Part shown: positions 1-64,000 of the stretch, piece after piece
Position numbering within the stretch: the stretch's first letter is position 1
Layout of the letters: each line of letters starts with the position of its first letter
Notes under the pieces: model-generated
Told to the model about the DNA's origin: nothing
What the model saw: the letters and a program-made list of their open reading frames with translations, nothing else
The model's database searches: none
Translations under genes and position numbers: made by a program
IMG/VR virus record: IMGVR_UViG_3300025669_000020
Location: 1 to 64,000 of that record
Direction: 5' to 3' (one strand)
Source: a virus
DNA: 64,000 nucleotides

Positions 1-1
1 G

Positions 2-1597
2 CAGTGTGGCCATCAGGAACAAGTAGACATCACGCCAGGGAAGCCTGGTCAGGGCGGTGTCCCCCTTCAGGTCAGTACTGTCCCCCTGGAGGGAGAGGAT
101 GAGGGCGGAGAGGGAGAGGGAGAGGGAGAGGGCGAGGGCGAGGGCGAGGGAGAGGGCGAGGGTGAGGGCGAAGGCGAAGGCGAAGGCGAGGGTGAGGGAG
201 AGGGAGACGGAGAGGGAGAGGGAGAGGGAGACGGAGAGGGCGAGGGCGAAGGCGAAGGCGAAGGAGAGGGAGAGGGAGAGGGAGACGGAGAGGGCGAAGG
301 CGAAGGCGAAGGCGAGGGAGAGGGAGACGGAGAGGGCGGAGGTGAGGGCGGAGGTGAGGGAGACGGAGACGGAAAGGGTTCAGGGGGGGACAAGGATGGG
401 GACAAGGACGGAGATGGACACAAGGACGGGGGCAAGGACGGGGGCAAGGAGGAGGGCTCGGGTGAGCAGGGGGAGGCTGCCCAGGACAATGACGGGGATG
501 CCCAGGACGCGGATGGGGGCAGTGCAGGTGGTCACCATTGGGATCCAGATGAGATGAATCCCTGGGAGTCTCTGGCTCAGGATCTTCTGAACGACTCGGA
601 GGGGCTGGGGACGCTGGATGTGACCGATGCCTTGAGCACGGGAGTAGAGGACGCCTGGGACAAGGAAGAGGAAACCTGCAAGCCTGGCGAGAACTCTTGG
701 AGACCCTACACCACTCGACATGACAAGATTCTCGTGGTGGGGCCCTCCGCAAAGGGCAAGGCAGATGATGTGGAGCGGTCCCGGCAGCTCCTGGACTCAG
801 TGCGGCGGGAGTGTGTGTTCTTCTTGGCTCGGCTTCGTTCCATCGTGCTGGCAATGGCCCAGCGGAGCACCTACCACGGGCTCCCAAGGGGGAGGGACAT
901 TTCGGAGAGGATGCTGGTGGAGTCCGTGTCTACCATGCGAGCCGGGAAGAAGCCCACACGCGCCTACTACGAGGTGGGCACCCAGGTGGACATCTCCATG
1001 TCTGCCGTCGTGCTGGTGGATGAATCCAGCTCCATGAAGGGGGATGAGACGGACACCGCCCGCAGCCTGATGACCATTGCCTCGCCTCTGGACTCCTTGG
1101 GATGCCCCACTCTGGTCTTGGGTTTCAGGGATGGCCCCAGGGCGCGTGCAGAGGGTCCTGTCCCCCCTGGCTGCCACCGCACCGAGGGTGTCTGCATCGA
1201 CGTGTTCAAGAGCTTCCATGAAAACTTCACCGCTACCCGCTGGCGCTTCGCCAACATCAGGGCCACGGGTGGCACTCCCATGTCGGATGGTATCCAGATG
1301 GGTCTCCAGGCTCTGATGGAGCGTGCAGAGGCTCACCGCGTGCTGTTCATTATCACGGACGGGGGGCCCAATTGGAGCCATCGTCCTGTTGTGCAGCGGC
1401 AGATTCGTCTGGCCAAGGAAGCGGGCATCCACGTGATCGGGGTGGGGATCGGGCCTGGCTCCACCTACGTTAAGACCCTATTCCCTGACCATGTGTGGGT
1501 TTCGACAGTGGGGGATTTGCCCTTGGCTCTGAGCAAGAAGATGAATCTGATTATGGACTGGAGAGGGCTTCCCCGCAGATCTGTACGTTTGGACTAG
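2..1597 (+). CDS. CobT-like vWA domain protein with acidic Gly-Glu linker (5' end outside window)
   Basis: The frame is open from base 2, so the N-terminus lies upstream of the window; 531 residues are visible. In order they are about 30 residues of unknown character, a Gly-Glu/Asp linker (near residues 30-125), a Lys/Asp/Gly-rich stretch, and a C-terminal von Willebrand factor A domain. The vWA metal site is complete: DESSS in [11 protein letters not shown], the Thr of [10 protein letters not shown] and the Asp of FIITDGGP. An acidic linker followed by a C-terminal vWA domain is the layout of CobT, which works with the AAA+ protein CobS in aerobic cobaltochelatase; the next gene encodes such an AAA+ partner. 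The ATG at 554 has no clear ribosome binding site and would discard the linker, so I do not use it. The vWA call is firm. The cobalt-chelatase role is inferred, because MoxR/vWA pairs also act as general protein-remodelling chaperones. Confidence 0.85.
89..376 (+). repeat. Low-complexity Gly-Glu coding repeat
   Basis: Nearly 290 bases of GAG/GAA/GAC and GGN codons alternate as a (Gly-Glu/Asp)n tract inside the CobT-like gene. The purine-only coding strand also leaves long proline/serine-rich open frames on the other strand, which are artefacts. The tract is expected to be disordered and strongly acidic, like the linker in bacterial CobT. Confidence 0.9.
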
Positions 1598-1643
1598 CTG
1601 TTCCAAGGCCCCCTGTCGGGTATAGGACATCATGGAGGCCTGT

Positions 1644-2876
1644 ATGGGCAAAGCCGTGTGCCGAATTTGCGGATACGAGGGTCACTGGCTCGGGGACCAT
1701 ATGGTGGACGAGCATGAGCTGTCCCTGGGTGCCTACCTGAAGGCATACCCTGGAGCTGCAACCGCTTCGGAACGGCTCGTGGCGTTGTGGGAAGACCGCT
1801 CCAAAGATGCCGAAAGAGCACATCCCGCCGCTACGGAGTCCTTGAAGATCACCTTCTGCGGCATCCCTGTACCCGTCAACCCTGATGTCCCTATGGATGC
1901 CTGCTTCCCTCTCCCCACCGCGTTCAGGGTGCCTGCCCATGGGGATCTCAAAGAGGATATCTGGCACGCAGTGGTGGCTATGGTTCGTGGGAGATCCCTT
2001 TACATCCATGGCCCCCCAGGGTGCGGGAAGGATGCTCTGTTCCACGGGTGGTCGTACATGACGCGGGCTCCTGCGGACATCTACAACATCGATCCCGATG
2101 CCGACCTCCGCCCCTGGTTCTTCAGCCACGAGATCACGCAAGAGGGGACTGTGTGGCAGGAAGGGAAGCTCCTGCAGCAGCTTCGGGATGGGTATGTGTC
2201 CCCCACGAGCGGACGCCGTATCCCCTATCTCATCCTCATCACGGATTTCGACCGTGCCACCAAGGCCCAGGTCGAGACCCTGCGGCTGGTTCTGGACTCC
2301 ATCCAGGGTCGTATCAAGGGGCCGAACGGAATCACCTACCGAGTCCTACCGGGCACCCAGATCGTCGTGACCGCAAACACGGCTGGTGGTGGCGATCCCA
2401 GGGGGCGGTGTATCTCCGCGAACATCATCGATGCCTCCATCATGGACCGCTTCGGGGACATGGGCGCTCGGGCTTTCGAGTTCCACCCGATGGCATGGGA
2501 GGATGAGGGTCTCATCGTCCGAGAGAAATTCCCCCTCCTGGTGGAGCGGTGTAACGATGTGTTCGAGCAGGTGGGAAAAGCAACCACAGCTCTCCGGAAA
2601 GCTGTGGCAGATGAGAGGTTGTATGCGGAGTTCACCCACCGATCCCTCTGTGCATGGCTGGGCCACACGGAGGACATCATCCGTGTGACAGGTGCCGTAC
2701 CCCAGAACATCCTCAAGGAAGCCCTGCGAGCTGTGGTGGACAAATTCGGGGATACCCACACCCGCCAGGAAGCCATGGGCATCATCGACCCCTTCATCCA
2801 GGGAGGGGTCGTAGAAGTCGGGGATACAAGCCACATCCAGAAGGAAAAGCTTTCTGAACTCATGGATGCACTGTAG
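1644..2876 (+). CDS. cobS: CobS-like AAA+ ATPase with N-terminal C2H2 zinc finger
   Basis: A 410-residue AAA+ ATPase of the MoxR/CobS type. The N-terminus has a short zinc finger (C6-x2-C9, then H19-x4-H24) of the kind seen in phage CobS and MucR-like proteins. The ATPase core has Walker A GPPGCGKD (residues 123-130), Walker B-like LILITDFD, a sensor Asn in VTANTAGG and a DRFGD segment. It probably remodels a target together with the vWA protein encoded immediately upstream (46 bases away), as CobS does with CobT. I chose ATG 1644 because GGAGG sits 5 nt upstream; ATG 1632 (414 residues) has a weaker AGGA. No CobN homologue is visible in the window, so cobalt insertion itself cannot be claimed. 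Confidence 0.85.
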   Translation: MGKAVCRICGYEGHWLGDHMVDEHELSLGAYLKAYPGAATASERLVALWEDRSKDAERAHPAATESLKITFCGIPVPVNPDVPMDACFPLPTAFRVPAHGDLKEDIWHAVVAMVRGRSLYIHGPPGCGKDALFHGWSYMTRAPADIYNIDPDADLRPWFFSHEITQEGTVWQEGKLLQQLRDGYVSPTSGRRIPYLILITDFDRATKAQVETLRLVLDSIQGRIKGPNGITYRVLPGTQIVVTANTAGGGDPRGRCISANIIDASIMDRFGDMGARAFEFHPMAWEDEGLIVREKFPLLVERCNDVFEQVGKATTALRKAVADERLYAEFTHRSLCAWLGHTEDIIRVTGAVPQNILKEALRAVVDKFGDTHTRQEAMGIIDPFIQGGVVEVGDTSHIQKEKLSELMDAL

Positions 2877-2923
2877 GCCCTCCGTTTTCCTGCCTATGGG
2901 CACCGCTAGGTGGGAGTGATCTA

Positions 2924-3079
2924 ATGGCTCATCGGCATCGCGTTCTTGGACGAATCACACGATTCAGTGCTCATTCCACCCTCATGGCTTTCCGTGCCTG
3001 CGGGTGGGTGGTTGTCATCGGCATCGTCCTCATCGCTGCCATTTGTCGAGATGGTTCTGAGGTTCGACATGAGGGGTAG
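2924..3079 (+). CDS. Small single-pass membrane protein (51 aa)
   Basis: An ORF of 51 codons in the gap after the CobS-like gene, with a GGGAG sequence ahead of the ATG. A basic, His/Arg-rich N-terminus is followed by one hydrophobic helix (about residues 27-40, WVVVIGIVLIAAI) and a short polar tail, consistent with a small inner-membrane protein with its basic end inside. I recognise no family. Its size makes the call tentative; the clean helix, the spacing and the lack of any competing gene support it. Confidence 0.45.
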   Translation: MAHRHRVLGRITRFSAHSTLMAFRACGWVVVIGIVLIAAICRDGSEVRHEG

Positions 3080-3141
3080 GTCTAATCCCGTGTTATAGGG
3101 GTAACAGAGAGGGACACCACCCCCTCTTCCCTGGAGACAGG

Positions 3142-3510
3142 ATGCCTCGTCCTCCCGATTCTTTCCTCAAGACCCCTCAGTTCAAAGAGCGTCTCGCTGT
3201 GGCGGGTGCCTACGCCAAGTCCACTGATCAGGGAGTATGGCCCACCCGTATCTTCTGGATTGGGCTGACCGAAAACGTGATGGTGGCCCGCAGGTACGCC
3301 ATGCGCCGCCCCAACTACGAGGACAGCGAAGCCTGGGACGCCTACACCAACCTCATCGAAGCAGGCATCTTCTCCGAAGATCCTGAGGGGGTTGTGACCG
3401 CTCTGGATCACCCCTACTGGGGTCTGGACGTGAACTGCTACGTGTGGATGAACACCTGCATCAGCATCGCCGCTGGTGGCAGCATTCCCGACGAGTTCCC
3501 GCGTCGCTGA
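3142..3510 (+). CDS. Hypothetical protein (122 aa)
   Basis: A 122-residue soluble protein, mixed in charge and rich in aromatic residues, with a GGAGACAGG ribosome binding site directly before the ATG. It has no recognisable motif; the segment after residue 35 (Trp-Pro-Thr-Arg and an Arg-Arg-Tyr patch) is the most ordered-looking part. It is followed after a single base by the next ORF, so the two are probably co-transcribed. Confidence 0.7.
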   Translation: MPRPPDSFLKTPQFKERLAVAGAYAKSTDQGVWPTRIFWIGLTENVMVARRYAMRRPNYEDSEAWDAYTNLIEAGIFSEDPEGVVTALDHPYWGLDVNCYVWMNTCISIAAGGSIPDEFPRR

Positions 3511-3511
3511 A

Positions 3512-4327
3512 ATGACCCTCTACTGGGCCACACTGGATACGAACCCTCCCCACGCATCTTTGTGGGAGAGGGAGACCCCCGAAGAAGCAGATCCCGTGTG
3601 TGGGCCGTGTCCGCACCGGGATTTCTGCATGGGGAATCGATGGAATGAGCATGGTGGGCCCACGGACAAGGGAGACATAACCAGCGTCCACACCTGTTCC
3701 CTCTGTGCCGAAAAAGTGCTCTCCGCCTACACAGATGATGCCGAGGACAGGATGGTGCCTGACGAGTGCCGCAGGTGGAGACCTGACTTCGGCAGTGCAT
3801 GCGAGTGCAATGGCTGTATGCAAGAGCGGCAAGAGCTGGACAGGCTACATCCCTCATACGAAGCCCGCATGGGGGCTGTGCGCCACTTCATGCAAGCTCT
3901 CCTCGTGGAGAAAGAAGAACGGAGTGCGGACATCAGAAAGGTGGCTCGGGAGATGGCACAGGCCACAACACCCATGGCACACCTCCCCATCACGGGCAAT
4001 TTCACCCCAGCCTCCAAGGCCCTGGGTGTCATCATGGGACTCGTGCTATCCCACAAGGTGCTCCACGAGGCATGGGACGCCCTCGAAGACTGGCGGCAGG
4101 TGGAGGCAAAGTACAAGTGGCTGGAAGCCCTGCATTTGTCTCTGGGACGCCACAAGAGCGATCTGGGCAAGGTACTGCACGAGTTCCGCTTCGCTCTGAC
4201 GGATGTCGTCACTATCCGCAGGGTCTGGTATACGATCCCGCCCCAAGAGCGTAAAGCCATGATGCGGCTGTGGGAACAACGGCTCCGGGCGGGGCTCGGT
4301 AAAGAGTCCCCGCTGCCAGAGAGTTAG
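3512..4327 (+). CDS. Cysteine-rich hypothetical protein, probable zinc-binding N-terminus
   Basis: A 271-residue protein of unknown function. The first third contains several cysteine pairs (CGPCPHRDFC, CSLCAEK, then ACECNGC) typical of structural zinc or metal clusters. The rest is helical, with long charged amphipathic stretches. I start it at ATG 3512, one base after the previous stop codon, rather than the in-frame ATG 36 bases earlier that would overlap the upstream gene. Its 3' end overlaps the Nudix gene on the other strand by 4 bases, closing the plus-strand cluster. Confidence 0.75.
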   Translation: MTLYWATLDTNPPHASLWERETPEEADPVCGPCPHRDFCMGNRWNEHGGPTDKGDITSVHTCSLCAEKVLSAYTDDAEDRMVPDECRRWRPDFGSACECNGCMQERQELDRLHPSYEARMGAVRHFMQALLVEKEERSADIRKVAREMAQATTPMAHLPITGNFTPASKALGVIMGLVLSHKVLHEAWDALEDWRQVEAKYKWLEALHLSLGRHKSDLGKVLHEFRFALTDVVTIRRVWYTIPPQERKAMMRLWEQRLRAGLGKESPLPES

Positions 4328-5025
4328 CCCTTGAGGAAGCTGTAGACCGCTGCCCTCTTGGTCGTCGTGGCTCGGAACCCCGGTGCCTTCTCGATGATCC
4401 CATCCGACTGCATCCGGCGGAAGCGGCGGTAGAAGTTCTTCACCGCGAAATCATCGCCCTTCACCACGGCATAGACAGCCCGTAGCTCGGCCACGGTGAA
4501 CGTGGGGGGGAGCAGCTCGAAGGCGATGGGGCTGTAGTCGATCTTGCCCCGGATCCTCTCCACACCCATCCGCAGAATCTCGGGGTGGTCGAAGGCCACT
4601 TCCATGGCAGGCAGTTCCTGCTGCACAGAGAACCAGCGGGCATCGGAAGCGTCATCACCAGCCTTGACCGTGAGAGCCAAGTGCGGAGGGACGAGGGCGA
4701 AGTAGGCGACCGTGATGACCCTGGTACGAGCATCACGGGATGCCTTTCCGAAGGTGTAGAGCTGCTCCAGGTAGCAGGAGCCTTCTGGGAGGCTGGTTTC
4801 CTCTGCAAGCTCCCTGTGGGCAGCCTGCTCCACGTCCTCGCCTTGTTGGTCTTGGGCATTGCCCACGTCCACAAAGCCGCCTGGGAGCGCCCAGCAGCCC
4901 TTGTAGGGGTGTCCCCGGCGCTGTACGAGCAGCACCTTCAGATCATTGTCGAGGATGGTGAAGATCACCAGGTCAACGGTCACGATCTCAGCGTCGTGGC
5001 TGAGCTTTCCGCTCTGATCTGTCAC
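4324..5025 (-). CDS. Nudix hydrolase with C-terminal winged helix (NrtR/ADP-ribose pyrophosphatase-like)
   Basis: A 233-residue protein with an N-terminal Nudix domain and a C-terminal winged-helix domain, the layout of the NAD-metabolism regulator NrtR and its ADP-ribose-cleaving relatives. The Nudix box is readable (GGFVDVG, then a Glu seven residues before RELAEETSL), with the metal-binding REL-x-EE retained and an insertion between the first Gly and the Glu. The last 80 residues (from about SPIAFELLPP) contain the winged helix with a basic NFYRRFRRMQ helix. The retained acidic residues suggest it may still cleave ADP-ribose or a similar nucleotide. It is the last gene of the vWA-phosphatase-kinase operon and lies 5 kb from the NAD salvage operon, so a role in NAD or ADP-ribose sensing is a reasonable inference. 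Confidence 0.85.
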   Translation of the reverse strand: MTDQSGKLSHDAEIVTVDLVIFTILDNDLKVLLVQRRGHPYKGCWALPGGFVDVGNAQDQQGEDVEQAAHRELAEETSLPEGSCYLEQLYTFGKASRDARTRVITVAYFALVPPHLALTVKAGDDASDARWFSVQQELPAMEVAFDHPEILRMGVERIRGKIDYSPIAFELLPPTFTVAELRAVYAVVKGDDFAVKNFYRRFRRMQSDGIIEKAPGFRATTTKRAAVYSFLKG

Positions 5026-5522
5026 AGCAGCTCCATGGTGAAGTCGTGGTTGTTGCTACGCAGAACCCTCCGAAAAACACGGGCCGCTGCGACACCCCTG
5101 ACATCAAGGATGGCACCCCCATCGACATTGAACCGGAACTTGGCAACACCCTTGTCACCACGAACGAGGGGCTCATGGTAGAGTGCGGTCCTGAAGTCCT
5201 GGAAGGTGGCATCAGGGATGTCCACCTGGGTCAGCTTCTGGCCGAACCTGGACTTGGGTGGAGCCTTGGGTGGAACCACCACCTTGGGCTTGGGTGGTCC
5301 CTTGTAGTAGAAGTTCAGCAGCTCGAAGGCACGCCTTGCCCTGGGGTCATGCTCACCCCGGATCAGATCATGGTAGTGGGGCTTCAGGATGTGGTGCTTC
5401 CAGTGGAGGATGTCCGCACCGGGGGCTGGTGCCTTCAGTCTCACGATTTCGAAGCACTCATCCCAGGTGTAGGTCATGGTGGGGTTGCTGGGAAGATGGC
5501 TGAAACAGGGGATTCCGGTCAT
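5022..5522 (-). CDS. Hypothetical protein in kinase-phosphatase operon (166 aa)
   Basis: A 166-residue protein of unknown family between the kinase-like and Nudix genes; it overlaps the Nudix start by 4 bases and begins 4 bases after the kinase stop. The N-terminal half looks like a small helical module (DECFEIVRLKAP, ILHWKHHILKPHYHD, RRAFELLNFYYKGPP) reminiscent of J-domain-like repeats, but the HPD signature is absent. A Pro/Lys linker separates it from a C-terminal domain. The start at 5522 is supported by an ATGAGG sequence 7 nt upstream; an internal Met at residue 16 is the alternative. Confidence 0.7.
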   Translation of the reverse strand: MTGIPCFSHLPSNPTMTYTWDECFEIVRLKAPAPGADILHWKHHILKPHYHDLIRGEHDPRARRAFELLNFYYKGPPKPKVVVPPKAPPKSRFGQKLTQVDIPDATFQDFRTALYHEPLVRGDKGVAKFRFNVDGGAILDVRGVAAARVFRRVLRSNNHDFTMELL

Positions 5523-5526
5523 GGGG

Positions 5527-7224
5527 TTACCTCATTTTCATGTGGACGACAGTGTTTCCTCTCAGGAACACTACCCGTCCAGTGTGCTTGTGGAGCCGCA
5601 TGTCCGCTCCCAGCACAGGATCCTTGACCACCTTGACACCCGTAGCTCCGCGCTTCCTGGAGAACAGTTCCAAGTCCTCATCCTCGTTGATGGAGGCACA
5701 CACACCAGAGTCCAGGGACACGAAGTTCAAGCCCATGGGGGTGGTGTCGGAGATGACGCGGACATCGTAATCCTGGTAGTCATTGCTGAACCGGAACACG
5801 AGTCGGTCGTACTTGCCCTTCTTGGCTGCAACGACCATGAGCACGTTCTTGTCGGCCTTGGCGTCCGTGATGCGGTATCCGTCCAGCTCCTTCAGGTGGA
5901 CATGGTAGCTGAGGCCCAGGGAGGGGAACGTCGTGGCGTAGGTCGCTCCCATCATGTTCTGGAAACACACCCCTGGGTAGAGCGTTGTCGCATTGGGCAG
6001 GCAGGAGGCAGCCACCCGCGTCGTGGCAAGGAGCCTGCTGCCGATCTCCGTCAAGAGGATTTCCACGATCTGGTTATCCACCTTGAGGTAGATGCCACCG
6101 TCCGTGGACATCGCCTGATCTGCAAGCAGGGGCACCTCGATCTGCTTTTTGTCCACGGTGTCAAAGAGCTGGAGCCGCTGGGACTCCAACCAGCCCACCA
6201 CGGGCTTGTTCTGCTTGGGGGTGAACACTGCCCCCACGAGGTTCTGGACGGCGGGCCCCACCTTGTACTTGTCCCTGTAGATGCCATCCGCACACACAGA
6301 GACTACGGAGCCCATGTGTTCCCAGGTTCCCATGAGGGTGCTCCCCAGAGCCAGGAGATCCTTGAACACGAGGTTCTGCGTCCCCGAGAGGGTACGGATG
6401 ATGGGGGTGATGATGATGGCTCCGGAGAAGTCCGTGGGGGGAGCCATGCGCTTGCCATCCCGAAGGACAGCCTTGTACCACTCCAGGTAGATGGAGGGGA
6501 TCACATCCAGGGGGTAAACTGCCTTGGGCAGCTTGACAGCGGAGTCGAAGACAGAGATGCCTGCCTGCATCCGGTCTTCCATCTTTCGGATGCTGGGGTG
6601 CTTGCCCTTGAAGGGGTGGATGCCTGTGAAGAGCTGGAAAGAGACACAGGCGAACCCGAACCAGTCCGACCCCTCGGAGAAGCGGTTGTGCGTGACCTGT
6701 GGGTCCTTCACGGAAGCCATGATGGCTGTCGCGGGGTAGCGGCGTGTCTGGTAGGAGGCTGCATCGATGGCGAAGACATCATCGAATTTCTTGCCCACCA
6801 GGAAGTTCATCTCGTTGGGGTCTACCAGCAGGACACCCGCCCTGTGGACAGAGTCGAAAATCCCCCGCAGGTTCTTCACCAGCTTTTGGATGTGGTCAGG
6901 GGTGATCCCGTGCCTGTTGCGGAACGGGGGTGGGAACAACTGGCAGAGAACCCATACATCCTCTCCAGCCTTGCCCAGGAACTTCATCGTGTGCCCGACA
7001 GGGCGACCCCGACTGTCTAGCAGAAGCCTCTCAGGTTTGATGACGTGGGGATCATGAATGTCCCCCAGCTCTTGCATCTTCCCCAGGGGGATCATGTTGG
7101 CGGGGTCCTTGTAGACCCTGTACGCCACATTGCCTTGTGCGTACACCTCAGCCTCTCCACCGCTGGCTACGAAGTCCTGCTTGGAGAGGTTGACGGTGCC
7201 CTGGCCCTGGACTGTGAGCTTCAT
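5527..7224 (-). CDS. Protein kinase-like protein of the vWA-PP2C-kinase triad (YegI-like)
   Basis: A 565-residue protein whose first 220 residues form a divergent Ser/Thr protein kinase. Visible motifs are a glycine loop SGGEAEVY (21-28), a Lys in RVYKD (39), a catalytic-loop equivalent VDPNEMNFLV (Asp135, Asn140), a metal-binding Asp154 in AIDAASYQ, and helix F SDWFGFACVSFQLFTGIHPF (187-206). The HRD motif is replaced by VDP, as in YegI-type kinases. The remaining 340 residues look beta-rich and may be a propeller-like sensor or docking domain. The start ATG overlaps the phosphatase stop (ATGA), which ties the two together in translation. The expected role is to phosphorylate a partner, with the PP2C protein reversing it. 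Whether the kinase is active or a pseudokinase is not settled by sequence. Confidence 0.85.
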   Translation of the reverse strand: MKLTVQGQGTVNLSKQDFVASGGEAEVYAQGNVAYRVYKDPANMIPLGKMQELGDIHDPHVIKPERLLLDSRGRPVGHTMKFLGKAGEDVWVLCQLFPPPFRNRHGITPDHIQKLVKNLRGIFDSVHRAGVLLVDPNEMNFLVGKKFDDVFAIDAASYQTRRYPATAIMASVKDPQVTHNRFSEGSDWFGFACVSFQLFTGIHPFKGKHPSIRKMEDRMQAGISVFDSAVKLPKAVYPLDVIPSIYLEWYKAVLRDGKRMAPPTDFSGAIIITPIIRTLSGTQNLVFKDLLALGSTLMGTWEHMGSVVSVCADGIYRDKYKVGPAVQNLVGAVFTPKQNKPVVGWLESQRLQLFDTVDKKQIEVPLLADQAMSTDGGIYLKVDNQIVEILLTEIGSRLLATTRVAASCLPNATTLYPGVCFQNMMGATYATTFPSLGLSYHVHLKELDGYRITDAKADKNVLMVVAAKKGKYDRLVFRFSNDYQDYDVRVISDTTPMGLNFVSLDSGVCASINEDEDLELFSRKRGATGVKVVKDPVLGADMRLHKHTGRVVFLRGNTVVHMKMR

Positions 7225-8093
7225 GACTGCTCCACCGGCTCGGTGAGAGTGATGCCTGCTGCTGCCACGTCGTCGTAGTGCTGCCATTCCAGCCGGGGGA
7301 CAGCCCTCTCCAGGAAGCGCTTCATCCGCTTGGTCACGAAGGGCCCCTTCAGACTCTTCATGGCTGTCATGTGGGACATGACCTCCAGGAACGGGACAGG
7401 CTCGAAGGTGCCCGGTGCCACCTTCTTCTGGAAGGACTCCACCCCGTCAGAGCACACCATGACGAAATCGTACTCCTGGGCAGGGAAATCCACCACCCTC
7501 CAGAAGCCTTGGGGGCTCAGGGTCCCATCCTCCCCGATGCGGTAGGAGACATCTCCCGTCTCCGTGTCCTGGTGAACACCGTCCAGAGTGCGGTACATCG
7601 CCCAGCTGTTGTAGCCCTGGTCGATATACCTATCCAGACGCTCCTTCTCCAGCGTGTAGGTCAGGTAGCCAGGAGCCACGAGCCCCGATTCACCTGGGAG
7701 GAACAGCATCCTCCAGATCTCGATCTCTCCCGTGCGACGCCGGGCAGCCAAGGCACCGTCACCCACCAGGAAGGCCCGCACGTCACCATTGGCCTTCTGG
7801 AACAAGGTCATGAGGGTGGCATCCAGGCAGGTGTGCGGGAGCCGCATCCCTCGGGCAGCACTCAGAGCCTGCCACACCACACCAGAGGGCTCGAAGAAGT
7901 CTCCCGAGAGCATCATCCGCTCTTGGGCGGCGATGGTCATGAGCCGGGAGCCAAAGTCCGTGTCGGGGGATGAGGAACACCCGTCCGATACGATAGCGAA
8001 GGCTCTGCCATCGGGCAGCAAACCTGCCCTGGCGTAGTCCTCGCAGACCCTGTGAGTCTTCCCGATGCTAAAATGGGCGTCCGCAGTTGCCAC
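7221..8093 (-). CDS. PP2C-family protein phosphatase
   Basis: A 290-residue PP2C (PPM) phosphatase. Metal-binding motifs are visible as VSDGCSSS (Asp37-Gly38), VGDGALAA in the centre and VCSDGVESF near the C-terminus, and a DDVAAAGI segment supplies the last conserved Asp. I start it at a GTG preceded by AAGGAG at 9 nt, just inside the end of the upstream 87-residue gene; longer readings lack protein-like sequence. It overlaps the kinase-like gene by 4 bases and should oppose it, as PphC opposes YegI in Escherichia coli. The role is inferred from family and context. Confidence 0.88.
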   Translation of the reverse strand: MATADAHFSIGKTHRVCEDYARAGLLPDGRAFAIVSDGCSSSPDTDFGSRLMTIAAQERMMLSGDFFEPSGVVWQALSAARGMRLPHTCLDATLMTLFQKANGDVRAFLVGDGALAARRRTGEIEIWRMLFLPGESGLVAPGYLTYTLEKERLDRYIDQGYNSWAMYRTLDGVHQDTETGDVSYRIGEDGTLSPQGFWRVVDFPAQEYDFVMVCSDGVESFQKKVAPGTFEPVPFLEVMSHMTAMKSLKGPFVTKRMKRFLERAVPRLEWQHYDDVAAAGITLTEPVEQS

Positions 8094-8331
8094 CGGAGGA
8101 TGCTCCTTCGGCGTACTCAACCTCGTCTGAGGGGTACACCATGGTGAGGTGATGTTCCGAGAAGACCGCCACGTAGTCCTCCCGCAGCACCACGAAAGCG
8201 TTCTGTAGAATGAAGGTGGAGCCGTCCATGTGGTGCAGCTCCACCTCATTCCCGAACCGGGGGTCATCAGCCAGGAGCGTGAGCTTGTAGGCTATCACCC
8301 AGGTGAGAACTTCCTGGTAGGAGTCTGACAT
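8068..8331 (-). CDS. Small hypothetical protein between vWA and PP2C genes (87 aa)
   Basis: An 87-residue acidic protein, coupled at both ends: its ATG overlaps the vWA stop by one base and its 3' end overlaps the phosphatase start. It begins with a helix (SDSYQEVLTWVIAYKL) and continues with short beta-like segments (VELHHMDGSTFILQNAFVVL). I recognise no family. Its fixed place inside the signalling triad makes a regulatory or adaptor role likely, but nothing in the sequence proves that. Confidence 0.75.
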   Translation of the reverse strand: MSDSYQEVLTWVIAYKLTLLADDPRFGNEVELHHMDGSTFILQNAFVVLREDYVAVFSEHHLTMVYPSDEVEYAEGASSGGNCGRPF

Positions 8332-9101
8332 CAGATAGCCAGGGAGCTGGGATCGATGGTCTGGCTCGGGCCACCCGTCCCGAGGGACTGCGACTGGCTG
8401 GAGATGGACTGGCTGACGAAAGCGACCAGGGTGGGAATGTGGTCGAGATCCGCGTACTGGTCGAAGCCCACGTCCTTGTTGAACTTGTCCAGGTAGTCCT
8501 TGACGTACTGGTTGGGCGTGTTGACCCCGATGAGGATGGACAGGACGCTCTCCAGCCCTTCCTCCGCGTCGGGACCACCATGGACACCACGCGCCTTGTC
8601 CAGGGCATCCTTGACGGCGTGCATGGAGCAGGTGGAGTCGTTGTCCAGGCCATCCGTGATCACGAAGACGATGGCGTTGGCGGTCAGATCCTCGTCCTTG
8701 TACATCCGACGACCGTAGTCATCGGCGGAGGAGACACTGGACACGGCGGCGTCATAGAGCTTGGTGCTGTGCCCCACGATCTTGACCTGGCCGGTGTAGT
8801 CGCTGGGGTTGATGGACATCAGCTCGCGGAAGCCGTGGATCTCGCCCAGGCGGGAGTCGAAGGTGATGACCCGCAGGAGGAGGTTGTCGGCGCGGGGGAG
8901 CTTCCGGCACTTCTCCACGATCTCCTTCAGGCCATCTTCGATCTGCTGGCGGAAGGGGGACACGGAGGGGGAGGTGTCGAGAGCGATCACGACGATGGTG
9001 TACTCCAGGGACTCCAACTCATCGACGCCGACGCCGGAGTAGCCGAAGGTGGTGCCACCGATGGTAGCGGAGGACTGCTGCATGGACTGTGAAGGGCTCA
9101 T
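8331..9101 (-). CDS. vWA domain protein (TerY/YegL-like)
   Basis: A 256-residue protein consisting mostly of one vWA domain with an intact MIDAS: DTSPS at residues 42-46, a Thr/Ser-rich loop around HSTKLYDAAV and VITDGLDND further on. The C-terminal tail is Ser/Gln-rich and probably flexible. Stand-alone vWA proteins of this size encoded beside a PP2C phosphatase and a YegI-like kinase define the TerY-P and yegL-pphC-yegI sets of bacteria. It is the first gene of the minus-strand operon, so a promoter should lie between 9102 and about 9180; I could not find a convincing one. Confidence 0.85.
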   Translation of the reverse strand: MSPSQSMQQSSATIGGTTFGYSGVGVDELESLEYTIVVIALDTSPSVSPFRQQIEDGLKEIVEKCRKLPRADNLLLRVITFDSRLGEIHGFRELMSINPSDYTGQVKIVGHSTKLYDAAVSSVSSADDYGRRMYKDEDLTANAIVFVITDGLDNDSTCSMHAVKDALDKARGVHGGPDAEEGLESVLSILIGVNTPNQYVKDYLDKFNKDVGFDQYADLDHIPTLVAFVSQSISSQSQSLGTGGPSQTIDPSSLAI

Positions 9102-9111
9102 TTAGAGACTC

Positions 9112-9126
9112 CGGTGATGCTCCTAT
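9112..9126 (+). promoter_or_regulatory. Candidate late promoter, CGGT-N7-CTAT
   Basis: CGGT, seven bases (GATGCTC), then CTAT, 34 bases ahead of the homing endonuclease-like start at 9161. It matches five other sites in the window (16561, 23116, 49402, 55824, 62872), which share the same spacing and position relative to the next gene. Confidence 0.5.
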
Positions 9127-9160
9127 ATCTCGCCTTGTGTTAGAGAGACAGGAGGTGGTT

Positions 9161-10100
9161 GTGAGAGGTCGGAAATGGACACATGAAGAAGTCACGCAGT
9201 TTTTCAGGGAACAGGGGTGTGAGCTTTTGTCCCCAGAGTACAAAAACTCCAAACAAAAAACTGCTCTACCGCTGTGATTGTGGATCTGAAGCCCGTGTAG
9301 AGTTCCGAAACTTCAAACATAAGGTTCTCAAGGGTGTGAATCGGGGCTGCCCAGCGTGCACGGTTCGGAAGATGTTGGAGACAACACAAAATCGGAATGG
9401 GGGACTCCACCATTTCCAGACTTCGGAATTCAAAGAGTCCCGCAAAAAGACTTTCTTGGCACGTTATGGTGTTGAGAACCCTCTTCAAAACGCTGGTGTC
9501 CGTGAAGATCGTCGTCAGACCTGCATGACAAGATACGGGGTACCCTCTGTCTCCCAAGTCCCTGAAATCCAAGCACGGCAGCGACAAGGGTTTCAAGACA
9601 AGTACGGGGTTTCGCATTTCATGCACGTGCCAGAGAGCAGAGAGAAATGGAAGCAAACACTTCTCCGGCGATATGGAGTTCCTTCCCTGGCCTATCTGAG
9701 CCGGTGTGCTTCCAAGGAGAGTCAGACTCTTTTTTGGGAGATATGGAACAACCTCCCCCTTGAGCTTCAGGCTAAATCCTACTTTGCGGAGCACGGGGGT
9801 GAATTCAACGTCTCTTTCCAGGGACAGTTTTTCAAGTTTGACTTTGTCCAGAGCCGCATCCACAAAGCCATTGAATACAATGGATGGAATTTCCATCCCA
9901 AGCCTCATCAAGATCCCCAGGAGGCGGGGTGGTGTGCTTTCCACCCCACCCTGACTGTGAAGGCCGCCCGTGCCCGGGAGGCTCTGAAGTACGAAGCCCT
10001 GGAGCGTCGGGGCTTTCAGATTCTCACCGTATGGGATAGAGACAGACATGGGGATCCTGAGGGGGTGGTTCAACAGTGCCTGGACTTCTTACTCACTTGA
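9161..10100 (+). pseudogene. Homing endonuclease-like protein, frameshifted (VSR-like C-terminus)
   Basis: A free-standing mobile-type nuclease in two frames. The first frame starts at GTG 9161 (AGGAGG upstream) and encodes KWTHEEVTQFFREQGCELL; the next frame continues with LLYRCDCG and runs to 10100. Removing one A from the A6 run at 9255-9260 fuses them into about 312 residues. The N-terminus has a treble-clef zinc site (CDC, CPAC), then four repeats containing RYGV or KYGV, then a C-terminal domain with DFVQSRIHKAIEYNG that resembles VSR/PD-(D/E)XK nucleases. It sits alone between two minus-strand operons, a typical homing endonuclease position. The shift could be a true inactivating mutation, transcript slippage on A6, or a sequencing indel. 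An ATG at 9183 would give a 305-residue protein lacking the proper N-terminus. Confidence 0.75.
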
Positions 10101-11007
10101 GAAGAGCCCGAGCCTCCTGCGTCGTCATCAGAGCAGCCCCACGATCCTTCATCCACTGGAGAAACTCCGTACCCTGATCCTCGAAGGTGGAGACAGAGGA
10201 AGCACAATCCGTAAGAACGGTAATCTTCTTGACGTGTTCCGGGCTGGAAAAAGCTGAAACCGTATCCTTGCCTGTGTGGCACAGGCAGTGGGACAGAGCC
10301 TGGCCCGCCAGGAACACCTTGTCCATCTTCTCCAGGGTAGCGACCCACCCCGCGTTCAGCTGGGTGCCGGGATCGTTGGGGAGCTGCACCTCGGCCTGCA
10401 CGGCGCTGAAGTGCTCCGTGAAGGGGTTGGAGCCCTTGGCGACGAAGTTGAGGGTGCGGGCACGGTTGCGGGCCCAGTTCTGGGCTGCCTCCATGAAGGC
10501 GGGGTACACGTTGGCACCGGCGGTTCCGATCAGGCAGTGTTCCGGCCAGATCACGTGGGCGTAGCGGTTCTTGGCGGTGAGCTGCTGGATGTACCAGGCG
10601 GTGTAGCCGTGGAAGGTGAGGGCCTTGCCGCCAGTCAGGGCTGCCGTCCAGGGGATCTTGCCCATCTTGCGGGTGCGGAACTTCCGGCTGTTCTGGTAGT
10701 CAGGGAACAGGAGACCGACGAAGGTGTCATCCGTCTCGTTGTAGGTCATCACCGTGAGGGGGGGCGCGGCATCACCGTTCTCATCCGCGAACCACAGGCC
10801 ATGGGCGATGTCCAGGTCGTGGTGCTGGTCGAGGGTGATGTGGATGTCATCCAGGTGACCGCTGATGTCGTTGGTGAAGCCAGCCAGGCGTTCCATGTCC
10901 TCCTGGGCACCGGGTACGCAGAGGGAGCCCTGGGGGAGCCCGTAGGGGTTGGTGTCAGAGGCACAGAAATCGTTCTGTGGGTCGATAGCGACGAGGGCGA
11001 CGCGCAT
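10093..11007 (-). CDS. pncA: Nicotinamidase (PncA-like)
   Basis: A 304-residue cysteine hydrolase of the isochorismatase fold, predicted to convert nicotinamide to nicotinic acid. Catalytic residues are visible: Asp9 in DPQNDF, Lys191 in FVAKGSNP and Cys241 in GQALSHCLCHT. Metal ligands are present in LDQHHDLDIAH and the typical substrate-side segment is WPEHCLIGTAG. The protein is longer than bacterial PncA (about 210 residues) because of an insert between residues 75 and 130. The start at 11007 has CTGGAG 8 nt upstream; longer frames read through low-complexity sequence. It is the last gene of a four-gene NAD operon. Its end overlaps the homing endonuclease-like gene by 8 bases, convergently. 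Confidence 0.92.
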   Translation of the reverse strand: MRVALVAIDPQNDFCASDTNPYGLPQGSLCVPGAQEDMERLAGFTNDISGHLDDIHITLDQHHDLDIAHGLWFADENGDAAPPLTVMTYNETDDTFVGLLFPDYQNSRKFRTRKMGKIPWTAALTGGKALTFHGYTAWYIQQLTAKNRYAHVIWPEHCLIGTAGANVYPAFMEAAQNWARNRARTLNFVAKGSNPFTEHFSAVQAEVQLPNDPGTQLNAGWVATLEKMDKVFLAGQALSHCLCHTGKDTVSAFSSPEHVKKITVLTDCASSVSTFEDQGTEFLQWMKDRGAALMTTQEARALLK

Positions 11008-11020
11008 TGGGGAACTCCAG

Positions 11021-11076
11021 GTGTGCCTCTCAGGGAGAAGCGGGTGGGGGGTGTGCCTCTCAGGGAGAAGCGGGTG
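11021..11076. repeat. Tandem direct repeat, two 26-bp copies at a 30-bp period
   Basis: Two identical 26-base copies (11021-11046 and 11051-11076, each beginning GTGTGCCTCTCAGGGAG) fill the gap between the small zinc protein stop and the nicotinamidase start. The duplication lengthens the leader between the two genes. It may affect translation coupling or simply be a recent slippage product. Confidence 0.85.
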
Positions 11077-11080
11077 AGGG

Positions 11081-11299
11081 TTACTTGAAGCAGGTGCCCC
11101 GACAAATGAGGCGACCGCAGAAGGCACAGTGGCCTCGGGAGCTTTCGTAGAGGGGGAAGGCAGCGTTGGGGTCTTCGATGTCGGCAGGCCCTGGGATTCT
11201 CTCACCGCGGTCATCTCGGACGATGGTGCCGTTTGCATCGGTGAGCCAGGTGTTGCCATCTCTGTCAAAGGTGTGGCGGATGTCTCGGCCGTCTTTCAT
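11081..11299 (-). CDS. Small zinc-finger-like protein in NAD operon (72 aa)
   Basis: A 72-residue protein with a charged, beta-like N-terminus (a DRDGN-type turn motif) and a C-terminal cysteine cluster HCAFCGRLICRGTC, which looks like a small zinc site. The ATG at 11299 follows the NadE stop by 4 bases and has GGGGTGA upstream. I know no function. Its position between NAD synthetase and nicotinamidase suggests an accessory role in the operon, but that is context only. Confidence 0.65.
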   Translation of the reverse strand: MKDGRDIRHTFDRDGNTWLTDANGTIVRDDRGERIPGPADIEDPNAAFPLYESSRGHCAFCGRLICRGTCFK

Positions 11300-11303
11300 G
11301 GGT

Positions 11304-12362
11304 TCACCCCAGGGAGATGGGGAGGTAATTGGTGAGGATGCCCCGTGCCACGAAGTCCTCACGACTCCCGTACATGGGGCAGTTGGGGTTGATCTTGTGG
11401 CGGGTGCGGCGTTCCGCCCGCCGTGCGGCACGAAGGATGTCTCCGACGCTCTGGCTCGGAATGCCCGCGAAGAGGGGGCTGTCCTGGGCAACGCGGGTCA
11501 GGTAAGCGATGGCGGTGGTGTTCAGCTGCTCACCGAACAGGAGTGCCTCGTGGGGGATACCCCAAGCCAACGTGTAGTCCAGGAAGCGGCTGACCCGCTC
11601 GATGGTGCCCACCGTGAGGTACTCACCCGTAGCAGGACTCACCGTGGAGTAGGTGAAGTTGGCACCCGTCCAGGTCTTCAACTCGCTCTCATCGCGGGTG
11701 TCACCACCCGCCCAAAGGTCGTGCTGGGGGGCCACTTCGATGATGGGTCGCATGGCGCGGGCCACATCCGGTCCCATCTTGTCCCCGAGACCCACAGCGA
11801 GCTGGTAGACCTCGCCCTTGGAGAGCATGGCCATGGGGTTGCAGTCCACTTCACCGTCCCCACCCTTCTGATAAAAGCGGAGGTAGCGGTCTTCGCATTC
11901 GTTCCCGGTACCCAGGCGGATACCGTTGCCCGTCATGCGGTTCAGACCGCGACCGATGGGAGCACGGATGCAGGAGCGCATGGAGCCCAGAACAGTGGGG
12001 TCCTTCGCGATCCGCGCCTTGACCTGTTCCAGGGTTTCCTCGTCGTAAGCGTCCCCGATCCCACGGAGCATCTCGGCTACCACGCAGGAGAACACTTCGG
12101 TCAGATCGAGGCTGATCAGGGGGACTTCCAGAGCGTCCGCGAGATCCTGAGCCTGCTTCTGCATGGCATCCTGGGAGGAGATGCTGGAGAAGCAAGCCGT
12201 GATGTTGTCGGGACCGACCGCGAGGACGGCGAGGGCCAGCATGACGGCGGAGTCGATCCCACCGGACACGTCCAGCTCAATACGACTACCACAGCAGGCA
12301 GCGGCATCCCTGATGGCGGAAACGCGGTCTTCGATCAGGCCACTGACATTGGTGACAGGCAT
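11304..12362 (-). CDS. nadE: NAD synthetase (NadE), ammonia-dependent type
   Basis: A 352-residue protein that should amidate nicotinic acid adenine dinucleotide to NAD using ATP. The PP-loop SGGIDSA is at residues 33-39, and the downstream signature GTGNECEDRYLRF, then GDGEVDCNPMAML, matches NadE. The N-terminal glutaminase (nitrilase) domain of glutamine-dependent enzymes is missing, so ammonia is the likely nitrogen donor. The protein is longer than the 275-residue bacterial ammonia-type enzyme, with extra sequence after residue 95. It lies 5 bases downstream of the PncB-like gene in the same operon. Confidence 0.93.
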   Translation of the reverse strand: MPVTNVSGLIEDRVSAIRDAAACCGSRIELDVSGGIDSAVMLALAVLAVGPDNITACFSSISSQDAMQKQAQDLADALEVPLISLDLTEVFSCVVAEMLRGIGDAYDEETLEQVKARIAKDPTVLGSMRSCIRAPIGRGLNRMTGNGIRLGTGNECEDRYLRFYQKGGDGEVDCNPMAMLSKGEVYQLAVGLGDKMGPDVARAMRPIIEVAPQHDLWAGGDTRDESELKTWTGANFTYSTVSPATGEYLTVGTIERVSRFLDYTLAWGIPHEALLFGEQLNTTAIAYLTRVAQDSPLFAGIPSQSVGDILRAARRAERRTRHKINPNCPMYGSREDFVARGILTNYLPISLG

Positions 12363-12367
12363 GTGAA

Positions 12368-13909
12368 TTAACCCTGGGTGGTCAGGAGGGAGAGGGTGCG
12401 GGTGGCAGACCCAGCGCGGATGCCGTTGCGCTCATGGGTGAGCACGCTGATGAGGTGCTTGGTCGCGGGGCTGTGTTCGGAAGGCCCCTCCAGCCCCTCG
12501 GGGATGCCCTGGTAGAAGGAACCCTCTCTGCCACCCGACAGGACTTCGTAGCCGCCACCGGGGGGGAGCTTCTCACCGTGCTGGGCGATGTAGGAGTGGG
12601 GGCCTTCGACGGAGGGATCGACCTTGCGGAACAGGCGGGAGAGTCCTGGAAGGCTGGACTTGGGGCCCGCCACCTTGGGATCCACCTTGTTGTCCGAGAA
12701 CTTCATGGTGTCGCGGGAGCCGGTCCTGCAGAGCTTCCACACAGCGCTGGCCTCACTCCGAGTGGGGAGCGGGAAGGGGGGCTCTACGGCATACTGCCCG
12801 TACATGTAGGACTGCCGGTTCTCGGGCCACAGCAGGGCACGCCGCATCTGCTCGAACTTCTGGGTGGTCTTGAGGTTGAACCCACCACCCAGGTTCAACA
12901 CGGGGCTCAGGCGGAAGCCCATGAACATGAGGATCGCGGCGGCGTAGTCCTCTACCATGGTGTCTTCGGAGTCGAACCGCACCGCGCACAGACGGTCACG
13001 GGCCTCGGCCATCGCCTTCGTGGCTGCGGGGATGCCGCTGTCCTGCGTGGAGATGGTGTCCAGCAGGAAGGTTGGGACGCCTGCAGCGCGGTCACGGGCG
13101 GTGGTGAAGGCTTCATAGTCGGGGTCCTCCCCGATGCCGCACCGCTGGTGGTGTTCGTGGCCGGTGGTGCCACGGGGCGTCATGCCCAGGCGCATGGCAC
13201 CGTAGACATTGCTGGTAGCCTCGAACCCTGCGGCCTGGCAGGCGCTGAGAGCGATCAGGTGCTGCTCCATGCAGGAGGCTGCTCGGAGCCCCGCTTCCAG
13301 GACCTTGCCAGAGCCCACGGCATCAACCAGCTCCTTGGCGCGGGCGTAGATGTGGTCGTAGTAGCCCTGTCGGTCGACCTTGATCTTGAACTCGATCTCG
13401 ACGTTCACCGTATCCAGGGTCTCCAGCACGATCTCCCGCTCGCGGTCACAGGTGACGGTGCTGAAGTGGTACTGAAGGGTTTCGGGTTCGATCAAGGCGA
13501 TGGTGGCGGTCTGGATGCGGAAGCGGAGCATGGTCAGCTTGGCTTCCAGGTAGCTGACGAGGGCACTGGGGCCGGTCACGGTCAGCACAGGGTCATTGGC
13601 GGAGAACCACCGACCCTTGGGGACACCGATGACCTTCACGGAGCCCTTCATCGCCTGGACGTAGGCGGGGCCCATGGGGAACCCCTGTTCCTCGATGTAG
13701 GACAGGTCAGACTGCCTCACGGTGGGGAGCAGGCTGTTGACGTATTCCACGGGGTCGACCGGCATGACGTAGGGGCCACCGCGCCGCATCTGGAACACGA
13801 AGGTCTCTTCCCGGAGGGGGTAGCCTACCCAGGCCATGAACATCTTGTACCAGTCGGTTTCCAGGATGGATGGCTTGCGGGGAACGACGGGATCGCGGTC
13901 GAGGTTCAA
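12368..13909 (-). CDS. pncB: Nicotinate phosphoribosyltransferase (PncB-like)
   Basis: A 513-residue member of the NAPRT/NAMPT family, expected to join nicotinic acid to PRPP and give nicotinate mononucleotide. The N-terminal ILETDWYKMFMAW matches the TD-x-YK substrate motif of the family, and the central GTTGHEHHQRCG carries the conserved His. Near the C-terminus LNLGGGFNLKTT is a phosphate-binding-type loop. I start it at a TTG with AAGGA 6 nt upstream, since no ATG fits; ATT three bases upstream is less likely. It heads the NAD operon behind a sigma-70-like promoter. NAMPT activity on nicotinamide is possible, but a nicotinamidase in the same operon favours nicotinic acid as substrate. Confidence 0.88.
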   Translation of the reverse strand: MNLDRDPVVPRKPSILETDWYKMFMAWVGYPLREETFVFQMRRGGPYVMPVDPVEYVNSLLPTVRQSDLSYIEEQGFPMGPAYVQAMKGSVKVIGVPKGRWFSANDPVLTVTGPSALVSYLEAKLTMLRFRIQTATIALIEPETLQYHFSTVTCDREREIVLETLDTVNVEIEFKIKVDRQGYYDHIYARAKELVDAVGSGKVLEAGLRAASCMEQHLIALSACQAAGFEATSNVYGAMRLGMTPRGTTGHEHHQRCGIGEDPDYEAFTTARDRAAGVPTFLLDTISTQDSGIPAATKAMAEARDRLCAVRFDSEDTMVEDYAAAILMFMGFRLSPVLNLGGGFNLKTTQKFEQMRRALLWPENRQSYMYGQYAVEPPFPLPTRSEASAVWKLCRTGSRDTMKFSDNKVDPKVAGPKSSLPGLSRLFRKVDPSVEGPHSYIAQHGEKLPPGGGYEVLSGGREGSFYQGIPEGLEGPSEHSPATKHLISVLTHERNGIRAGSATRTLSLLTTQG

Positions 13910-13952
13910 AATGAATCCTTGCGGGCTGTGTGGAATACTTCCGACATGGAAA

Positions 13953-13981
13953 GATTTACTCCAACCACGGAGGGGTGTCAA
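13953..13981 (-). promoter_or_regulatory. Sigma-70-type promoter of the NAD operon
   Basis: Reading on the minus strand: TTGACA (complement of 13976-13981), 17 bases, then TAAATC (complement of 13953-13958), about 43 bases before the PncB-like TTG start. A consensus -35 with ideal spacing indicates recognition by host sigma-70, so early expression is likely. Confidence 0.7.
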
Positions 13982-14115
13982 GGGGCCGGAGAGAATTTCT
14001 TTTCAGTGTTCCTACGCAGAAGCCGGTCTTTCTAAACGCTTTTCTCTGGGATCCTCGGATCAAGGCCCCTCAATACGGGTAGAATAAAGAAACCAAAATG
14101 ACCTGTGGAGTGGGT

Positions 14116-14706
14116 ATGCGAATCGCTATCGAAGGTGCTCCTGGCGTAGGAAAATCCACTCTCTGCAACCAGCTGGCTGAGCTGTTCCCGTGCCAACTGG
14201 TGACCGAGCCAGTGGACGACAACTACTACCTGGAGGACTACTACAAGGATCCCTCCAGGTGGGCGCTGGCGATGCAGATCGAACTGCTGACCCGCCGCGT
14301 GATGGATGCTGCTAGGACATGTCACCTGGGAGGGATCACCCTCCATGACCGCAGCCTGTGGGGAGACCGCATCTTCGGAAAAGCTGTTCACCAGATGGGC
14401 CTGATGGATGACCGTGAGTTCAAGACCTACGACCGCGTGTTCCGAGCCCTGCTGGAGAAAGCCTATCTCCCGGACATCATCCTGTACCTCCGAGCGGATC
14501 CCCAAGTTGTGTGGGAGCGTGTGCAGGCCCGGAACAGGGGTGCCGAAGACGGGATGCAGCAGAGCTACCTGAACAAGGTCATCACGGAGTATGAGCGGTT
14601 CTTCGATGAGCCTCCCATCGGAGCCGTTGTGACTGCGGTGGACTGGAACGAATACCGCACCCCTGAGGATGTCCTGGGTGTCCTCATGAACCACATCAAG
14701 AAATGA
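14116..14706 (+). CDS. Deoxynucleoside kinase
   Basis: A 196-residue P-loop kinase of the deoxynucleoside kinase family, which phosphorylates deoxynucleosides for the phage dNTP supply. Walker A is GAPGVGKST (residues 7-15), the EPVDDN segment and the HDRSLWGDRIF motif (the DRS signature) follow, and RNRGAED is the lid region. Start 14116 has GTGGAG 5 nt upstream; the ATG 18 bases earlier has no site. It overlaps the next gene by 4 bases. It should work together with the ribonucleotide reductase encoded at 27.6 kb. Confidence 0.9.
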   Translation: MRIAIEGAPGVGKSTLCNQLAELFPCQLVTEPVDDNYYLEDYYKDPSRWALAMQIELLTRRVMDAARTCHLGGITLHDRSLWGDRIFGKAVHQMGLMDDREFKTYDRVFRALLEKAYLPDIILYLRADPQVVWERVQARNRGAEDGMQQSYLNKVITEYERFFDEPPIGAVVTAVDWNEYRTPEDVLGVLMNHIKK

Positions 14707-15116
14707 GCCTCCCCATCAAACCATGGGCAAAGGGTTCCTTCCCAGAGGGGGAGGGTGTGATCCTCGAAGTGTGGCTGTGCCGAGCCCCCACAGGGCAGAT
14801 GTTCGCCATGCACCGACCACAGAGCAAGGAAGACCACGAGATGCTCATGTCGTGGCCTTCTGGGGGTCTGGAGCAGGCTGCGGTAGGGCTCCTGACCGAA
14901 GCAGTCAGGCGTGAGGCGATCCTCGACATTCTCATCAAGGAGACAAAAGAACCCGGCTTCATCCAGGAGTTGACCGAGATGGAGCCGGGAGATCGGGATG
15001 CTTGGGCTCAGGAAATGGCAGAGCAGCTGCAAGCACTACTGGGCAAGACCGTGAAAGACCTGGCCCCTGGTGCTTTCAAGGACGCTTTGGAGATGATGCT
15101 TCCCCGCGACGGGTAG
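14703..15116 (+). CDS. Hypothetical protein (137 aa)
   Basis: A 137-residue protein translationally coupled (ATGA) to the deoxynucleoside kinase. The first half reads as beta strands (VILEVWLCRAPTGQMFAMHR); the second half is acidic and helical. I recognise no motif. Its last 40 bases overlap the convergent coiled-coil gene. Confidence 0.7.
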   Translation: MSLPIKPWAKGSFPEGEGVILEVWLCRAPTGQMFAMHRPQSKEDHEMLMSWPSGGLEQAAVGLLTEAVRREAILDILIKETKEPGFIQELTEMEPGDRDAWAQEMAEQLQALLGKTVKDLAPGAFKDALEMMLPRDG

Positions 15117-16521
15117 CAGCCTGCTTGTAGGCCATCTGCCGGAACACATCGGGGTTGGCCTTCAGCCACAGCTGGTGATGTGCCCTGTTGCAGAAGAACT
15201 GCTGGGTCTTGCTCCGTGCCACCTCCCCTGCAGTCTTGGACACGGGGGCACCACAGTGGTCACAGGTCACAGTGACCCTGCCCTTGGGGGCTGAGGGCTT
15301 GGCGATGAGTTGGGGCTCTTCCCTGACCAGAGTGATGGCAACGGCATCCCGCTGCTTCCTGCGCCACAGTGTGAAGTGCTCGGGGCAGCAGTAGAAGTGT
15401 CCGCTCTTGTTCTTCTTGGCATCACCGGGGAGCTTGTAGAAGGGGTCGTCGCAATAGGAGCACACCACCATGATACGCGGAAGTGGGTTTCCAGCCCGAA
15501 GGGCTGCCATCTGCCTCGCTGATTCGAGACGGATCATGGGAAGTTCTGTCGTCTTGAGGAGGGCCTGGAGGGACTGTATCGTGGCCAAGCCATCCACCCG
15601 TTCCTGTTGAAGTTCCAGGATTTGGGTGTCGATAGCTACCATGCGTTCCTGGGCAATCTGGATGTCAGTCTTGGCAGCCTGGATGGTAGCCATCACCCGC
15701 CGCCCTTCTACCCTCTGGAGTTCCCGCTGCCGTTCAGCCTCTGCTGCCTGACGAAGTTCCTCATCCTTGCGGCGCTGTTCTGCCTCGGCTTGGAGGCGGG
15801 CTTCCTCAGCCTCCTTCTCTAGCAGAAGCCGAGCCTTTTCTTCCAGAAGCCGAGCCTTTTCTACCAGGAGGCTGCCATCTTCGTCCTTTTGCTTCCGCCG
15901 AAGCTCGATCTCCTGCATATGGCGCTGTGTCTCCAACACCTTGCGGGCGATCTCCTGCTTACGGCGCTGGATCTCCTGCCCAATGCCCTCCGCCCCTGTC
16001 TGCTGGTTCTCTGCCTTTTCAGTTGCGATCCGCCTCTTCCGATCCGCCTCTTCCTTCTGCATCCTGAAAGCCTCCGTCTTCTTCTTGTCCTTCTCATCCC
16101 GCTGCAACCTGACCTTCTCCGCGAGATGTACCCTGTCTGCGGCTTCCCTGGCTCCCCTGGCTTCGATTGCTGCCTTCTTGCGAGCAACAGCGGCGGCATC
16201 GAAACCCTGTGCCATCTTGTCCTTCAGGGGCTGGGCGACCTTCCACTCCTTCAACTGCTTTTTGTATTCCGCCTCGATGTTCTGCTCCCCATAGATCCTC
16301 TTGCCACACATGTAGCACTTGACCATCATGGCCCCCCCTCGCACATAGGAGCCGTAATCCCGCTCCGCGTTGAGGTTCTCACTCCCACATTTGGGGCAGG
16401 CCATCTTGAAGTTCATGAATTTCCCTGTGTGCAGCCCACACCACCCCGGAGATGGAGTGTTGTATAGGTTGAAAGCCTGCAAAGGCTCAACCAGCTGCAT
16501 TTGCCCCTGCATCTTATCCAC
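15076..16521 (-). CDS. Coiled-coil protein with N- and C-terminal zinc fingers (481 aa)
   Basis: A 481-residue protein with a zinc ribbon at the N-terminus (CPKCGSEN, then KCYMCGKR), a long charged coiled coil or single alpha-helix between about residues 90 and 330 (many Arg/Lys/Glu runs such as EEKARLLLEKEAEEARLQ), and two related C-terminal treble-clef-like fingers: CSYCDDPF with FYCCPEHF, and CDHCGAPV with FFCNRAHH. It resembles no enzyme I know. Such a layout suggests a scaffold or nucleic-acid tether. The first codon is GTG 16521; ATG 16512 or 16500 are alternatives because no strong ribosome binding site decides. It is transcribed divergently from the C39-like peptidase. Confidence 0.75.
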   Translation of the reverse strand: MDKMQGQMQLVEPLQAFNLYNTPSPGWCGLHTGKFMNFKMACPKCGSENLNAERDYGSYVRGGAMMVKCYMCGKRIYGEQNIEAEYKKQLKEWKVAQPLKDKMAQGFDAAAVARKKAAIEARGAREAADRVHLAEKVRLQRDEKDKKKTEAFRMQKEEADRKRRIATEKAENQQTGAEGIGQEIQRRKQEIARKVLETQRHMQEIELRRKQKDEDGSLLVEKARLLEEKARLLLEKEAEEARLQAEAEQRRKDEELRQAAEAERQRELQRVEGRRVMATIQAAKTDIQIAQERMVAIDTQILELQQERVDGLATIQSLQALLKTTELPMIRLESARQMAALRAGNPLPRIMVVCSYCDDPFYKLPGDAKKNKSGHFYCCPEHFTLWRRKQRDAVAITLVREEPQLIAKPSAPKGRVTVTCDHCGAPVSKTAGEVARSKTQQFFCNRAHHQLWLKANPDVFRQMAYKQAATRRGEASSPKRP

Positions 16522-16560
16522 TTTGGAGGCTTCAGGTCAAGGGGCGTTCCTGATCGGTAT

Positions 16561-16575
16561 CGGTGATCTCTCTAT
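16561..16575 (+). promoter_or_regulatory. Candidate late promoter, CGGT-N7-CTAT
   Basis: CGGT-GATCTCT-CTAT in the divergent gap, 46 bases before the peptidase start at 16622. Same element as the five other sites in the window. Confidence 0.6.
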
Positions 16576-16621
16576 CGCCTGGGAGTGGACAGGAGATATT
16601 GCCCTGAGAGAGTGAGAGCCC

Positions 16622-17290
16622 ATGCAGAACCGTAAAGCCAAAGCCGATGTGACCCCCGTGCGACAGCGCACTCAGTTCACGTGCATGAGCACTTCTCTCA
16701 TGCTCTGCCTCCAAGCCAACGGCGTGAAGTGCGACGAGGAAGAGGTGAACAAGGTCATGGGAGCAGCTCCTATGAAGGGGGCAGCGTGGGAGCACGCGCT
16801 CGCCGCAGCCCAGCACTATGGGATGCGGGCGACGTTGACCGTCCCCGCCACGATCCGCCAGCTCAAGGCCTGGACAGACCAGAAGATCCCTATCATGATC
16901 GCCTGGAACCCAGAGGGTCGGGACTGGAGCCATGCCTCAGTGGTCTATGACGTGACTGAGGGGCTCCCCAAGACACTGCCCGCTGCCTGCACGGTCAAGG
17001 GAGAGGGGGATGGTCTGTATGTGTGGGTCGCGGATCCGAACATCCCGAACCCGGACAAGACCACCAGGATCGTCCACGAGGACGCTTTCTATGCAGGGTG
17101 GTACGAGAAGTGGCCAAACTATCTCGTTCGAAGACCAGCGTGTGCTATCGAACCCGAGATCACCAAGGACGGGAGACAGGTCGTAGCTTCACAGAAGCTG
17201 AATGTGGCCCAGCACTCACGCCAGACAGTTACCAGAGACATTCAGCGGGAAGCTATCCGCAAGGTCATGCAGGAGATGCATCATGAGTAG
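16622..17290 (+). CDS. C39-type papain-like cysteine peptidase
   Basis: A 222-residue protein with the arrangement of C39-like peptidases: RQRTQFTCMSTSLML near the N-terminus gives the oxyanion Gln and catalytic Cys (about residue 21), WSHASVVYDV gives the His, and WVADPN supplies the Asp/Asn. There is no signal peptide. It heads a three-gene plus-strand operon that continues with a small basic protein and a large probable virion protein. A role in maturing a virion or in modifying a host protein is an inference. Start ATG 16622 has GAGAG sequences upstream. Confidence 0.8.
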   Translation: MQNRKAKADVTPVRQRTQFTCMSTSLMLCLQANGVKCDEEEVNKVMGAAPMKGAAWEHALAAAQHYGMRATLTVPATIRQLKAWTDQKIPIMIAWNPEGRDWSHASVVYDVTEGLPKTLPAACTVKGEGDGLYVWVADPNIPNPDKTTRIVHEDAFYAGWYEKWPNYLVRRPACAIEPEITKDGRQVVASQKLNVAQHSRQTVTRDIQREAIRKVMQEMHHE

Positions 17291-17513
17291 GCGCAACAGA
17301 ATCGTCGATACCATCAGGATCAAGGACAAGGATAAGCCGAAGCGGCGTGAAGGCCCCGAGGCTGTCACCATGAATCGTCGGCGTTCTGGTCCTCATCACA
17401 ACCGGGATCGGGATGTGGCTACAGGTCGTAATCGCAAGCCCAAGCACAAGAACCGCGACAGGCACATGGCCACCCGGGTAGCGGATCGCTACCTCGACAC
17501 GGACAAGGAGTAA
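17283..17513 (+). CDS. Small highly basic protein (76 aa)
   Basis: A 76-residue protein extremely rich in Arg, Lys, His and Asp (RNRIVDTIRIKDKDKPKRR, then RNRKPKHKNRDRHM), overlapping the peptidase end by 8 bases and lying 4 bases before the next gene. It is probably disordered and could bind nucleic acid or pack with DNA in the capsid. No family is recognisable. Confidence 0.65.
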   Translation: MSRRNRIVDTIRIKDKDKPKRREGPEAVTMNRRRSGPHHNRDRDVATGRNRKPKHKNRDRHMATRVADRYLDTDKE

Positions 17514-17517
17514 CGAA

Positions 17518-19197
17518 ATGCCCTACACCATTCCCCAGATGGAAGCCGAGCTGGCCCAGTACCGGGACGCCAAGTTCCAGAAGGGCATCAAGATGACCGT
17601 GGAACAGGTATCCGCAGTCGTCGGCCCCGAATTCAAGGAGATGAATGAGAACCCTCCCCCCTCCGTGGTCAAGGTACGCGAGGAGATGGAAGGGAAGACC
17701 ACGAAGACTGCATATTTCACCGTCATCATCCCCCCGGTCAAGGGCAAGGACAAGCCCACTAAGTGGCATGGCACCAAGACCCTGCAACGGGGTGCCTTCG
17801 ACACAAAGAGGGAAGCCGATGCGTGGGCAGAGGAACACATCCCCGGTTCCAAATACTCCTTGAAGAAGTTCCCAGGCAAGGTCAATCCTGGCAAGACCGC
17901 TGGGCGTGGGTTCGTCAAGACCAAGAAGTCCAAGCTGCCCAACGTGAACGGCGTCTGGTCCTCTGTAGACCTGGGCTTCCACCCGGACGGCACGACCGAG
18001 ATCACCTTGCACACCCGCAAGAAGACCGACTTCTCGATGAGCACCCACATCAGCCATGACCACGGGCCCGCCGATTTCGACTCCATCATCGCGGACTTGA
18101 AGAAGGGCAAGATGCCCAAGGGCTTCAAGCACAACGAGGGTGCCAAATTCAAGCCTGGCAAGACCGGCTCCGAAGAGGAAGCACGCTTCGAGGAGGGTGT
18201 CCCTGCTGACCCCACCGAGAACATGTCGGAAGAGGAAGCCAAGAAGTGGCGTCTGGAGAACCTCCAGAACCGTGACAACTTCAAGGAATCCTCCGAGTCC
18301 GGGGATGCAGAACAGGAAGCTGAAGGCGCTGAGGACAGGGCTGAGGCTGATGAAGACAAGGCCCAGGCCGAACGTGAAGAGGCTGATGCCGCTCGCACCA
18401 AGGAGTCCGCCATGAGCACGCGCCAGCGTCTGACCTGGAAGGTCGCAGAATCGCAGGTTCCCGTAGGTGACGAGCCCAAGCCCGACGACCCCGAGATCAA
18501 GGGCTTCCAGCCTGGCCACACCACCCCAGAGGGCTTCGAGCCTGGTCACAAGACCGCTGACTCCCAGGTTCCCGTAGGGGATGAGGGTCGTGATGAGACG
18601 GACGTGACCACGGGCTACGAGCCTGGCTCCGATGACCCCGACTGTGACTGCCAGAAGAAGGAAGCAGCCCAGGCTGCTGCTGGCCTCTATGGCTACACCA
18701 AGGCTGTCCAGCGTGACTGTGAAGCCTCCGTCCGCAAGCTCCAGCGTAGGGCCTCAGCCATCGCCAGGAAGGCTTGGCAGAAGGATGAGAAGGTTGCGGC
18801 TTTCCTGACCACCCATGCCAAGCGTGGAAAGTCCCGCTCCGCTCGCATCCTCCTGACAGCCCTCAAGAACATGGGTCCCAAGGTATCCTCCGACAAGACC
18901 GTGACCAAGGAAGCTGCAGTCACCAGCTATGGCATGTACGGGTTCCCTTCCAAGACAGCACGCCTGGGCCTCGCTGCCTGTATGGACGTGAGGGACTTCG
19001 CGGGCACCGTGAGTGCGGATCTGCATCGGCGCAAGGCTTCCCTCTACGAACCCCTCACGGGATTCCTGGGACAGCACACCAAGGCTGCTCGCTGCAACTA
19101 CTCCCGCATGATTCTGGGCACCTACCCGGATGCCAGCATCCGGATCGCCTCCGCTGCCCCGAAGGGAGTGGCAGGATGGATCAGCTGGGAAGACTAG
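17518..19197 (+). CDS. Probable virion protein with repeat linker (559 aa)
   Basis: A 559-residue protein of unknown family. The first 200 residues are a folded, Lys-rich domain. A highly charged Glu/Ala/Asp segment follows (about 215-300), then a linker with two copies of SQVPVGDE and GF-x-PGH units. A C-terminal Ala/Arg/Lys-rich domain (about 375-559) comes last, with segments such as VAAFLTTHAKRGKSRSARIL. This modular Lys/Ala-rich make-up, placement under a late-type promoter and lack of enzyme motifs fit a head or internal virion protein. Its stop overlaps the convergent small gene. Start ATG 17518 follows AAGGAG at 5 nt. Confidence 0.65.
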   Translation: MPYTIPQMEAELAQYRDAKFQKGIKMTVEQVSAVVGPEFKEMNENPPPSVVKVREEMEGKTTKTAYFTVIIPPVKGKDKPTKWHGTKTLQRGAFDTKREADAWAEEHIPGSKYSLKKFPGKVNPGKTAGRGFVKTKKSKLPNVNGVWSSVDLGFHPDGTTEITLHTRKKTDFSMSTHISHDHGPADFDSIIADLKKGKMPKGFKHNEGAKFKPGKTGSEEEARFEEGVPADPTENMSEEEAKKWRLENLQNRDNFKESSESGDAEQEAEGAEDRAEADEDKAQAEREEADAARTKESAMSTRQRLTWKVAESQVPVGDEPKPDDPEIKGFQPGHTTPEGFEPGHKTADSQVPVGDEGRDETDVTTGYEPGSDDPDCDCQKKEAAQAAAGLYGYTKAVQRDCEASVRKLQRRASAIARKAWQKDEKVAAFLTTHAKRGKSRSARILLTALKNMGPKVSSDKTVTKEAAVTSYGMYGFPSKTARLGLAACMDVRDFAGTVSADLHRRKASLYEPLTGFLGQHTKAARCNYSRMILGTYPDASIRIASAAPKGVAGWISWED

Positions 19198-19394
19198 GCG
19201 TCACCCTGCTGCCCAGCCCAGGCCCACAAAGACAGCACCCGCAAGGCGGGTAGCTGCCGGTACATCCGTTCGCCCAGCTCCTCCCCGTAGATGAGGTGCA
19301 TGACGCATCTTGCCCACGCGGAGGCTGCCTGGAGTTCTTGAACCCTCCCGGTGAAGACTGCTTGCTCTTGGCTGTTGGTGTGGTGTCGGATCAT
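19194..19394 (-). CDS. Hypothetical protein (66 aa)
   Basis: A 66-residue protein, helical with a Trp/Ala-rich C-terminus (LSLWAWAGQQ). I start it at ATG 19394, preceded by an AGGGGGCAGGGG sequence, although this lies inside the last codons of nothing else: the upstream gene ends 10 bases away at 19405. It is the last gene of a minus-strand pair. No family is recognisable. Confidence 0.55.
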   Translation of the reverse strand: MIRHHTNSQEQAVFTGRVQELQAASAWARCVMHLIYGEELGERMYRQLPALRVLSLWAWAGQQGDA

Positions 19395-19404
19395 CCCCTG
19401 CCCC

Positions 19405-20238
19405 CTAGGTTGGAGTACAGTCTTTGTGCCGGAGGCCAGCCGTACTCCAGTAGGCCTCCACGCCTGCTGGGATTTTCTCCCCGCAGACAAAACACACACC
19501 CTCATTCTGAACCACGAAGAGCATCTCGCCGGATCCCTTGAGGGTACCAGGATCCGCGTCCTCCATCATAGTCACCAGGTGATCAAGTTCCGGGTCGTTG
19601 ATGGCTGCATCGGGCTCATCATCTGGGTCGCCCACGGGGTCTATGGCTTCCAGATCTTGCGGGTCTACATCCACCATCTCAGCATTGATTTTGTCCTGTT
19701 CATCGAGCAGGACAGCGAGTTGGGCAAGGTAGAAATGAGTCTGATCCCTGCAGGTAGCCCCCAGGGTGCATTCCCAGCAGACATCCTTGTCGGAGTAGTG
19801 CCCCATGCAGCCGTGGCTCTCTATGGCCAGGGCTCGGAGATAGCGATCCTTGTTGTACGTGTCTGCGGCTCCCTGCAAGTGGAAGCAGACCCCTGATTCA
19901 TTTACGGGGGTGGTTGTCTCGGGCTTTTCGAGCAGGGCTTTTGCAGCCATGACACCCTCCGTGGTGAGATACCACCTGCCTCGGGTCTTGGGCACCAATT
20001 CCAGGAGCCCCTCTTCCCGTAGGATTCGGGTAGCAGCCCATCCGATCCAGACATGGAGCCAGGGACGACCTGAGCCCTTCTGGATGCCGTACTGATCCTC
20101 CGTCAACCCCTCCGTCTCCAGGACCACCCTGCACACATCCTTGTAGGACACATCCTTCTCGGGGGTCAGATCACAAAGGTTTCCGAGAGCCCGCAGCGCA
20201 GGCTCCCGGAATGTCTTAGCGGTAGGGCGTTCAACCAT
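19405..20238 (-). CDS. Winged-helix protein with cysteine clusters (277 aa)
   Basis: A 277-residue protein. The first 105 residues form a winged-helix module of the Mrr-N-like kind (FREPALRALGNL, then GRWYLTTEGVMAAKALL), related to two modules of the larger protein at 21515-22906. A cysteine-rich middle (HGCMGHYSDKDVCWECTLG) and a C-terminal pair (VCFVCGEKI, HKDC) suggest two metal sites, separated by a very acidic stretch (about residues 185-225). It is probably a DNA-binding regulator; no catalytic motif is visible. Confidence 0.7.
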   Translation of the reverse strand: MVERPTAKTFREPALRALGNLCDLTPEKDVSYKDVCRVVLETEGLTEDQYGIQKGSGRPWLHVWIGWAATRILREEGLLELVPKTRGRWYLTTEGVMAAKALLEKPETTTPVNESGVCFHLQGAADTYNKDRYLRALAIESHGCMGHYSDKDVCWECTLGATCRDQTHFYLAQLAVLLDEQDKINAEMVDVDPQDLEAIDPVGDPDDEPDAAINDPELDHLVTMMEDADPGTLKGSGEMLFVVQNEGVCFVCGEKIPAGVEAYWSTAGLRHKDCTPT

Positions 20239-20278
20239 ACTCCCCCTTACCCCTTGGGGGCAGGAAAAGCACAGGGGA

Positions 20279-21004
20279 CTACGCGACCTGGCTCATGTCC
20301 ACCGGCACGTCGCTGGCGTTGTCCAGGGCATCCTGACCCAGCCAAGTGCTCGTGGCACCTTCGGCGCGGAGCAGGAACTCACCGTCCCGCTTCAGGATGA
20401 ACTGGCGGAGCTTGCCGATGGGGAGCTGGCTGCGGAGCCAGTTCTTGACCACCACGTCGCCACGGCTGTTGGCGGCGGGGATGGGACCGTTGGGGGCGGG
20501 CTCCAGGCACTTGCGGCCGATGACGAGGCCCTGCAGGTAGATGGTGCCCTTCTCTTCGGCCTTGTCACCGATGTAGACGCGGCAGTTGGGAACACGCTCA
20601 CCGTCCACCACGAGGGGTTCGAACACGTCCGCGGTGGTAGCGCGGCTGGTGCCGGCGGCGGTGCTGTCGAAGCTGTCCTTGAGGTCAGCGAGGGCGATCA
20701 CAACATCGTCCATGGTGAGGTCGGCACCGCTCTTGCCGGTGAGGCCCGCACCGCGCACCTCTTCCAGCACGGTTTCGGGGTCCATCCCCTCCAGCTGGGC
20801 GCGGGAGCGCATGACCAGGGAGCCGTAGTTGAAGCCGAAGTAGAGGACGTAGTGCATGGTGGCGTCGCCGTACAGCTTCTTGGCGGCACCGCGACCCTTG
20901 TTCTTGCCCTTCAGGGTGGTGATGAGGCCGATGAAGCGGCCCTTGGTCATTCCCTGCATGTTGGCGGCGAGGACGGGGGTGGGGGAGGCGTTGGTGGCGG
21001 GCAT
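20279..21004 (-). CDS. Hypothetical protein (241 aa), codon bias of a well-expressed gene
   Basis: A 241-residue protein with an even mixture of helices and strands and no motif I recognise. Codons are strikingly uniform (many GCG, GTG, CTG, GGC and few rare codons) compared with neighbours, as in abundantly made proteins. Its leader shares a 16-base block next to the start codon, and an upstream element, with the gene at 21076-21345. RBS AAGAGG lies 9 nt before the ATG. An abundant DNA-binding or structural role is possible but unsupported. Confidence 0.75.
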   Translation of the reverse strand: MPATNASPTPVLAANMQGMTKGRFIGLITTLKGKNKGRGAAKKLYGDATMHYVLYFGFNYGSLVMRSRAQLEGMDPETVLEEVRGAGLTGKSGADLTMDDVVIALADLKDSFDSTAAGTSRATTADVFEPLVVDGERVPNCRVYIGDKAEEKGTIYLQGLVIGRKCLEPAPNGPIPAANSRGDVVVKNWLRSQLPIGKLRQFILKRDGEFLLRAEGATSTWLGQDALDNASDVPVDMSQVA

Positions 21005-21074
21005 GGTCTGGTTCCTCTTGGGGAGTGGGGGTCTTCGGTCATTTCTACTACGCAGGAGTCCTCGGGACTGAACC
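21005..21074 (-). promoter_or_regulatory. Leader copy A: putative promoter plus RBS shared with copy B
   Basis: On the minus strand the leader reads TTCAGT, 16 bases ending CTGCG, TAGTAG, then later CCCCAAGAGGAACCAG and the ATG. The same blocks appear in the leader at 21346-21402. TTCAGT-16-TAGTAG has promoter-like spacing and AAGAGG is the ribosome binding site. Confidence 0.45.
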
Positions 21075-21075
21075 T

Positions 21076-21345
21076 CTAATCATCGATGCGGACGCCGATT
21101 TCTGCCATCAGGGTTTCGAACCAGGAGCCGAACATGACATCCTTGGGCCAGCCGGTCATGTCGATGCTGGCGTACTGACCCTTGGTCTCGAAAGACCTGT
21201 TGGCCTCATGGACATCGAGTGTCATGCCAACCTGTTCCCCAGCCTTGATCGCGAAAGCGTGGGCAGCCTTTTCGGCGTCGGGGCCCTCGAAGACGCGGAG
21301 GTCAAAGAAGTGGCCGGTGAAGGTTTCGTTGTTGGGGCGGGGCAT
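21076..21345 (-). CDS. Hypothetical protein (89 aa)
   Basis: An 89-residue acidic alpha/beta protein (TGHFFDLRVFEGPDAEKAAHAF and a C-terminal SWFETLMAEIGVRIDD). I recognise no family. It starts at ATG 21345 behind a leader almost identical in key blocks to that of the next gene, implying joint regulation and a duplicated control region. A longer in-frame reading to 21804 runs through the antisense of the upstream gene and is not supported. Confidence 0.7.
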   Translation of the reverse strand: MPRPNNETFTGHFFDLRVFEGPDAEKAAHAFAIKAGEQVGMTLDVHEANRSFETKGQYASIDMTGWPKDVMFGSWFETLMAEIGVRIDD

Positions 21346-21402
21346 GCTCTGGTTCCTCTTGGGGTCATCCCTACTACGCAGAGACCCCCAGAACTGAACA
21401 TG
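21346..21402 (-). promoter_or_regulatory. Leader copy B: putative promoter plus RBS
   Basis: Contains TTCAGT, 16 bases, TAGTAG, then CCCCAAGAGGAACCAG before ATG 21345, matching leader copy A at 21005-21074. Copy A has an extra 14 bases between the two conserved blocks. Confidence 0.45.
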
Positions 21403-21435
21403 ATTTCGCATCTTCTTCGAGCACAGAAGCTTTGG

Positions 21436-21473
21436 CGCTGCCCGCCAGGCCCTTGCGGGTCTAGGAGGCAGCG
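21436..21473. repeat. Nested inverted repeat between minus-strand genes
   Basis: CGCTG pairs with CAGCG at the ends, and CCCGC pairs with GCGGG inside around a 9-base loop, with a 9-base bulge on one side. It lies 42 bases past the stop of the 463-residue gene, so it may be a transcript 3'-end structure. No T run follows, so an intrinsic terminator is not certain. Confidence 0.4.
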
Positions 21474-21514
21474 TGGGGTTGCCGGTAAGGGCAGCTTCAG
21501 TCTGTGAGGGCCTG

Positions 21515-22906
21515 CTACTCGAAAAAGATTGCCGGGATTTCTTTGAGTTCGCCTTCCTGCTGTGCTTTCTGTAGAACGCCACGGATGGTTGCGACCAGGG
21601 ACGCTGCCCTGTTCCGGCTGACACCCTCGATACGAGCGATGTCGTTGATGTCGGAGCCTTCCAGCATGTAGGCGCGGGCCAGCCGCACATACCGCTCGGG
21701 GGCTCCCTGCTTGTGCCGCCTGATGACCTTCTCGATGACGCTGAACCCGTAGCTCCGGGAAAGCCTCTCGCTGATCTCATCTTCGAGATCGCCACCGCAG
21801 ACATCCATCAGGGGTGCCTTCTGCCCAATACCCGAAACGATGGTGCTCTCACGCCCTTCGCTGTTCGTCTGCAGGAAGATGGGGTCCAGATCGCTTGAGT
21901 GCATGGTGTCGGCCAGCAGATCCTGGGGCCCACCCTCAGACATGCTCTGGAGGTGCCGACGATCACGTTCGGTGAGAGCACCCTTGAAGGAGCGGGTGTG
22001 GGCATCTCTGCCCTCGTTGCGGAACTGGGAGCATGCCTGGCGGGCTGCCCAGCGGCAGAGCTGGCTCACACAGGGGTGCTTCCCAGCCTTGATGCGAGGA
22101 CGCAGGCCATCTCGGCTCATCAGGCTGGTCAGGTAGTTGTTGACCAGATCCAGAATCTCGTTGAAGTCCCGGCTGCGGGGGAACTTGGCAGACAGGTGCC
22201 GCTCCATCTTCGGGTAGAATTCGGGGAGCACACTATTGAGCCAGAACGTCGTGACGTTCCACTCGGAATAGTCCGCACGGATGCCCAGGGCCTTCTCCAC
22301 ACCAGAGGGGGTCAGAACCCACAGGCCCTTCTTCTGCTGCACGAGCCCAGCACTCACCAGGACAGGCAGCGCCTTCTCCACCAGAGCCAGAGCGTCCTTC
22401 CTGTGGATGCTGTTATCCATCAGGGGCACGATGCGGTATCCCCACATCTTCAGGGGGACACCCTTGGTCTTGTACAGGTTGGCTTCAGCCAGGGCGTGCA
22501 GGATGGGGTTCGTGAGGGTTCCCATGTCGAGGTCTGCCTGACGGAGAGACAGGGCAGATTCGACCCCCGCTTCTGTGAGAGTCCAGAACCCCCTGCTCGT
22601 TCCGGGTGCTCCCTTGATGCGAGCAGCCATTCCCTTTGCCTGCAGGTGGATGAAGGCGCGGCGGATACGGTGGTAGACACCAGCCTTGTACACCTTCTTT
22701 CCAGCGGCATTGAATTTGAAGCCCTCCATCTCCCAGGGGCAGTTGTCAGGGTCGATGCCTGATGCCATCAGTGTGGGGTGGTACTGTGACCGAGGGGTCA
22801 GCGGAACACCAGCGGTGTGCTTTGTGCTTTCTCCGAGGGTACGAAGAAGGGGGTTGTAGAATACCTGGGGCGCAGGGCCCTTGTAGGAAGCGTCTTTCCG
22901 GGGCAT
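21515..22906 (-). CDS. Sigma-like regulator with two winged-helix modules (463 aa)
   Basis: A 463-residue protein. Two tandem winged-helix modules occupy about residues 15-120 and 128-212 (each ending in a W-x-LT-x-x-GVE-x-AL pattern). The middle (about 245-310) resembles a sigma region 2-like helical block with RWAARQACSQFRNEG. The C-terminus (about 405-445) carries a region 4-like helix-turn-helix, RLARAYMLEGSDINDIARIE then GVSRNRAASLVATI. The combination suggests a phage transcription factor. A host-type TTGACA promoter upstream indicates early expression. The region 4 call is moderate; the family is not one I know by name. Confidence 0.65.
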   Translation of the reverse strand: MPRKDASYKGPAPQVFYNPLLRTLGESTKHTAGVPLTPRSQYHPTLMASGIDPDNCPWEMEGFKFNAAGKKVYKAGVYHRIRRAFIHLQAKGMAARIKGAPGTSRGFWTLTEAGVESALSLRQADLDMGTLTNPILHALAEANLYKTKGVPLKMWGYRIVPLMDNSIHRKDALALVEKALPVLVSAGLVQQKKGLWVLTPSGVEKALGIRADYSEWNVTTFWLNSVLPEFYPKMERHLSAKFPRSRDFNEILDLVNNYLTSLMSRDGLRPRIKAGKHPCVSQLCRWAARQACSQFRNEGRDAHTRSFKGALTERDRRHLQSMSEGGPQDLLADTMHSSDLDPIFLQTNSEGRESTIVSGIGQKAPLMDVCGGDLEDEISERLSRSYGFSVIEKVIRRHKQGAPERYVRLARAYMLEGSDINDIARIEGVSRNRAASLVATIRGVLQKAQQEGELKEIPAIFFE

Positions 22907-23003
22907 TCAGTCTCCGTCGCATGGCAGGAAACCAGGCGTTGGGGTCAGGGGAGGGTGAATCACGACAGGGACAAGTAAGGTCAGGACGTGACTTCCCAGC
23001 CAG

Positions 23004-23030
23004 AGTATAGGAGGGGGGCGTACCTGTCAA
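23004..23030 (-). promoter_or_regulatory. Sigma-70-type promoter for the winged-helix/sigma-like gene
   Basis: On the minus strand: consensus TTGACA (complement of 23025-23030), 15 bases, TATACT (complement of 23004-23009), about 98 bases before the start at 22906. The spacer is two bases short of ideal. Confidence 0.6.
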
Positions 23031-23037
23031 GAGCCCA

Positions 23038-23063
23038 TTCGGGACTTTCTACAACTTCCCGAA
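23038..23063. promoter_or_regulatory. Inverted repeat TTCGGGA-N12-TCCCGAA, candidate operator
   Basis: A perfect 7-bp inverted repeat immediately upstream of the TTGACA promoter and 53 bases upstream of the divergent late-type promoter at 23116. Position between two divergent promoters fits a dimeric regulator binding site. Confidence 0.45.
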
Positions 23064-23115
23064 AAAGGGCGTTAACGGCACACAACAGAGAGCCCCCAGG
23101 GGTGCCTCGCGGTTT

Positions 23116-23130
23116 CGGTTATCCTTCTAT
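23116..23130 (+). promoter_or_regulatory. Candidate late promoter, CGGT-N7-CTAT
   Basis: CGGT-TATCCTT-CTAT, 40 bases before the sigma factor start at 23171. All 15 bases are identical to the site at 49402-49416 upstream of the virion genes. Confidence 0.65.
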
Positions 23131-23170
23131 CTCTTCGGGGGGGTGTACCCACCAGGGATAGAGGAAGATC

Positions 23171-24100
23171 ATGCTTCACCGTGTAGCCACCCGTTGGATT
23201 CTGAAGACCGGCTCTATGGAAACGATGTTCGATGCTGTCATCAGGGCACGCATCTTGGAGCTTGTAGCAGGCGTTACGAAGAACACCTGGACAAGGAACC
23301 CCAAGTATGGGCTCCCTGCAGCTGCGAAGTATTTCCGAGAGAACTACGAGGTCGAGCTGGACGATTCCTGGCTGGAGACCAACAGCCAGAATCTCTACAA
23401 GGCCATGTGGCACAAGGCCCGTTCCATTACGGGTAACGACATCGATGCTGAAGATGTCATCCAGAATGTGATCGGAGAGATCTCCACCAAGACAGGGGCT
23501 TTCCACTATCTGGCTGGCAGGTTCGGAGATACGGTCCGGGAAACAGGGAAGGGTCTGGGAGCCTTTCGATCTCACCTCATCAATCATGTTCGCCAGAAGG
23601 CTATTGATGTGAAGAGGTTGAGCACCCGTGAAGATGCGTACCGGCAGAGGGTGGCTCCCATCAAGACCAACGTGACCCCAGGACAGGTCACCGAAGGTGT
23701 CCCCCATGATGTCACCTCTCTTCGGATGGATGACTCGGGAACCAGCCTCCACATGACCCTCACCCGCTCTCCCAACGGCAGGAAATTCTGGAACCGGCTT
23801 CTGGACAAGCTGAAGACAAAGTTCAGGCAGCCTCACTATGTGGAAATCTTCCAGAAGCGGATCGAACTGGGCAAGAGGGGCATCTCCAACAAGCAGCTCG
23901 CACAGGAGTACAACATCTCAGGAACTGCTGTAGGTGCCATCCTTCGTAAGGTCGGGGTAGCAGCCACCGAGATCGTTGAGAAGGATCCTGTACTGAGGGC
24001 CTTCGCTGACAAGCTCCTGATCGGAGAGACCCTAGGACTCGGTGGTTCCCATACCCGACTGTCCTCCGAGAGGGTGGCTACCAAGTTCCTCTCCCAGTGA
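23171..24100 (+). CDS. Phage sigma-70-family factor
   Basis: A 309-residue protein resembling sigma-70 family factors. Region 2 is recognisable at about residues 73-155: LYKAMWHKARSITGN, DIDAEDVIQNVIGEIS (the DAED-x-x-Q signature), then GAFRSHLINHVRQKAIDVKR. A region 4-like helix-turn-helix follows at about 235-265 (SNKQLAQEYNISGTAVGAIL). It presumably redirects host RNA polymerase to phage promoters. The gene is preceded by the late-type element CGGT-N7-CTAT, which would make it self-activating if this factor reads that element. RBS AGAGGAAG precedes the ATG. Its stop codon lies in the first palindrome of the dyad cluster. Confidence 0.8.
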   Translation: MLHRVATRWILKTGSMETMFDAVIRARILELVAGVTKNTWTRNPKYGLPAAAKYFRENYEVELDDSWLETNSQNLYKAMWHKARSITGNDIDAEDVIQNVIGEISTKTGAFHYLAGRFGDTVRETGKGLGAFRSHLINHVRQKAIDVKRLSTREDAYRQRVAPIKTNVTPGQVTEGVPHDVTSLRMDDSGTSLHMTLTRSPNGRKFWNRLLDKLKTKFRQPHYVEIFQKRIELGKRGISNKQLAQEYNISGTAVGAILRKVGVAATEIVEKDPVLRAFADKLLIGETLGLGGSHTRLSSERVATKFLSQ

Positions 24101-24337
24101 TCCCTCTAAGGGATCACCCAGGTATAGAGGCTCCGTGATCCCTCTAAGGGATCACCGGGCTTCCCCTGCAGGGATGTGGATTCTGAAGAGGGACTCAGAT
24201 CAAGATTCCTGTTCCTGCTATAGCAGACAGGGGAGTCCCGTGATCCCTCTGAGGGATCAGAGGCCATATTCCCAACCTTCTAAGTCCCCTTTCAAGGGGG
24301 GGGTCACTTTCTCTCCGTGATCCCTTAGAGGGATCAC
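24097..24337. repeat. Four copies of a 21-bp palindrome
   Basis: Arms GTGATCCCT and AGGGATCAC enclose three bases (CTA, or TAG in the inverted copy). Copies lie at 24097-24117, 24135-24155, 24240-24260 (CTG centre, last base changed) and 24317-24337. Start-to-start spacings are 38, 105 and 77 bases. Copies 1, 2 and 4 are perfect over 9-bp arms. They form either protein-binding sites or strong hairpins. Confidence 0.95.
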
Positions 24338-24398
24338 CGGGAACGGGGATCGGTTGACTAGGGTATCCTCTCGGAGTAGAACACGGCAGAGGGTCTGA
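24101..24398. other. Dyad-rich intergenic segment, candidate replication origin or control region
   Basis: About 300 bases without a gene. Besides the four 21-bp palindromes it holds a nested dyad (GGGACTC 24190 with GAGTCCC 24239, CCTGT with ACAGG, and CTGCTATAGCAG at 24215-24226) and the hairpin CCCCTTTCAAGGGG at 24286-24299. It ends in a sigma-70-type promoter ahead of a winged-helix protein. Iterated dyads next to a DNA-binding protein and the clamp-loader genes are what a replication origin looks like. Multiple operators for a regulator are the alternative. Confidence 0.5.
24354..24382 (+). promoter_or_regulatory. Sigma-70-type promoter of putative initiator gene
   Basis: TTGACT, 17 bases, TAGAAC, ending 16 bases before the ATG at 24399. 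It starts 16 bases after the last palindrome, so a protein bound there could control it. Confidence 0.6.
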
Positions 24399-25265
24399 AT
24401 GGTCAATGATGCTAGCGGATACCTGTCTCTTCCTGTAGGAATCCTCCAATTCGGAGGAGAGGGGAGCAGCTTGCTCTCCAGGAAGGCACGGATCTGGTTG
24501 TACTACCTCTCCAGGACCCACACTCCCTGTTTGGTGTCCCTGGAGGAATTGGGATTGATCTTGGGGATAGAGAGCCCTGGGGCTATTCGGAAACTGAGGT
24601 CAGAGCTGGTGTCGGAGAGGAAACTGCAGAAGACCTACATCGGCGGAAAGGGATGGGGATATGAGGCATCCTGTCGGAGGATGGATGGGAAGGGGTGGGA
24701 GGCACTCCTGTCAGAGCAGGAACCTGTAGAGGAAAAAAAGAAAGTACAGATCGATGCCTGTTGGCCTGCTGTGTTCCTTCCGACTCCTCAACACCTGAAT
24801 GTTCATCTGAGTGTGGATGACCTGACTCTGAACGAGTGGTGGGGAGCATTGGGGAACCTGATAGGTCACCGGAGCTTCTCCTGGATCATGGACTTACAGA
24901 AACCCAAGACCCAGGAATTCTGGATGAAAGAGATCCGTGCCAGCCTCCTGAAACGGGATGCTCCCAGCCATCGTCATGTTCGGAAGCTGACAGGTGATCC
25001 TGACACCCAGGTTCAGACAGTCCTGCTGGGACTGGCTAGGCACATCGTCTCCAAGGGGGAGACTTGGTGCCCAAGGAGTCCTGTGGCCTATATGCGTGGG
25101 ATGATCCCTCTCTTGGGTGCTCCAAGAGAAAATCTTCCTCTTCCTGACGAGGAGGACGTGGAAGACGATATGATGGTCCTACACGAACAGGGTCTTCATA
25201 CCCTGGTTGCTTTGTCTCAAGAGGGCTGTCATGAATCAGGGTCCGGCACGCACGATTTCTGCTGA
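24399..25265 (+). CDS. Winged-helix DNA-binding protein, candidate replication initiator
   Basis: A 288-residue protein. The N-terminal 85 residues form a winged helix (SRKARIWLYYLSRTHTPCL, VSLEELGLILG, a recognition-type helix around GAIRKLRSELV, then a wing with GGKGWGYE) similar to replication initiators and regulators of phage O/RepA type. A charged linker leads to a C-terminal helical domain (about 125-250). It follows the dyad-rich segment and precedes clamp-loader genes, so it may bind the palindromes and open the origin; this is inference. RBS GAGGG lies 5 nt upstream. Its end overlaps the next gene by 35 bases. Confidence 0.6.
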   Translation: MVNDASGYLSLPVGILQFGGEGSSLLSRKARIWLYYLSRTHTPCLVSLEELGLILGIESPGAIRKLRSELVSERKLQKTYIGGKGWGYEASCRRMDGKGWEALLSEQEPVEEKKKVQIDACWPAVFLPTPQHLNVHLSVDDLTLNEWWGALGNLIGHRSFSWIMDLQKPKTQEFWMKEIRASLLKRDAPSHRHVRKLTGDPDTQVQTVLLGLARHIVSKGETWCPRSPVAYMRGMIPLLGAPRENLPLPDEEDVEDDMMVLHEQGLHTLVALSQEGCHESGSGTHDFC

Positions 25266-25608
25266 GGAAGCCAAGACCACTCTGGCGTATCCTTGCTTCT
25301 ACATCCTGATGGGGTTGGCGGAGCCTGTGTTCCCTGGAGCTTCCAGGGCGAAGCCTAGTGTTTTTGTCAGGATCATTCAGACTCATGGTGGTCGTCCCTA
25401 CGATCTCTTGTCTGGGCTCCCTGTGGATGTGCAGTGGAAGCAATGGCAGGAGGAGGTGCTTCCTGTGCTGGAGGATGACCGCTGGAAAGTGAACACCCCC
25501 ATGATGCGGGATGCGTTCAAGCGTGGGGCTGAGCGGGAGTGGGTGGAGAACATTGGGAAGGCTCTCTATGATTCTTTTGAGGATGCGGGGTACGCCCTGA
25601 ACAGCTAG
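25231..25608 (+). CDS. Hypothetical protein (125 aa)
   Basis: A 125-residue mostly helical protein with many aromatic residues (WKQWQEEVLPVLEDDRWKV). I start it at ATG 25231 with AAGAGGG at 5 nt, inside the end of the initiator-like gene. No family is recognisable. Its place between the initiator-like gene and the clamp loader suggests a replication-associated role. Confidence 0.65.
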   Translation: MNQGPARTISAEEAKTTLAYPCFYILMGLAEPVFPGASRAKPSVFVRIIQTHGGRPYDLLSGLPVDVQWKQWQEEVLPVLEDDRWKVNTPMMRDAFKRGAEREWVENIGKALYDSFEDAGYALNS

Positions 25609-25612
25609 GGGG

Positions 25613-25642
25613 TACTACGGGAGAGGGTTCAGAGTAGAACCC
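25613..25642 (+). promoter_or_regulatory. TACTACGGG element followed by hairpin
   Basis: TACTACGGG (25613-25621) then GGGTTC-agagta-GAACCC (25625-25642). TACTACGGG or AACTACGGG also occurs in the leaders at 30347, 34952 and 41894. Function is unknown; attenuator or regulator site are options. Confidence 0.35.
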
Positions 25643-25663
25643 CCTCACCCGCAGGAGCACACC

Positions 25664-25825
25664 ATGGCCAAAGAACCCGAAGTCGTTTGGATCAAGTGCC
25701 GGGGACATCAGAATTGTGAGGGGAACCAGTCTGAGATCGTGTTCAAGAAGCGGCGTCCTGGTGGTGGCTGGTGGGTGCGGTACAAGTGCAAGACTTGTGG
25801 GAGGACATTCCATGTCCAGGTCTAG
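25664..25825 (+). CDS. Small zinc-ribbon protein (53 aa)
   Basis: A 53-residue protein with a CRGHQNC pair and a CKTCGRTF pair about 30 residues apart, a classical small zinc ribbon with basic residues between. RBS CAGGAG is 7 nt before the ATG, and the end overlaps the delta-prime-like gene by 14 bases. Small zinc ribbons of this type often bind nucleic acid or polymerase; the exact role is unknown. Confidence 0.7.
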   Translation: MAKEPEVVWIKCRGHQNCEGNQSEIVFKKRRPGGGWWVRYKCKTCGRTFHVQV

Positions 25826-26450
25826 TGGGAATTGCTGGCTCTACCATGGGCCAGGGGCAAGGGACTTGGTTCTGGCGGATGCCAGCGCCAAGGGTCGGCT
25901 CATGGGTTCTTACGGGGAGGACAAATTCAACATCGAGGTGGCCCGCAGGGTGGTTGCCATCATGAGTTCCACGCCTGTGGGGGATCGTTTGGCCACCCTG
26001 GTAGCAGGCCCTTTGGACAAGGCGCAGATCGGCTCCCTGGATCCTCTGCTAAAAAGCATCGAGGAGTTCAACGGTGAGCTTCTTCAGCCCTATCTGTGGG
26101 CCGAAGACCTTGGCGGCGTCAGCGGAACCATCCGTTCACGTTGTTTTGTGCGCTGGTGTCCTGGGGAGTATGCCACTGATCCCGAGGTGGCAGCCATCAT
26201 CGGGCGTGTCTGCCAAGCTGCTGTGGACAAGGAGTACGATGTGGTCATTGACCGCATCTCCGGGTTGAAGGGGATCAAGGACTATGTGTTCGATGGGACC
26301 CAGGTGTTCCGGGCAGCCGCCCACCATCTGTCTAAACAGGCAGGGACAGGGCACCTTGTTTTGTGGGAGTCCCTTCGCACGAAGCTGGGTGCTAACCGCG
26401 CCCTTTCCCCCAACGAGGTCATCGAAGCCTTTCTACTTTCGGAGACATGA
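25812..26450 (+). CDS. Clamp-loader delta-prime-like subunit
   Basis: A 212-residue protein similar to the ATPase-fold core of clamp-loader subunits but without Walker motifs. The key segment is DKAQIGSLDPLLKSIEEF, matching the ALLK-x-x-EE helix of DnaX and HolB, followed by GTIRSRC, the SRC motif that senses the neighbour's ATP. It lacks the zinc module and is shorter than bacterial HolB (about 330). It overlaps the delta gene by 4 bases (ATGA), so the two are made together. DnaX at 46.8 kb provides the ATPase. Confidence 0.7.
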   Translation: MSRSSGNCWLYHGPGARDLVLADASAKGRLMGSYGEDKFNIEVARRVVAIMSSTPVGDRLATLVAGPLDKAQIGSLDPLLKSIEEFNGELLQPYLWAEDLGGVSGTIRSRCFVRWCPGEYATDPEVAAIIGRVCQAAVDKEYDVVIDRISGLKGIKDYVFDGTQVFRAAAHHLSKQAGTGHLVLWESLRTKLGANRALSPNEVIEAFLLSET

Positions 26451-27451
26451 TGAGCACAGCGTGGGTGAACCCGCCTCCGGTCATTGCCGTCACAGGCACA
26501 GACAAATTCCTTGCCGGTCGTTTTGTGCGTGAAGGCATCGCAGTGGCTGAGAAGCAGGGCCGGCGCGTATCGACCTTGGATGGGGAAGAGCACGAGGCGC
26601 TGCAGGGATGCTTGTCTGGTGGGTTCATGTTTTCGGATGAGCAGCTCGTGATCTTGACCAACCCCATCAAAGCCGACATGGACATGTTGTGGCGGCACCA
26701 TGAGGCCAAGGACAATGGGGTGGTCGTGGTGGTGTACCACGAGGGTGCCCTTGCGAAGAGCACCCGGCTCTGGAAGCACTTTGTGTCCAAGATCCCGAAG
26801 CCCTACCACCGCCAGATCGATGCGCCCCCGTTCTACGAGATGGATGAGTATGCTGCCAACTTCGTGGTGAAGGAGGCTAAGCGCCACGGGAAGGGCATCT
26901 CCAAGGATTCAGCCACTGCCCTTGTCAGGGCGGTGGGGACCGACCTGGGGGTGCTCTCCTTCGAGGTGTTCAAGGTAGGTTGCCTGCTGGACTCTCTTGG
27001 GTTGGAAACCATCGGGAAAGATCACCTGGCCAAGGTCGTGGCAAACCTGGGTGGTTCGGACGTGAACGCCCTGGTGGATGCTGTGGCTATGATGCAGCCT
27101 GTGGCCATCATGAGGAAGCTGGCCCAAATCCAAAAGGGGGCCTCCGGTGATCCCACCATCATGGTCTGCCGGAGGCTTGGCTCCCAAGCTTTGAAGTGGT
27201 TGCAGTCTGCTGCTCTGGTAGAGCGAGGTATACCTGTGACGGAGGCAGCACGGGCGATGGGGGTCAACAGGTTCTATTACGAGAAGAACATTCTTCCTGT
27301 GGCCCGTGCTTGGAGCAAGGATGTGTTTTTGAGACTTTTCCGAAACACTGTGGAAGTGGAAAAAGGTGTCAAAAAGGGGCATCTACACCCCTGGGCAGAA
27401 CTAGAAACTCTTCTGGTGGTGACAGCGTACATGGCCCGCCGCGGTCGGTAG
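26447..27451 (+). CDS. holA: DNA polymerase III delta-like clamp-loader subunit
   Basis: A 334-residue protein with the HolA layout: an N-terminal domain with a degenerate nucleotide fold (IAVTGTDKFLAGRFVREG), then the diagnostic segment from about residue 125 (FYEMDEYAANFVVKEAKRHG followed by AVGTDLGVLSFEVFKV), and a C-terminal collar domain. HolA opens the sliding clamp. It lies directly after the delta-prime-like gene. Together with DnaX (46830) and the clamp (42211) it makes the phage independent of the host loader. Start ATG 26447 or the adjacent ATG 26450 cannot be distinguished. Confidence 0.82.
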   Translation: MMSTAWVNPPPVIAVTGTDKFLAGRFVREGIAVAEKQGRRVSTLDGEEHEALQGCLSGGFMFSDEQLVILTNPIKADMDMLWRHHEAKDNGVVVVVYHEGALAKSTRLWKHFVSKIPKPYHRQIDAPPFYEMDEYAANFVVKEAKRHGKGISKDSATALVRAVGTDLGVLSFEVFKVGCLLDSLGLETIGKDHLAKVVANLGGSDVNALVDAVAMMQPVAIMRKLAQIQKGASGDPTIMVCRRLGSQALKWLQSAALVERGIPVTEAARAMGVNRFYYEKNILPVARAWSKDVFLRLFRNTVEVEKGVKKGHLHPWAELETLLVVTAYMARRGR

Positions 27452-27565
27452 AGTCATTGACCGGAAAAGCTCGTTAGCTGGTTTATACCGGATCCCTATC
27501 TGAGACTCAGCCCGCAGCATCAGCCCCATCACGGGGACAGATTTAGACACACTGGGAGACCCCGG

Positions 27566-29554
27566 ATGACCGACATTTCTGCTACAGGTACGACTTGGAC
27601 CCTTCCCCGCATCAACTTGGAGAGAGAGGCCGAACCTCAAGAGGTCTTTCCAAACCTGTTGAGCGAATTCATCTACAAGCGCACCTATAGTCGCTGGGTC
27701 ACCGAGAAGGGGCGTCGGGAAACCTGGCCAGAGACCGTTCAGCGGTACATGGACTTCGTGACAGAGGAGCGGGACATTCCCCGTCATGTCAGCAAAGAGA
27801 TCCAGGCAGCGATCCTCCAGATGGAAGTGCTCCCCTCCATGCGGGCCCTGTGGGCAGCTGGGGAGGCAGCCAAGCGGGATAACACCTGCATGTACAACTG
27901 CAGCTTCCTGCCCATGGACTCCCTCAAGTCCTTTTCGGAACTGCTCTACATCCTCATGCAGGGTACCGGAGTGGGCTTCTCGGTCGAGTCCCGCTTCGTA
28001 GAGGCACTCCCCGTTGTTGGGGAAACCTCCAACACCACCATCCACCACACCATCGCGGATTCCACCGAAGGCTGGGCTGATGCCCTGTGGTTCGGCGTGC
28101 AGCAGTGGTGGAAGGGCTACAAGGTCGAGTTCGACTACAGCGGCATCCGTCCTGCGGGCTCACCTTTGAAGATCAAGGGGGGTCGCGCCTCGGGTCCTGA
28201 GCCTCTGCGGAAGCTCATGGACTTTGCGGAAACAACCGTGCTGGCTGGTGGTGGCAGGAAACTCCGTCCCCTCGAAGTACATGACATCTGCTGCCAGATT
28301 GCAGAGATCGTCATGGTGGGGGGTTTCCGTCGTGCAGCCCTCATTTCTTTCTCGGATCCAGAGAACGAGGAGATCCGTCACGCCAAGGACTGGACGCGGG
28401 GCGACTTCCCCGCCATCCGCTACATGTCGAACAACACCGCCGTGTACGAGGGCAAGCCCTCCGAGGCGCTGTTCGAGGCTGAGTGGCGGTCCCTGGTCAA
28501 CTCCAAGTCGGGCGAGCGTGGCTTCTTCTCCTACCCGCAGTGGCGTCGTGAACAGCGCGGTGGTGAGTGTAGGGCCAATCCCTGTGGGGAGATCCTCCTC
28601 CGGTTCAACACTGCCAATGACGCAATTACGGGTGAGGGTGGTTCCGGAAGCTTCTGCAACCTGACCTCTGCTGTCATGCGTTCCCATGACACCCGCGAGA
28701 CCATGGCCAAAAAGGTGCGCCTGGCCACGTGGGTGGGTGCTCTCCAGTCCACGTTTACCTACGTCCCTTATCTGCGTCCTGGTTGGGCTCAGGTGTGTGA
28801 GCAAGACCGGCTTTTGGGTGTGGATATTACGGGTCAGTGTGACAACCCGAAGCTGTCCACCGATCCCGAAGTGATGCTCTACCTCAACAGTGTGGCTCGT
28901 GACACCGCCGCTGAGGCCACCGCATACCTGGGCATCAACATGCCCGTAGCCATCACCTGTGGGAAGCCCTCCGGGAACTCCAGCCAGCTGGTGGATTGTG
29001 CCAGTGGTTTCCACCCCCGGTTCTCCCCCTACTACTTCCGGCATGTCCGCATCGCAGCCTCTGACCCTCTGTTCCGCATGGTGCGGGATGCGGGCGTCCC
29101 CGCCTTCCCCGAGAATGGTCAAGAGCACATGGCCAAGGAAGATGTGAATGTCTGGGTCGTGCGGTTCCCCGTCAAGGCCCCAGAGAACGCCATTTTCCGC
29201 CACCACGAGACTGCCATCGAGCAGTGTGATCGCTACCTGCACATCATGGAGACATGGTGTGGTGAGCGTGGGCACAACCAGTCTGCCACCATCTACGTTC
29301 GTGAGCATGAGTGGGAAGAGATTGGGCAGTGGGTCTGGGAGAACTTCGACCGGATCACCGGCCTGACTTTCCTGCCCTTCGATGGTGGGAAATACCGCCT
29401 TCCTCCCTACCAGGAGATCGATCAGGCTGAGTATGAGAAGGCCCAGGCGTTGATGCCCAAGGTGGACTTCTCCTACCTGTCCACATACGAGCGGGAAGAT
29501 CGTGGAGAGGGTGCCCAGGAGTTGGCTTGCCGCGGTGGAAGCTGTGAGCTGTAG
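27566..29554 (+). CDS. nrdJ: Class II (adenosylcobalamin-dependent) ribonucleotide reductase, monomeric type
   Basis: A 662-residue reductase making deoxyribonucleotides with coenzyme B12. The single-chain RTPR type is indicated by LPSMRALWAAG (89-99), the reactive cysteine in YNCSFLP (112), the NPCGEI catalytic motif near residue 350, GKPSGNSSQL and a C-terminal CRGGSCEL redox pair. There is no NrdB-type radical subunit nearby, as expected. Length is a little below the usual 700-740, with no intein. The need for B12 gives meaning to the CobS/CobT-like pair at the left end. The Nmad1-like gene overlaps its 3' end. Upstream, TTGACC at 27457 and TTTATA lie 19 bases apart, a weak promoter. Confidence 0.93.
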   Translation: MTDISATGTTWTLPRINLEREAEPQEVFPNLLSEFIYKRTYSRWVTEKGRRETWPETVQRYMDFVTEERDIPRHVSKEIQAAILQMEVLPSMRALWAAGEAAKRDNTCMYNCSFLPMDSLKSFSELLYILMQGTGVGFSVESRFVEALPVVGETSNTTIHHTIADSTEGWADALWFGVQQWWKGYKVEFDYSGIRPAGSPLKIKGGRASGPEPLRKLMDFAETTVLAGGGRKLRPLEVHDICCQIAEIVMVGGFRRAALISFSDPENEEIRHAKDWTRGDFPAIRYMSNNTAVYEGKPSEALFEAEWRSLVNSKSGERGFFSYPQWRREQRGGECRANPCGEILLRFNTANDAITGEGGSGSFCNLTSAVMRSHDTRETMAKKVRLATWVGALQSTFTYVPYLRPGWAQVCEQDRLLGVDITGQCDNPKLSTDPEVMLYLNSVARDTAAEATAYLGINMPVAITCGKPSGNSSQLVDCASGFHPRFSPYYFRHVRIAASDPLFRMVRDAGVPAFPENGQEHMAKEDVNVWVVRFPVKAPENAIFRHHETAIEQCDRYLHIMETWCGERGHNQSATIYVREHEWEEIGQWVWENFDRITGLTFLPFDGGKYRLPPYQEIDQAEYEKAQALMPKVDFSYLSTYEREDRGEGAQELACRGGSCEL

Positions 29555-29822
29555 GCCAGATACCCAGCAGGCAATCAAGGATGAGTGTGACTCCATCCTG
29601 AACCTGCTCTTGCAGAAAAACTCCGAGTACGGAGATTCTGTGTTCTTCCCCAAGCGCATCTTCTCCCGCTCAGACGCGGAGGAGCAGCTGCGGGTCAGGA
29701 TCGATGACAAGCTCTCACGGCTGATGAACCAGGACCCGAAGTTGATCCCCGAGGACACGGAACAAGACCTGATTGGCTACCTGATCCTGCTCCGTGTGGC
29801 CCGAAAGCTGCAAGTGGTCTAG
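29544..29822 (+). CDS. Nmad1-like (DUF1599) nucleotide-modification-associated protein
   Basis: A 92-residue protein matching the Nmad1/DUF1599 pattern: LLQKNSEYGDSVFFP near the N-terminus, then RVRIDDKLSRLMN and EDTEQDLIGYLILLRVA. The acidic and Lys/Asn positions recall MazG-type nucleotide pyrophosphatases. The family is found in phages with nucleotide metabolism or DNA modification genes. I start it at GTG 29544, overlapping the reductase stop by 11 bases. The family call is from memory of the motif order and is moderately sure; the biochemical role is not established. Confidence 0.72.
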   Translation: MSCRPDTQQAIKDECDSILNLLLQKNSEYGDSVFFPKRIFSRSDAEEQLRVRIDDKLSRLMNQDPKLIPEDTEQDLIGYLILLRVARKLQVV

Positions 29823-30331
29823 GTGGGGCAGCCCTCAGCGGTGAATGCCCGCAGCTCTCGGATGGTCGGGTATGGCATCTTGCAGCCGTTTCCGATGTAG
29901 CACTCCAGCAGCACCTTGGCATGGGCTCGCTCGGTGCGGTAGCGGGTGAGGGTGTTGATGTTGCTCAGGAAATACCGGCGTTCTCTGAGGTCTCTCAGGT
30001 GCAATTGGTAGTCCGCGTCCTGTGGAATTCGGCGGTCTTCCTGGGAGACCCCTGAGAACAGCGGGGGGAGGCACTCCGCGTCCCGCAGGTAGTCTGCCAC
30101 CCTGTTGAGCCAGTAGATGTGGACGCGCTGGTAGATGTGGACGCGCTGGTAGAGGGGGAGGTCCTTACCGCAGTCCGAGGTGGAGTCGATCAGGGCGCGG
30201 AGTTGGGCTCGGAGGGTCTTGGTGACTTCTGGGTCAGGGCGGAAACCCTCACGCCAGCGGGAGAGCAGGATGTCGAAGTACTCGTCGGGGAGGCCCTCGG
30301 GAAGGTCATGCCATTTGCGATGGGTTAGATC
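29819..30331 (-). CDS. Hypothetical protein without an evident start codon
   Basis: On the minus strand a protein-like frame runs for about 170 codons, ending at 29819, with convincing helical sequence (DLPEGLPDEYFDILLSRW, VTKTLRAQLRALIDS, LYQRVHIYWLNRVADYLRD). The only standard start in it is GTG 30100, which would remove the well-formed N-terminal half. A good Shine-Dalgarno (AGAGGTGAT) lies at the head, but the nearby ATG is in another frame that stops after about 36 codons. A single-base change near 30300 would join them, so this may be a frameshifted gene. It is the only minus-strand gene in the replication block. Confidence 0.5.
   Translation of the reverse strand, partial: DLTHRKWHDLPEGLPDEYFDILLSRWREGFRPDPEVTKTLRAQLRALIDSTSDCGKDLPLYQRVHIYQRVHIYWLNRVADYLRDAECLPPLFSGVSQEDRRIPQDADYQLHLRDLRERRYFLSNINTLTRYRTERAHAKVLLECYIGNGCKMPYPTIRELRAFTAEGCPT
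30113..30148. repeat. Tandem 18-bp duplication
   Basis: Two exact copies (30113-30130, 30131-30148) duplicate six codons (YQRVHI) in frame within the minus-strand hypothetical gene. In-frame preservation supports that this frame is, or recently was, translated. Confidence 0.9.
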
Positions 30332-30369
30332 ACCTCTGATACAGGGTACTACGGGATACGAGGTGAACC

Positions 30370-30861
30370 ATGAACCCGTTCCAAGCGTTGTTGTTGGAGG
30401 GCGTCTTCCCCAAGGAAGGGCAACAGTCCGTTGCTGAGGCCCTTCAACCGTATGAGGGTCAGGATGTCATCCTGACGGCACACCATGTGCCCAATTTCCC
30501 CATCGTGTCACATCATTGGGGCGGTGGGTCTTGTGGTTGGCAACCCCATGCCTGTCCTGCTGGACATCACCTACCGGAGCGGCATCAGACACTCTATGCT
30601 GTGCATCTGGAAGGTGTTTTGGTGCGGGAGGGAGGGGATTGGGTGGTAGAGCAGTTCGATGGTTCCCGTGTTCCAGCCCAGCTGACCACGATGCTCCCTG
30701 GGCACCAGGCCCGTGTGCTCTGTGTGACGAAGTTCTCCGCTGAAAAGATGCGTGAGACCTTGGCACAGAGTGGCCATCTCGATGCTGTTGAGTCTCTTGG
30801 TACCAAGCTCTCCGATATCCAGTCGGTGTTGGGCAAACTGCAGGGCAAAGCCGATGACTGA
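30370..30861 (+). CDS. Hypothetical protein, His/Cys-rich centre (163 aa)
   Basis: A 163-residue protein with a His-rich middle (VSHHWGGGSCGWQPHACPAGHH) that may bind metal and a helical C-terminus ending KLQGKADD. No family is recognisable. An ACGAGGTGA-type site precedes the ATG and the gene overlaps the helicase start by 8 bases, so it is probably a replication partner. Confidence 0.65.
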   Translation: MNPFQALLLEGVFPKEGQQSVAEALQPYEGQDVILTAHHVPNFPIVSHHWGGGSCGWQPHACPAGHHLPERHQTLYAVHLEGVLVREGGDWVVEQFDGSRVPAQLTTMLPGHQARVLCVTKFSAEKMRETLAQSGHLDAVESLGTKLSDIQSVLGKLQGKADD

Positions 30862-33256
30862 TTTCTTCAGTGGCAGAGTTCAAGCTGTCGTTTTCGAGAA
30901 CGCCTCCCAGGATTTCTACATCCTGCGGATGGTTCTGGACGCTGACGAGGAGGAAGAGGAGAAAAAGGGTGATGGGTTCGAAGAGGGCCCTGTCATCTCC
31001 AACCGCATCCGCACCTATGATGTGACCCCCCAGGCAGTCCCCGTGCGGGGGAACGTCCCAGGGCTCGCCGTGAAGGTGGGCACGTGGTTCGGCTTCAAGG
31101 CCAAGTGGACGGTGCATGAGAAGTACGGCAAACAGCTGCTCATCACCGAGGCACCCGTAATCCGCAAATGGAACGCAGAGATCGTATCTGCATTGCTCCA
31201 GTCCCATGGTGTAGGGGAACGCATCTTGTGGGTTCTCCGGGAGCGCCTTGGGGAGTCTCTGGCAAAGACCTTGGATGCCAGGGATGTGGAGGCACTTGCT
31301 GCCTGTGTAGGACAAGGCACCGCTGAATATGTGCTGGAACGCTGGGCTGTGGGGAAGACCTACTACAAGACTCTGGAATTCCTGAACAAAGCCGGCATCC
31401 CCAGGGGGAAGATCAGTCAGGTGTGGTCAAAGTTCGGAGGGGAGGCAGAGGAGGTGTTGTCCACCGACCCCTGGGCTCTGGTTCGGATCGATGGGATATC
31501 ATTCCAGCAGGCAGATGAAGTGGCTCGAAGGCTGGGGTTGGACCCCGAGTCCGAGGAACGGCTCCGGGGAGCCATTTTGCACATCATCAAGTCCCAGAAG
31601 GGGATGGGGCATCTCTACATGTCTTCCGGTCAGGTAGCGGGGGAGGTTCCGAAGATGATCCCTGATGCCACCCTGGAGGCCATTGGGCGGTGTCTGGGCG
31701 TGTTGCACAAACAGGGTGCCCTGGTCATCGACCGGGAGACCAAGGAGGGTCTGACAGCCATATATGACCCCTGGCAGCATGAAATGGAGAGGCAGGGTGC
31801 CACCCTGTTGAGGGACCGCGTGAAGGCAGCGAGTTTCGACAAGCGCTCCAAGAGGTACAAGGAGTACATCAAGGGTCTGCGGGGAGTGGGGAACCGTGCA
31901 GCGGATATGCCCAAGAAGGCGACCCTTCACGAGATTGCGGATGCCGCTCTACAGGATTGGAGTGCAGGTAGTCATATGGAGCTGACGAAGGATCAATTGC
32001 AGGGTGCTCTGAATGCCCTGACTGAGCCTGTGTCCATCTTGACGGGGCTTCCCGGTACAGGCAAGAGCACCTCTCTACGGTCTGTGGTTCAGGTTCTCCG
32101 TGATGCGGAGGTTCCTTTCCTGCTGGTGGCTCCGACAGGCATTGCAGCCAAGAGGATCACGTCTCTGACAGGAGCGCCCGCCTCTACTATCCATCGGGCC
32201 TTCGGTGCTCGGGGATGGGATGTCGGTGGTGAACGAGAATCCACCTATGCAGGCATCGTGGGTGAGTCCGCTACCTTGGAGAGTTCAGACGGCTCGGGGG
32301 AACAATGGCGGTGCAGTAAGGACCCCCATCCCGCCGATGTGATTGTCATGGATGAGTCGTCCATGACAGATCAGCACCTGCTCTACAGGATCCTCTCTTG
32401 CACGAAGCCCGACGCTCGGATCGTGTTTGTCGGTGACGCTGCCCAGCTCCCCTCTGTGGGTCCCGGCAATGTCCTCCGTGATCTCATCAACTCGGATCTG
32501 TTCCCCATGGTGAACCTGATCGATATCTTCCGGCAGGAAGAGACCAGTGACATCGTGTTGGCGGCTCATGCAGTGTTCTCTGGCGGGATCCCCGAGACGG
32601 GGCGCGATTCGTCCTCGGACTTCATCCTGGTGGAGACCTCGGATGAGGATCGGGCCTTGGAGATTGTGCTCAAATTGGCACAGAAGCTCTACACCAACCG
32701 CAAATTCTTCCAGGTCATGTCGCCTCGTCATGCAGGCACCTTGGGAGTCACCAACCTGAACTCCCGGTTGCGGGAACTGTTGAACCCGAAGCAGCCTGGT
32801 GTTCAGGAGATGCGGTTGGGGTCAGAGGTTGTGAGGGAAGACGACCGCGTGATGGTGGTCAAGAACAACTACTCCCTGGGTGTCTACAACGGTGACTTCG
32901 GCAAGGTGGCTCGTTTGGATCGTCATGCTCGTGAAGTGGGGATCAAGATTCACGGGGTCCCACCCGTACAAGTCCCCTTCAAGTTGAAGGATGCCTCCGC
33001 TTGTCTTCGGTTGGCATATGCGGTGACCGTACACAAGATGCAGGGGCAGGAGTCGGACACCGTGATCATGCCCCTGGTGAAGGGATTCCAGCACCAGCTT
33101 CAGAGAAACCTGCTCTACACCGCCATCACACGGGCCCGTGTGCGGGTGATTCTGGTAGGGGAGCGGGAGGCTCTCGTGAGAGCTGTGCAGAACAACCGGC
33201 CTGATATTCGGAACACTTTGTTTCTCGAAAGGTTGGAGGCAGCCTTTGCTGTATAG
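30854..33256 (+). CDS. RecD2-like SF1B DNA helicase
   Basis: An 800-residue 5'-3' helicase of the RecD2 type. An N-terminal beta-rich domain (about 1-110) is followed by helix-hairpin-helix-like segments (about 110-300), then the motor: Walker A GLPGTGKST near residue 400, motif Ia VAPTGIAAKRI, Walker B VMDESSMTD near 497, motif III VGDAAQLPSVGPGNVL, and the C-terminal UvrD-like AVTVHKMQGQESDTV. RecBCD partners are absent. It starts inside the last codons of the preceding gene. It probably unwinds DNA in replication or recombination together with RecA and the SSB-like protein downstream. Confidence 0.9.
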   Translation: MTDFFSGRVQAVVFENASQDFYILRMVLDADEEEEEKKGDGFEEGPVISNRIRTYDVTPQAVPVRGNVPGLAVKVGTWFGFKAKWTVHEKYGKQLLITEAPVIRKWNAEIVSALLQSHGVGERILWVLRERLGESLAKTLDARDVEALAACVGQGTAEYVLERWAVGKTYYKTLEFLNKAGIPRGKISQVWSKFGGEAEEVLSTDPWALVRIDGISFQQADEVARRLGLDPESEERLRGAILHIIKSQKGMGHLYMSSGQVAGEVPKMIPDATLEAIGRCLGVLHKQGALVIDRETKEGLTAIYDPWQHEMERQGATLLRDRVKAASFDKRSKRYKEYIKGLRGVGNRAADMPKKATLHEIADAALQDWSAGSHMELTKDQLQGALNALTEPVSILTGLPGTGKSTSLRSVVQVLRDAEVPFLLVAPTGIAAKRITSLTGAPASTIHRAFGARGWDVGGERESTYAGIVGESATLESSDGSGEQWRCSKDPHPADVIVMDESSMTDQHLLYRILSCTKPDARIVFVGDAAQLPSVGPGNVLRDLINSDLFPMVNLIDIFRQEETSDIVLAAHAVFSGGIPETGRDSSSDFILVETSDEDRALEIVLKLAQKLYTNRKFFQVMSPRHAGTLGVTNLNSRLRELLNPKQPGVQEMRLGSEVVREDDRVMVVKNNYSLGVYNGDFGKVARLDRHAREVGIKIHGVPPVQVPFKLKDASACLRLAYAVTVHKMQGQESDTVIMPLVKGFQHQLQRNLLYTAITRARVRVILVGEREALVRAVQNNRPDIRNTLFLERLEAAFAV

Positions 33257-33318
33257 GGGGTTCTCTTCCAGGGTGGATCGCGTATATACACAGACACCGC
33301 CACTAGGAGGCTGGACAA

Positions 33319-33705
33319 ATGGACGCCGCTGAAATCGAGGGCACGCTCCGCAAGATCAAGAACGGTATTCGCATCACCAAGGTGGTAGCTACCCGCTCCG
33401 TCAAGGGCTCAAGGGGAGATTCCTTTGCGGGGTTCTCTGCTGCTTGGGACACTCTGCAGGAGGATGGCGGGCATGGTCTCGTGCATGTGGGTGAAGAGGC
33501 TGATGCAGCCTCCCAGGGGATGTCTCTGAAAGAAGCCCGTATCGCACACTACATGGTGGCAATGCAGGCAGACATTGGAGCATATGAAGCGGCCATGGCT
33601 GGTGGGAATCTCCCCATCCGCACCTGCCAGGATGCCATCAAGGCAGTGAAGGCCAACTACAGCAAGTTGATCCAGAGGGCTTTGGGTCAGGACGATAATG
33701 GGTAG
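33319..33705 (+). CDS. Hypothetical protein (128 aa)
   Basis: A 128-residue protein of unknown family: a basic N-terminus (LRKIKNGIRITKVVATRSVKG), a central Gly-rich loop and a helical C-terminal half (KEARIAHYMVAMQADIGAYEAAM). TATATAC at 33283 upstream may be a -10 box. Placed between the helicase and the acidic-tail protein, it is probably a replication accessory. Confidence 0.65.
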   Translation: MDAAEIEGTLRKIKNGIRITKVVATRSVKGSRGDSFAGFSAAWDTLQEDGGHGLVHVGEEADAASQGMSLKEARIAHYMVAMQADIGAYEAAMAGGNLPIRTCQDAIKAVKANYSKLIQRALGQDDNG

Positions 33706-33734
33706 GGTGTGGAGCCCGACCCCAAGGAGCGCTT

Positions 33735-34946
33735 GTGAGTGATCCTCAGATTGATGAGCAGTATGTTCAGCGCATTTTCCAAGAGCTGACCTCCATGGAG
33801 GTGCACCTGGATAGTGACCCCCTCAAGTATGGGCCCAAACGGCTCAACCGCAAGGTTGCCCAGTGCAGGGGTTTCCTGAGCAGATGTGAGCAGATTTTCC
33901 TGGATGTCAGCCACAAGCTGCATTTCTTCAGGCGTGCTCTGCGGCAGCAACAGACAGATTTTGACCTCCAGATCACAGACATGCTGGCCAACGACCCCAT
34001 CGTGATGGCAGGCCGCAACGTCCGTGACAGGGAAGCCTTCGCCAAGACCCGTCTACAGGATGAGGCTCGTGCTATCCGGGATCAGGAGAGCCTGGTGCAG
34101 GATATGGAATCCGTGATGTCCGTGATCAAAGCCAAGCGGGCTGATCTCAAGGACATGCAGGGACGTATCCGTGACCAGACGAAGCTCTGTCAGGAAGAGG
34201 TGGGCCTGGGTTCCCGGTGGGGGTCCGCACGGGCTCCCGAAGAGCCCGTGGTGGATCTGTCTTTCGCGGGCTACATCCCCGAAGCTGTGCGGCAAGCACG
34301 GGAATTGGGTGTGAAGTCCGAGGGGGAGATCCATGTGGGTGCAGCCCCCGACCTCCCCGAGATTGTGGAAGAGCCCGCCTTGGAGGGTCTCCTAGCCGAA
34401 GCAGTTGTGGAGCCGGAGCCCACCCCGGAGCCCACCCCGGAACCCACTCCGGAACCCACTCCAGAACCCACTCCAGAGCCCACTCCAGAGCCCGAGCCCA
34501 CTCCCGAAGTGGAGGCAGCACCGGAACCCACCCCAGCACCAGAATTGGACATCTTGGATGACATCCTGGTGCCAGATGAGCCCGTGGTGGAAGAGCTGGT
34601 CATGGATGACATCTTGGAGGACACGGAAGCTGCTCCTGCAGAGGAAGCCAAGCCCAAGGTAGCCCCTCTGGTGGTCCCCCCTTCCGTGGAGATCCAGCAA
34701 GAGGATGTAGCTCTCTTGGATGATATTTTGGAGGAGGACACTACGGGTGAGCCCGAAGAGGTGGAGCCCGAAGTAGAACCCGATCCCAAGCCTGTGTATG
34801 AGACCTCAGCCACTGATCAGGAGATCGATGATTTCCTGGTGGAGTTGGATGACAAGGGCCCCCCAGCGACCCCTCCGCAAGCCACATCGACAGAGACTCC
34901 CGTTGTTGAAATGGACTTCGATTCTCTGGTTGATCTTTTTGGCTGA
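33735..34946 (+). CDS. Coiled-coil protein with EPTP repeats and repeated acidic DDIL motifs (403 aa)
   Basis: A 403-residue protein starting at GTG with AAGGAG 5 nt upstream. The first 160 residues are helical (coiled coil). A Glu-Pro-Thr-Pro repeat linker spans about 226-258. The rest is disordered and acidic, with recurring short motifs: ILDDILV, VMDDILED, LLDDILEED, EIDDFLVELDD and the C-terminal MDFDSLVDLFG. Similar acidic ends occur in the SSB-like and RecA proteins encoded next. Such tails in replication proteins (bacterial SSB is the known case) recruit partners, so this may be a multivalent hub. The function is inferred; the family is unknown to me. Confidence 0.7.
   Translation: MSDPQIDEQYVQRIFQELTSMEVHLDSDPLKYGPKRLNRKVAQCRGFLSRCEQIFLDVSHKLHFFRRALRQQQTDFDLQITDMLANDPIVMAGRNVRDREAFAKTRLQDEARAIRDQESLVQDMESVMSVIKAKRADLKDMQGRIRDQTKLCQEEVGLGSRWGSARAPEEPVVDLSFAGYIPEAVRQARELGVKSEGEIHVGAAPDLPEIVEEPALEGLLAEAVVEPEPTPEPTPEPTPEPTPEPTPEPTPEPEPTPEVEAAPEPTPAPELDILDDILVPDEPVVEELVMDDILEDTEAAPAEEAKPKVAPLVVPPSVEIQQEDVALLDDILEEDTTGEPEEVEPEVEPDPKPVYETSATDQEIDDFLVELDDKGPPATPPQATSTETPVVEMDFDSLVDLFG
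34410..34509 (+). repeat. EPTP coding repeat
   Basis: About eight imperfect 12-base units (GAG/GAA-CC-N-ACC/ACT-CC-N) encode a Glu-Pro-Thr-Pro linker between the coiled-coil and acidic parts of the 403-residue protein. Confidence 0.9.
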
Positions 34947-35046
34947 TCTTGTACTACGGGGGGTCACAGAAAAAGTGAACCGTGTATAGACAGATGCGGC
35001 ACCTGTCCTAACCAAACCAATGACCATTGTGCCGCAAGGAGTAGAC

Positions 35047-35823
35047 ATGAGCGACTTCGTAGAATTCTCGTTCGGAATGGACGATGATAAGATCGGTGGG
35101 AAGCGGTTCGACCGCTACAAGGGCAAGGAAGGGGAGACCGAGCGTCTCAGCTTCGTATGGTGGTACCTGGATGAGGGTGGCAAGCCCATCTTCAATTGGG
35201 ATGGCCTCCCCAAGGAAGTTCTGGCCAAGGTGACCCCTGCTATCCGTGCAGCCAGTGAAGAGCCCCCTCCCCGCTTCACCGGAGCCAAGCGCTTCTACAT
35301 CCCTGGTGTTGGCTACGTCTTGGATAAGGGCCCCGAGATGGCAAAGTTGGCTGGCCAGGCATCCAAGCCTACCATCGCTACCATCGTGGTGGTGTGGCCC
35401 ACTGACCGCAACGGTCAGGTGAATGCTACGCGGTTGGAGGCAGGCGAGTTCGATGTCAAGCCCTGGGTGTTCTCCCGTGACAAGTACGACATGCTCTCCG
35501 CTCGTCACAACGAGTTCCCCCTGGGACAGCATGACATCCAGGCCAAGTGCACGGACACGCAGTACCAGAAGATGGACATCGTGCCCTGCAAGGAGAACCT
35601 GTTCCGCAAGGTGCTCGGCAGCGAGAAGCTGGCTCACATCGCCCAGAAGATCATGGATCAGGTGATCGAGTGTGAGGCCAACATCCGTGACCGGATCGCC
35701 ACTGACATGTCCGTAGCGCAGGTGCGTGAGAAGTTGGGCGGCGGTGGCGGCACCAGCGCCACTTTCAACCCCGACACCACCGCGGCCGTGGATGCCATCC
35801 TGGACGACGTGCTGGCCGAGTAG
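35047..35823 (+). CDS. Candidate single-stranded DNA-binding protein
   Basis: A 258-residue protein with the features of divergent phage SSBs: a beta-rich central part with aromatic and basic patches (GGKRFDRYKGKEGETERLSF, IATIVVVWPTDRNGQ, VKPWVFSRDKYDML), a helical region, a Gly-rich linker and an acidic tip AAVDAILDDVLAE. The tip resembles the ends of RecA and of the upstream 403-residue protein. RBS AAGGAG is 5 nt before the ATG. Location between the helicase and resolvase/RecA genes supports the role. No direct family match is claimed. Confidence 0.6.
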   Translation: MSDFVEFSFGMDDDKIGGKRFDRYKGKEGETERLSFVWWYLDEGGKPIFNWDGLPKEVLAKVTPAIRAASEEPPPRFTGAKRFYIPGVGYVLDKGPEMAKLAGQASKPTIATIVVVWPTDRNGQVNATRLEAGEFDVKPWVFSRDKYDMLSARHNEFPLGQHDIQAKCTDTQYQKMDIVPCKENLFRKVLGSEKLAHIAQKIMDQVIECEANIRDRIATDMSVAQVREKLGGGGGTSATFNPDTTAAVDAILDDVLAE

Positions 35824-35843
35824 CAGGAAAGGAGGGTCATCCC

Positions 35844-36500
35844 ATGCTAGTGCTAGGGTTGGACCCTTCCCTTACCAACTACGGTTGGGCAGTGCATGAC
35901 ACTTTGGCTGTGGGTCTGGATCGTTGCCCCTCACGGGGGCGGTTCCAGACTCCAGCCAAAATGTTGTTTATAGACCGCTACGTTTACATGCGGGAGCATC
36001 TCCGAGCCAAGGTTCGGGAAGTGAAGCCCGACAAGATAGGGATCGAGTTCCCCATCTTCAACGACATGTGGTCAGAGGGCATGTATGGGCTCTTCCTGTA
36101 CTCCTGTGAAGCCCTCCGCATCGAAAAGCAGGATGTGGTGTTCTGGTCCCCCATGCAGGCGAAAGCCCATGCCCGAGAGTCCCTGGATCGACCTCCCAAG
36201 TGGAAGATGGGCAAGATGGACATGGTGGATGCAGCCAAGGCAGACGCGGGTGGAAAGGGGCGCTGGAACCACAACGAAGCAGACGCCTACTTGGTAGGTC
36301 GCTTGGGAGCACGGTTCTGGTCTCTGCAGACGGGGGAAATCACTGAGGAGGACCTCTCCAAGGTGGAACAGAAATACTTTTTGGAAGTGAAGACGTGGAT
36401 ACGCGGCAAAAAAGCCGGCAAAACTCAACATCGTGGGGTCATGTACCGGGAAGATGAGCGTTTCTTCCTGTGGTCCCAGAAGGACACCAACAATGGCTAA
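35844..36500 (+). CDS. RuvC-like Holliday junction resolvase
   Basis: A 218-residue RNase H-fold nuclease. Catalytic acidic residues are visible in LGLDPSLTNYGWAV (Asp7), IGIEFP (Glu, near residue 68) and NEADAYLVGR (Asp, near 147). It probably cuts branched DNA before packaging. A basic C-terminal tail (WIRGKKAGKTQH) extends beyond the usual 170 residues. It ends inside the RecA start (8-base overlap). Confidence 0.85.
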   Translation: MLVLGLDPSLTNYGWAVHDTLAVGLDRCPSRGRFQTPAKMLFIDRYVYMREHLRAKVREVKPDKIGIEFPIFNDMWSEGMYGLFLYSCEALRIEKQDVVFWSPMQAKAHARESLDRPPKWKMGKMDMVDAAKADAGGKGRWNHNEADAYLVGRLGARFWSLQTGEITEEDLSKVEQKYFLEVKTWIRGKKAGKTQHRGVMYREDERFFLWSQKDTNNG

Positions 36501-37686
36501 GAAGAAGGCTGCGAAAACAGGTGTGTTGGCACTGGCACGGGCTGCCGCAACCAAGATGCTCAAGAACGACAACTGGCGTGTGTCCCTTGACCCCGACCAG
36601 CTCAAGGAGCCCCTCGAACATCTCCCCACGGGTTCCCTGGTCATCGACTACCTCATCGGTGGAGAGCCCAACGCCTTTGGTATCTCCCCATGCCCTGGCC
36701 TCCCCCGCCGGCGTATCACACAGCTTTGGGGTCATGAGTCCAGTGGTAAGACCACCCTGGCTCTGACGGCTGCTGCAACTACCTGTGCTGCTGGTGGTAC
36801 CGTCCTCTATGTGGACTGGGAGAACGACATCGTTCCCGACTACGCCGCCGCTCTCGGTGTCCCCATCGCCAATCCCGAGAAGTTCGAGCTGGTGCAGCCC
36901 GAATCCCTGGAAGAGGGGATCAAGCTCATCCGTGCCTACGTCGTGGCAGGCGTAGACCTGGTGATCATCGACTCTGTGGGCGCAGCCGCTCCCCAGGTCA
37001 TGGTTGACCGCAAGATGGAAGAGACCGGCAACGTCATCCGTGTTGGCCTCGTGGCCAAAACATGGTCGGAGTTCCTCCCCCTCTTGAAGTCCGACATCAA
37101 CAAGACCGGCACCGCTGTCCTGGGCATCTCCCAGACCCGCGCCAACATCAACACCTCAGGGTACGGCGGCGGTCCTACCACATCTCCCCAGGGCGGCAAT
37201 GCCTGGAAGTTCTACTCTTCTCTCCGCATCGAGCTTCGCCGGATCAAGAACGAGAAGGGCAAGCGGCACAATGCCCTGACCCACAAGAGCGAGGACCGCA
37301 TCTACGGTGGTGTGATTCGCGCCAAGATGGTCAAGTGCAAGCTGTCCAAGAGCCAGGGCCGCGAAGAGCTGTTCTACATCCGTTGGGGTGAGGGCATCGA
37401 TGACATCCGCTCCATCATGGAGATTGCCATCGGGCACGGGGTCGTCAAGAAGGGCGGAGCATGGCTGACTTGGGAGCCGCCCGAGGGAGAGACGGTCAAG
37501 GTGCAGGGCACCGAGAGGCTGCGGGCCCACCTCCTCAAGAACCCCGATCAGTTCCAGGGTCTGTATGGACAGGTTCGCCCGTACCTGACAGGTACCCAGT
37601 ACGATGTTGACGGTGACGATTCCGAGGCAGTGGACCCCATGTCCACGGCTATCGATGACATCATCGAGGAAGTGGACTTCACATAG
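36493..37686 (+). CDS. recA: RecA-family recombinase
   Basis: A 397-residue RecA/UvsX-type strand-exchange ATPase. Walker A is GHESSGKTT (near 80-88), Walker B is LVIIDSVGA, the DNA-binding loop 2 region contains TTSPQGGNAWKFYSS and the preceding ISQTRANI is the usual switch. The C-terminus ends in an acidic DDIIEEVDFT. It is closely linked to the RuvC-like, SbcC/SbcD and nuclease genes, forming a recombination-dependent replication set. Start ATG 36493 overlaps the resolvase stop. Confidence 0.93.
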   Translation: MAKKKAAKTGVLALARAAATKMLKNDNWRVSLDPDQLKEPLEHLPTGSLVIDYLIGGEPNAFGISPCPGLPRRRITQLWGHESSGKTTLALTAAATTCAAGGTVLYVDWENDIVPDYAAALGVPIANPEKFELVQPESLEEGIKLIRAYVVAGVDLVIIDSVGAAAPQVMVDRKMEETGNVIRVGLVAKTWSEFLPLLKSDINKTGTAVLGISQTRANINTSGYGGGPTTSPQGGNAWKFYSSLRIELRRIKNEKGKRHNALTHKSEDRIYGGVIRAKMVKCKLSKSQGREELFYIRWGEGIDDIRSIMEIAIGHGVVKKGGAWLTWEPPEGETVKVQGTERLRAHLLKNPDQFQGLYGQVRPYLTGTQYDVDGDDSEAVDPMSTAIDDIIEEVDFT

Positions 37687-37701
37687 GGGTAGGGTAGCCC
37701 C

Positions 37702-38925
37702 ATGGCTGTTCAAGTACGAGTTCAGAATTTCCAGTCCATCAAAGACTCGACCGTTGATATCGACGGGTTCACGGTAGTTGCTGGGCAGAACAATGCAGGC
37801 AAGACTGCCCTGATCCGCGCTGTCTCGGGGGTGTTCTCCAACACTCCCGGACACTACTATGTGCGGGATGGGGAGGATTTCTGCAGTGTGGAAATCATCT
37901 TGGATGAGAACACCTCCGTCAAGTGGGAGAAGGGGCCCAAGATTCGGCCCCGGTATTCTGTCAACGGTGGTCCCCTCATCTACCCTGGAAAGGAAGTCCC
38001 CCAGGAAGTGCTCGACCTGGGCATCATGCCCATCACAGCCGTCAACCAGACCCTCTGGCCCCAGATTGCTCAGCAGTTTGTGGGCCAGGTGTTCCTGTTG
38101 GATCAGCCTGGCTCTGTCGTGGCTGAGACCGTCGCGGATGTGGAGAGGGTGGGGAAGCTCTCCAAGGCTCTGAAGCTGGCAGAATCGGATCGCCGTTCCT
38201 TGTCCAGTGACCTGAAGGTGCGCCGACGTGATTTCCGCGATCTCCAACTGGAGCTGGAGGGCTATGCAGGGGTGGACGCCATCACGGATGAGGTGGATTC
38301 CATCGAGACACAATGGAGGGAGGCCAAGCAGGTAGGGGGCAGCATCCTGAAGGTGAGGGAACTGAGGGATGGGTTGCAGCAGGCACAGGGGTTGATCGAT
38401 GCCTTGGCAGGGGTGGAGGATGTGACCGTTCCAGGTCCCCAGGCAGCCCAGGAGGCTTCAGAAACCCGTACCAGTGTGAGCACCCTCCGTGATGTGAAGG
38501 GCCGTTACGATGCCGCCCAGGCTCTCTGCGGGAGTCTCGCGGGAGCCTCGGAACTCACCATTCCAGAGAAGCAGGATGCCTCCAAGCTGCAAGAGGACAT
38601 CCGTTCCTACACCCGCCTCAGTGGCAGGCTGCAAGCGGCCCAGCAGGCACAGGACTCCTTGCAGGGTCTCCCTGCTGTCCTGGGGGAAATCTCCGTTGAG
38701 GGGATGGTGGATGAAACCGCAAAGTGTCCCAAGATCCAAGCTGCTCTCACCACCCTCAAGGGGATCCAAGAGCGTTATGCCCGTGCCCTCACTGAGATGC
38801 AGGAGTCCGAGCGGCTGTTGCGGGAGTCCCAGGAATCCCAGGTAGGCGCTGAGGAAGAGGTGCGGGTTATCCTTGGGGACAGGGGCGAGTGCCCTGTGTG
38901 TAGGACAGTGGTGGAGAAGACATGA
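37702..38925 (+). CDS. SbcC/Rad50 N-terminal half with zinc hook (split gene)
   Basis: A 407-residue protein equal to the first half of SbcC. Walker A is GQNNAGKTA (about 28-36), the Q-loop region is TAVNQTLWPQ, a long coiled coil spans about 150-395, and the protein ends right after the zinc-hook CPVC. It lacks the ABC signature and Walker B, which are found in a separate gene at 43326-43964. The stop overlaps the SbcD start by 4 bases. Two such chains could meet at the hook and recruit the other half to make a working ATPase. This is a natural split, not a frameshift, because other genes lie between. Confidence 0.85.
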   Translation: MAVQVRVQNFQSIKDSTVDIDGFTVVAGQNNAGKTALIRAVSGVFSNTPGHYYVRDGEDFCSVEIILDENTSVKWEKGPKIRPRYSVNGGPLIYPGKEVPQEVLDLGIMPITAVNQTLWPQIAQQFVGQVFLLDQPGSVVAETVADVERVGKLSKALKLAESDRRSLSSDLKVRRRDFRDLQLELEGYAGVDAITDEVDSIETQWREAKQVGGSILKVRELRDGLQQAQGLIDALAGVEDVTVPGPQAAQEASETRTSVSTLRDVKGRYDAAQALCGSLAGASELTIPEKQDASKLQEDIRSYTRLSGRLQAAQQAQDSLQGLPAVLGEISVEGMVDETAKCPKIQAALTTLKGIQERYARALTEMQESERLLRESQESQVGAEEEVRVILGDRGECPVCRTVVEKT

Positions 38926-39896
38926 TCAAGCTGGTTTGGCGTAGCGATGTGCATCTCTCTGACAGGGCCCCTGCCTCCCGCAAGGATGACTGGACAGAGA
39001 CCGTCTTCAACAAGCTCATGCAGACCCGCATCGTGGCGGAGAAGCTTGGAGCACACGGTGTGCTGGACGGCGGGGACTTCTTCCATGTGAAGAGCCCCAG
39101 CCGAAACTCCCATGCCCTGCTACGGCGTGTGGCTGAGCTGCACAAGACATTCCCCTGCCCCATCTACTGCACACCGGGCAATCACGACAGCGTATATGGG
39201 GACTACAACTACCTGCACCAGCAGCCGTTGGGCGTCCTCTACGCCTCGGGGGTGTTCCGCCCTCTGTATGACCAGCACGAGGCAGTGTTCGTGGATCCCG
39301 AGTCCGGGGTGAAGGTGCGTGTCATTGGTGTGCCCTACCACGGCACCCAGTACGACATGAGCCGCTTCTTCAACATCACCAGGGGGGATGAGGACTACCT
39401 CGTCGTGGTGGCCCATGTCCTGGCCAGCCTCAAGGGTGGCACGATGTTCGAGGGTGAGGACATCGTGTCCTACAACGATCTGATGGGTGTGCCTGCGGAC
39501 GCCTTCCTGTTCGGGCACTGGCACAAGGATCAGGGTGCGGTGGAGATAGGCGGCAAGTGGTTCGTGAATATTGGGAGTCTGACCCGAGGCTCCATCGCCC
39601 AGGATGATCTGATTCGGCAGCCCGCGTGTGCAGTGCTCTCCTTTGTGAAGGAGAAGATGTCTATCCAGGTAGTACGCCTTCGGGTGCAGCCCTCGTCGGA
39701 AGTGTTTGACGTTGAGGGACGTGCCAAAGCCAAGGATCGGGCCACGAAGATGGATTCCTTTGTGGAGAACATCCGTGGGACATTGGCCAAGGTGGCAGGC
39801 AGAGACCTGAAGGATGCCGTAGAGGGCATGGAGGGCATCCCGGAGGCAGTGAGGGAGAGATCCATGTTGTACCTGGAGAGAGCCGATGCCGAATGA
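38922..39896 (+). CDS. sbcD: SbcD/Mre11-like nuclease
   Basis: A 324-residue calcineurin-like phosphoesterase, the nuclease partner of SbcC. Metal ligands are in SDVHL (Asp9, His11), GGDFFH, GNHD, VVAHVL and GHWHKD. The C-terminal cap (from about 225) differs from bacterial SbcD and is helical at the end. It overlaps both neighbours by 4 bases. The SbcCD complex cuts hairpins and DNA ends blocked by proteins, useful for recombination-dependent phage replication. Confidence 0.9.
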   Translation: MIKLVWRSDVHLSDRAPASRKDDWTETVFNKLMQTRIVAEKLGAHGVLDGGDFFHVKSPSRNSHALLRRVAELHKTFPCPIYCTPGNHDSVYGDYNYLHQQPLGVLYASGVFRPLYDQHEAVFVDPESGVKVRVIGVPYHGTQYDMSRFFNITRGDEDYLVVVAHVLASLKGGTMFEGEDIVSYNDLMGVPADAFLFGHWHKDQGAVEIGGKWFVNIGSLTRGSIAQDDLIRQPACAVLSFVKEKMSIQVVRLRVQPSSEVFDVEGRAKAKDRATKMDSFVENIRGTLAKVAGRDLKDAVEGMEGIPEAVRERSMLYLERADAE

Positions 39897-39991
39897 GCCC
39901 TTTTGTCATTGGGAAGCCCCGGTTCCTCTACGCCACCATGGTGCCCGCCCCCAAGTGTGACCTCGTGAACCCCGATCTGTTCAAGGACTGA
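39893..39991 (+). CDS. Possible small protein (32 aa)
   Basis: A 32-codon frame whose ATG overlaps the SbcD stop (ATGA) and which ends 2 bases before the methyltransferase start. Sequence begins MSPFVIGKPRFLYATMV. Exact fit between two genes suggests translation, perhaps only to couple them. No family can be assigned to so short a protein. Confidence 0.4.
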   Translation: MSPFVIGKPRFLYATMVPAPKCDLVNPDLFKD

Positions 39992-39993
39992 GA

Positions 39994-40935
39994 ATGTCTG
40001 TCGCGGAGCTGTACCAGAGAAGCTACCAGGAGACCCTCTCCATCGTGGAGACGGGGGGTGGTGTGGATCTGGTATTCACGTCTCCGCCTTATTGCGATGC
40101 CCGCACCTATGGTGAGGACATCTCCTGGGAATTCAAGGACTACCAGGATCTGGGGGATTGTATCTTCCGGGCTCTGAAACCAGGTGGGCATTGCCTGTTC
40201 AACGTGGATGCTCCTGTGAGAGCATGGCGTTCAGGGATGGGGACTGAACGAGGGTTGATGCCCTGGCGCATCTTGCTGGACTGGGCAGATAGGGTGGGGT
40301 TCCGCGTTGTGGATCGGTTGGCTTTCGCACGCATGGGACTCCCCGGTGCCTACACAGGGAGGTTTCGTAATGACTGGGAGCCTCTATTCTGGTTCCAGCG
40401 CCCTGGTGAGGGGTACTTCGACAAAATCCCATTAGCTGGAGAGGCTGGTGCGAGGAATCCTGGTATTACATCCAGTAGGCGGAGTGATGGCACCCTTGCT
40501 CTGAGGATTGCCTCAGGGTGGGCTGTGGAGGAGAACAAGAAGCATCGGGGGACGTTGTGGGACTACGGGGCTGTAGGGAAGGGGCAAAGTGGTGCTCCTG
40601 ACATCGAGAATCTCAACCACCCCGCACGGTTCCCTCTCCGCTTGGCTATGGATGTAGTAGCGTGCTTCAGTCCTCCTGGTGGTACCGTCTGTGACCCCTT
40701 CCTTGGCGGTGGCACTACAATGGTGGCTGCTCTGTGCCAGGAGAGGAACTTCACAGGTGGGGATCTGTATGGGAACGATGAGGGGAAGTCTTGGGTCGAG
40801 TGTGCGGCCGAGGTGGGGGTGGAGAGATTTGGCAGCGGCAACCTTGCCCTGTTCGGGATGGAGGACCAGCATAGGTTGCGGGTACATTTCCCTGACAGGG
40901 AGGTTTGCTATCTAGGGGATTCCGAAGATGGGTAG
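39994..40935 (+). CDS. DNA methyltransferase (N6-adenine or N4-cytosine type)
   Basis: A 313-residue SAM-dependent DNA amino-methyltransferase of permuted (beta) order: the catalytic TSPPYCDARTYG comes first (residues 28-40) and the SAM-binding FLGGGTTMVAA last (near 233-243). The ALKPGGHCLFNVDAP segment is the usual motif V-VI region. No restriction enzyme is encoded nearby, so it is an orphan enzyme, which phages use to protect their DNA or mark it. Target sequence is unknown; SPPY alone does not separate adenine from cytosine specificity. Confidence 0.88.
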   Translation: MSVAELYQRSYQETLSIVETGGGVDLVFTSPPYCDARTYGEDISWEFKDYQDLGDCIFRALKPGGHCLFNVDAPVRAWRSGMGTERGLMPWRILLDWADRVGFRVVDRLAFARMGLPGAYTGRFRNDWEPLFWFQRPGEGYFDKIPLAGEAGARNPGITSSRRSDGTLALRIASGWAVEENKKHRGTLWDYGAVGKGQSGAPDIENLNHPARFPLRLAMDVVACFSPPGGTVCDPFLGGGTTMVAALCQERNFTGGDLYGNDEGKSWVECAAEVGVERFGSGNLALFGMEDQHRLRVHFPDREVCYLGDSEDG

Positions 40936-40968
40936 AGTGTGCCACCCATCTCTGTGCTAGAGGACGAC

Positions 40969-41883
40969 ATGGCTAATTTCACCTTGTACTGGACGAATCT
41001 CGGTCGCTATGAAAACTGCCCGCAGCAGTTCTTGTGGTACAAGGGTTGGGGCACGATTGATCTTGGAAGGGGGCCTGGTCGCGGCAAGCCAAAGCCCGTG
41101 AAAAGCTCCTGGCACCATGCTCTCATGGGTGTGGTCATTCAGGCAGCCATCGAGGACATGTACAACGATGAGCTGTGGAGGCATCCCGCATCCTTGCAGC
41201 GTGAGTTGCTGGAGCGGGTGGAGCGTGAGTTCAAGCGTCAGCTGGCAAAGCCCCGCAACTACGTTGATTGGCGGTTGTCTCCCAGCAGGGAAGAGCTGCT
41301 CAAGGTCTGCCGAGAGGGTGTCATCGGGTATCTCCGCACCATGAAGCACAACAAGCTTCTGGGTCCCTATGCCAAGGCTGAAGAGGACTTGGTTGGGTAT
41401 GTGGACAAGTTCACGCCCATTGGCGGCAGGGTCGACATGGTCATCCAGCGTGAGGACACGGGCATCACCCTCCTGGATGGGAAGAACAGCACCCACAAGG
41501 GGAAGTACACGGATCCCGACCAGCTCCGTTGGTATGCCCTGTGTTTCCAGCTCGCTTACAGCCGTGTGCCCGACCGTCTGGGATTCGTCTACTACCGCTA
41601 CCCTCACGGGAAGCCCATCGAGGGTACGGATGAGGTGGAGAGTGGTGTGGAGTGGGTGGACTGCACCCGTGAGGACATCCAGGGTCTTGCCCAGCGTGCG
41701 GTAAAGGTTCGGAAGGGTCTCTACAGGCAAAAATTCGAGCCGACCCCTACCCCGAGCGGATGCCGGTTCTGCGATTACGAGACCGTGTGCGAAGCTCGCA
41801 TTGCCCAGAAGGCTGCCAATTCCAAGGGACGCCGGAAAAAGTCTGTGGAACTTCCCGCAGATGGTCTGTTGGAGATTTTCTAG
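40969..41883 (+). CDS. Cas4/AddB-like PD-(D/E)XK nuclease with probable Fe-S cluster
   Basis: A 304-residue nuclease of the RecB family. Active-site residues lie in GGRVDMVIQ (Asp) and ITLLDGKNS (the D-x-K motif, here DGK), followed by QLRWYAL (the Q-x-x-x-Y motif). One Cys near the N-terminus (YENCPQQF) and a C-terminal CRFCDYETVCE group match the four-cysteine iron-sulfur site of Cas4 and AddB. It sits in the recombination cluster between the split SbcC genes and probably processes DNA ends. RBS AGAGGACG precedes the ATG. Confidence 0.88.
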   Translation: MANFTLYWTNLGRYENCPQQFLWYKGWGTIDLGRGPGRGKPKPVKSSWHHALMGVVIQAAIEDMYNDELWRHPASLQRELLERVEREFKRQLAKPRNYVDWRLSPSREELLKVCREGVIGYLRTMKHNKLLGPYAKAEEDLVGYVDKFTPIGGRVDMVIQREDTGITLLDGKNSTHKGKYTDPDQLRWYALCFQLAYSRVPDRLGFVYYRYPHGKPIEGTDEVESGVEWVDCTREDIQGLAQRAVKVRKGLYRQKFEPTPTPSGCRFCDYETVCEARIAQKAANSKGRRKKSVELPADGLLEIF

Positions 41884-41936
41884 GGGGGTTCCGAACTACG
41901 GGAACCGGGTAGAAAGGAAAACGGAAAGGAGTCCTC

Positions 41937-42206
41937 ATGTCAGATCTTGATGCACGGTTGACGCAGGCGGTTAGCCGTCGTGACCAGGTAGCCAAAGATG
42001 TCCAGCGGCTTCAGGGCAAGCAGGAAGCTGCCAAGGCCAACTTGACAGCCGTTGAGGATGAGTGCCGTAGCAAGGGTGTAGAGCCCGAAAACATCGCTGT
42101 GACCATCACGACTCTGGAAGACAGATACCGTGAGAAGGTCGAAAACCTGGAGCGGGACGTGGCGGCTGCTGAAGCCGCCCTGGCCCCATTCACCAAGGAG
42201 TCATAA
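41937..42206 (+). CDS. Small coiled-coil protein (89 aa)
   Basis: An 89-residue helical protein, two heptad-rich stretches around a short loop (CRSKGVEPENI): a helical hairpin. AAAGGAG lies ahead of the ATG. Its location between the two SbcC halves and the clamp suggests it could add to or bind the split Rad50 coiled coil. The upstream gap 41887-41906 has the hairpin GGTTCC-gaactacg-GGAACC. Confidence 0.7.
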   Translation: MSDLDARLTQAVSRRDQVAKDVQRLQGKQEAAKANLTAVEDECRSKGVEPENIAVTITTLEDRYREKVENLERDVAAAEAALAPFTKES

Positions 42207-42210
42207 CCCC

Positions 42211-43338
42211 ATGCAGATCACCGTTGACAGAGAGATCCTGCAGAGTGCCATCGATAGCGTCAATGCCGCCGTCGAGGATTCTGCGGAAGACATCCACTCC
42301 CATTTCCTGTTCAGGGTTCGGGAGGGTAAGGGTGACATCCTTGCCAGTAACGGAACCCGTGTCTTTGCGGGTGTTCTCGTAAATGACGGTTTCGAGTGCG
42401 ACACCGACAGTGGGATGTTCAGCGTCAAGGCATGGCGTATCCGCCAGCTTCTGAAGTCCATGAAGAGCGAGAAGGTCACCTTCAAGGTGGATGGGTTCAA
42501 CATCACGGTGCCTGACAGCAGGGGCGAGGTCACCTACTCTTCCCTGGATCCCTCCAGCTTCCCCTTCTGGGATCAGCAGTTCGAGGATGCCAAGCTGGTC
42601 GCCAAGATCACCGCGTCTCGGCTCCATGCTGCTTTCGGGTACACCAAGAACTTCATCTCTGACCGTGAGAACCAGACCCCTGCTCTGGCTGCCATGGAGG
42701 CCCGTGAGGGTGCTCTGTGGGCTACGGATCAGGTTGCTGTGTCCATGGTCTCTGTCAAGGGCATGGAGGAATCGGGCCTGTCCATCCATCGGAACGATGT
42801 GGGCAAGGTCATGAATTTCCTCCAGGCCAATGCCTCCGATGAGGTAGAGGTGCGTGAGCATGACCGCTGCACCCTTTTCGTGCGGGCTGATGGTGGTGTC
42901 CTGGGTGTGACTCGGTGGCAGTATGCGTTCCCAGCTCTGAAGCTCCAGAAGGACGGCCCCGTGAAGTGCTCCTTCACCGTGGATGCCGAAGAATTGAAGC
43001 GCCAGATCAACTTCCTGACATCTGCTGCCAAGAAGAACGATCCCCGCATCACTTTCAAGTACAAGCAGGGCGAGGACGCCCTCATCCTGGAAGTGGCCTC
43101 AGCCTTTGCGGGCAAGGTTGGTCGTACCACCCTGGACATCACTGCCCAGGACGGGATGGGAGAATTCCCAGAGGCGGGCTTCATCCTGAACCATGGCTAC
43201 ATCTCCAAGATCATGACCCACTTCGGGGAAGAGTCCCTGAACATGGGCATCAACTGGACAAACAAGAATGGTTGGGTGGTCTTCCGCCACAAGCAGGAAG
43301 AGGATGACTACCTCACGGTCGTGGTGTGGCTGAAGTAG
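42211..43338 (+). CDS. dnaN: DNA polymerase III beta sliding clamp
   Basis: A 375-residue sliding clamp of bacterial DnaN type (three-domain length). It begins MQITVDREILQSAIDSVNAA and continues with the domain pattern of DnaN (RENQTPALAAMEAREGALWA; the C-terminal GFILNHGYISKIM). Phages usually carry trimeric T4-like clamps or none; a bacterial-type clamp plus delta, delta-prime and DnaX is a complete set. The C-terminal WLK replaces the MPMRL of bacteria. Four bases separate it from the coiled-coil gene. Its end overlaps the SbcC C-half. Confidence 0.9.
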   Translation: MQITVDREILQSAIDSVNAAVEDSAEDIHSHFLFRVREGKGDILASNGTRVFAGVLVNDGFECDTDSGMFSVKAWRIRQLLKSMKSEKVTFKVDGFNITVPDSRGEVTYSSLDPSSFPFWDQQFEDAKLVAKITASRLHAAFGYTKNFISDRENQTPALAAMEAREGALWATDQVAVSMVSVKGMEESGLSIHRNDVGKVMNFLQANASDEVEVREHDRCTLFVRADGGVLGVTRWQYAFPALKLQKDGPVKCSFTVDAEELKRQINFLTSAAKKNDPRITFKYKQGEDALILEVASAFAGKVGRTTLDITAQDGMGEFPEAGFILNHGYISKIMTHFGEESLNMGINWTNKNGWVVFRHKQEEDDYLTVVVWLK

Positions 43339-43964
43339 CCGCCAGAATCCCGGCTCTCCGGTCACGGCTGGATCGCGTTCTCGGTGTTCGGGATGGGGTA
43401 GCAACCCGTCTGCAGAGCACCGAGACTGAGATCGCACGTCTGGAAAAGGAAGAGCAGCTGCTGGACATGGTATCCAACCTGTTCCGCACCCTCATTGACA
43501 CTGAAGTCACCGAGGGGGTCAAGGCTGTAGAGCAGCTCCTGACGGAAGGGCTTCAAGCTGTTTTCGATGACCAAGACCTCAGTGTGCGTTCCGAGGTCAG
43601 CATCAAGAAGGGCAAGGTCAGTGTGGATTTCATCACTGTGCAGCGGCATCCTGATGGGTCTGTCACAGAAGGGCTCAGCAGGGAGGCTTTCGGCGGTGCT
43701 GTGACCACGGTGCAATCCGTGCTCCTTCGGATCCTGGTGGTTCTCCGCCGTGGTATGCGTCCTTTGCTGCTACTGGATGAGAGCCTTCCCGCTTTCGACC
43801 CCAACTATGTTCACAACATGGGTAGATTCATACAGCTTCTCTGCAAGCGGCTTCAGGTAGATCTTCTCTTGGTCACCCATAATCCCGCTCTAGTGGAAGC
43901 CTCCAACGTCGGGTATGAGATACAGAAGCGGGGCGGTGCTGCTCAGTTTCGCAAGACCCGATAG
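43326..43964 (+). CDS. SbcC/Rad50 C-terminal half (split gene)
   Basis: A 212-residue protein equal to the C-terminal part of SbcC: a short coiled coil (about 1-60), then the ABC signature region LSREAFGGAVTTVQSVLLRI, Walker B LLLLDESLPAFD and the switch His in VTHNP. No Walker A is present; that is in the gene at 37702-38925. It starts at GTG 43326 inside the clamp gene, without a strong ribosome binding site, so it is probably coupled to clamp translation. Both halves must associate for ATP hydrolysis, with SbcD as nuclease. Confidence 0.82.
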   Translation: MAEVAARIPALRSRLDRVLGVRDGVATRLQSTETEIARLEKEEQLLDMVSNLFRTLIDTEVTEGVKAVEQLLTEGLQAVFDDQDLSVRSEVSIKKGKVSVDFITVQRHPDGSVTEGLSREAFGGAVTTVQSVLLRILVVLRRGMRPLLLLDESLPAFDPNYVHNMGRFIQLLCKRLQVDLLLVTHNPALVEASNVGYEIQKRGGAAQFRKTR

Positions 43965-43973
43965 AGGTGCTGT

Positions 43974-44534
43974 ATGAAGAACTCTGGTGAGATCAGGCAG
44001 AAGGTCAAGCAAGTCCGCTACCGCTATCTGAAGAAGGCGTTGGATCGGAAGCTCCGCACATCCCCCGATACATGCCGCTTCAATGGGCAGCATGAGGACT
44101 GCGGGTATCAGTGTTGCCAGCACCGGATGGCAGATGAGGGGTGGAATGGCATCGTCTGTGATGAGAAGTTGGATGGTAGGGAGCGCTCTTTGCTGTGCCT
44201 CCACTTTGAGTTGAAGCACAGCAAAGAAGCCATCAAGGAGGCTTTGGACAGTTTCCTCAAGACAGCTCCTATTCAGGAGATCGCTTTCCATTTCCCCGAC
44301 CTTGCGGCCCTTCTCTGGGTGCTGGATGGGGAGAGTGGTTTGCGGAATACTGAGGTAGAGCTGGACTTCCAGGACTCCGAGCCCAATCCCAAGCCCGACA
44401 TGGAACCTGAAAACGAGCAAACCCCCGCACTTCTCCCCGTAGATGACACCTCTATCCTGCATGTGCAGGATGTGGTGGAGCCCGTGTCAGGGTGGAAGGG
44501 GTGGTTCCGCCAAATCTTTGGAGGTGGCTCATGA
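43974..44534 (+). CDS. Hypothetical Cys-rich protein (186 aa)
   Basis: A 186-residue protein. A basic N-terminus (RQKVKQVRYRYLKKALDRKLR) leads to a cysteine group (DTCRFNGQHEDCGYQCCQH, later VCDEK and LLCLH), then a helix, an acidic Pro-rich segment and a C-terminal amphipathic WKGWFRQIFGGGS. It may bind a metal cluster. No family is recognisable. It overlaps the next gene by 4 bases. Confidence 0.7.
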   Translation: MKNSGEIRQKVKQVRYRYLKKALDRKLRTSPDTCRFNGQHEDCGYQCCQHRMADEGWNGIVCDEKLDGRERSLLCLHFELKHSKEAIKEALDSFLKTAPIQEIAFHFPDLAALLWVLDGESGLRNTEVELDFQDSEPNPKPDMEPENEQTPALLPVDDTSILHVQDVVEPVSGWKGWFRQIFGGGS

Positions 44535-45094
44535 AGGGTCCATCCGGTCTGCTGTCTGTGGCCAATTTCGACCAAGAGAACTTGAAAGAGCACACGCTTC
44601 TCCTGATGGAATTCCAGGTGAACCCGGAGACAGCTCCCTACCTTGTGTCCTCATCCGCATCCGTGATGTGGCTTCGCAGGGCTCATGGGGGTCGTGTGCG
44701 TGCCGCTGTCCGTGAGGTGTCTGTCTCTGATTACTACCGGGAGGTAGTGACAGAGGTGTACACCATGGGCACAGAGGCAGAGTGGGGCAACACTGCACCG
44801 CTGACCTTGGAAGGGGTGGAGACCTGTGTACAGCACTTGCACTCCTATGACCTGGCGAAGGTCACTGTGCTCTCCCACGAGGATGTCCCGTGGGAGTCCT
44901 GGGGAGTGCCTGTGGATGAGCCCTGGAACGGGGCCGAGATCGTGCTGACCTCTTGGATGCCACCTGGGATGGTGGTAGTCGTGCCAGAGGATCGCGGTTT
45001 TGTGGGGACCATCTGGAAGGTTGGGACACACAAGATCCTCTCTGTCATCCACAACGCCAGTCGTGGCATGGCCGTGGCTTGGGATGGGAAATGA
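44531..45094 (+). CDS. Hypothetical protein (187 aa)
   Basis: A 187-residue protein, coupled by ATGA overlaps to both neighbours. It reads as a compact alpha/beta fold (KEHTLLLMEFQVNPETAPY, then VTVLSHEDVPWESWG and MVVVVPEDRGFVGTIW). I recognise no motif. Its constant coupling to the primase suggests a replication role. Confidence 0.7.
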   Translation: MKGPSGLLSVANFDQENLKEHTLLLMEFQVNPETAPYLVSSSASVMWLRRAHGGRVRAAVREVSVSDYYREVVTEVYTMGTEAEWGNTAPLTLEGVETCVQHLHSYDLAKVTVLSHEDVPWESWGVPVDEPWNGAEIVLTSWMPPGMVVVVPEDRGFVGTIWKVGTHKILSVIHNASRGMAVAWDGK

Positions 45095-45819
45095 AAAAGT
45101 GGCTCCAGGAGAGAACCCGAGAGGCATTGGAACTCTCGGATGCCCTGGAGGGTCATCTCATGGGTCGGGGGATCAAGTACAAGACCATCAAGGACTTGTT
45201 CTTGGGAGAGTGGGGCAGGGACAGGGATGACGCTGAGACGGCACCTGACCCCGTGTTCCGTGAGCGGTACGGGCGGAAGGGTAAACCTCTTGCGGGCTCT
45301 CTGGTGTGCCCTCTGTTCAGCCCCAGGGGTTACCTGATAGGGGCGGAATTCCGTGCATGGCAGGGGCCAAAGGCTCTTTCCCGCTACCTCCTTCCTGAAG
45401 CGGCTTGGAACCCTATCCTGGTGGGGTTCCCGAAGGCGATGTCCAAGATATGGGATGGTGGGGATGTGTGGGTTGGAGAGGGCATCTTCGACATGTGTGC
45501 CTTGGAGCATGTCGTACCCCCACAGGATGCCCTGGTGGCTACGGTCAGAGCCAAGCTGACCAACAAGCACGTCGAGTTTCTGCGTCGGCATGTACGGGGG
45601 ACGGTGTATATGGTCTATGATCGGGACGAAACAGGCAGGAGGGCGACAAAGGGGTGGGTAGATGACACGGGGAAGCGTCGTTGGGGGGCTCTGGATGTGC
45701 TGAACCGGGTAGGGGTCTCATGTAGGGATGTCCCCTACATCGGTGGAAAGGATCCCGGTGAAATCTGGGAGCGCTCTGGCACAGAGGGTCTCAGAGATGC
45801 TTTCGGCGGGATTTTCTAA
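45091..45819 (+). CDS. Toprim-domain primase (DnaG-like core)
   Basis: A 242-residue protein with the catalytic core of DnaG-type primases. The N-terminal GSLVCPLFSPRGYLIGAEFR matches the region before Toprim, the first Toprim motif is VWVGEGIFDMCALEH (Glu), and the second is YMVYDRDETGRRA (Asp-x-Asp). The zinc-binding domain of DnaG is missing, as is a helicase-interaction domain. It probably makes primers for the phage replisome. It overlaps the upstream gene by 4 bases. Confidence 0.85.
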   Translation: MKKWLQERTREALELSDALEGHLMGRGIKYKTIKDLFLGEWGRDRDDAETAPDPVFRERYGRKGKPLAGSLVCPLFSPRGYLIGAEFRAWQGPKALSRYLLPEAAWNPILVGFPKAMSKIWDGGDVWVGEGIFDMCALEHVVPPQDALVATVRAKLTNKHVEFLRRHVRGTVYMVYDRDETGRRATKGWVDDTGKRRWGALDVLNRVGVSCRDVPYIGGKDPGEIWERSGTEGLRDAFGGIF

Positions 45820-45834
45820 TTACGGGAGTCTGTT

Positions 45835-46338
45835 ATGGAAATGTGGAAGGCCAGCAAGGAAGTCGTGGATCGTGTTCAGGAGATGATCCGGGAATACCAC
45901 CCTGACCTGGTGATCGTCATGGACGAGATCGCCATCGTGTTCAAGGAGAAGGCTGCCAAGCGTGGTGGCAAGGTCATCCTGGGCAAGGCCAGCAAGGCGA
46001 ACCCTTTGTTCTCCAGTGGTGTCCTCTCGGAGCAGCCCTGGAAGTTCATCATCGAGCTGCCCGCCGATGAGTGGGAGACCCTGGGCAACCGGAAGCAGTC
46101 GGCCCTCCTGGACCGTCATCTGTGCGCGTGCCGCACCGAAGAGAACGCCGAAACGGGCGAGCTGAAGTGCAGCATCGCGCCTCCCGACGTGGCCTACTAC
46201 TGGGATGAGCTGGATCGCTGGGGCGACTGGCACCCCCGTGAGGAAGGCGACGAGGACAAGCCCAACATCATCAACGTGCTCTCGGGAGCCACCGATGGTG
46301 CAGCTGCCGTGGTCGTTGCTGAAGAGGCAGAGGAGTAG
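45835..46338 (+). CDS. Putative phage metallopeptidase-family protein, active site altered
   Basis: A 167-residue protein resembling the putative phage metallopeptidase family: VIVMDEIAIVFKEKAAKRGG, LGKASKANPL, a beta strand KFIIELPADEWETL and the helix ALLDRHLCACRTEE. In typical members that helix reads DHELCHC, giving HEXXH; here it is DRHLCAC, so the first His, the Glu and the second His are not in register. It is likely catalytically dead or metal-free. The acidic tail (VVVAEEAEE) is another oddity. An ATTACGGGAG leader precedes the ATG. Confidence 0.7.
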   Translation: MEMWKASKEVVDRVQEMIREYHPDLVIVMDEIAIVFKEKAAKRGGKVILGKASKANPLFSSGVLSEQPWKFIIELPADEWETLGNRKQSALLDRHLCACRTEENAETGELKCSIAPPDVAYYWDELDRWGDWHPREEGDEDKPNIINVLSGATDGAAAVVVAEEAEE

Positions 46339-46341
46339 ACG

Positions 46342-46583
46342 ATGCCCGCCGCTGTCAAGCCCGGCTGGAAGCTGCCTCCGCCCCCTGTGGCGGGGCACTG
46401 CCCTCCTACTATTTCGATAATGGGGACTGTCAGCTCTGGTGGGTGATCCCTACTGTGGATGCCTACGATCTTGTCCAGCAGGATGGGGAGATCGAGTGGC
46501 CTTTCACGGATGACTATGCACACAAGTGCGATCTTGACCCGCTCGGGTTCTACGATCTGGAAGACCTCCCCGAGGTTGTGTGA
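46342..46583 (+). pseudogene. Small gene with a probable frameshift near 46395
   Basis: An ATG at 46342, 3 bases after the metallopeptidase-like stop, opens MPAAVKPGWKLPPPPVAG and then ends early, while the -1 frame carries protein-like sequence (SYYFDNGDCQLWWVIPTVDA to DLEDLPEVV) to the TGA at 46581-46583, immediately followed by the next ATG. Adding one G to the G4 run at 46392-46395 would join both into about 80 residues. Recent mutation, programmed shifting or a sequencing error are all possible. No family is recognised. Confidence 0.5.
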
Positions 46584-46829
46584 ATGATGCTCCCCACGAC
46601 TGCCGCGCAACTTCTACGAGAACAAGCCCGGCTGAGTGCGGCGGAGACGAAACAACGTGCTGAGGGAAAGGCCAAGAAGTGTCTTTTCCTCGCACAGTTG
46701 CTCCTTCCTCATGTCGAACTCCCTCTGGTCGAAGACCAGGCAGTGGATTTGATGGATGTCCCCGATGATGTGATGGAGAGGACCCTTCACAGAATAGCCG
46801 CTCAAAGGTGCGTTATAGAGGAAACATAG
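46584..46829 (+). CDS. Small helical protein before dnaX (81 aa)
   Basis: An 81-residue helical protein (LLREQARLSAAETKQRAEG, then an acidic DLMDVPDDVMERTLHRI), filling the gap exactly between the frameshifted gene and dnaX (next ATG directly after the stop codon). No family is recognised; its tight spacing supports it as real. Confidence 0.65.
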   Translation: MMLPTTAAQLLREQARLSAAETKQRAEGKAKKCLFLAQLLLPHVELPLVEDQAVDLMDVPDDVMERTLHRIAAQRCVIEET

Positions 46830-48305
46830 ATGGCATTGGATACTAAATATCGCCCCCTGACGTTCTCCGAGGTTGTGGGGCAAGAGTCCCACGTCCGAGT
46901 GCTGAGGCAGATTGTCCTCCAGGGGACAGGGTTTCATCAGAGCTATGTGTTCTGTGGTGGACATGGGTCAGGCAAGACCACGTTGGGTCGTATCCTAGCC
47001 CGTGCCCTTCTGTGTGAGAGCCCCGTAGAGGGCAACCCCTGTGACGAGTGTGCCTCTTGCCTGGAGATCCTGGAGACGGGTTCCAGTGAGTGCTTCACCG
47101 AGTTCGATGCCGCAACGAACTCCGGTAAGGACGACATCAAGCAGTTGGTGGAGGCCGTCCAGTACGACACCCTCTCGGGCAAACAGCGGCTGTACCTCAT
47201 TGATGAGTCTCACCGGCTCTCCAAGCAGGCATTGGATGCCCTCCTCAAGCCCATGGAGGACACGGTTGCAAAGAGTGGGAACAAGAGGCTGGTCTGCATC
47301 TTCTGCACCACCGAGCCTGAGAGGATGGTCGGCACCATTTTCTCCCGTTGTGCCCCTGCCTTCGTGATCCGTAATGTTGACCCGCAGAGCATTGCGAAGC
47401 GGTTGGAGTACATCTGTGAGCATGAGGGGATCACCTATGATCCTGCTTCTTTGGTGCTCATCGCGGAGATCACGGAGTCCCATATCCGCGATGCCATCAA
47501 GACCATGGCGGGTGTGGCAACGCTGGGGTCGGTGAATGTCGAAAACACCAAGGTGTACCTGAGACTGGATACCCATGGGACATATCTCCAGATCCTGGCT
47601 GCCATCGGCAAAGACCTGCCCCAAGTTCTTAGGTTGGCAGACACCTTGAGTGAGGCAGTGTCTCCCTCCACCTGTTACAAAAAGCTGGCCGAGTTTTCTA
47701 TGCTGGCCTACAAGGTTTCATTGGGTGCGGTGGCACCCCCGACGTACATCAAGGCTGAGCATCTGAAGAAGATTGGGCAGTACCATGGTGAGAAGCTCCT
47801 GTGGTTCTGCAAGGTGTTCTCTTCCAAGATGGGGCACCCTACTCCGTATGTGCTGGCCTGTGATCTGGCCATGCTCCACCACCAGCGGTGCGGCTCTTGG
47901 GCATCGGCTACAGCGGTGCAATTGCCAACGGCGGGAAGTCGTGCCAAAGTGACTACAAGCACGATCCCCTCTACTACTGAAGAGAATTCTGGGACGGAAC
48001 CCGATCCGGTCGAAGAATCCACTGCAGTTTTGGAAAATTCCGGTAAGGTAGAGGAACCAGTTTTCCCTAACCCTACTGGGAGTTCTGCCCGCACCACCAA
48101 GGGTGGTGTTTTTCTGGAGCAGAAAGCCGTTAAGAGGAAGAATGCCCCTGAAACAACCCCGGAAGGTTCTTTGCCTCCTTTGGGCGTTCCCGTTTTTCGG
48201 GATCTCCTGCAACGTCGTGTGAACGAGCTTCGTAAGAATGCCCAGCAATACAGATCAGCGGGACGAACAGACATGGGTGGTCCTGGAACTGACCCGAACG
48301 GGTGA
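46830..48305 (+). CDS. dnaX: Clamp-loader ATPase (DnaX, gamma/tau)
   Basis: A 491-residue clamp-loader ATPase. Motifs are Walker A GGHGSGKTT (near 43-51), a zinc module with CDECASC, Walker B YLIDESH, and FSRC (the SRC arginine finger). The last 120 residues are a low-complexity Ser/Thr/Pro/Glu tail ending in a short helical segment (FRDLLQRRVNELRKNAQ). I see no slippery site for the gamma/tau frameshift. It acts with the delta-prime-like (25812) and delta (26447) subunits encoded 20 kb away to load the clamp at 42211. Confidence 0.92.
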   Translation: MALDTKYRPLTFSEVVGQESHVRVLRQIVLQGTGFHQSYVFCGGHGSGKTTLGRILARALLCESPVEGNPCDECASCLEILETGSSECFTEFDAATNSGKDDIKQLVEAVQYDTLSGKQRLYLIDESHRLSKQALDALLKPMEDTVAKSGNKRLVCIFCTTEPERMVGTIFSRCAPAFVIRNVDPQSIAKRLEYICEHEGITYDPASLVLIAEITESHIRDAIKTMAGVATLGSVNVENTKVYLRLDTHGTYLQILAAIGKDLPQVLRLADTLSEAVSPSTCYKKLAEFSMLAYKVSLGAVAPPTYIKAEHLKKIGQYHGEKLLWFCKVFSSKMGHPTPYVLACDLAMLHHQRCGSWASATAVQLPTAGSRAKVTTSTIPSTTEENSGTEPDPVEESTAVLENSGKVEEPVFPNPTGSSARTTKGGVFLEQKAVKRKNAPETTPEGSLPPLGVPVFRDLLQRRVNELRKNAQQYRSAGRTDMGGPGTDPNG

Positions 48306-48789
48306 GGCTCGTGTAGAAGAGGGGGACCTGGGCGGGGTCTTGCAGGATGCACTCAAGGTGGGGAAGAACCACCCTGTTTTCATTCCTGCAATGGTCTATG
48401 CACGGGGGAACCGTAGAGTGGTCATTCACTTGATGGAGGGGTACGCATTTATAGCCAGTGGCCTCCCAGATGTGGAGTATTTCAAGCTGGAGCATCATTG
48501 CCCCCATGTGCGGCAAGTCCTCACTGTAGAAGACCCTCACAAGATGCGTGTCCTCAGTGTGGTTCCCAACTCCAGCATTCAGGATATGCGACGCAGCCTG
48601 CACGAGCAGATCGCGTCCGACATCAAGAGGGGGATGCACGTGAACATCACAGAGGGGCTCTACTCAGCTCTGGACGGCGAGGTTTTGGAGGTGGGCGAGC
48701 AAAACGCCCATGTCCGTATCACCCTTCGATCCTTGGATTTGATAGTGCGGATCCCAAGGGTGTTCTTGTCTCCGGAGGATCCAGAATGA
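48238..48789 (+). CDS. NusG-like transcription elongation factor
   Basis: A 183-residue protein with the NusG arrangement: an NGN-type domain (about 10-105) in which FIPAMVYARGNRRVVIHLMEGYAFIA parallels the strand-helix of NusG, and a C-terminal KOW-type domain (about 125-180, GMHVNITEGLYSALDGEV). It overlaps the end of dnaX by 68 bases and the next gene by 4. Phage or plasmid NusG relatives act as operon-specific antiterminators. With a sigma-like gene directly after, it looks like part of the late transcription switch. The call rests on pattern, not on a search. Confidence 0.65.
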   Translation: MPSNTDQRDEQTWVVLELTRTGEARVEEGDLGGVLQDALKVGKNHPVFIPAMVYARGNRRVVIHLMEGYAFIASGLPDVEYFKLEHHCPHVRQVLTVEDPHKMRVLSVVPNSSIQDMRRSLHEQIASDIKRGMHVNITEGLYSALDGEVLEVGEQNAHVRITLRSLDLIVRIPRVFLSPEDPE

Positions 48790-49400
48790 GTCGTAATTGG
48801 TGGTCAGGCCACAAAGTTATCGATCCCGCCGAAATGGAGGCACGCTTTGCCAACGAAGACGGGATGGCTTTTCTGGATGCCGTGGTCAATGAGGAGTTGT
48901 CCAAAGAAGGCCAGGAGATGCTGGATAGGGTGAAGGGTGTCCTGGACTCCCTCCCCGCACGAGAAGCAGACTTCATTGACCTCTACTACTTCAAGCGTCT
49001 CAAACAGACAGACATCGCTACCATCTTCAAGGTATCCCAACCCACTGTCTGCTACAGGCTCCAACGAGCAGCCCACCGCATCCGCTTCCTGTTGTCGCTC
49101 CCAGAGATTGAAGAGCAAGCCCTGGTCGATGCTGTGCAGGAAAACCTGGAAGACCCCCTGGACTCGAACATCATGGTGCTCATGTACCACACCACCTGCC
49201 AGTCCGAGGTGGCAAAACGACTCGGTGTCAGCCAGGGCCTGGTACGCCACCGCTTCATTCGTTCTATCGGGAGGCTCTCCAAGATCGAGGGCTTGGAGGA
49301 CTATGTGGAGCTGTTCCAAGCCATCTCCACCAACCTGAACATCCTCCGCGAAGTTCAGCGCCCCACCTGGGGTGCCCAGGTCACGCATATCCTGGGGTAG
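48786..49400 (+). CDS. Sigma region 4-like transcription factor with two helix-turn-helix motifs
   Basis: A 204-residue protein. The first helix-turn-helix (about 52-95) is sigma region 4-like: LPAREADFIDLYYFKRLKQT then DIATIFKVSQPTVCYRLQRA. A second one follows at about 135-170 (SEVAKRLGVSQGLVRHRFI). Region 2 is absent, so it is either a minimal sigma, an activator or a late-gene co-regulator. The late-type element CGGT-N7-CTAT starts one base after its stop codon and the virion genes follow. It overlaps the NusG-like gene by 4 bases. Confidence 0.75.
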   Translation: MSRNWWSGHKVIDPAEMEARFANEDGMAFLDAVVNEELSKEGQEMLDRVKGVLDSLPAREADFIDLYYFKRLKQTDIATIFKVSQPTVCYRLQRAAHRIRFLLSLPEIEEQALVDAVQENLEDPLDSNIMVLMYHTTCQSEVAKRLGVSQGLVRHRFIRSIGRLSKIEGLEDYVELFQAISTNLNILREVQRPTWGAQVTHILG

Positions 49401-49401
49401 T

Positions 49402-49416
49402 CGGTTATCCTTCTAT
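49402..49416 (+). promoter_or_regulatory. Candidate late promoter, CGGT-N7-CTAT, head of virion genes
   Basis: CGGT-TATCCTT-CTAT, 33 bases before ATG 49450, identical over 15 bases to the site at 23116-23130. Confidence 0.7.
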
Positions 49417-49449
49417 GTCCTCGCAGGGGTAGTACCTTGTGAGGAAATG

Positions 49450-49767
49450 ATGTCTGAACAGAACCTAGCACCAGAGAGCAGAATCGTGATGGCCAAGGAT
49501 TTGGCCACGCGATGGTTGCAAGCCCGAACACGCCCTGAGTACCGCATGCAGGTGTACTACGGGGCGCGTGAGGTGAAGGGCATCCCCAACCTTCTGAAGA
49601 GCTTCCGCGATGGGAAGATTCGCATGGGGTCTGTGGAACCCCTGGGAGATCTCGGAATCGATGAGCACTTCGACTCGATCACCGTGTGGTCGTCCAACCG
49701 TGTAGCCCTGATGGGCCTCAAGGACTGGTTCGAGACACGGGGGTTCGAGACAACAGGGGTGTGGTAG
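49450..49767 (+). CDS. Hypothetical protein, first gene of virion operon (105 aa)
   Basis: A 105-residue protein with a helical N-terminus and mixed C-terminus (LGIDEHFDSITVWSSNRVAL, then GLKDWFETRGFET). GAGG lies 5 nt before ATG 49450; ATG 49447 is adjacent. It ends where the next gene begins, at base 49768. No family is recognised. Confidence 0.65.
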   Translation: MSEQNLAPESRIVMAKDLATRWLQARTRPEYRMQVYYGAREVKGIPNLLKSFRDGKIRMGSVEPLGDLGIDEHFDSITVWSSNRVALMGLKDWFETRGFETTGVW

Positions 49768-50199
49768 ATGGCAGCCACCAGGCTCGGACTCGAATCCACC
49801 TACCGTTCCCCCTCCACGGGGTCGGTCTACTACACCTTCATTATCACCTCCGACGTGTCGGGGAACGTGTCGGTACGGGACATCCAAGGCCCCTATGGGC
49901 TCATTGTGGACACCCTGACCGATGTTCCCTCCTCCGTCATTGCGGACATCACAACCGCTATCAACGCAGTGGAGGCCATTTTGGCTGGCATCTCTTCCAC
50001 CAGTGGCAGCGTGACGTTCGCAGCCGAGACTTCCCAGGCAGTGGTGTTCAGCACCGCTCTGGCTGACGCCACCTACCGCGTCTACACCAATACGGCGGAG
50101 TTCGTGCCTGTGAAGATCACGAGCAAGGCTACCACTGGGTTCACCATCGAAATCGGTGTGACCTTCACCGGAACCGTCTACTACGACGTGCTCGTGTAG
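49768..50199 (+). CDS. Virion fibre/decoration-type protein (143 aa)
   Basis: A 143-residue Thr/Ser/Val-rich beta protein. Its last 65 residues (GSVTFAAETSQAVVFSTALA to FTGTVYYDVLV) match the C-terminus of the next protein, a shared beta-sandwich-like end domain seen in phage fibres and decoration proteins. No enzyme motifs are present. Confidence 0.7.
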   Translation: MAATRLGLESTYRSPSTGSVYYTFIITSDVSGNVSVRDIQGPYGLIVDTLTDVPSSVIADITTAINAVEAILAGISSTSGSVTFAAETSQAVVFSTALADATYRVYTNTAEFVPVKITSKATTGFTIEIGVTFTGTVYYDVLV

Positions 50200-50209
50200 A
50201 GAGGGCCTG

Positions 50210-51412
50210 ATGGCACAAACCCCATTCCAAGTAGATGCACTCCAGATCGAGCCGGGCTCTGGTGATACCCTGACAATCAGTCGGGATGCCACTGCAGGAG
50301 CGATGAAGCTCCTCGATGCGGTCCTCACCTCGGGGATCCTACTCCCCGATCTTTCGGGACTGCGGAACATCACGGGTGTTCATATCGTCGGTTCAGCTGG
50401 GACAGGAGCCAAGTACACCGCAATCCAAGACGGTGTCGACGCCGTGGCTGTTACGGCGGACGTGGATGCCCCTGAGCTGGTCCTGGTCCTCACCGGGGTC
50501 TACACCGAGAACCTGCTCATCCAGAAGGATGGGGTCGTCATCATGGGCCAGGGCCTGGTCCGGGTCACCCCCGACAACACCGCCAGTCCTACTGTGACCA
50601 TCTCGACAGCGGTCGGCACGACACCGAACTACACGATGTTGAAGAACCTCACCGTGGAGCATCCCACCGCCGGCGAGGTTTGTGTCTCTATCGCGGGGGG
50701 AGCCGCCTCCGTTGTGGGCTCCACAGGCATCTACATCGATGGCTGCAACATCGTGGCCTCAGGGGTAGGCACCTATCAGGTGGATGCAGACACCGTGAAC
50801 AACGTCTACATCCGGGGTGGCACCTGGGCAGGTTCCAGTTCCAGTGCTGTCTGTCAGGCTGCCAACTGTGCCCTCTTCTATGTGTCCAACGTGGAAGAGA
50901 CACAGAACTTCCAGGTCAGCTACGACACCGCTGCTGCCCGCCCGCTGACCACCACGTCGGCTTACCGGCTGTGGAACCTGGGGTCTGCAACAGACCTCCT
51001 CTCCAGCCTCTCCGGTGCAGGTAGCCTGACCATCAGTGGCTGCCCCTCCATGGGGAATGTGGCCCAGGCAGGGGACAGAGCCCTGACCCTCAACTACAGC
51101 CGCGTTGGAACCCTCACCCTGGACGACACTACCGCAGGAACCTTGTTGGGTTCGACACGGGGTGTGGCTGCTGGAAACGGCACCCTCCAAGAGGACTCCC
51201 TGACCAGCACCTCGGTGTTTGCGGCAGAGGGGGTGGCAGGCAAGACCATCACCTTCGCAGTGGATCAGCCTGACACGGACTACGCTGTGTTCCTGGACTG
51301 GACGGGCACAGAATCCGTGCGTGTGTCCAGCAAGACAGCTGCCAACTTCGTCATCACCACATCTGGCAACATCACCGGGTCGTTGTTCTACACCGTCAAC
51401 CGGGAGATCTGA
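50210..51412 (+). CDS. Virion protein with beta-helix and fibre-type end domain (400 aa)
   Basis: A 400-residue protein. The central 250 residues read as a right-handed beta-helix (GSAGTGAKYTAIQDGVDAV, LVLTGVYTENLLIQKDGVVI, IYIDGCNIVASGVGTY), the fold used in phage tailspikes and fibres. The last 65 residues repeat the end domain of the preceding protein (SVFAAEGVAGKTITFAV, ending GSLFYTVNREI). Host-binding or capsid decoration are both plausible; no catalytic residues could be picked out. Confidence 0.75.
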   Translation: MAQTPFQVDALQIEPGSGDTLTISRDATAGAMKLLDAVLTSGILLPDLSGLRNITGVHIVGSAGTGAKYTAIQDGVDAVAVTADVDAPELVLVLTGVYTENLLIQKDGVVIMGQGLVRVTPDNTASPTVTISTAVGTTPNYTMLKNLTVEHPTAGEVCVSIAGGAASVVGSTGIYIDGCNIVASGVGTYQVDADTVNNVYIRGGTWAGSSSSAVCQAANCALFYVSNVEETQNFQVSYDTAAARPLTTTSAYRLWNLGSATDLLSSLSGAGSLTISGCPSMGNVAQAGDRALTLNYSRVGTLTLDDTTAGTLLGSTRGVAAGNGTLQEDSLTSTSVFAAEGVAGKTITFAVDQPDTDYAVFLDWTGTESVRVSSKTAANFVITTSGNITGSLFYTVNREI

Positions 51413-51414
51413 TC

Positions 51415-51705
51415 ATGAGCCTTCGCAAGAACCTCATTCGCCTCGCACACACCAACCCTGAGTTGCGCCCCCAGCTGCTCCCCATTCTGAAGGGCTCCGC
51501 CTATGATGGGAACGCTGACGGCAAGCCTATCTATGACCACGATATCGATCATGGGTACGGGCAGCCTTTGGCTGGTGGCACCGACGTGATGCGTCGTCTG
51601 CAGAACCAGTACCGGAAGGAGCAGGGTCGCCCCGAGCGCCCTGCAAACCCCGAAATCCCCAAGATGGCTTCCCGTGTTGCTCTGCGGCATCTCGACAGGA
51701 AGTAG
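51415..51705 (+). CDS. Small virion-associated protein (96 aa)
   Basis: A 96-residue basic protein starting LRKNLIRLAHTNPELRPQLLPIL, a helical start that recurs in head-region proteins of large phages, followed by a Gly/Asp-rich flexible part and a basic C-terminus (ASRVALRHLDRK). It is two bases after the fibre-type gene. The last helix resembles AARVASRHLEG in the protein at 52363, which suggests a shared binding peptide. Confidence 0.65.
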   Translation: MSLRKNLIRLAHTNPELRPQLLPILKGSAYDGNADGKPIYDHDIDHGYGQPLAGGTDVMRRLQNQYRKEQGRPERPANPEIPKMASRVALRHLDRK

Positions 51706-51714
51706 GAGAACACC

Positions 51715-52296
51715 ATGTCCAACAACGATGAATTCTGGGACGGTCTGATTATGGCTAGTTCCGATGTGGGGATTGGGGATGTGCACCTCCCCAATCTCAG
51801 TGAGACCACCATGAAGGGGAAGGAGATGGGGAAGGGGTTCTTCGAATCCGTCCAGAGCCTAACTCAGGCGGGAGCCGCTAAGAACGCACTCCAGCTGCCC
51901 ATCGCAGCTGGTAGTCGTGTGCGGTTCAAGGCCAACACGGGTTCCCTGTTGACCTACGAGAACCCCCCCGAGCCGAACGCCGAGGGTGATGTGGTGACTG
52001 TGCGTTCTGCCTCTGGCAACATCACTTCCCATGACGGGTTGGTGTTTGTCCAGTGGAAGGACAGGTTCATGCCTATTCACGCGGAGCACCTGGAGAAGGT
52101 GGCCAACCAGATGCGGCAGGGTAGCCCCCACCGTGTCCGCGTCGCCTGTCTCGGGGACCTCCAGGACTTCCTGAAGGTCAGCCAGGACACCCTGGTGCAC
52201 AAGGCCACCAAGGATCTGTGGTCGCTCCGTGCAGACGGAGAAGGCTTCGTTATCGAGCGGCTCTTCGACACGGAAGGGAACGCTCTACAGGTGTGA
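51715..52296 (+). CDS. Virion protein (193 aa)
   Basis: A 193-residue protein. A flexible N-terminal half leads to a beta-barrel-like region (GSRVRFKANTGSLLTYENP, DGLVFVQWKDRFMPIHAEHL) and a C-terminal alpha/beta piece with DLWSLRADGEGFVIERLFD, a pattern I associate with structural proteins of similar phages. RBS AGGAGA is before the ATG. Confidence 0.65.
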   Translation: MSNNDEFWDGLIMASSDVGIGDVHLPNLSETTMKGKEMGKGFFESVQSLTQAGAAKNALQLPIAAGSRVRFKANTGSLLTYENPPEPNAEGDVVTVRSASGNITSHDGLVFVQWKDRFMPIHAEHLEKVANQMRQGSPHRVRVACLGDLQDFLKVSQDTLVHKATKDLWSLRADGEGFVIERLFDTEGNALQV

Positions 52297-52362
52297 GACA
52301 CACGGACTGTGCGCGTCATTTATATGGCTATAGGCTGGCCTGGGTAGAACAGGGAGTCGCCC

Positions 52363-52974
52363 ATGGTTGAGAAGCCCCTTGCAGCCCGTGTTGCTTCCAG
52401 GCACCTGGAAGGACACCACAATCCGCAGACGCGGACGGCGGGTGAAGTACGCTTCATCAAGGACCGTGGTTCTGATCACAACGAGTGGGGCTGGGGAACT
52501 CCGGGCCCTTCGGAACGTGAGATCAACCATGAGTTTGTCTTCAACGCCAAGTACCTGAAGCCCCTCGCTCAGTCCCTCCGCGCTGCCCTCATGGCTCTTG
52601 GCCACACCACCAGTGCCCACACCCAGTTCGTGAAGCTCAAGAGCCGCAACGTGTCCCCTGATGGGAACCTGGGTGGCAAGGGCTACATCCAGAAGATTGC
52701 TGACATGCGCCGCCAGTTGATGAACTGCATCGAGGCGTTGTCCTCTTTCACGGATACCGTGTACGATGAGCTGGCTGCCCCTCACTGGGATCCCGCCGAA
52801 GATGTGCTCTCTCCCCGTGATCGTGATGAGGTCAAGGAAATCATCGATGATGCCGAGGAGATCAAGCTGGATCCCAAGGAATGGGCAGAGGATGAAGAGG
52901 CGGAGATGGACAGTGCCAAGGGGAACGGCGTCGGCAAAGTCGCAGCCCTCTACATGGCTCGGAGGAACGCATGA
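52363..52974 (+). CDS. Virion-module protein (203 aa)
   Basis: A 203-residue protein. The N-terminal AARVASRHLEG is like the end of the 96-residue protein; a helical core follows (about 60-135), then an acidic tail (about 150-185) and a basic end. The upstream gap holds GGGTAGAAC, similar to the -10 of the initiator promoter. It overlaps the large 926-residue gene by 4 bases. Confidence 0.65.
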   Translation: MVEKPLAARVASRHLEGHHNPQTRTAGEVRFIKDRGSDHNEWGWGTPGPSEREINHEFVFNAKYLKPLAQSLRAALMALGHTTSAHTQFVKLKSRNVSPDGNLGGKGYIQKIADMRRQLMNCIEALSSFTDTVYDELAAPHWDPAEDVLSPRDRDEVKEIIDDAEEIKLDPKEWAEDEEAEMDSAKGNGVGKVAALYMARRNA

Positions 52975-55751
52975 GCAATGACAAGCACCTCGATGTGCTG
53001 GGCGAATCCCATCTCCCGGATGACATCTGGACCCCTACAGAGGGTGAGAACTATGGGCTCGATGGATACCCTGACATGGACTACGGTTCAGGGGTACTCC
53101 ACGGGAATCCCAACGTCTCCGAGACAGTCCCCCGTATGGACGAGGGTGTTCTTGCAGACATCGTAGACGGTGCTCCTGATGGGCAGGTGTTTGGCCCCTT
53201 GGGTGACATCGCGGATATGATGAAGCAATCCTCTCTCCCAGACCTGACTTGGCTGGAAGTAGATGAGCAGGATGCCACCAGGCTCCCCGTCAATCCCGTT
53301 GACCAGAGCATCCCCGAGCTGGAAGAGGCTTGGGGTGTAGACCGCCGTTCTGATGGTGTCCACCTGATCCCCAATGTGGATCTGGAGAAGGCAGCCTATG
53401 AAAAGGCTCTCAAGGATGGCGATGTACGCCCTGTCCGCACCAGAGCCGCACTCCTGAACATTGTGCGGAAGGCCATGCGACGCTCCGCCGCCGGCGTCCC
53501 CTTCGAGGACATCGAGGCAGAGGTTCAGGAGACCCTGGGAGACGATCTCCCCCTGGTGCAGAAGCACCTCCAGCTCATCCGTGATGGGCATGACCTCTCA
53601 GGGCGTGTCTTCATCCATGCAGACGCCTACCCGGGTTGTGCCAATGGGGACTGGACAGAGGCAGTCAAGAAGGTGGCTTCGGGCTCCCGCTATGTGGTAG
53701 CCGGTTCCTCCTGTGCCAACTGCGTTCAGAACCTCAGTGGTTCCTGCTCTGTGTTCAAGAAGAAGCTCGTAGCTTCTGTCCCCTGGGACGATGCCTTGGA
53801 GCATTACAGTCCTGAGCTGGAAGCAGCAGGCCGCAAGGTCGCTTCCGGCAACCCCAAGGCAGCCTTGAGGGCAGCCTTCGCCCAGGCCCCCGAGGGCATG
53901 GGATTCATCCAGAGGCACAAGCCTGTACACGTCACCCCCTCCGAGCGTATCTCCGCAGAGGAGGCTCACCGTGAGGTGCAGGCTGCCAAGACTGAGCGCC
54001 GGGTCTACACCCCCGCTGACAAGCAAGAAGCTCGGAAACTCCATGCTGCCCGTATCCGGGTAGCTCGCTGGGTTCAGCAGGGCCTCTTGGACAAGACGGC
54101 AGCTACCCGGATCGTGGCCCAGGCCAACCCCAAGGTCATGCTGGAGCAGGCAGTTTCCCGCATGGTGGCTTCCAACGGTTCCGCTGCGTACTCGGGCCTG
54201 GTGAATGACACCCGTGCTCCTGACATGGCGGGAGACGAGGCGTGGGAGCGTCTTGGTTCCGTGGCACCTCTCCCAGCGGTCAAGCTGTCCCGTGCTCAGG
54301 TGCACAAGCAGATCGCAAGGTGGGCTCGCACTGGACTCCTGGACAAGGGCTCTGTGCAGAAGCTGGCCCGCTCCCTGGCAGAACCCCGTGATGTCCTGCG
54401 GACAGCGGCGATCCTGGCCTCCGCAACTACCACAGGTGAATACTCGGGTGCGGTCAACAACATGCACGGCACCGAGGTCTCACAGGACCATGCGTGGAAG
54501 CTTCTCCGTGAAGCAGAGGACCATGCAGCCAAGGCAACAGCAGCCATCGTGGCTGAAGTTGAGCGCCGCGAGTTCCAGGCGTCCCGCGCTGGGAAGCACA
54601 TGGCCCGTGTGCAGGTGAAGGTGGCGAAGATCGAGGAAGCCATCAACCGTGGTGTGGTGGGAAGAAATCTCCTGAATCTCATTCAGGAGACCATCCGTCC
54701 CGACGATCACGACATGGCAATCCCTCTCCTGGATCCCATCCTTCAGCGGACTGGTGCTCTGGAGAAGGAGATCCAGACCGTCCATGACTACTCCGGTGTG
54801 GATAACAAGCGGGCATCCGAGGATGTCACCTCCGCGGATGCCTGGAAGCATTTGTTCACGACTGCCGATGTGGCTCAGCAGAAGGCAGCCAGGATTCAGG
54901 AGTCCCGTACCGCGAGGGTTTCTCTCACCATCGAACGCAAGGTCGTCCAGGTCAAGGAGGCTATCGAGCGTGGTGCAAGAGGGCAGGCCCTCCGTAAGAT
55001 CATCGCCCGCACCTTCCTGAAGGATGAGATTCCCCAGGCAGCCACTTTGCTGAACCCTCTCCTTGAGAAGACGGGGGCTCTGTCGGAGTCCTCTACTCAG
55101 GAATACCAGGGTGCCAAGTTCGAGCGGGCTGTGGGTCGTAAGGCCGAAGCTGTCCCACTCCCGAAGGAAGTGCGCGGTGTGCTTCGCTGGGCCCGGCAGA
55201 AGATGTCGGAAGGCAACGTCGGAAACCAGCTGGATGAGCTGTTGTCGATGCGGTTCTCTCCCCGTGTGCTCACAGCCGCGCAGGGAGCCCTCCAGGATGC
55301 CCGTGGGCGTCACGAAGGGCTCGCAGGCATACTCTATGTGGATGCGTCCGCCTATGCCTCAGAGAGGGGCACAAAGGGTTGTGAGCACGGTGCCGTCAAG
55401 CACCGCGCCAATACCCTGAAGGCTGTTCTGCAGATGGACAGGTGTGCTTCCTGCTCCCTGCGGAATGTAGGCTCCGATGGCACACCCCGTTGCCAGACCT
55501 ACAAGAAGGCTCTGATCTCCGAGCTTACACCAGAGGAAGCCTCGGGTCTCCAGGCGGAGAACATCCGCATGGCCAATGCCCCTGACCAGGAAGTCACAGC
55601 CTCTCTGTTCACTCCCATGGGCAACCTGTTCAACCAGGCGGAGTTCAGCTTGAGCAGCGGTGAGTATGACGACATTTCGGTCGAAGATGCTCCTGACATC
55701 AAGAAGCTGGGTGACGTGCTCTTTGGTGGTTTGCACCTGTCAGAGGACTGA
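52971..55751 (+). CDS. Large virion-module protein with four internal repeats and two cysteine modules (926 aa)
   Basis: A 926-residue protein of unknown family. After an acidic N-terminus, a cysteine module (about 210-265, SSCANCVQNLSGSC) is mirrored near the C-terminus (about 785-850, DRCASCSLRNVGSDG). Between them are four repeats of roughly 85-105 residues, each with a helical pair (such as IARWARTGLLDKGSVQKLA) and an end containing Y-S/Q-G (SAAYSGLVND, GEYSGAVNN, HDYSGVDN, QEYQGAKF). The Ala/Arg/Lys-rich helical repeats suggest a scaffold, inner capsid protein or tail-length type protein. No enzyme motif is visible. Confidence 0.7.
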   Translation: MSNDKHLDVLGESHLPDDIWTPTEGENYGLDGYPDMDYGSGVLHGNPNVSETVPRMDEGVLADIVDGAPDGQVFGPLGDIADMMKQSSLPDLTWLEVDEQDATRLPVNPVDQSIPELEEAWGVDRRSDGVHLIPNVDLEKAAYEKALKDGDVRPVRTRAALLNIVRKAMRRSAAGVPFEDIEAEVQETLGDDLPLVQKHLQLIRDGHDLSGRVFIHADAYPGCANGDWTEAVKKVASGSRYVVAGSSCANCVQNLSGSCSVFKKKLVASVPWDDALEHYSPELEAAGRKVASGNPKAALRAAFAQAPEGMGFIQRHKPVHVTPSERISAEEAHREVQAAKTERRVYTPADKQEARKLHAARIRVARWVQQGLLDKTAATRIVAQANPKVMLEQAVSRMVASNGSAAYSGLVNDTRAPDMAGDEAWERLGSVAPLPAVKLSRAQVHKQIARWARTGLLDKGSVQKLARSLAEPRDVLRTAAILASATTTGEYSGAVNNMHGTEVSQDHAWKLLREAEDHAAKATAAIVAEVERREFQASRAGKHMARVQVKVAKIEEAINRGVVGRNLLNLIQETIRPDDHDMAIPLLDPILQRTGALEKEIQTVHDYSGVDNKRASEDVTSADAWKHLFTTADVAQQKAARIQESRTARVSLTIERKVVQVKEAIERGARGQALRKIIARTFLKDEIPQAATLLNPLLEKTGALSESSTQEYQGAKFERAVGRKAEAVPLPKEVRGVLRWARQKMSEGNVGNQLDELLSMRFSPRVLTAAQGALQDARGRHEGLAGILYVDASAYASERGTKGCEHGAVKHRANTLKAVLQMDRCASCSLRNVGSDGTPRCQTYKKALISELTPEEASGLQAENIRMANAPDQEVTASLFTPMGNLFNQAEFSLSSGEYDDISVEDAPDIKKLGDVLFGGLHLSED

Positions 55752-55823
55752 GTTCCCCAAGGGCTCCCAGTTTCCTTTCAAACGCCTTGAAATTACGGGT
55801 AATTGCAGGTTTGTAAGGTTTCG

Positions 55824-55838
55824 CGGTAGAATCTCTAT
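55824..55838 (+). promoter_or_regulatory. Candidate late promoter, CGGT-N7-CTAT
   Basis: CGGT-AGAATCT-CTAT in the 114-base gap, 27 bases before ATG 55866. Restarts transcription for the terminase-portal genes. Confidence 0.6.
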
Positions 55839-55865
55839 CTACAAAGGTAGGTGGAGGCTTCCATC

Positions 55866-56750
55866 ATGGCCAAGCAGATTTCAGCACAGCCCGAGTTCAA
55901 CATCCTGGTAGCAAACCTTGAGGGTGGGGGTGATCCCAGCCAGGGTACTACGGGAAACCCCGTAAAGATTCGGACGGGGTTCACACGGCAGCTGTTCCCC
56001 GAGCGGGGAGCAGGCAGCCAGGAGCCTCGTGCTCTGAGTCTCAAGACTCCGGGTTTGGGGACGAAGCAGGGTCTTGTGGAGTACACCACCGCGGGCATCC
56101 CCGTTCCCTGCTCCGCCACGGTCACGGTTTCCAGCTCAGTGTTCACGGACCCCGCGATTCTCTATGTAGGGGACTACACCGTCACCTCCGGTGAGGACTT
56201 CGCTGTTGCGGGGACTGCATATGTAGGTGAGGACATCACCAACACGCCTCCTAATGGTGCCTTGGTGGTCTTCTCAACAGCGGGGCCCAACCTCATCAAC
56301 GTCCCCGCCAACCTTCCCATCACACCAGGTTCCGTAACTATCCGCTGGACTTCAGGTGCGGGCAGGACTCAGCTCGATGATGGTGCAGGTGGGTTCACGG
56401 GTGATGGAGTTCCTGGTAGCTCTACCATTGACTACGTCACAGGAGCAATTACCGTGGACACCACGGGTCTTCCTCCTGCCGGCGGTACATTCATCCTCGT
56501 CAACTACACCGCTCTGACAGCAGGCGACACCGCTCTTTTGTTGGCAGCCGCCATCACCGCTCTTCCCAGTTTCACAGCCACGGCTCTTGCTGCTGTCGTC
56601 ACTGTGGTGGGCCCCGCTGGACCCTCCGGGAACAACCTCCTGTTGGAGGGGTACTACACAGGGGTGGTGACCAACTACACATTCAATCCCACCAACGGCT
56701 TCTTTGGGTCGGCGGAGCCCACGATTGGGCCCCCCACCATTCTGACGTAG
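55866..56750 (+). CDS. Virion beta-rich protein (294 aa)
   Basis: A 294-residue Thr/Gly/Val-rich beta protein with segments typical of virion surface proteins: VTVSSSVFTDPAILYVGDYT, then AAAITALPSFTATALAAVVT followed by GPAGPSGN, a pattern common in tail or decoration domains. GGTGGAGG lies 8 nt before ATG 55866 (a GTG 15 bases earlier is the alternative). It is first in the terminase-portal operon. Confidence 0.7.
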   Translation: MAKQISAQPEFNILVANLEGGGDPSQGTTGNPVKIRTGFTRQLFPERGAGSQEPRALSLKTPGLGTKQGLVEYTTAGIPVPCSATVTVSSSVFTDPAILYVGDYTVTSGEDFAVAGTAYVGEDITNTPPNGALVVFSTAGPNLINVPANLPITPGSVTIRWTSGAGRTQLDDGAGGFTGDGVPGSSTIDYVTGAITVDTTGLPPAGGTFILVNYTALTAGDTALLLAAAITALPSFTATALAAVVTVVGPAGPSGNNLLLEGYYTGVVTNYTFNPTNGFFGSAEPTIGPPTILT

Positions 56751-56758
56751 GAGGTTTC

Positions 56759-57412
56759 ATGCCTACCACTCAGCAGATTCTTGCTACGCTCCCCTCGGAC
56801 ACTACTCGTGTCCAGGTGCAGAACACTATGGGCAAGACCAAGTACAAGGCCCCTTCCGAGGTGCTGCCTTCTGATACGATCCAGTTCAACAGTGCTGGTG
56901 ACCCCATTGTGATGACTAGCCTCCCTGGTCGCCGCCCGCAGGCTGCCCCGCAGGCTATCAATACTGCCACCGCAGCGGTAGTGCAGCACAAGGAAGACAG
57001 CATGAAGAAGGACCCCCTTCTTCGGTCTGTCACGGACGACCCACACAGTCTAGAAGTGCTGGACGGCATCATCACGGGCATCTCCGAGGAAGCTGCCTCC
57101 TTGCACTTCGAGCGTCAGGAAGCAGACCGTCGCGGGAATGAAACCAGCAAGATTTCCTTGCGGCGTGTCAATGCCCTGAAGGCAGCAGCCGACGTGTACC
57201 TGAAGCGTCGTGAACAGCTGTCCTCCGGGGTGGTGGATCTGGATGGGCCCGCTTTCGAGAAGGTCTTCCTGTTCATCATCGAGACCATCCGTAACAGCAT
57301 GACTGAGTCAGGAGTGCCCTACGAGCAGGTGGATGCTCTGTTCTCCAAGGTTGCCAAGCAGTTCGATGCAGGGTGGCAGGCGGAGGCCCGAGTCCGCATG
57401 GCTCAGAAGTAG
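56759..57412 (+). CDS. Hypothetical protein before large terminase, possible small terminase (217 aa)
   Basis: A 217-residue protein with a strong TAGGAGG site. The N-terminal 90 residues are flexible; the C-terminal 125 are helical (LEVLDGIITGISEEAASLHF, KISLRRVNALKAAADVYLKR, and a final amphipathic helix). Position directly before terL is that of a small terminase, and oligomer-forming helices fit, but I see no clear helix-turn-helix. Treat as a positional candidate only. Confidence 0.6.
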   Translation: MPTTQQILATLPSDTTRVQVQNTMGKTKYKAPSEVLPSDTIQFNSAGDPIVMTSLPGRRPQAAPQAINTATAAVVQHKEDSMKKDPLLRSVTDDPHSLEVLDGIITGISEEAASLHFERQEADRRGNETSKISLRRVNALKAAADVYLKRREQLSSGVVDLDGPAFEKVFLFIIETIRNSMTESGVPYEQVDALFSKVAKQFDAGWQAEARVRMAQK

Positions 57413-57420
57413 GCTACACC

Positions 57421-59772
57421 ATGGCACTTTCTGATCTGGTTCTAGGCGCAGGGCGCATGAAAACCGGGGAGTCCCGTACTCCCACGGACATCATCACGTT
57501 TATCGAGGCCCCTTGGGGCCTCGATATGAAGCTGTACCCTGTGCAGAGGGTCATCCTCAAAGCCCACTACGGCATGGGTTTGGATGACAACCCTTTGGGG
57601 TTCCCTCTTGACGATCCGATCCCCGAGGATCACCCGCACTACGACCCCAAGTGGTTTGACATCAATCCCCGTGCGGCACAGAACACCATCGAGATCACGA
57701 ACCCGTTGACGATCCCTGACGGGGCAGACATCACCCTGGTAGACCACACAGGTGCTGCCATCTTTTTCAGGGAGGGTGTCCACTGGTCCCGCCAGGGGTC
57801 TGTTGCTGATGTGACAGCATCCATCATACAGACGCTGAGGGACAATGTCCCGGACACATTCACGGTAGATGATACGGATTACGGGCGTATCAAGGTGCTA
57901 AGCAAGGGGTATAGCATCGAAGGGAATGCTGCGGATATGCAGCTGACGCCTTGTGCTGGTTGGAGGGTGGGGCTCCCCGCCTTGGAGACGGATCAGGAGG
58001 GGTATGAGCAGCACCACCACCGCTTCTTTGCGGGTGAGGGCGGCTTCTACAAGTACCGCATCCCCATCTCTGACTGGCGTCGTGAGAACGCTCGTGTGTA
58101 CACGGAGGCAGGGTATCTCAAGTACCTGCATAGTGAGAATCGCTGCAACGTAGCAGAGATCATCCCGGGGCAGGAACGTCGTGAGATGGTTCTTTCCATT
58201 GGGCGTCGTTCTGGCAAGACGCTCCTGACTTCCTGCATCCTGGCCTATGAGACATACAAGCTGTTGCTCAAGGGCAACCCGCAGAAGCATTACGGCTCCA
58301 GCCAGTCCAACGTCATCCAGCTCATCAGTGTTGCTACTGACAAGGATCAGGCAGGGCTTCTCTACCAGGAGGCCGCCGGACATTTTGGAAAATGCGATTT
58401 CTTTGCAGCCTATATGGCGAACGCCACCCAGAGCTTCGCTACGTTCCAGACCCCTTTCGACATTGAACGCTACGGCTCCTACGCGGAGAACCAGAAGGCC
58501 CGCTACTCGGTCAAGGTCACCTTCAAGAGCTGTGTGGCCAAGGGGCTTCGCGGTGGTGCCAACATCCTGGTTGCCTTGGATGAGGTTGCTCACTTCACAG
58601 ACAAGGGTCAGTCCTCCGCAGAATCTGTCTACCAGGCAGTAGAGCCCTCTACCCGAACCTTCTCTCCGAAGGACCCCAACAACGCCACCCGTTCCGTGGG
58701 CCAGAACGAGGGTCGGATCATCATGATCTCGTCCCCTCTGGGCAAGCAGGGGCTCTTCTACAAGAGCTACCAGATCGGCTACACCAGTGGTCGTGCTGCC
58801 AAGAACATGCTCTGTATCCAGGCACCAACATGGGAGGTCAACCCCACGGTGCCCGCAGGGACGTTTGAGTCTTCCTACCTCAAGGATGCCCGTGTGTTCG
58901 ACACGGAGTTCGGGGCGAAGTTCACGGACAGGTCTTCAGGCTGGATCGAGGACAAGAGAGATCTCCTTGACTGTGTGACCCCATCGCTGAGACCCAAGCA
59001 GAAGGCCCGTCCTCGTGAGCCTCACTTCCTGGGACTCGATGTGGGTCTTGTAGGGGATGGTTCCGCTGTGGCTATCGGGCATGTGGATGATAATAAGAAT
59101 GTCGTCCTGGATTTCATTGAACAGATCAAGGCTGGGGAAGGGCGGTTCGAGCACTTGGAGCGGTTGGAGTTCACGGATGTTGCGGACTGGGTTTATGACC
59201 TCTCCCGGAGGTTCTACATCTCGGAGGGGATCTTTGACCAGTGGGCAGGTATTCCCATGGAGCAGGCACTGGCTGCCCGCGGTCTCAAGCAGCTGAAGTC
59301 TGTGTTTTTCACGAAGCCCAAGAGCAGTGAGATATTCCAGAACTTCAAGAACATGATGTACGACAAACGGCTTTCACTGTTCAACTACCCTCTCAAAGAG
59401 GGGGAGGAACATTGTGACTACCTCAAGGAACTGCTGACCCTCCAGGCTGAATACCAGTCCAAGTACATCACGGTGGTGGCTGCTCCCAACACTCAAGGCA
59501 TGCACGATGATATGTCCGATGCCCTTGTTCGTATGGTGTGGGTTGGTTCCCAGCACATGGGCAAGATGTTGGCGGTTGGCAATTACATCGGTGGGCAAAT
59601 GGGTGGGAAGGGTCCGAGGCGTAGTTCACTCACGGATCGGATGGCCACCCGGCAGAAAGCTCTTTTGGGTGGGAGCCATCCAGATCGTCAGGTGCGTCGT
59701 AGCAAGAAAAACATCATGGGCATGCCCGTGGGTGCGACACGGGGTGTGAACCCCAGAACACGTCGGGGATAA
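57421..59772 (+). CDS. terL: Terminase large subunit with inserted domain
   Basis: A 783-residue DNA-packaging motor and nuclease. ATPase: Walker A GRRSGKTL (near 261-268), Walker B VALDEVAHF (near 384). RNase H-like nuclease: FLGLDVGLVGDG (Asp near 538), HDDMSDALVRM (Asp near 697). Phage terminases of this type run about 500-650 residues. The excess lies before Walker A, where residues about 80-205 contain a beta-rich domain (ADITLVDHTGAAIFFREGVH, ending KGYSIEGNAAD) interrupting the usual N-terminal segment between KAHYGMGLDDN and YTEAGYLKYLH. Start ATG 57421 rather than an earlier in-frame ATG within the previous gene. Confidence 0.93.
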   Translation: MALSDLVLGAGRMKTGESRTPTDIITFIEAPWGLDMKLYPVQRVILKAHYGMGLDDNPLGFPLDDPIPEDHPHYDPKWFDINPRAAQNTIEITNPLTIPDGADITLVDHTGAAIFFREGVHWSRQGSVADVTASIIQTLRDNVPDTFTVDDTDYGRIKVLSKGYSIEGNAADMQLTPCAGWRVGLPALETDQEGYEQHHHRFFAGEGGFYKYRIPISDWRRENARVYTEAGYLKYLHSENRCNVAEIIPGQERREMVLSIGRRSGKTLLTSCILAYETYKLLLKGNPQKHYGSSQSNVIQLISVATDKDQAGLLYQEAAGHFGKCDFFAAYMANATQSFATFQTPFDIERYGSYAENQKARYSVKVTFKSCVAKGLRGGANILVALDEVAHFTDKGQSSAESVYQAVEPSTRTFSPKDPNNATRSVGQNEGRIIMISSPLGKQGLFYKSYQIGYTSGRAAKNMLCIQAPTWEVNPTVPAGTFESSYLKDARVFDTEFGAKFTDRSSGWIEDKRDLLDCVTPSLRPKQKARPREPHFLGLDVGLVGDGSAVAIGHVDDNKNVVLDFIEQIKAGEGRFEHLERLEFTDVADWVYDLSRRFYISEGIFDQWAGIPMEQALAARGLKQLKSVFFTKPKSSEIFQNFKNMMYDKRLSLFNYPLKEGEEHCDYLKELLTLQAEYQSKYITVVAAPNTQGMHDDMSDALVRMVWVGSQHMGKMLAVGNYIGGQMGGKGPRRSSLTDRMATRQKALLGGSHPDRQVRRSKKNIMGMPVGATRGVNPRTRRG

Positions 59773-59778
59773 TAGACA

Positions 59779-60024
59779 ATGCGGCAGTCACCCACCTCTC
59801 CAGTCAACGCACATCATCGGATGATGCTCTCTCTGCTCAAGGGCACAGTTTTCGCGCCTACCCCGGAGGAGTTGGAGAAGGTTTCCAGGGTGTTTGTGCG
59901 TGCTGGGGGCTCCTGGGAGCATTTGTTCAAGGGTGCTGTGAAGGACACGACACTCCTACGTAAGGTTTTGAAGATTGCCCGTAAGAAGGGTCTCCTAAGC
60001 AAAACGTCCAATTGGGCTGAGTGA
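59779..60024 (+). CDS. Small basic protein (81 aa)
   Basis: An 81-residue basic helical protein (EELEKVSRVFVRAGGSWEHL, then RKVLKIARKKGLL) 6 bases after terL. No family is recognised; it probably belongs to packaging or head assembly by position. Confidence 0.65.
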   Translation: MRQSPTSPVNAHHRMMLSLLKGTVFAPTPEELEKVSRVFVRAGGSWEHLFKGAVKDTTLLRKVLKIARKKGLLSKTSNWAE

Positions 60025-60061
60025 TGGGTATGGTCTTGGATACGTCTGAGAGGTTTCATAC

Positions 60062-60445
60062 ATGGCACGACTTCGCAAAGGCTCCTTGGCATCTCCCGCT
60101 GATAGGGAGATTCTGGGCCATGTGGCAGCAGCGGAGAGGGCCCTTCGCAAGGCTTTGGATGCTTGTGTCCTAGCTAAGAGGCAATCTCGGTCCCCAGGCA
60201 GCAATCTCCGTATGGCCCGCGTGATCAGAACACAGCGGGATCTACATCGGGTGATGGCGGCTCTGTCAAATGTGCATCGCATCGTACCCCTTCATGACAT
60301 GGGCGAGCAGGATCCGGGTGAGCTGGATCGTGATCTCATGTCCCCAGAAGAGCGTGCAGCCTTTGATGCTGTGGAAGACCAGCGAGAGGACTTGTTGGCA
60401 GCAGTAGCAGAGAAGTTGACGGCAGCCTGGGAGAGTGCTGAATGA
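60062..60445 (+). CDS. Small helical protein before portal (127 aa)
   Basis: A 127-residue helical protein with a basic N-terminal half (AERALRKALDACVLAKRQSR) and an acidic C-terminal half (EERAAFDAVEDQREDLLAAV). It overlaps the portal start by 4 bases. Position suggests a head-assembly role. Confidence 0.65.
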   Translation: MARLRKGSLASPADREILGHVAAAERALRKALDACVLAKRQSRSPGSNLRMARVIRTQRDLHRVMAALSNVHRIVPLHDMGEQDPGELDRDLMSPEERAAFDAVEDQREDLLAAVAEKLTAAWESAE

Positions 60446-62214
60446 CCAAGAACACACTTGAGAAACCTCCGTTCCCGGAGAAGGCCCCCACTTCACAGAA
60501 GCGATTGGCCTCTACCTCCATGTCAGAACCCCAGGAAGGTCGTGTAGTGGCCAAGGTGCGCCCGCGCCCCAAGGTCAAGACAGGAAAGCCCAAGCGGCTG
60601 GACAAGGTCGCTGCAATGCGGGTGGCCTCCTGTGGTGGCGGCGGTCTTTCAACCTCTGGCTCGGAAAGTGCCTCCTTCGGCAACTTCTACAGCCCAGAGC
60701 TGTCCACGGACTTCTTGGAGCTGGCACAGTCCAAGACTGAGCAGTGGGCCTACTACCGCTTCTTCTACAACGCCGATCCCTTTGTGGGACAAGCCATCGA
60801 TCTCCATACGGAGCTGCCCCTCTCCCGTGTACGCTTGGACATCCCCGAGGCCAAGAGCCGTGAATTGGCGATGAAGTCCACCCGGTTCTGTAAGCACTGG
60901 GCGAAGGACATTCAGCTCTTGCGGAAGCTGTGGGGTGTGCTCCATGAGTATCACCTCATTGGGGTCGTCAACATCTACATCGAGGACAACAACCCGGAGA
61001 TGCCGGAAGAGGTCCGAATCGAAAGGGTGCGGGAACTCCAGGAGGACGGCACCCTGGTAGAAGAGGAGCAGGAGCTGGAGGACGCTGACGAAAGGTCCGT
61101 GGCATGGCTCAAGAAGAACTACAAGGGTTGGACAGGGTTCCGTGTCATCCCCCCAGAGCAGGTGCATGTTGAGGGGTTCCCCTCCACAGATCTGAAGCTG
61201 GTGGAGATGATCCCCGATGCCAAGACCCGCAAGCTCGTCATGGCAGCAGACAGCGGGGACGCTCGTTCCGCATCCATCGTCAACACGATGGCTCCTGAGA
61301 TCGTAGAAGCCGCACGCACAGGTCAGAATGTTCCCCTGAACACCGACCCAGATGCAGGCAGCTTCGTCCATGTCCTCGAAAACAAGAAGTGCCCCTACCA
61401 GGATGGTGGGCAGTCCATCTTGGAGCGGTGTATCCGCACCCTGGTGTTCTGGGACAAGCTCCGCCAGGCCAACACCTCCATCGCTTCCCGGCACATGACC
61501 CCTATTCGGGTTGTGTACGCAGAGGACATGGACATGGCCGACGTGGAGAACCTGCGTGACCAGGTGGACATGGCCCTGCAGGATCCCGATTTCTCCATCA
61601 TCGCCAACTTCCAGATCACCTGGGACGAGATGGGGTCGGATCAGCGTCTGCTAGACCTGTCCAGTGAATACGAGTTCGTGCGGCAACAGCTGTTCGCGGG
61701 TTTGGGAGTCACGGAAGGTCTGCTCACAGGTGAGTCCAGCTACTCCGGTGACCGCATCCATCTGGATGTGATCAACACTCGGTACATGCTGCTCCGTGAG
61801 GTCATTCAGGAGTTCGTGGAAGAGCAGCTCCTGAAGCCGATGTGCAGGCGCATGGGCTTTATCGAGGAGGATGAGGACGGCCGTGATGTCGTCATCTACC
61901 CGAAGTTCAGCTTCACACGGTTGGCTCTGCGGGACAACGCGGACACTTTCGATGCCATGCTCAACCTCTACCAGAAGGGGAGCCTGGACATTGATGCCAT
62001 CCTGGAACTGCTGAATATCGATCCGGTGGCCACGAAGGAGAAGCTGGACAGGGACAAGTTCACCCTGAACGATGCTGCCTTCAGCGAGGTGCTTCGAGGC
62101 ATCTACGGTGAGGCAGGACGTGCATTGGCGGCAGATTCCGACGTGTTGGAGATCATTGCCAAGAACCTGGGGCTGAAATATGAGAAGCCCAAGGAAGAAG
62201 GCGGAAGGTACTAG
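60442..62214 (+). CDS. Portal protein
   Basis: A 590-residue portal (head-tail connector) protein. The recognisable pattern is a flexible N-terminus (about 1-75), then FLELAQSKTEQWAYYRFFYN, ADPFVGQAIDLHTELPLS (portal wing start), the RVIPPEQVHVEG clip-type segment, and the long crown/stem helices with LFAGLGVTEGLLTGESSYSG and RYMLLREVIQEFVEEQ. The last 100 residues include TFDAMLNLYQKGSLDIDAIL, copied in the small gene that follows. Coupled to the preceding gene by a 4-base overlap. Confidence 0.88.
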   Translation: MTKNTLEKPPFPEKAPTSQKRLASTSMSEPQEGRVVAKVRPRPKVKTGKPKRLDKVAAMRVASCGGGGLSTSGSESASFGNFYSPELSTDFLELAQSKTEQWAYYRFFYNADPFVGQAIDLHTELPLSRVRLDIPEAKSRELAMKSTRFCKHWAKDIQLLRKLWGVLHEYHLIGVVNIYIEDNNPEMPEEVRIERVRELQEDGTLVEEEQELEDADERSVAWLKKNYKGWTGFRVIPPEQVHVEGFPSTDLKLVEMIPDAKTRKLVMAADSGDARSASIVNTMAPEIVEAARTGQNVPLNTDPDAGSFVHVLENKKCPYQDGGQSILERCIRTLVFWDKLRQANTSIASRHMTPIRVVYAEDMDMADVENLRDQVDMALQDPDFSIIANFQITWDEMGSDQRLLDLSSEYEFVRQQLFAGLGVTEGLLTGESSYSGDRIHLDVINTRYMLLREVIQEFVEEQLLKPMCRRMGFIEEDEDGRDVVIYPKFSFTRLALRDNADTFDAMLNLYQKGSLDIDAILELLNIDPVATKEKLDRDKFTLNDAAFSEVLRGIYGEAGRALAADSDVLEIIAKNLGLKYEKPKEEGGRY

Positions 62215-62223
62215 GAGTAGACC

Positions 62224-62409
62224 ATGACCGACAACCGTGAGACATTTGATGCCCTGTACGACCTGTACCAGAAAGGAGCACTGGACAGCGATCAAGTCCT
62301 GCAGGCGCTCGACATCGACCCCGAAGCCGTCAGGGGAAAGATGGTTCGGGGTGGGGATATTGATGCTCTGGCAGCGATAGACAAGTACATCGCGTCGTTG
62401 GAGAGCTAA
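62224..62409 (+). CDS. Stand-alone copy of a portal C-terminal segment (61 aa)
   Basis: A 61-residue protein 9 bases after the portal gene. ETFDALYDLYQKGALDSDQV followed by LQALDIDPEAV aligns with TFDAMLNLYQKGSLDIDAIL plus LELLNIDPVAT in the portal. It is a partial duplication kept as a separate gene; it could cap or compete with portal subunits. RBS AGGAG is 6 nt upstream. Confidence 0.75.
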   Translation: MTDNRETFDALYDLYQKGALDSDQVLQALDIDPEAVRGKMVRGGDIDALAAIDKYIASLES

Positions 62410-62774
62410 GCCGCTCCCCCGTAGCTGCCGCTCATCAACCGTGCATGGTACTCCTGTGTGTACAGGTGGTAGGCTGCTTCATAGCCTGCGTTTTTGATCA
62501 TCCGGAGCCCTTCCTCATCGGCTTCCCGTTCGTTGTTGGTACGGGCAATGATGTGGCCTGTCTCGTGGGCCAAGATCACCAACAGGTGTTCCTCTGTGAA
62601 CCAGTCCTCTGACAGAATACGGCCGTCCACAACGATGATCGGGGTTTTGATATCCTCACCAAACAAGGCGCAGGCATAGGTGTGGTCAAAGCGGCTGGGC
62701 TCATCCCCTGGATCAATGACCAGGACAGGGATGCTCTTATCGAAGGGGCTCCACGGGGGGCATGTAATTGACAC
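62406..62774 (-). CDS. HEXXH zinc metallopeptidase (122 aa), minus strand
   Basis: A 122-residue protein with HETGH in LLVILAHETGHIIAR and the downstream EREADEEG that gives the third ligand Glu, a gluzincin-type (M48-like) zinc peptidase core in miniature. It starts at GTG 62774 with AAAGGAGG 4 nt upstream. It is the only minus-strand gene in the virion module and overlaps the small portal-like gene by 4 bases. No signal peptide or membrane helix is present. It may cut a host or phage target; the substrate is unknown. Confidence 0.78.
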   Translation of the reverse strand: MSITCPPWSPFDKSIPVLVIDPGDEPSRFDHTYACALFGEDIKTPIIVVDGRILSEDWFTEEHLLVILAHETGHIIARTNNEREADEEGLRMIKNAGYEAAYHLYTQEYHARLMSGSYGGAA

Positions 62775-62871
62775 AGGGCCTCCTTTTTTACTAAGCGTGC
62801 CTCTACCTAATTGACTCAGGTATCAACCCATTCCCTGAGTTTCCGCCCAAAGAGCAGGGGCCACCGTGGGT

Positions 62872-62886
62872 CGGTATTTCCTCTAT
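62872..62886 (+). promoter_or_regulatory. Candidate late promoter, CGGT-N7-CTAT
   Basis: CGGT-ATTTCCT-CTAT, 27 bases before ATG 62914, in the divergent 139-base gap. The gap also has CTCAGG (62815) and CCTGAG (62834) as an inverted repeat. Confidence 0.6.
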
Positions 62887-62913
62887 GGCTATGGGGGGTC
62901 AGAGGTTTAGAAG

Positions 62914-64000
62914 ATGCCAAAGCCACTGCCAGCACAGACGGGTTCTCTAAAAACCGCTGCCGATGTAGGGACAGACACGGCGGAGATTTATGCAATCTCC
63001 CCGGAAATGCTCTACAGGGTTCTCCAACGCAAGACGTGGGAAGAGACTGCCCGTGGGGTGTGGGGTGACAGCGATCACGGGAACATGCCCGGCCAGTGGG
63101 AGAAGATGCAGAGGATCATCCGGGAACATGGCGGGGCAGTGTTCCAGACAGGCAGGGATGGCTATTTCGATGTGAAGGTGCATGGGGGGGTTTCCGAGGG
63201 AGGGGCTATGGCTCCCTATGGGACTCTCAGTACGGAACGTGTGGCCTCGATGCACAGGGAGGCACTACGGGCCCAGGAGATGCTCAAGTGGGTGGTGCAG
63301 CCCCTCTCCTTCCTCTCCAAGCACCACAAGGACTTCATCAACGGTCCTGTAGACGACGTGATGGATCAGGCGTTCCGCGAGATCGCCCCCCATGTGGTCA
63401 AGGCTGTGGGGGAGGCAGAGATCGATGCCGACGTGGATGAATTCCACGATGGGGCCATTCGGGGGAAGTGGGACTATGATCGTGAGCTTCTGTCAGACCC
63501 CCCTCGCAGAGAGACCGAGGACTTCATCGAGGGGTACACTTGGGGGTTCCAGCACCCTGACATGGTGGGCACCAGGGAGCTGCCTGCTCGGGTCAAGAAG
63601 CAGGTGGTCGAGGATGCCATCCAAGAATTCCGCCACAAGGTGACGGAGAAGGTTGTCCTGAAGGCACTCCGCTCTGTCTGGGGCAGAGTCAATCCCCTGG
63701 AGACATTCAGGACCATCATCCGCATGACCAAGAAGCACGGGTGGAAGCTCGGCCTGTTCATCGCCAGTGTGGAGATCCTGGAAACCTTCGTGATGCCCGC
63801 CGTGCTCATTCACATCACGGGTAATGCAGCTCTGGCGGTTACGGGTCAACTCCCCTTGAGCGAGATCCTGTACGCCATCATTTTCCCCATCATGTTCCGA
63901 GGGAAGGCCGTGGACACGTTCACACCTGACGGCCACCTGGACTGGTATGAAGCCTTGTATGGAATGGTGCGGGTGGCAGAGCGGACACCGCAGTCAAACA
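62914..64000 (+). CDS. Virion-module protein with hydrophobic segments (3' end outside window)
   Basis: The frame is open from ATG 62914 to the right edge (362 codons). Visible parts are a soluble N-terminal 140 residues, a helical acidic region (VVKAVGEAEIDADVDEFHDG), then two hydrophobic segments near residues 286-310 (WKLGLFIASVEILETFVMPA) and 321-334 (LSEILYAIIFPIMF). It lies after the portal under its own late-type promoter, where head maturation genes often are, but I see no protease or capsid signature. AGAGG precedes the start at 8 nt. Confidence 0.7.
   Translation, partial: MPKPLPAQTGSLKTAADVGTDTAEIYAISPEMLYRVLQRKTWEETARGVWGDSDHGNMPGQWEKMQRIIREHGGAVFQTGRDGYFDVKVHGGVSEGGAMAPYGTLSTERVASMHREALRAQEMLKWVVQPLSFLSKHHKDFINGPVDDVMDQAFREIAPHVVKAVGEAEIDADVDEFHDGAIRGKWDYDRELLSDPPRRETEDFIEGYTWGFQHPDMVGTRELPARVKKQVVEDAIQEFRHKVTEKVVLKALRSVWGRVNPLETFRTIIRMTKKHGWKLGLFIASVEILETFVMPAVLIHITGNAALAVTGQLPLSEILYAIIFPIMFRGKAVDTFTPDGHLDWYEALYGMVRVAERTPQSN

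Follow-up and report, generated by a model that had tools for sequence, protein, structure and literature searches.

The functional unit in this region of a huge-phage genome is a tetrad of genes, which encode the nicotinamidase PncA, a vWA protein, a phosphatase of the PP2C type and a kinase with a C-terminal beta-propeller. The tetrad lies in a 64-kb window (the whole stretch of DNA analyzed, out of a 105.6-kb phage record) together with further genes of NAD synthesis. With moderate confidence, we read the tetrad as part of a phage operon for NAD+ salvage by the Preiss-Handler route, controlled by NrtR and by the vWA-PP2C-kinase set, with which the phages would keep or rebuild NAD+, probably against NAD+-cleaving immunity.

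A preliminary description of the sequence had put forward as the unit six tightly overlapping minus-strand genes at 4324–9101. All six open reading frames are present: vWA (8331–9101), u87 (8068–8331), PP2C (7221–8093), kinase (5527–7224), u166 (5022–5522) and an NrtR-like gene (4324–5025). Overlaps at the vWA/u87, PP2C/kinase and u166/NrtR junctions are consistent with a single operon, but some starts need trimming. For PP2C, the most probable start is GTG 8093, which follows AAGGAG, rather than 8267, and the kinase gene begins at ATG 7224, overlapping the PP2C stop, rather than at 7287. The same-strand run goes on upstream of 9101, which the preliminary description had missed, with pncA (10093–11007, its start moved to ATG 11007), a probably real gene for a 72-residue CxxC protein (11081–11299; homologue in locus L049, 2.5e-30), nadE (11304–12362) and pncB (12368–13981). 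Between pncA and the vWA gene, on the plus strand, 9183–10100 encodes a putative mobile endonuclease (DUF7487 plus an MTES_1575-like REase; PF24308, 5.6e-29). Homologues occupy the same junction, also on the opposite strand, in loci L016 and L034, and we regard this gene as an insertion outside the tetrad system. No convincing defence-system call was made by PADLOC; the kinase and Nudix proteins matched weakly only.

As a unit, the six-gene set did not hold, since relatives keep pncA-vWA-PP2C-kinase instead. The 87-residue u87, an accessory protein to which no function could be assigned, had two matches, both distant, among ~160 loci, and the 166-residue orphan u166 had neither a family match nor a homologue in these loci. 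The third supposed core partner, the NrtR-like protein, is optional. The constant partner is the nicotinamidase.

The product of 10093–11007 is a predicted nicotinamidase and the constant fourth partner of the vWA-PP2C-kinase set. Its top NCBIfam match is nicotinamidase (NF008623, 2.9e-9), with a score of 37 bits where the cut-off is 174. When the PncA profile was compared with yeast Pnc1 (1.8e-12), the catalytic Asp, Lys and Cys and the Zn-ligand Asp, His and His all aligned. All 67 phage homologues and all 62 bacterial ones keep these six residues.

Linkage of the tetrad was analyzed in 80 phage loci, found in IMG/VR with an alignment query of the kinase (a single-sequence query gave no match there), and in 80 further loci, all cellular, from a genome search. 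The linkage is strongly conserved in related phages, as the preliminary description required: the order pncA-vWA-PP2C-kinase was present in 56 of 67 non-redundant phage loci, and several others held all four genes in shuffled order. In a reverse search anchored on PncA, all four genes were present in 69 of 79 loci. The 80 cellular loci contained vWA (65), pncA (62), PP2C (60), nrtR (40), pncB (25), nadE (18) and nadD (10), as well as NAD kinase and ADP-ribosylglycohydrolase (four loci each); PP2C is missing from some loci of Myxococcota type, which keep pncA-vWA-kinase. pncA and vWA lie no more than 100 bp apart in 44 of 63 loci from phages and in 55 of 62 from cells. A recurrent "cluster 7" in the phage loci resembled antisense open reading frames over GC-rich genes.

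The tetrad members co-inherit as a unit, unlike PncB and NadE. Distance-matrix correlations were 0.64–0.76 among tetrad members and 0.16–0.34 with pncB/nadE. Related huge phages account for many of the loci, and window neighbours such as a MoxR-vWA pair are likewise common to the clade of the window phage, so the four genes might stay together through common ancestry only, in an ordinary auxiliary-metabolism cassette. We consider this highly improbable. In cells of many phyla the four genes also form tight clusters, and their linkage persists through reshuffled gene orders, with both forward and reverse scans opposite to what unlinked members would give. In addition, at least 12 changes between phage and cell are needed on the kinase tree, and the members remain undispersed although foreign genes are often interposed between them. 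The presence of the tetrad in cellular loci of many phyla also excludes a phage-specific origin. Most likely the tetrad was first cellular and was later reused by phages.

The preliminary description had also suspected a link to nucleotide biology, and the frequent extra neighbours of the tetrad are indeed NAD genes: pncB, nadE, nadD, Nudix/NrtR and NADAR. In the window, PncB is a nicotinate phosphoribosyltransferase-like protein of a divergent huge-phage subfamily (TIGR01513, 5e-19), which would convert nicotinate (NA) to nicotinate mononucleotide (NaMN); its phage-family profile matches nicotinate phosphoribosyltransferases in the PDB with E values down to 1e-117. NadE resembles NAD+ synthases of the NH3-dependent type (PF02540, 9.1e-16; above cut-off in the genome search), without a glutaminase domain and with the P-loop SGGIDS intact. 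The 105-kb record contains PncA, PncB and NadE of the Preiss-Handler pathway; NadD was not found in it. In another phage locus (L047), a single co-directional run, pncB-nadE-pncA-vWA-PP2C-kinase-nadD-nrtR, places the whole pathway around the tetrad. Apart from NADAR and ADP-ribosylglycohydrolase, no immune NADase-related genes recur beside the tetrad.

The NrtR-like Nudix/winged-helix protein was correctly recognized in the preliminary description. Its Nudix domain (PF00293, 2.3e-19) and NrtR winged helix (PF21906, 2e-9) both score above cut-off, and it matches the NrtR equivalog NF050029 at 1.1e-43, under the strict cut-off of that model. The RELAEE core is present; the full Nudix box was not matched. 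NrtR proteins are Nudix-related ADP-ribose-responsive repressors (PMC6800001), and by family membership the window protein is a probable ADP-ribose-responsive regulator of NAD genes. As in NrtR regulons, it adjoins NAD synthesis genes; unlike in those regulons, it is here an accessory of a nicotinamidase-kinase tetrad. It is a frequent accessory and not a core partner: the NrtR winged-helix domain was found in 7 of 28 tetrad-bearing phage records, and nrtR in half of the cellular loci.

Triads of vWA, PP2C and kinase have been known for years, to our knowledge with no clear job. The E. coli YegL-PphC-YegI and TerY-P triads have the same three protein types in matching order, and the kinase domains are homologous. 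Indeed, the window kinase domain aligned with YegI by hhalign (98.8%, 7.8e-17 over 303 columns), in agreement with its earlier designation as YegI-like. YegL and PphC resemble the window vWA and PP2C proteins more weakly; YegL has a similar Ser-rich C-terminal stretch. The set is not the YegI triad proper, since the C-terminal region of YegI is helix-hairpin-helix (HHH_5), in contrast to the beta-propeller of the tetrad kinases.

No nicotinamidase or NAD genes adjoin yegL-pphC-yegI in E. coli. This would fit a triad that does not control NAD enzymes, in which PncA feeds or clears nicotinamide or nicotinate for separate, TerY-P-like stress or defence signalling with its output elsewhere, the NAD genes lying nearby through their common substrate, nicotinamide. 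In line with such an arrangement, pncB and nadE show only loose co-inheritance with the tetrad, and many 10-kb neighbourhoods lack them (22 and 19 of 67 phage loci have them), while the tetrad stays together. Yet in whole tetrad-bearing phage records PncB and NadE are nearly always encoded elsewhere (26 and 25 of 28), with a strong NadD in about half, against 19 matches to PncB and 20 to NadE in a background of 50,697 phage records. The extra neighbours, too, are nearly all NAD-metabolism genes in phages and bacteria alike. We consider separate signalling rather unlikely.

The vWA, PP2C and kinase proteins are encoded together in the phage with largely conserved MIDAS and catalytic residues, which bears out the signalling set proposed earlier. 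For the vWA protein, Pfam/NCBIfam matches to the single sequence were weak (4e-3), but an AlphaFold2 model (pLDDT 89.3) and a fold search confirmed the vWA fold; MIDAS residues D42, S44, S46, T113 and D150 are intact, as previously noted, and a Ser-rich C-terminal helix is near-invariant. The PP2C-type Ser/Thr phosphatase, also rightly assigned, matches PP2C_2 (PF13672, 4.9e-12), and its metal-binding Asp residues are intact: D77, D95, D274, D332 and D333 are kept in 98–100% of 67 homologues.

The Ser/Thr kinase-like protein likewise matched weakly as a single sequence (1.5e-2), and its fold was confirmed by an AlphaFold2 model (pLDDT 91.7) and a fold search, with matches to LRRK2, CaMKII and BamB. 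In the numbering of the 586-residue reading frame, the catalytic residues D156, N161 and D175 are present, and R57 (codon AGG) occupies the beta3 Lys position, which is Lys in 70 of 72 phage rows. With this Arg, the kinase of the window phage itself may be weak or inactive. Kinase-fold AMPylases exist. The high divergence of the kinase (Pfam 0.015), its Arg in the window phage and its NAD-metabolite context might suggest that the protein transfers another group (e.g., AMP, or one of ADP-ribose type) or phosphorylates a metabolite of the nicotinamide pathway, with the PP2C-like and vWA proteins as partners. This seems improbable to us, as nearly all relatives keep the beta3 Lys, the catalytic Asp, the Asn and the DFG Asp, and the kinase is paired with a PP2C bearing all metal-binding Asp residues. 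Moreover, YegI, the closest relative that has been studied, phosphorylates itself on Ser, and PphC removes the phosphate (PMC13232886). The conditions under which E. coli expresses yegI/pphC have never been identified (PMC13232886).

In the salvage operon that we favour, PncA would convert nicotinamide to nicotinate, from which PncB would make NaMN; a phage or host NadD would then form NaAD, and NadE would complete NAD+. Transcription would be set by the NrtR-like repressor answering to ADP-ribose, and activity, at the post-translational level, by the vWA-PP2C-kinase switch, which is co-inherited with the nicotinamidase as a single unit. Gene content, conservation, active sites, linkage and co-inheritance come directly from the sequences; from there we infer the phosphorylation targets, the direction of control and the anti-immune role. 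The kinase, its propeller serving as a docking surface, would most likely phosphorylate the vWA adaptor and/or PncA, the Ser-rich C-terminal helix of vWA being a candidate site. PP2C would reverse the phosphorylation, and the Mg-dependent vWA protein would link the two enzymes, such that nicotinamide entry into salvage tracks cell state. NAD+-cleaving immune systems release exactly nicotinamide and ADP-ribose. Phages would have taken over the cellular unit so as to maintain or restore NAD+ in the infected cell, probably as a counter to such systems.

Phage-encoded NAD+ regeneration from nicotinamide has precedents in NARP1 (Adps plus Namat) and in NadV/NadM/NadR salvage of jumbo phages (PMC12774641, PMC7824862, PMC9503650). 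In contrast to these pathways, tetrad phages would use the deamidating Preiss-Handler route (PncA, PncB, NadD, NadE) together with a kinase/phosphatase unit. The window genes correspond to neither NARP1 nor NARP2 (Adps plus Namat, or nicotinamide phosphoribosyltransferase plus NMN adenylyltransferase): the phosphoribosyltransferase matches nicotinate, not nicotinamide, models, and the only NAMPT match in the window is weak (phrog_448, 3.1e-4). PP2C goes unmentioned in the two jumbo-phage/NAD surveys, as does nicotinamidase in the NAD-virus survey (PMC9503650). Among cultured huge phages, Agrobacterium phage Atu_ph07 and Sinorhizobium phage Phosso have an annotated nicotinate phosphoribosyltransferase, adjoined in Phosso by NAD synthase; a search of both found no kinase, vWA or tetrad-type PncA. 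We found no description of the tetrad in the literature searched, which left out the classic NrtR-regulon, Ter-system and original NARP papers, where it may have been noticed earlier.

More tentatively, at somewhat less than even chances, the tetrad would be an undescribed, widespread controller of NAD homeostasis, shared by bacteria and huge phages, that gates the first step of nicotinamide salvage through reversible phosphorylation; with the full Preiss-Handler pathway, it would give phages a third way, itself regulated, to reconstitute NAD+ in the face of NADase immunity. Being linked to a nicotinamidase amid NAD genes, the tetrad offers a concrete, testable metabolic target for the vWA-PP2C-kinase triad, and it widens phage NAD+ reconstitution to a deamidating route with proposed post-translational control. 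The isolates Bradyrhizobium embrapense and Paraliomyxa miuraensis bear the tetrad, which makes it testable without culture of huge phages. That it recurs in dozens of giant phages, and in many bacteria as well, suggests at the level of sequence that NAD salvage is under a form of phosphorylation control not described before.

The IMG/VR virus record is 105,613 bp long, with the window covering bases 1–64,000, and its phage identity is confirmed by genes for ribonucleotide reductase, UvsX, sliding clamp, clamp loader, terminase and portal. All six minus-strand ORFs of the preliminary description were found at the locus (4324–9101). Domain searches strongly supported the PP2C phosphatase (likely start 8093) and the Nudix/NrtR protein; they were weak for the vWA protein and the kinase (likely start 7224), but predicted structures (pLDDT 89.3 and 91.7, respectively) and fold matches settled both, the kinase matching LRRK2, CaMKII and the propeller protein BamB. 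While correct as an observation, that description overlooked minus-strand genes upstream, identified by domain searches as nicotinamidase-like (pncA, likely start 11007), NAD synthase (nadE) and nicotinate phosphoribosyltransferase (pncB), which change the meaning of the finding. Between them and the six ORFs lies an opposite-strand gene for a putative mobile endonuclease of the DUF7487/MTES_1575 type (9183–10100, plus strand). This type of endonuclease occupies the pncA/vWA junction, on the strand opposite to the module, in three different huge phages (also loci L016, 5292–6251, and L034, 5322–5879, both minus strand), as if homing to the module.

Upstream of the NAD operon lies a gene (15076–16521, minus strand) for a 481-residue protein that weakly matches a Lar restriction-alleviation-like zinc ribbon. 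Adjoining the module (554–2876, plus strand) are genes for a second vWA protein and a MoxR/CobS-like AAA ATPase; immediately ahead of this second vWA gene runs a long low-complexity tandem repeat (57–557), Arg/Glu/Ala-rich in one frame and Pro/Ser in another. Homologues of one or both proteins also lie near the module in loci L014, L016, L021, L047 and L049; MoxR-vWA chaperone pairs have been described in jumbo phages (PMC7824862).

A tblastn search of 50,697 annotated phage records with the kinase matched three huge metagenomic phages, all with the order pncA-vWA-PP2C-kinase (in the third, PP2C was identified with a profile). Profile search of IMG/VR gave 80 phage loci. Among 67 non-redundant phage loci, these three phages included, 56 have the arrangement pncA-vWA-PP2C-kinase; several more contain all four genes in altered order. 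An apparent reshuffled tetrad in L021 was rejected as an over-long ORF call. When scans were anchored on PncA, all four genes were found in 69 of 79 phage loci, most exceptions reflecting contig ends or genes just beyond the fetched stretch. Two phage loci (L230 and L261) carry tetrad-type pncA without a complete triad; the kinase-like sequence of L261 is a fragment of just 154 residues, perhaps a sign of decay.

Frequent non-tetrad families in phage neighbourhoods were pncB (22/67), nadE (19), Nudix/NrtR (15), NADAR (9) and nadD (8); frequent cellular neighbours were nrtR, pncB, nadE, nadD, ADP-ribosylglycohydrolase and NAD kinase. When 28 tetrad-bearing phage records were searched in full, 26 had PncB and 25 NadE, compared with 19 and 20 matches, respectively, among the 50,697 records, a contrast that is qualitative because the two kinds of search differ. 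NadD matched strongly in roughly half of the same 28 records, and 7 of them had an NrtR winged helix. Tetrad-type PncA occurs in 4 of the 50,697 records, 3 of which hold the tetrad. In phage locus L047 (618,736-bp record), pncB-nadE-pncA-vWA-PP2C-kinase-nadD-nrtR all run in one direction.

Distance-matrix correlations were 0.64–0.76 among the four core proteins and 0.16–0.34 between these and PncB or NadE, values that may be lowered by pooling of divergent subfamilies (label-permutation maxima, 0.11–0.25 for all pairs). We conclude that PncA and the signalling genes move together as a single unit, while the lower correlations indicate that other NAD enzymes are exchanged.

PncA residues aligned with the Asp-Lys-Cys triad and Zn ligands of yeast Pnc1 show no variation across 67 phage and 62 cellular sequences. 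The metal-binding Asp residues of PP2C are 98–100% conserved, the vWA MIDAS is intact, as previously described, and phage kinases retain the catalytic Asp, Asn and DFG-Asp at 97–100%. The kinase β3 Lys is present in 70 of 72 aligned phage rows; in the window kinase, codon AGG (7117–7119) places Arg there. This may be natural variation or an error in the sequence, or the kinase may be inactive. Near-invariant serines (S230, S232, S234 and S237) make the vWA C-terminal helix, a stretch modelled with lower confidence, a candidate phosphorylation site.

The nicotinamidase-containing tetrad is widely common to phages and bacteria. Eighty GTDB cellular loci, from Acidobacteriota, Myxococcota, Armatimonadota, Parcubacteria-type groups, Thiotrichaceae, Bradyrhizobium and others, contain vWA (65), pncA (62) and PP2C (60), mostly with intergenic gaps below 100 bp. 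Phage and cellular kinases are intermixed in the tree (at least 12 forced changes by a quick method); some of the binned contigs may be phage sequence assigned to the wrong bin, but several cellular loci lie on 0.5–1.5 Mb contigs. Myxococcota-type loci L132, L134, L135 and L141 show a reduced form, with directly adjoining pncA-vWA-kinase, no PP2C, then nrtR. In L179, L182 and L184, PncA has a conserved domain of ~230 residues fused at its N terminus; that of L179 had no match in a Pfam search. About 14 kb of an 801-kb megaplasmid replicon of Variovorax sp. SRS16 (L203) carries PP2C, propeller kinase, pncB, NADAR, NAD+ synthase and NUDIX genes.

The likeness to yegL-pphC-yegI drawn earlier holds for the kinase domain, which is homologous to E. 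coli YegI, and more weakly for PP2C/PphC and vWA/YegL, but the kinase C-terminal domain differs. YegI autophosphorylates, and PphC reverses this (PMC13232886). Phages are known to make NAD+ through Adps/Namat, or through NadV with NadM/NadR (PMC12774641, PMC7824862, PMC9503650); PP2C is unmentioned in both jumbo-phage/NAD surveys. A search of the accessible literature for nicotinamidase with vWA, PP2C or kinase returned nothing relevant.

The unit is a signalling tetrad that includes a nicotinamidase and sits inside phage-borne NAD salvage; what it encodes, how its genes are linked and which active-site residues it has are documented here. Most likely, reversible phosphorylation gates nicotinamide salvage, the targets and the physiological role being inferred.
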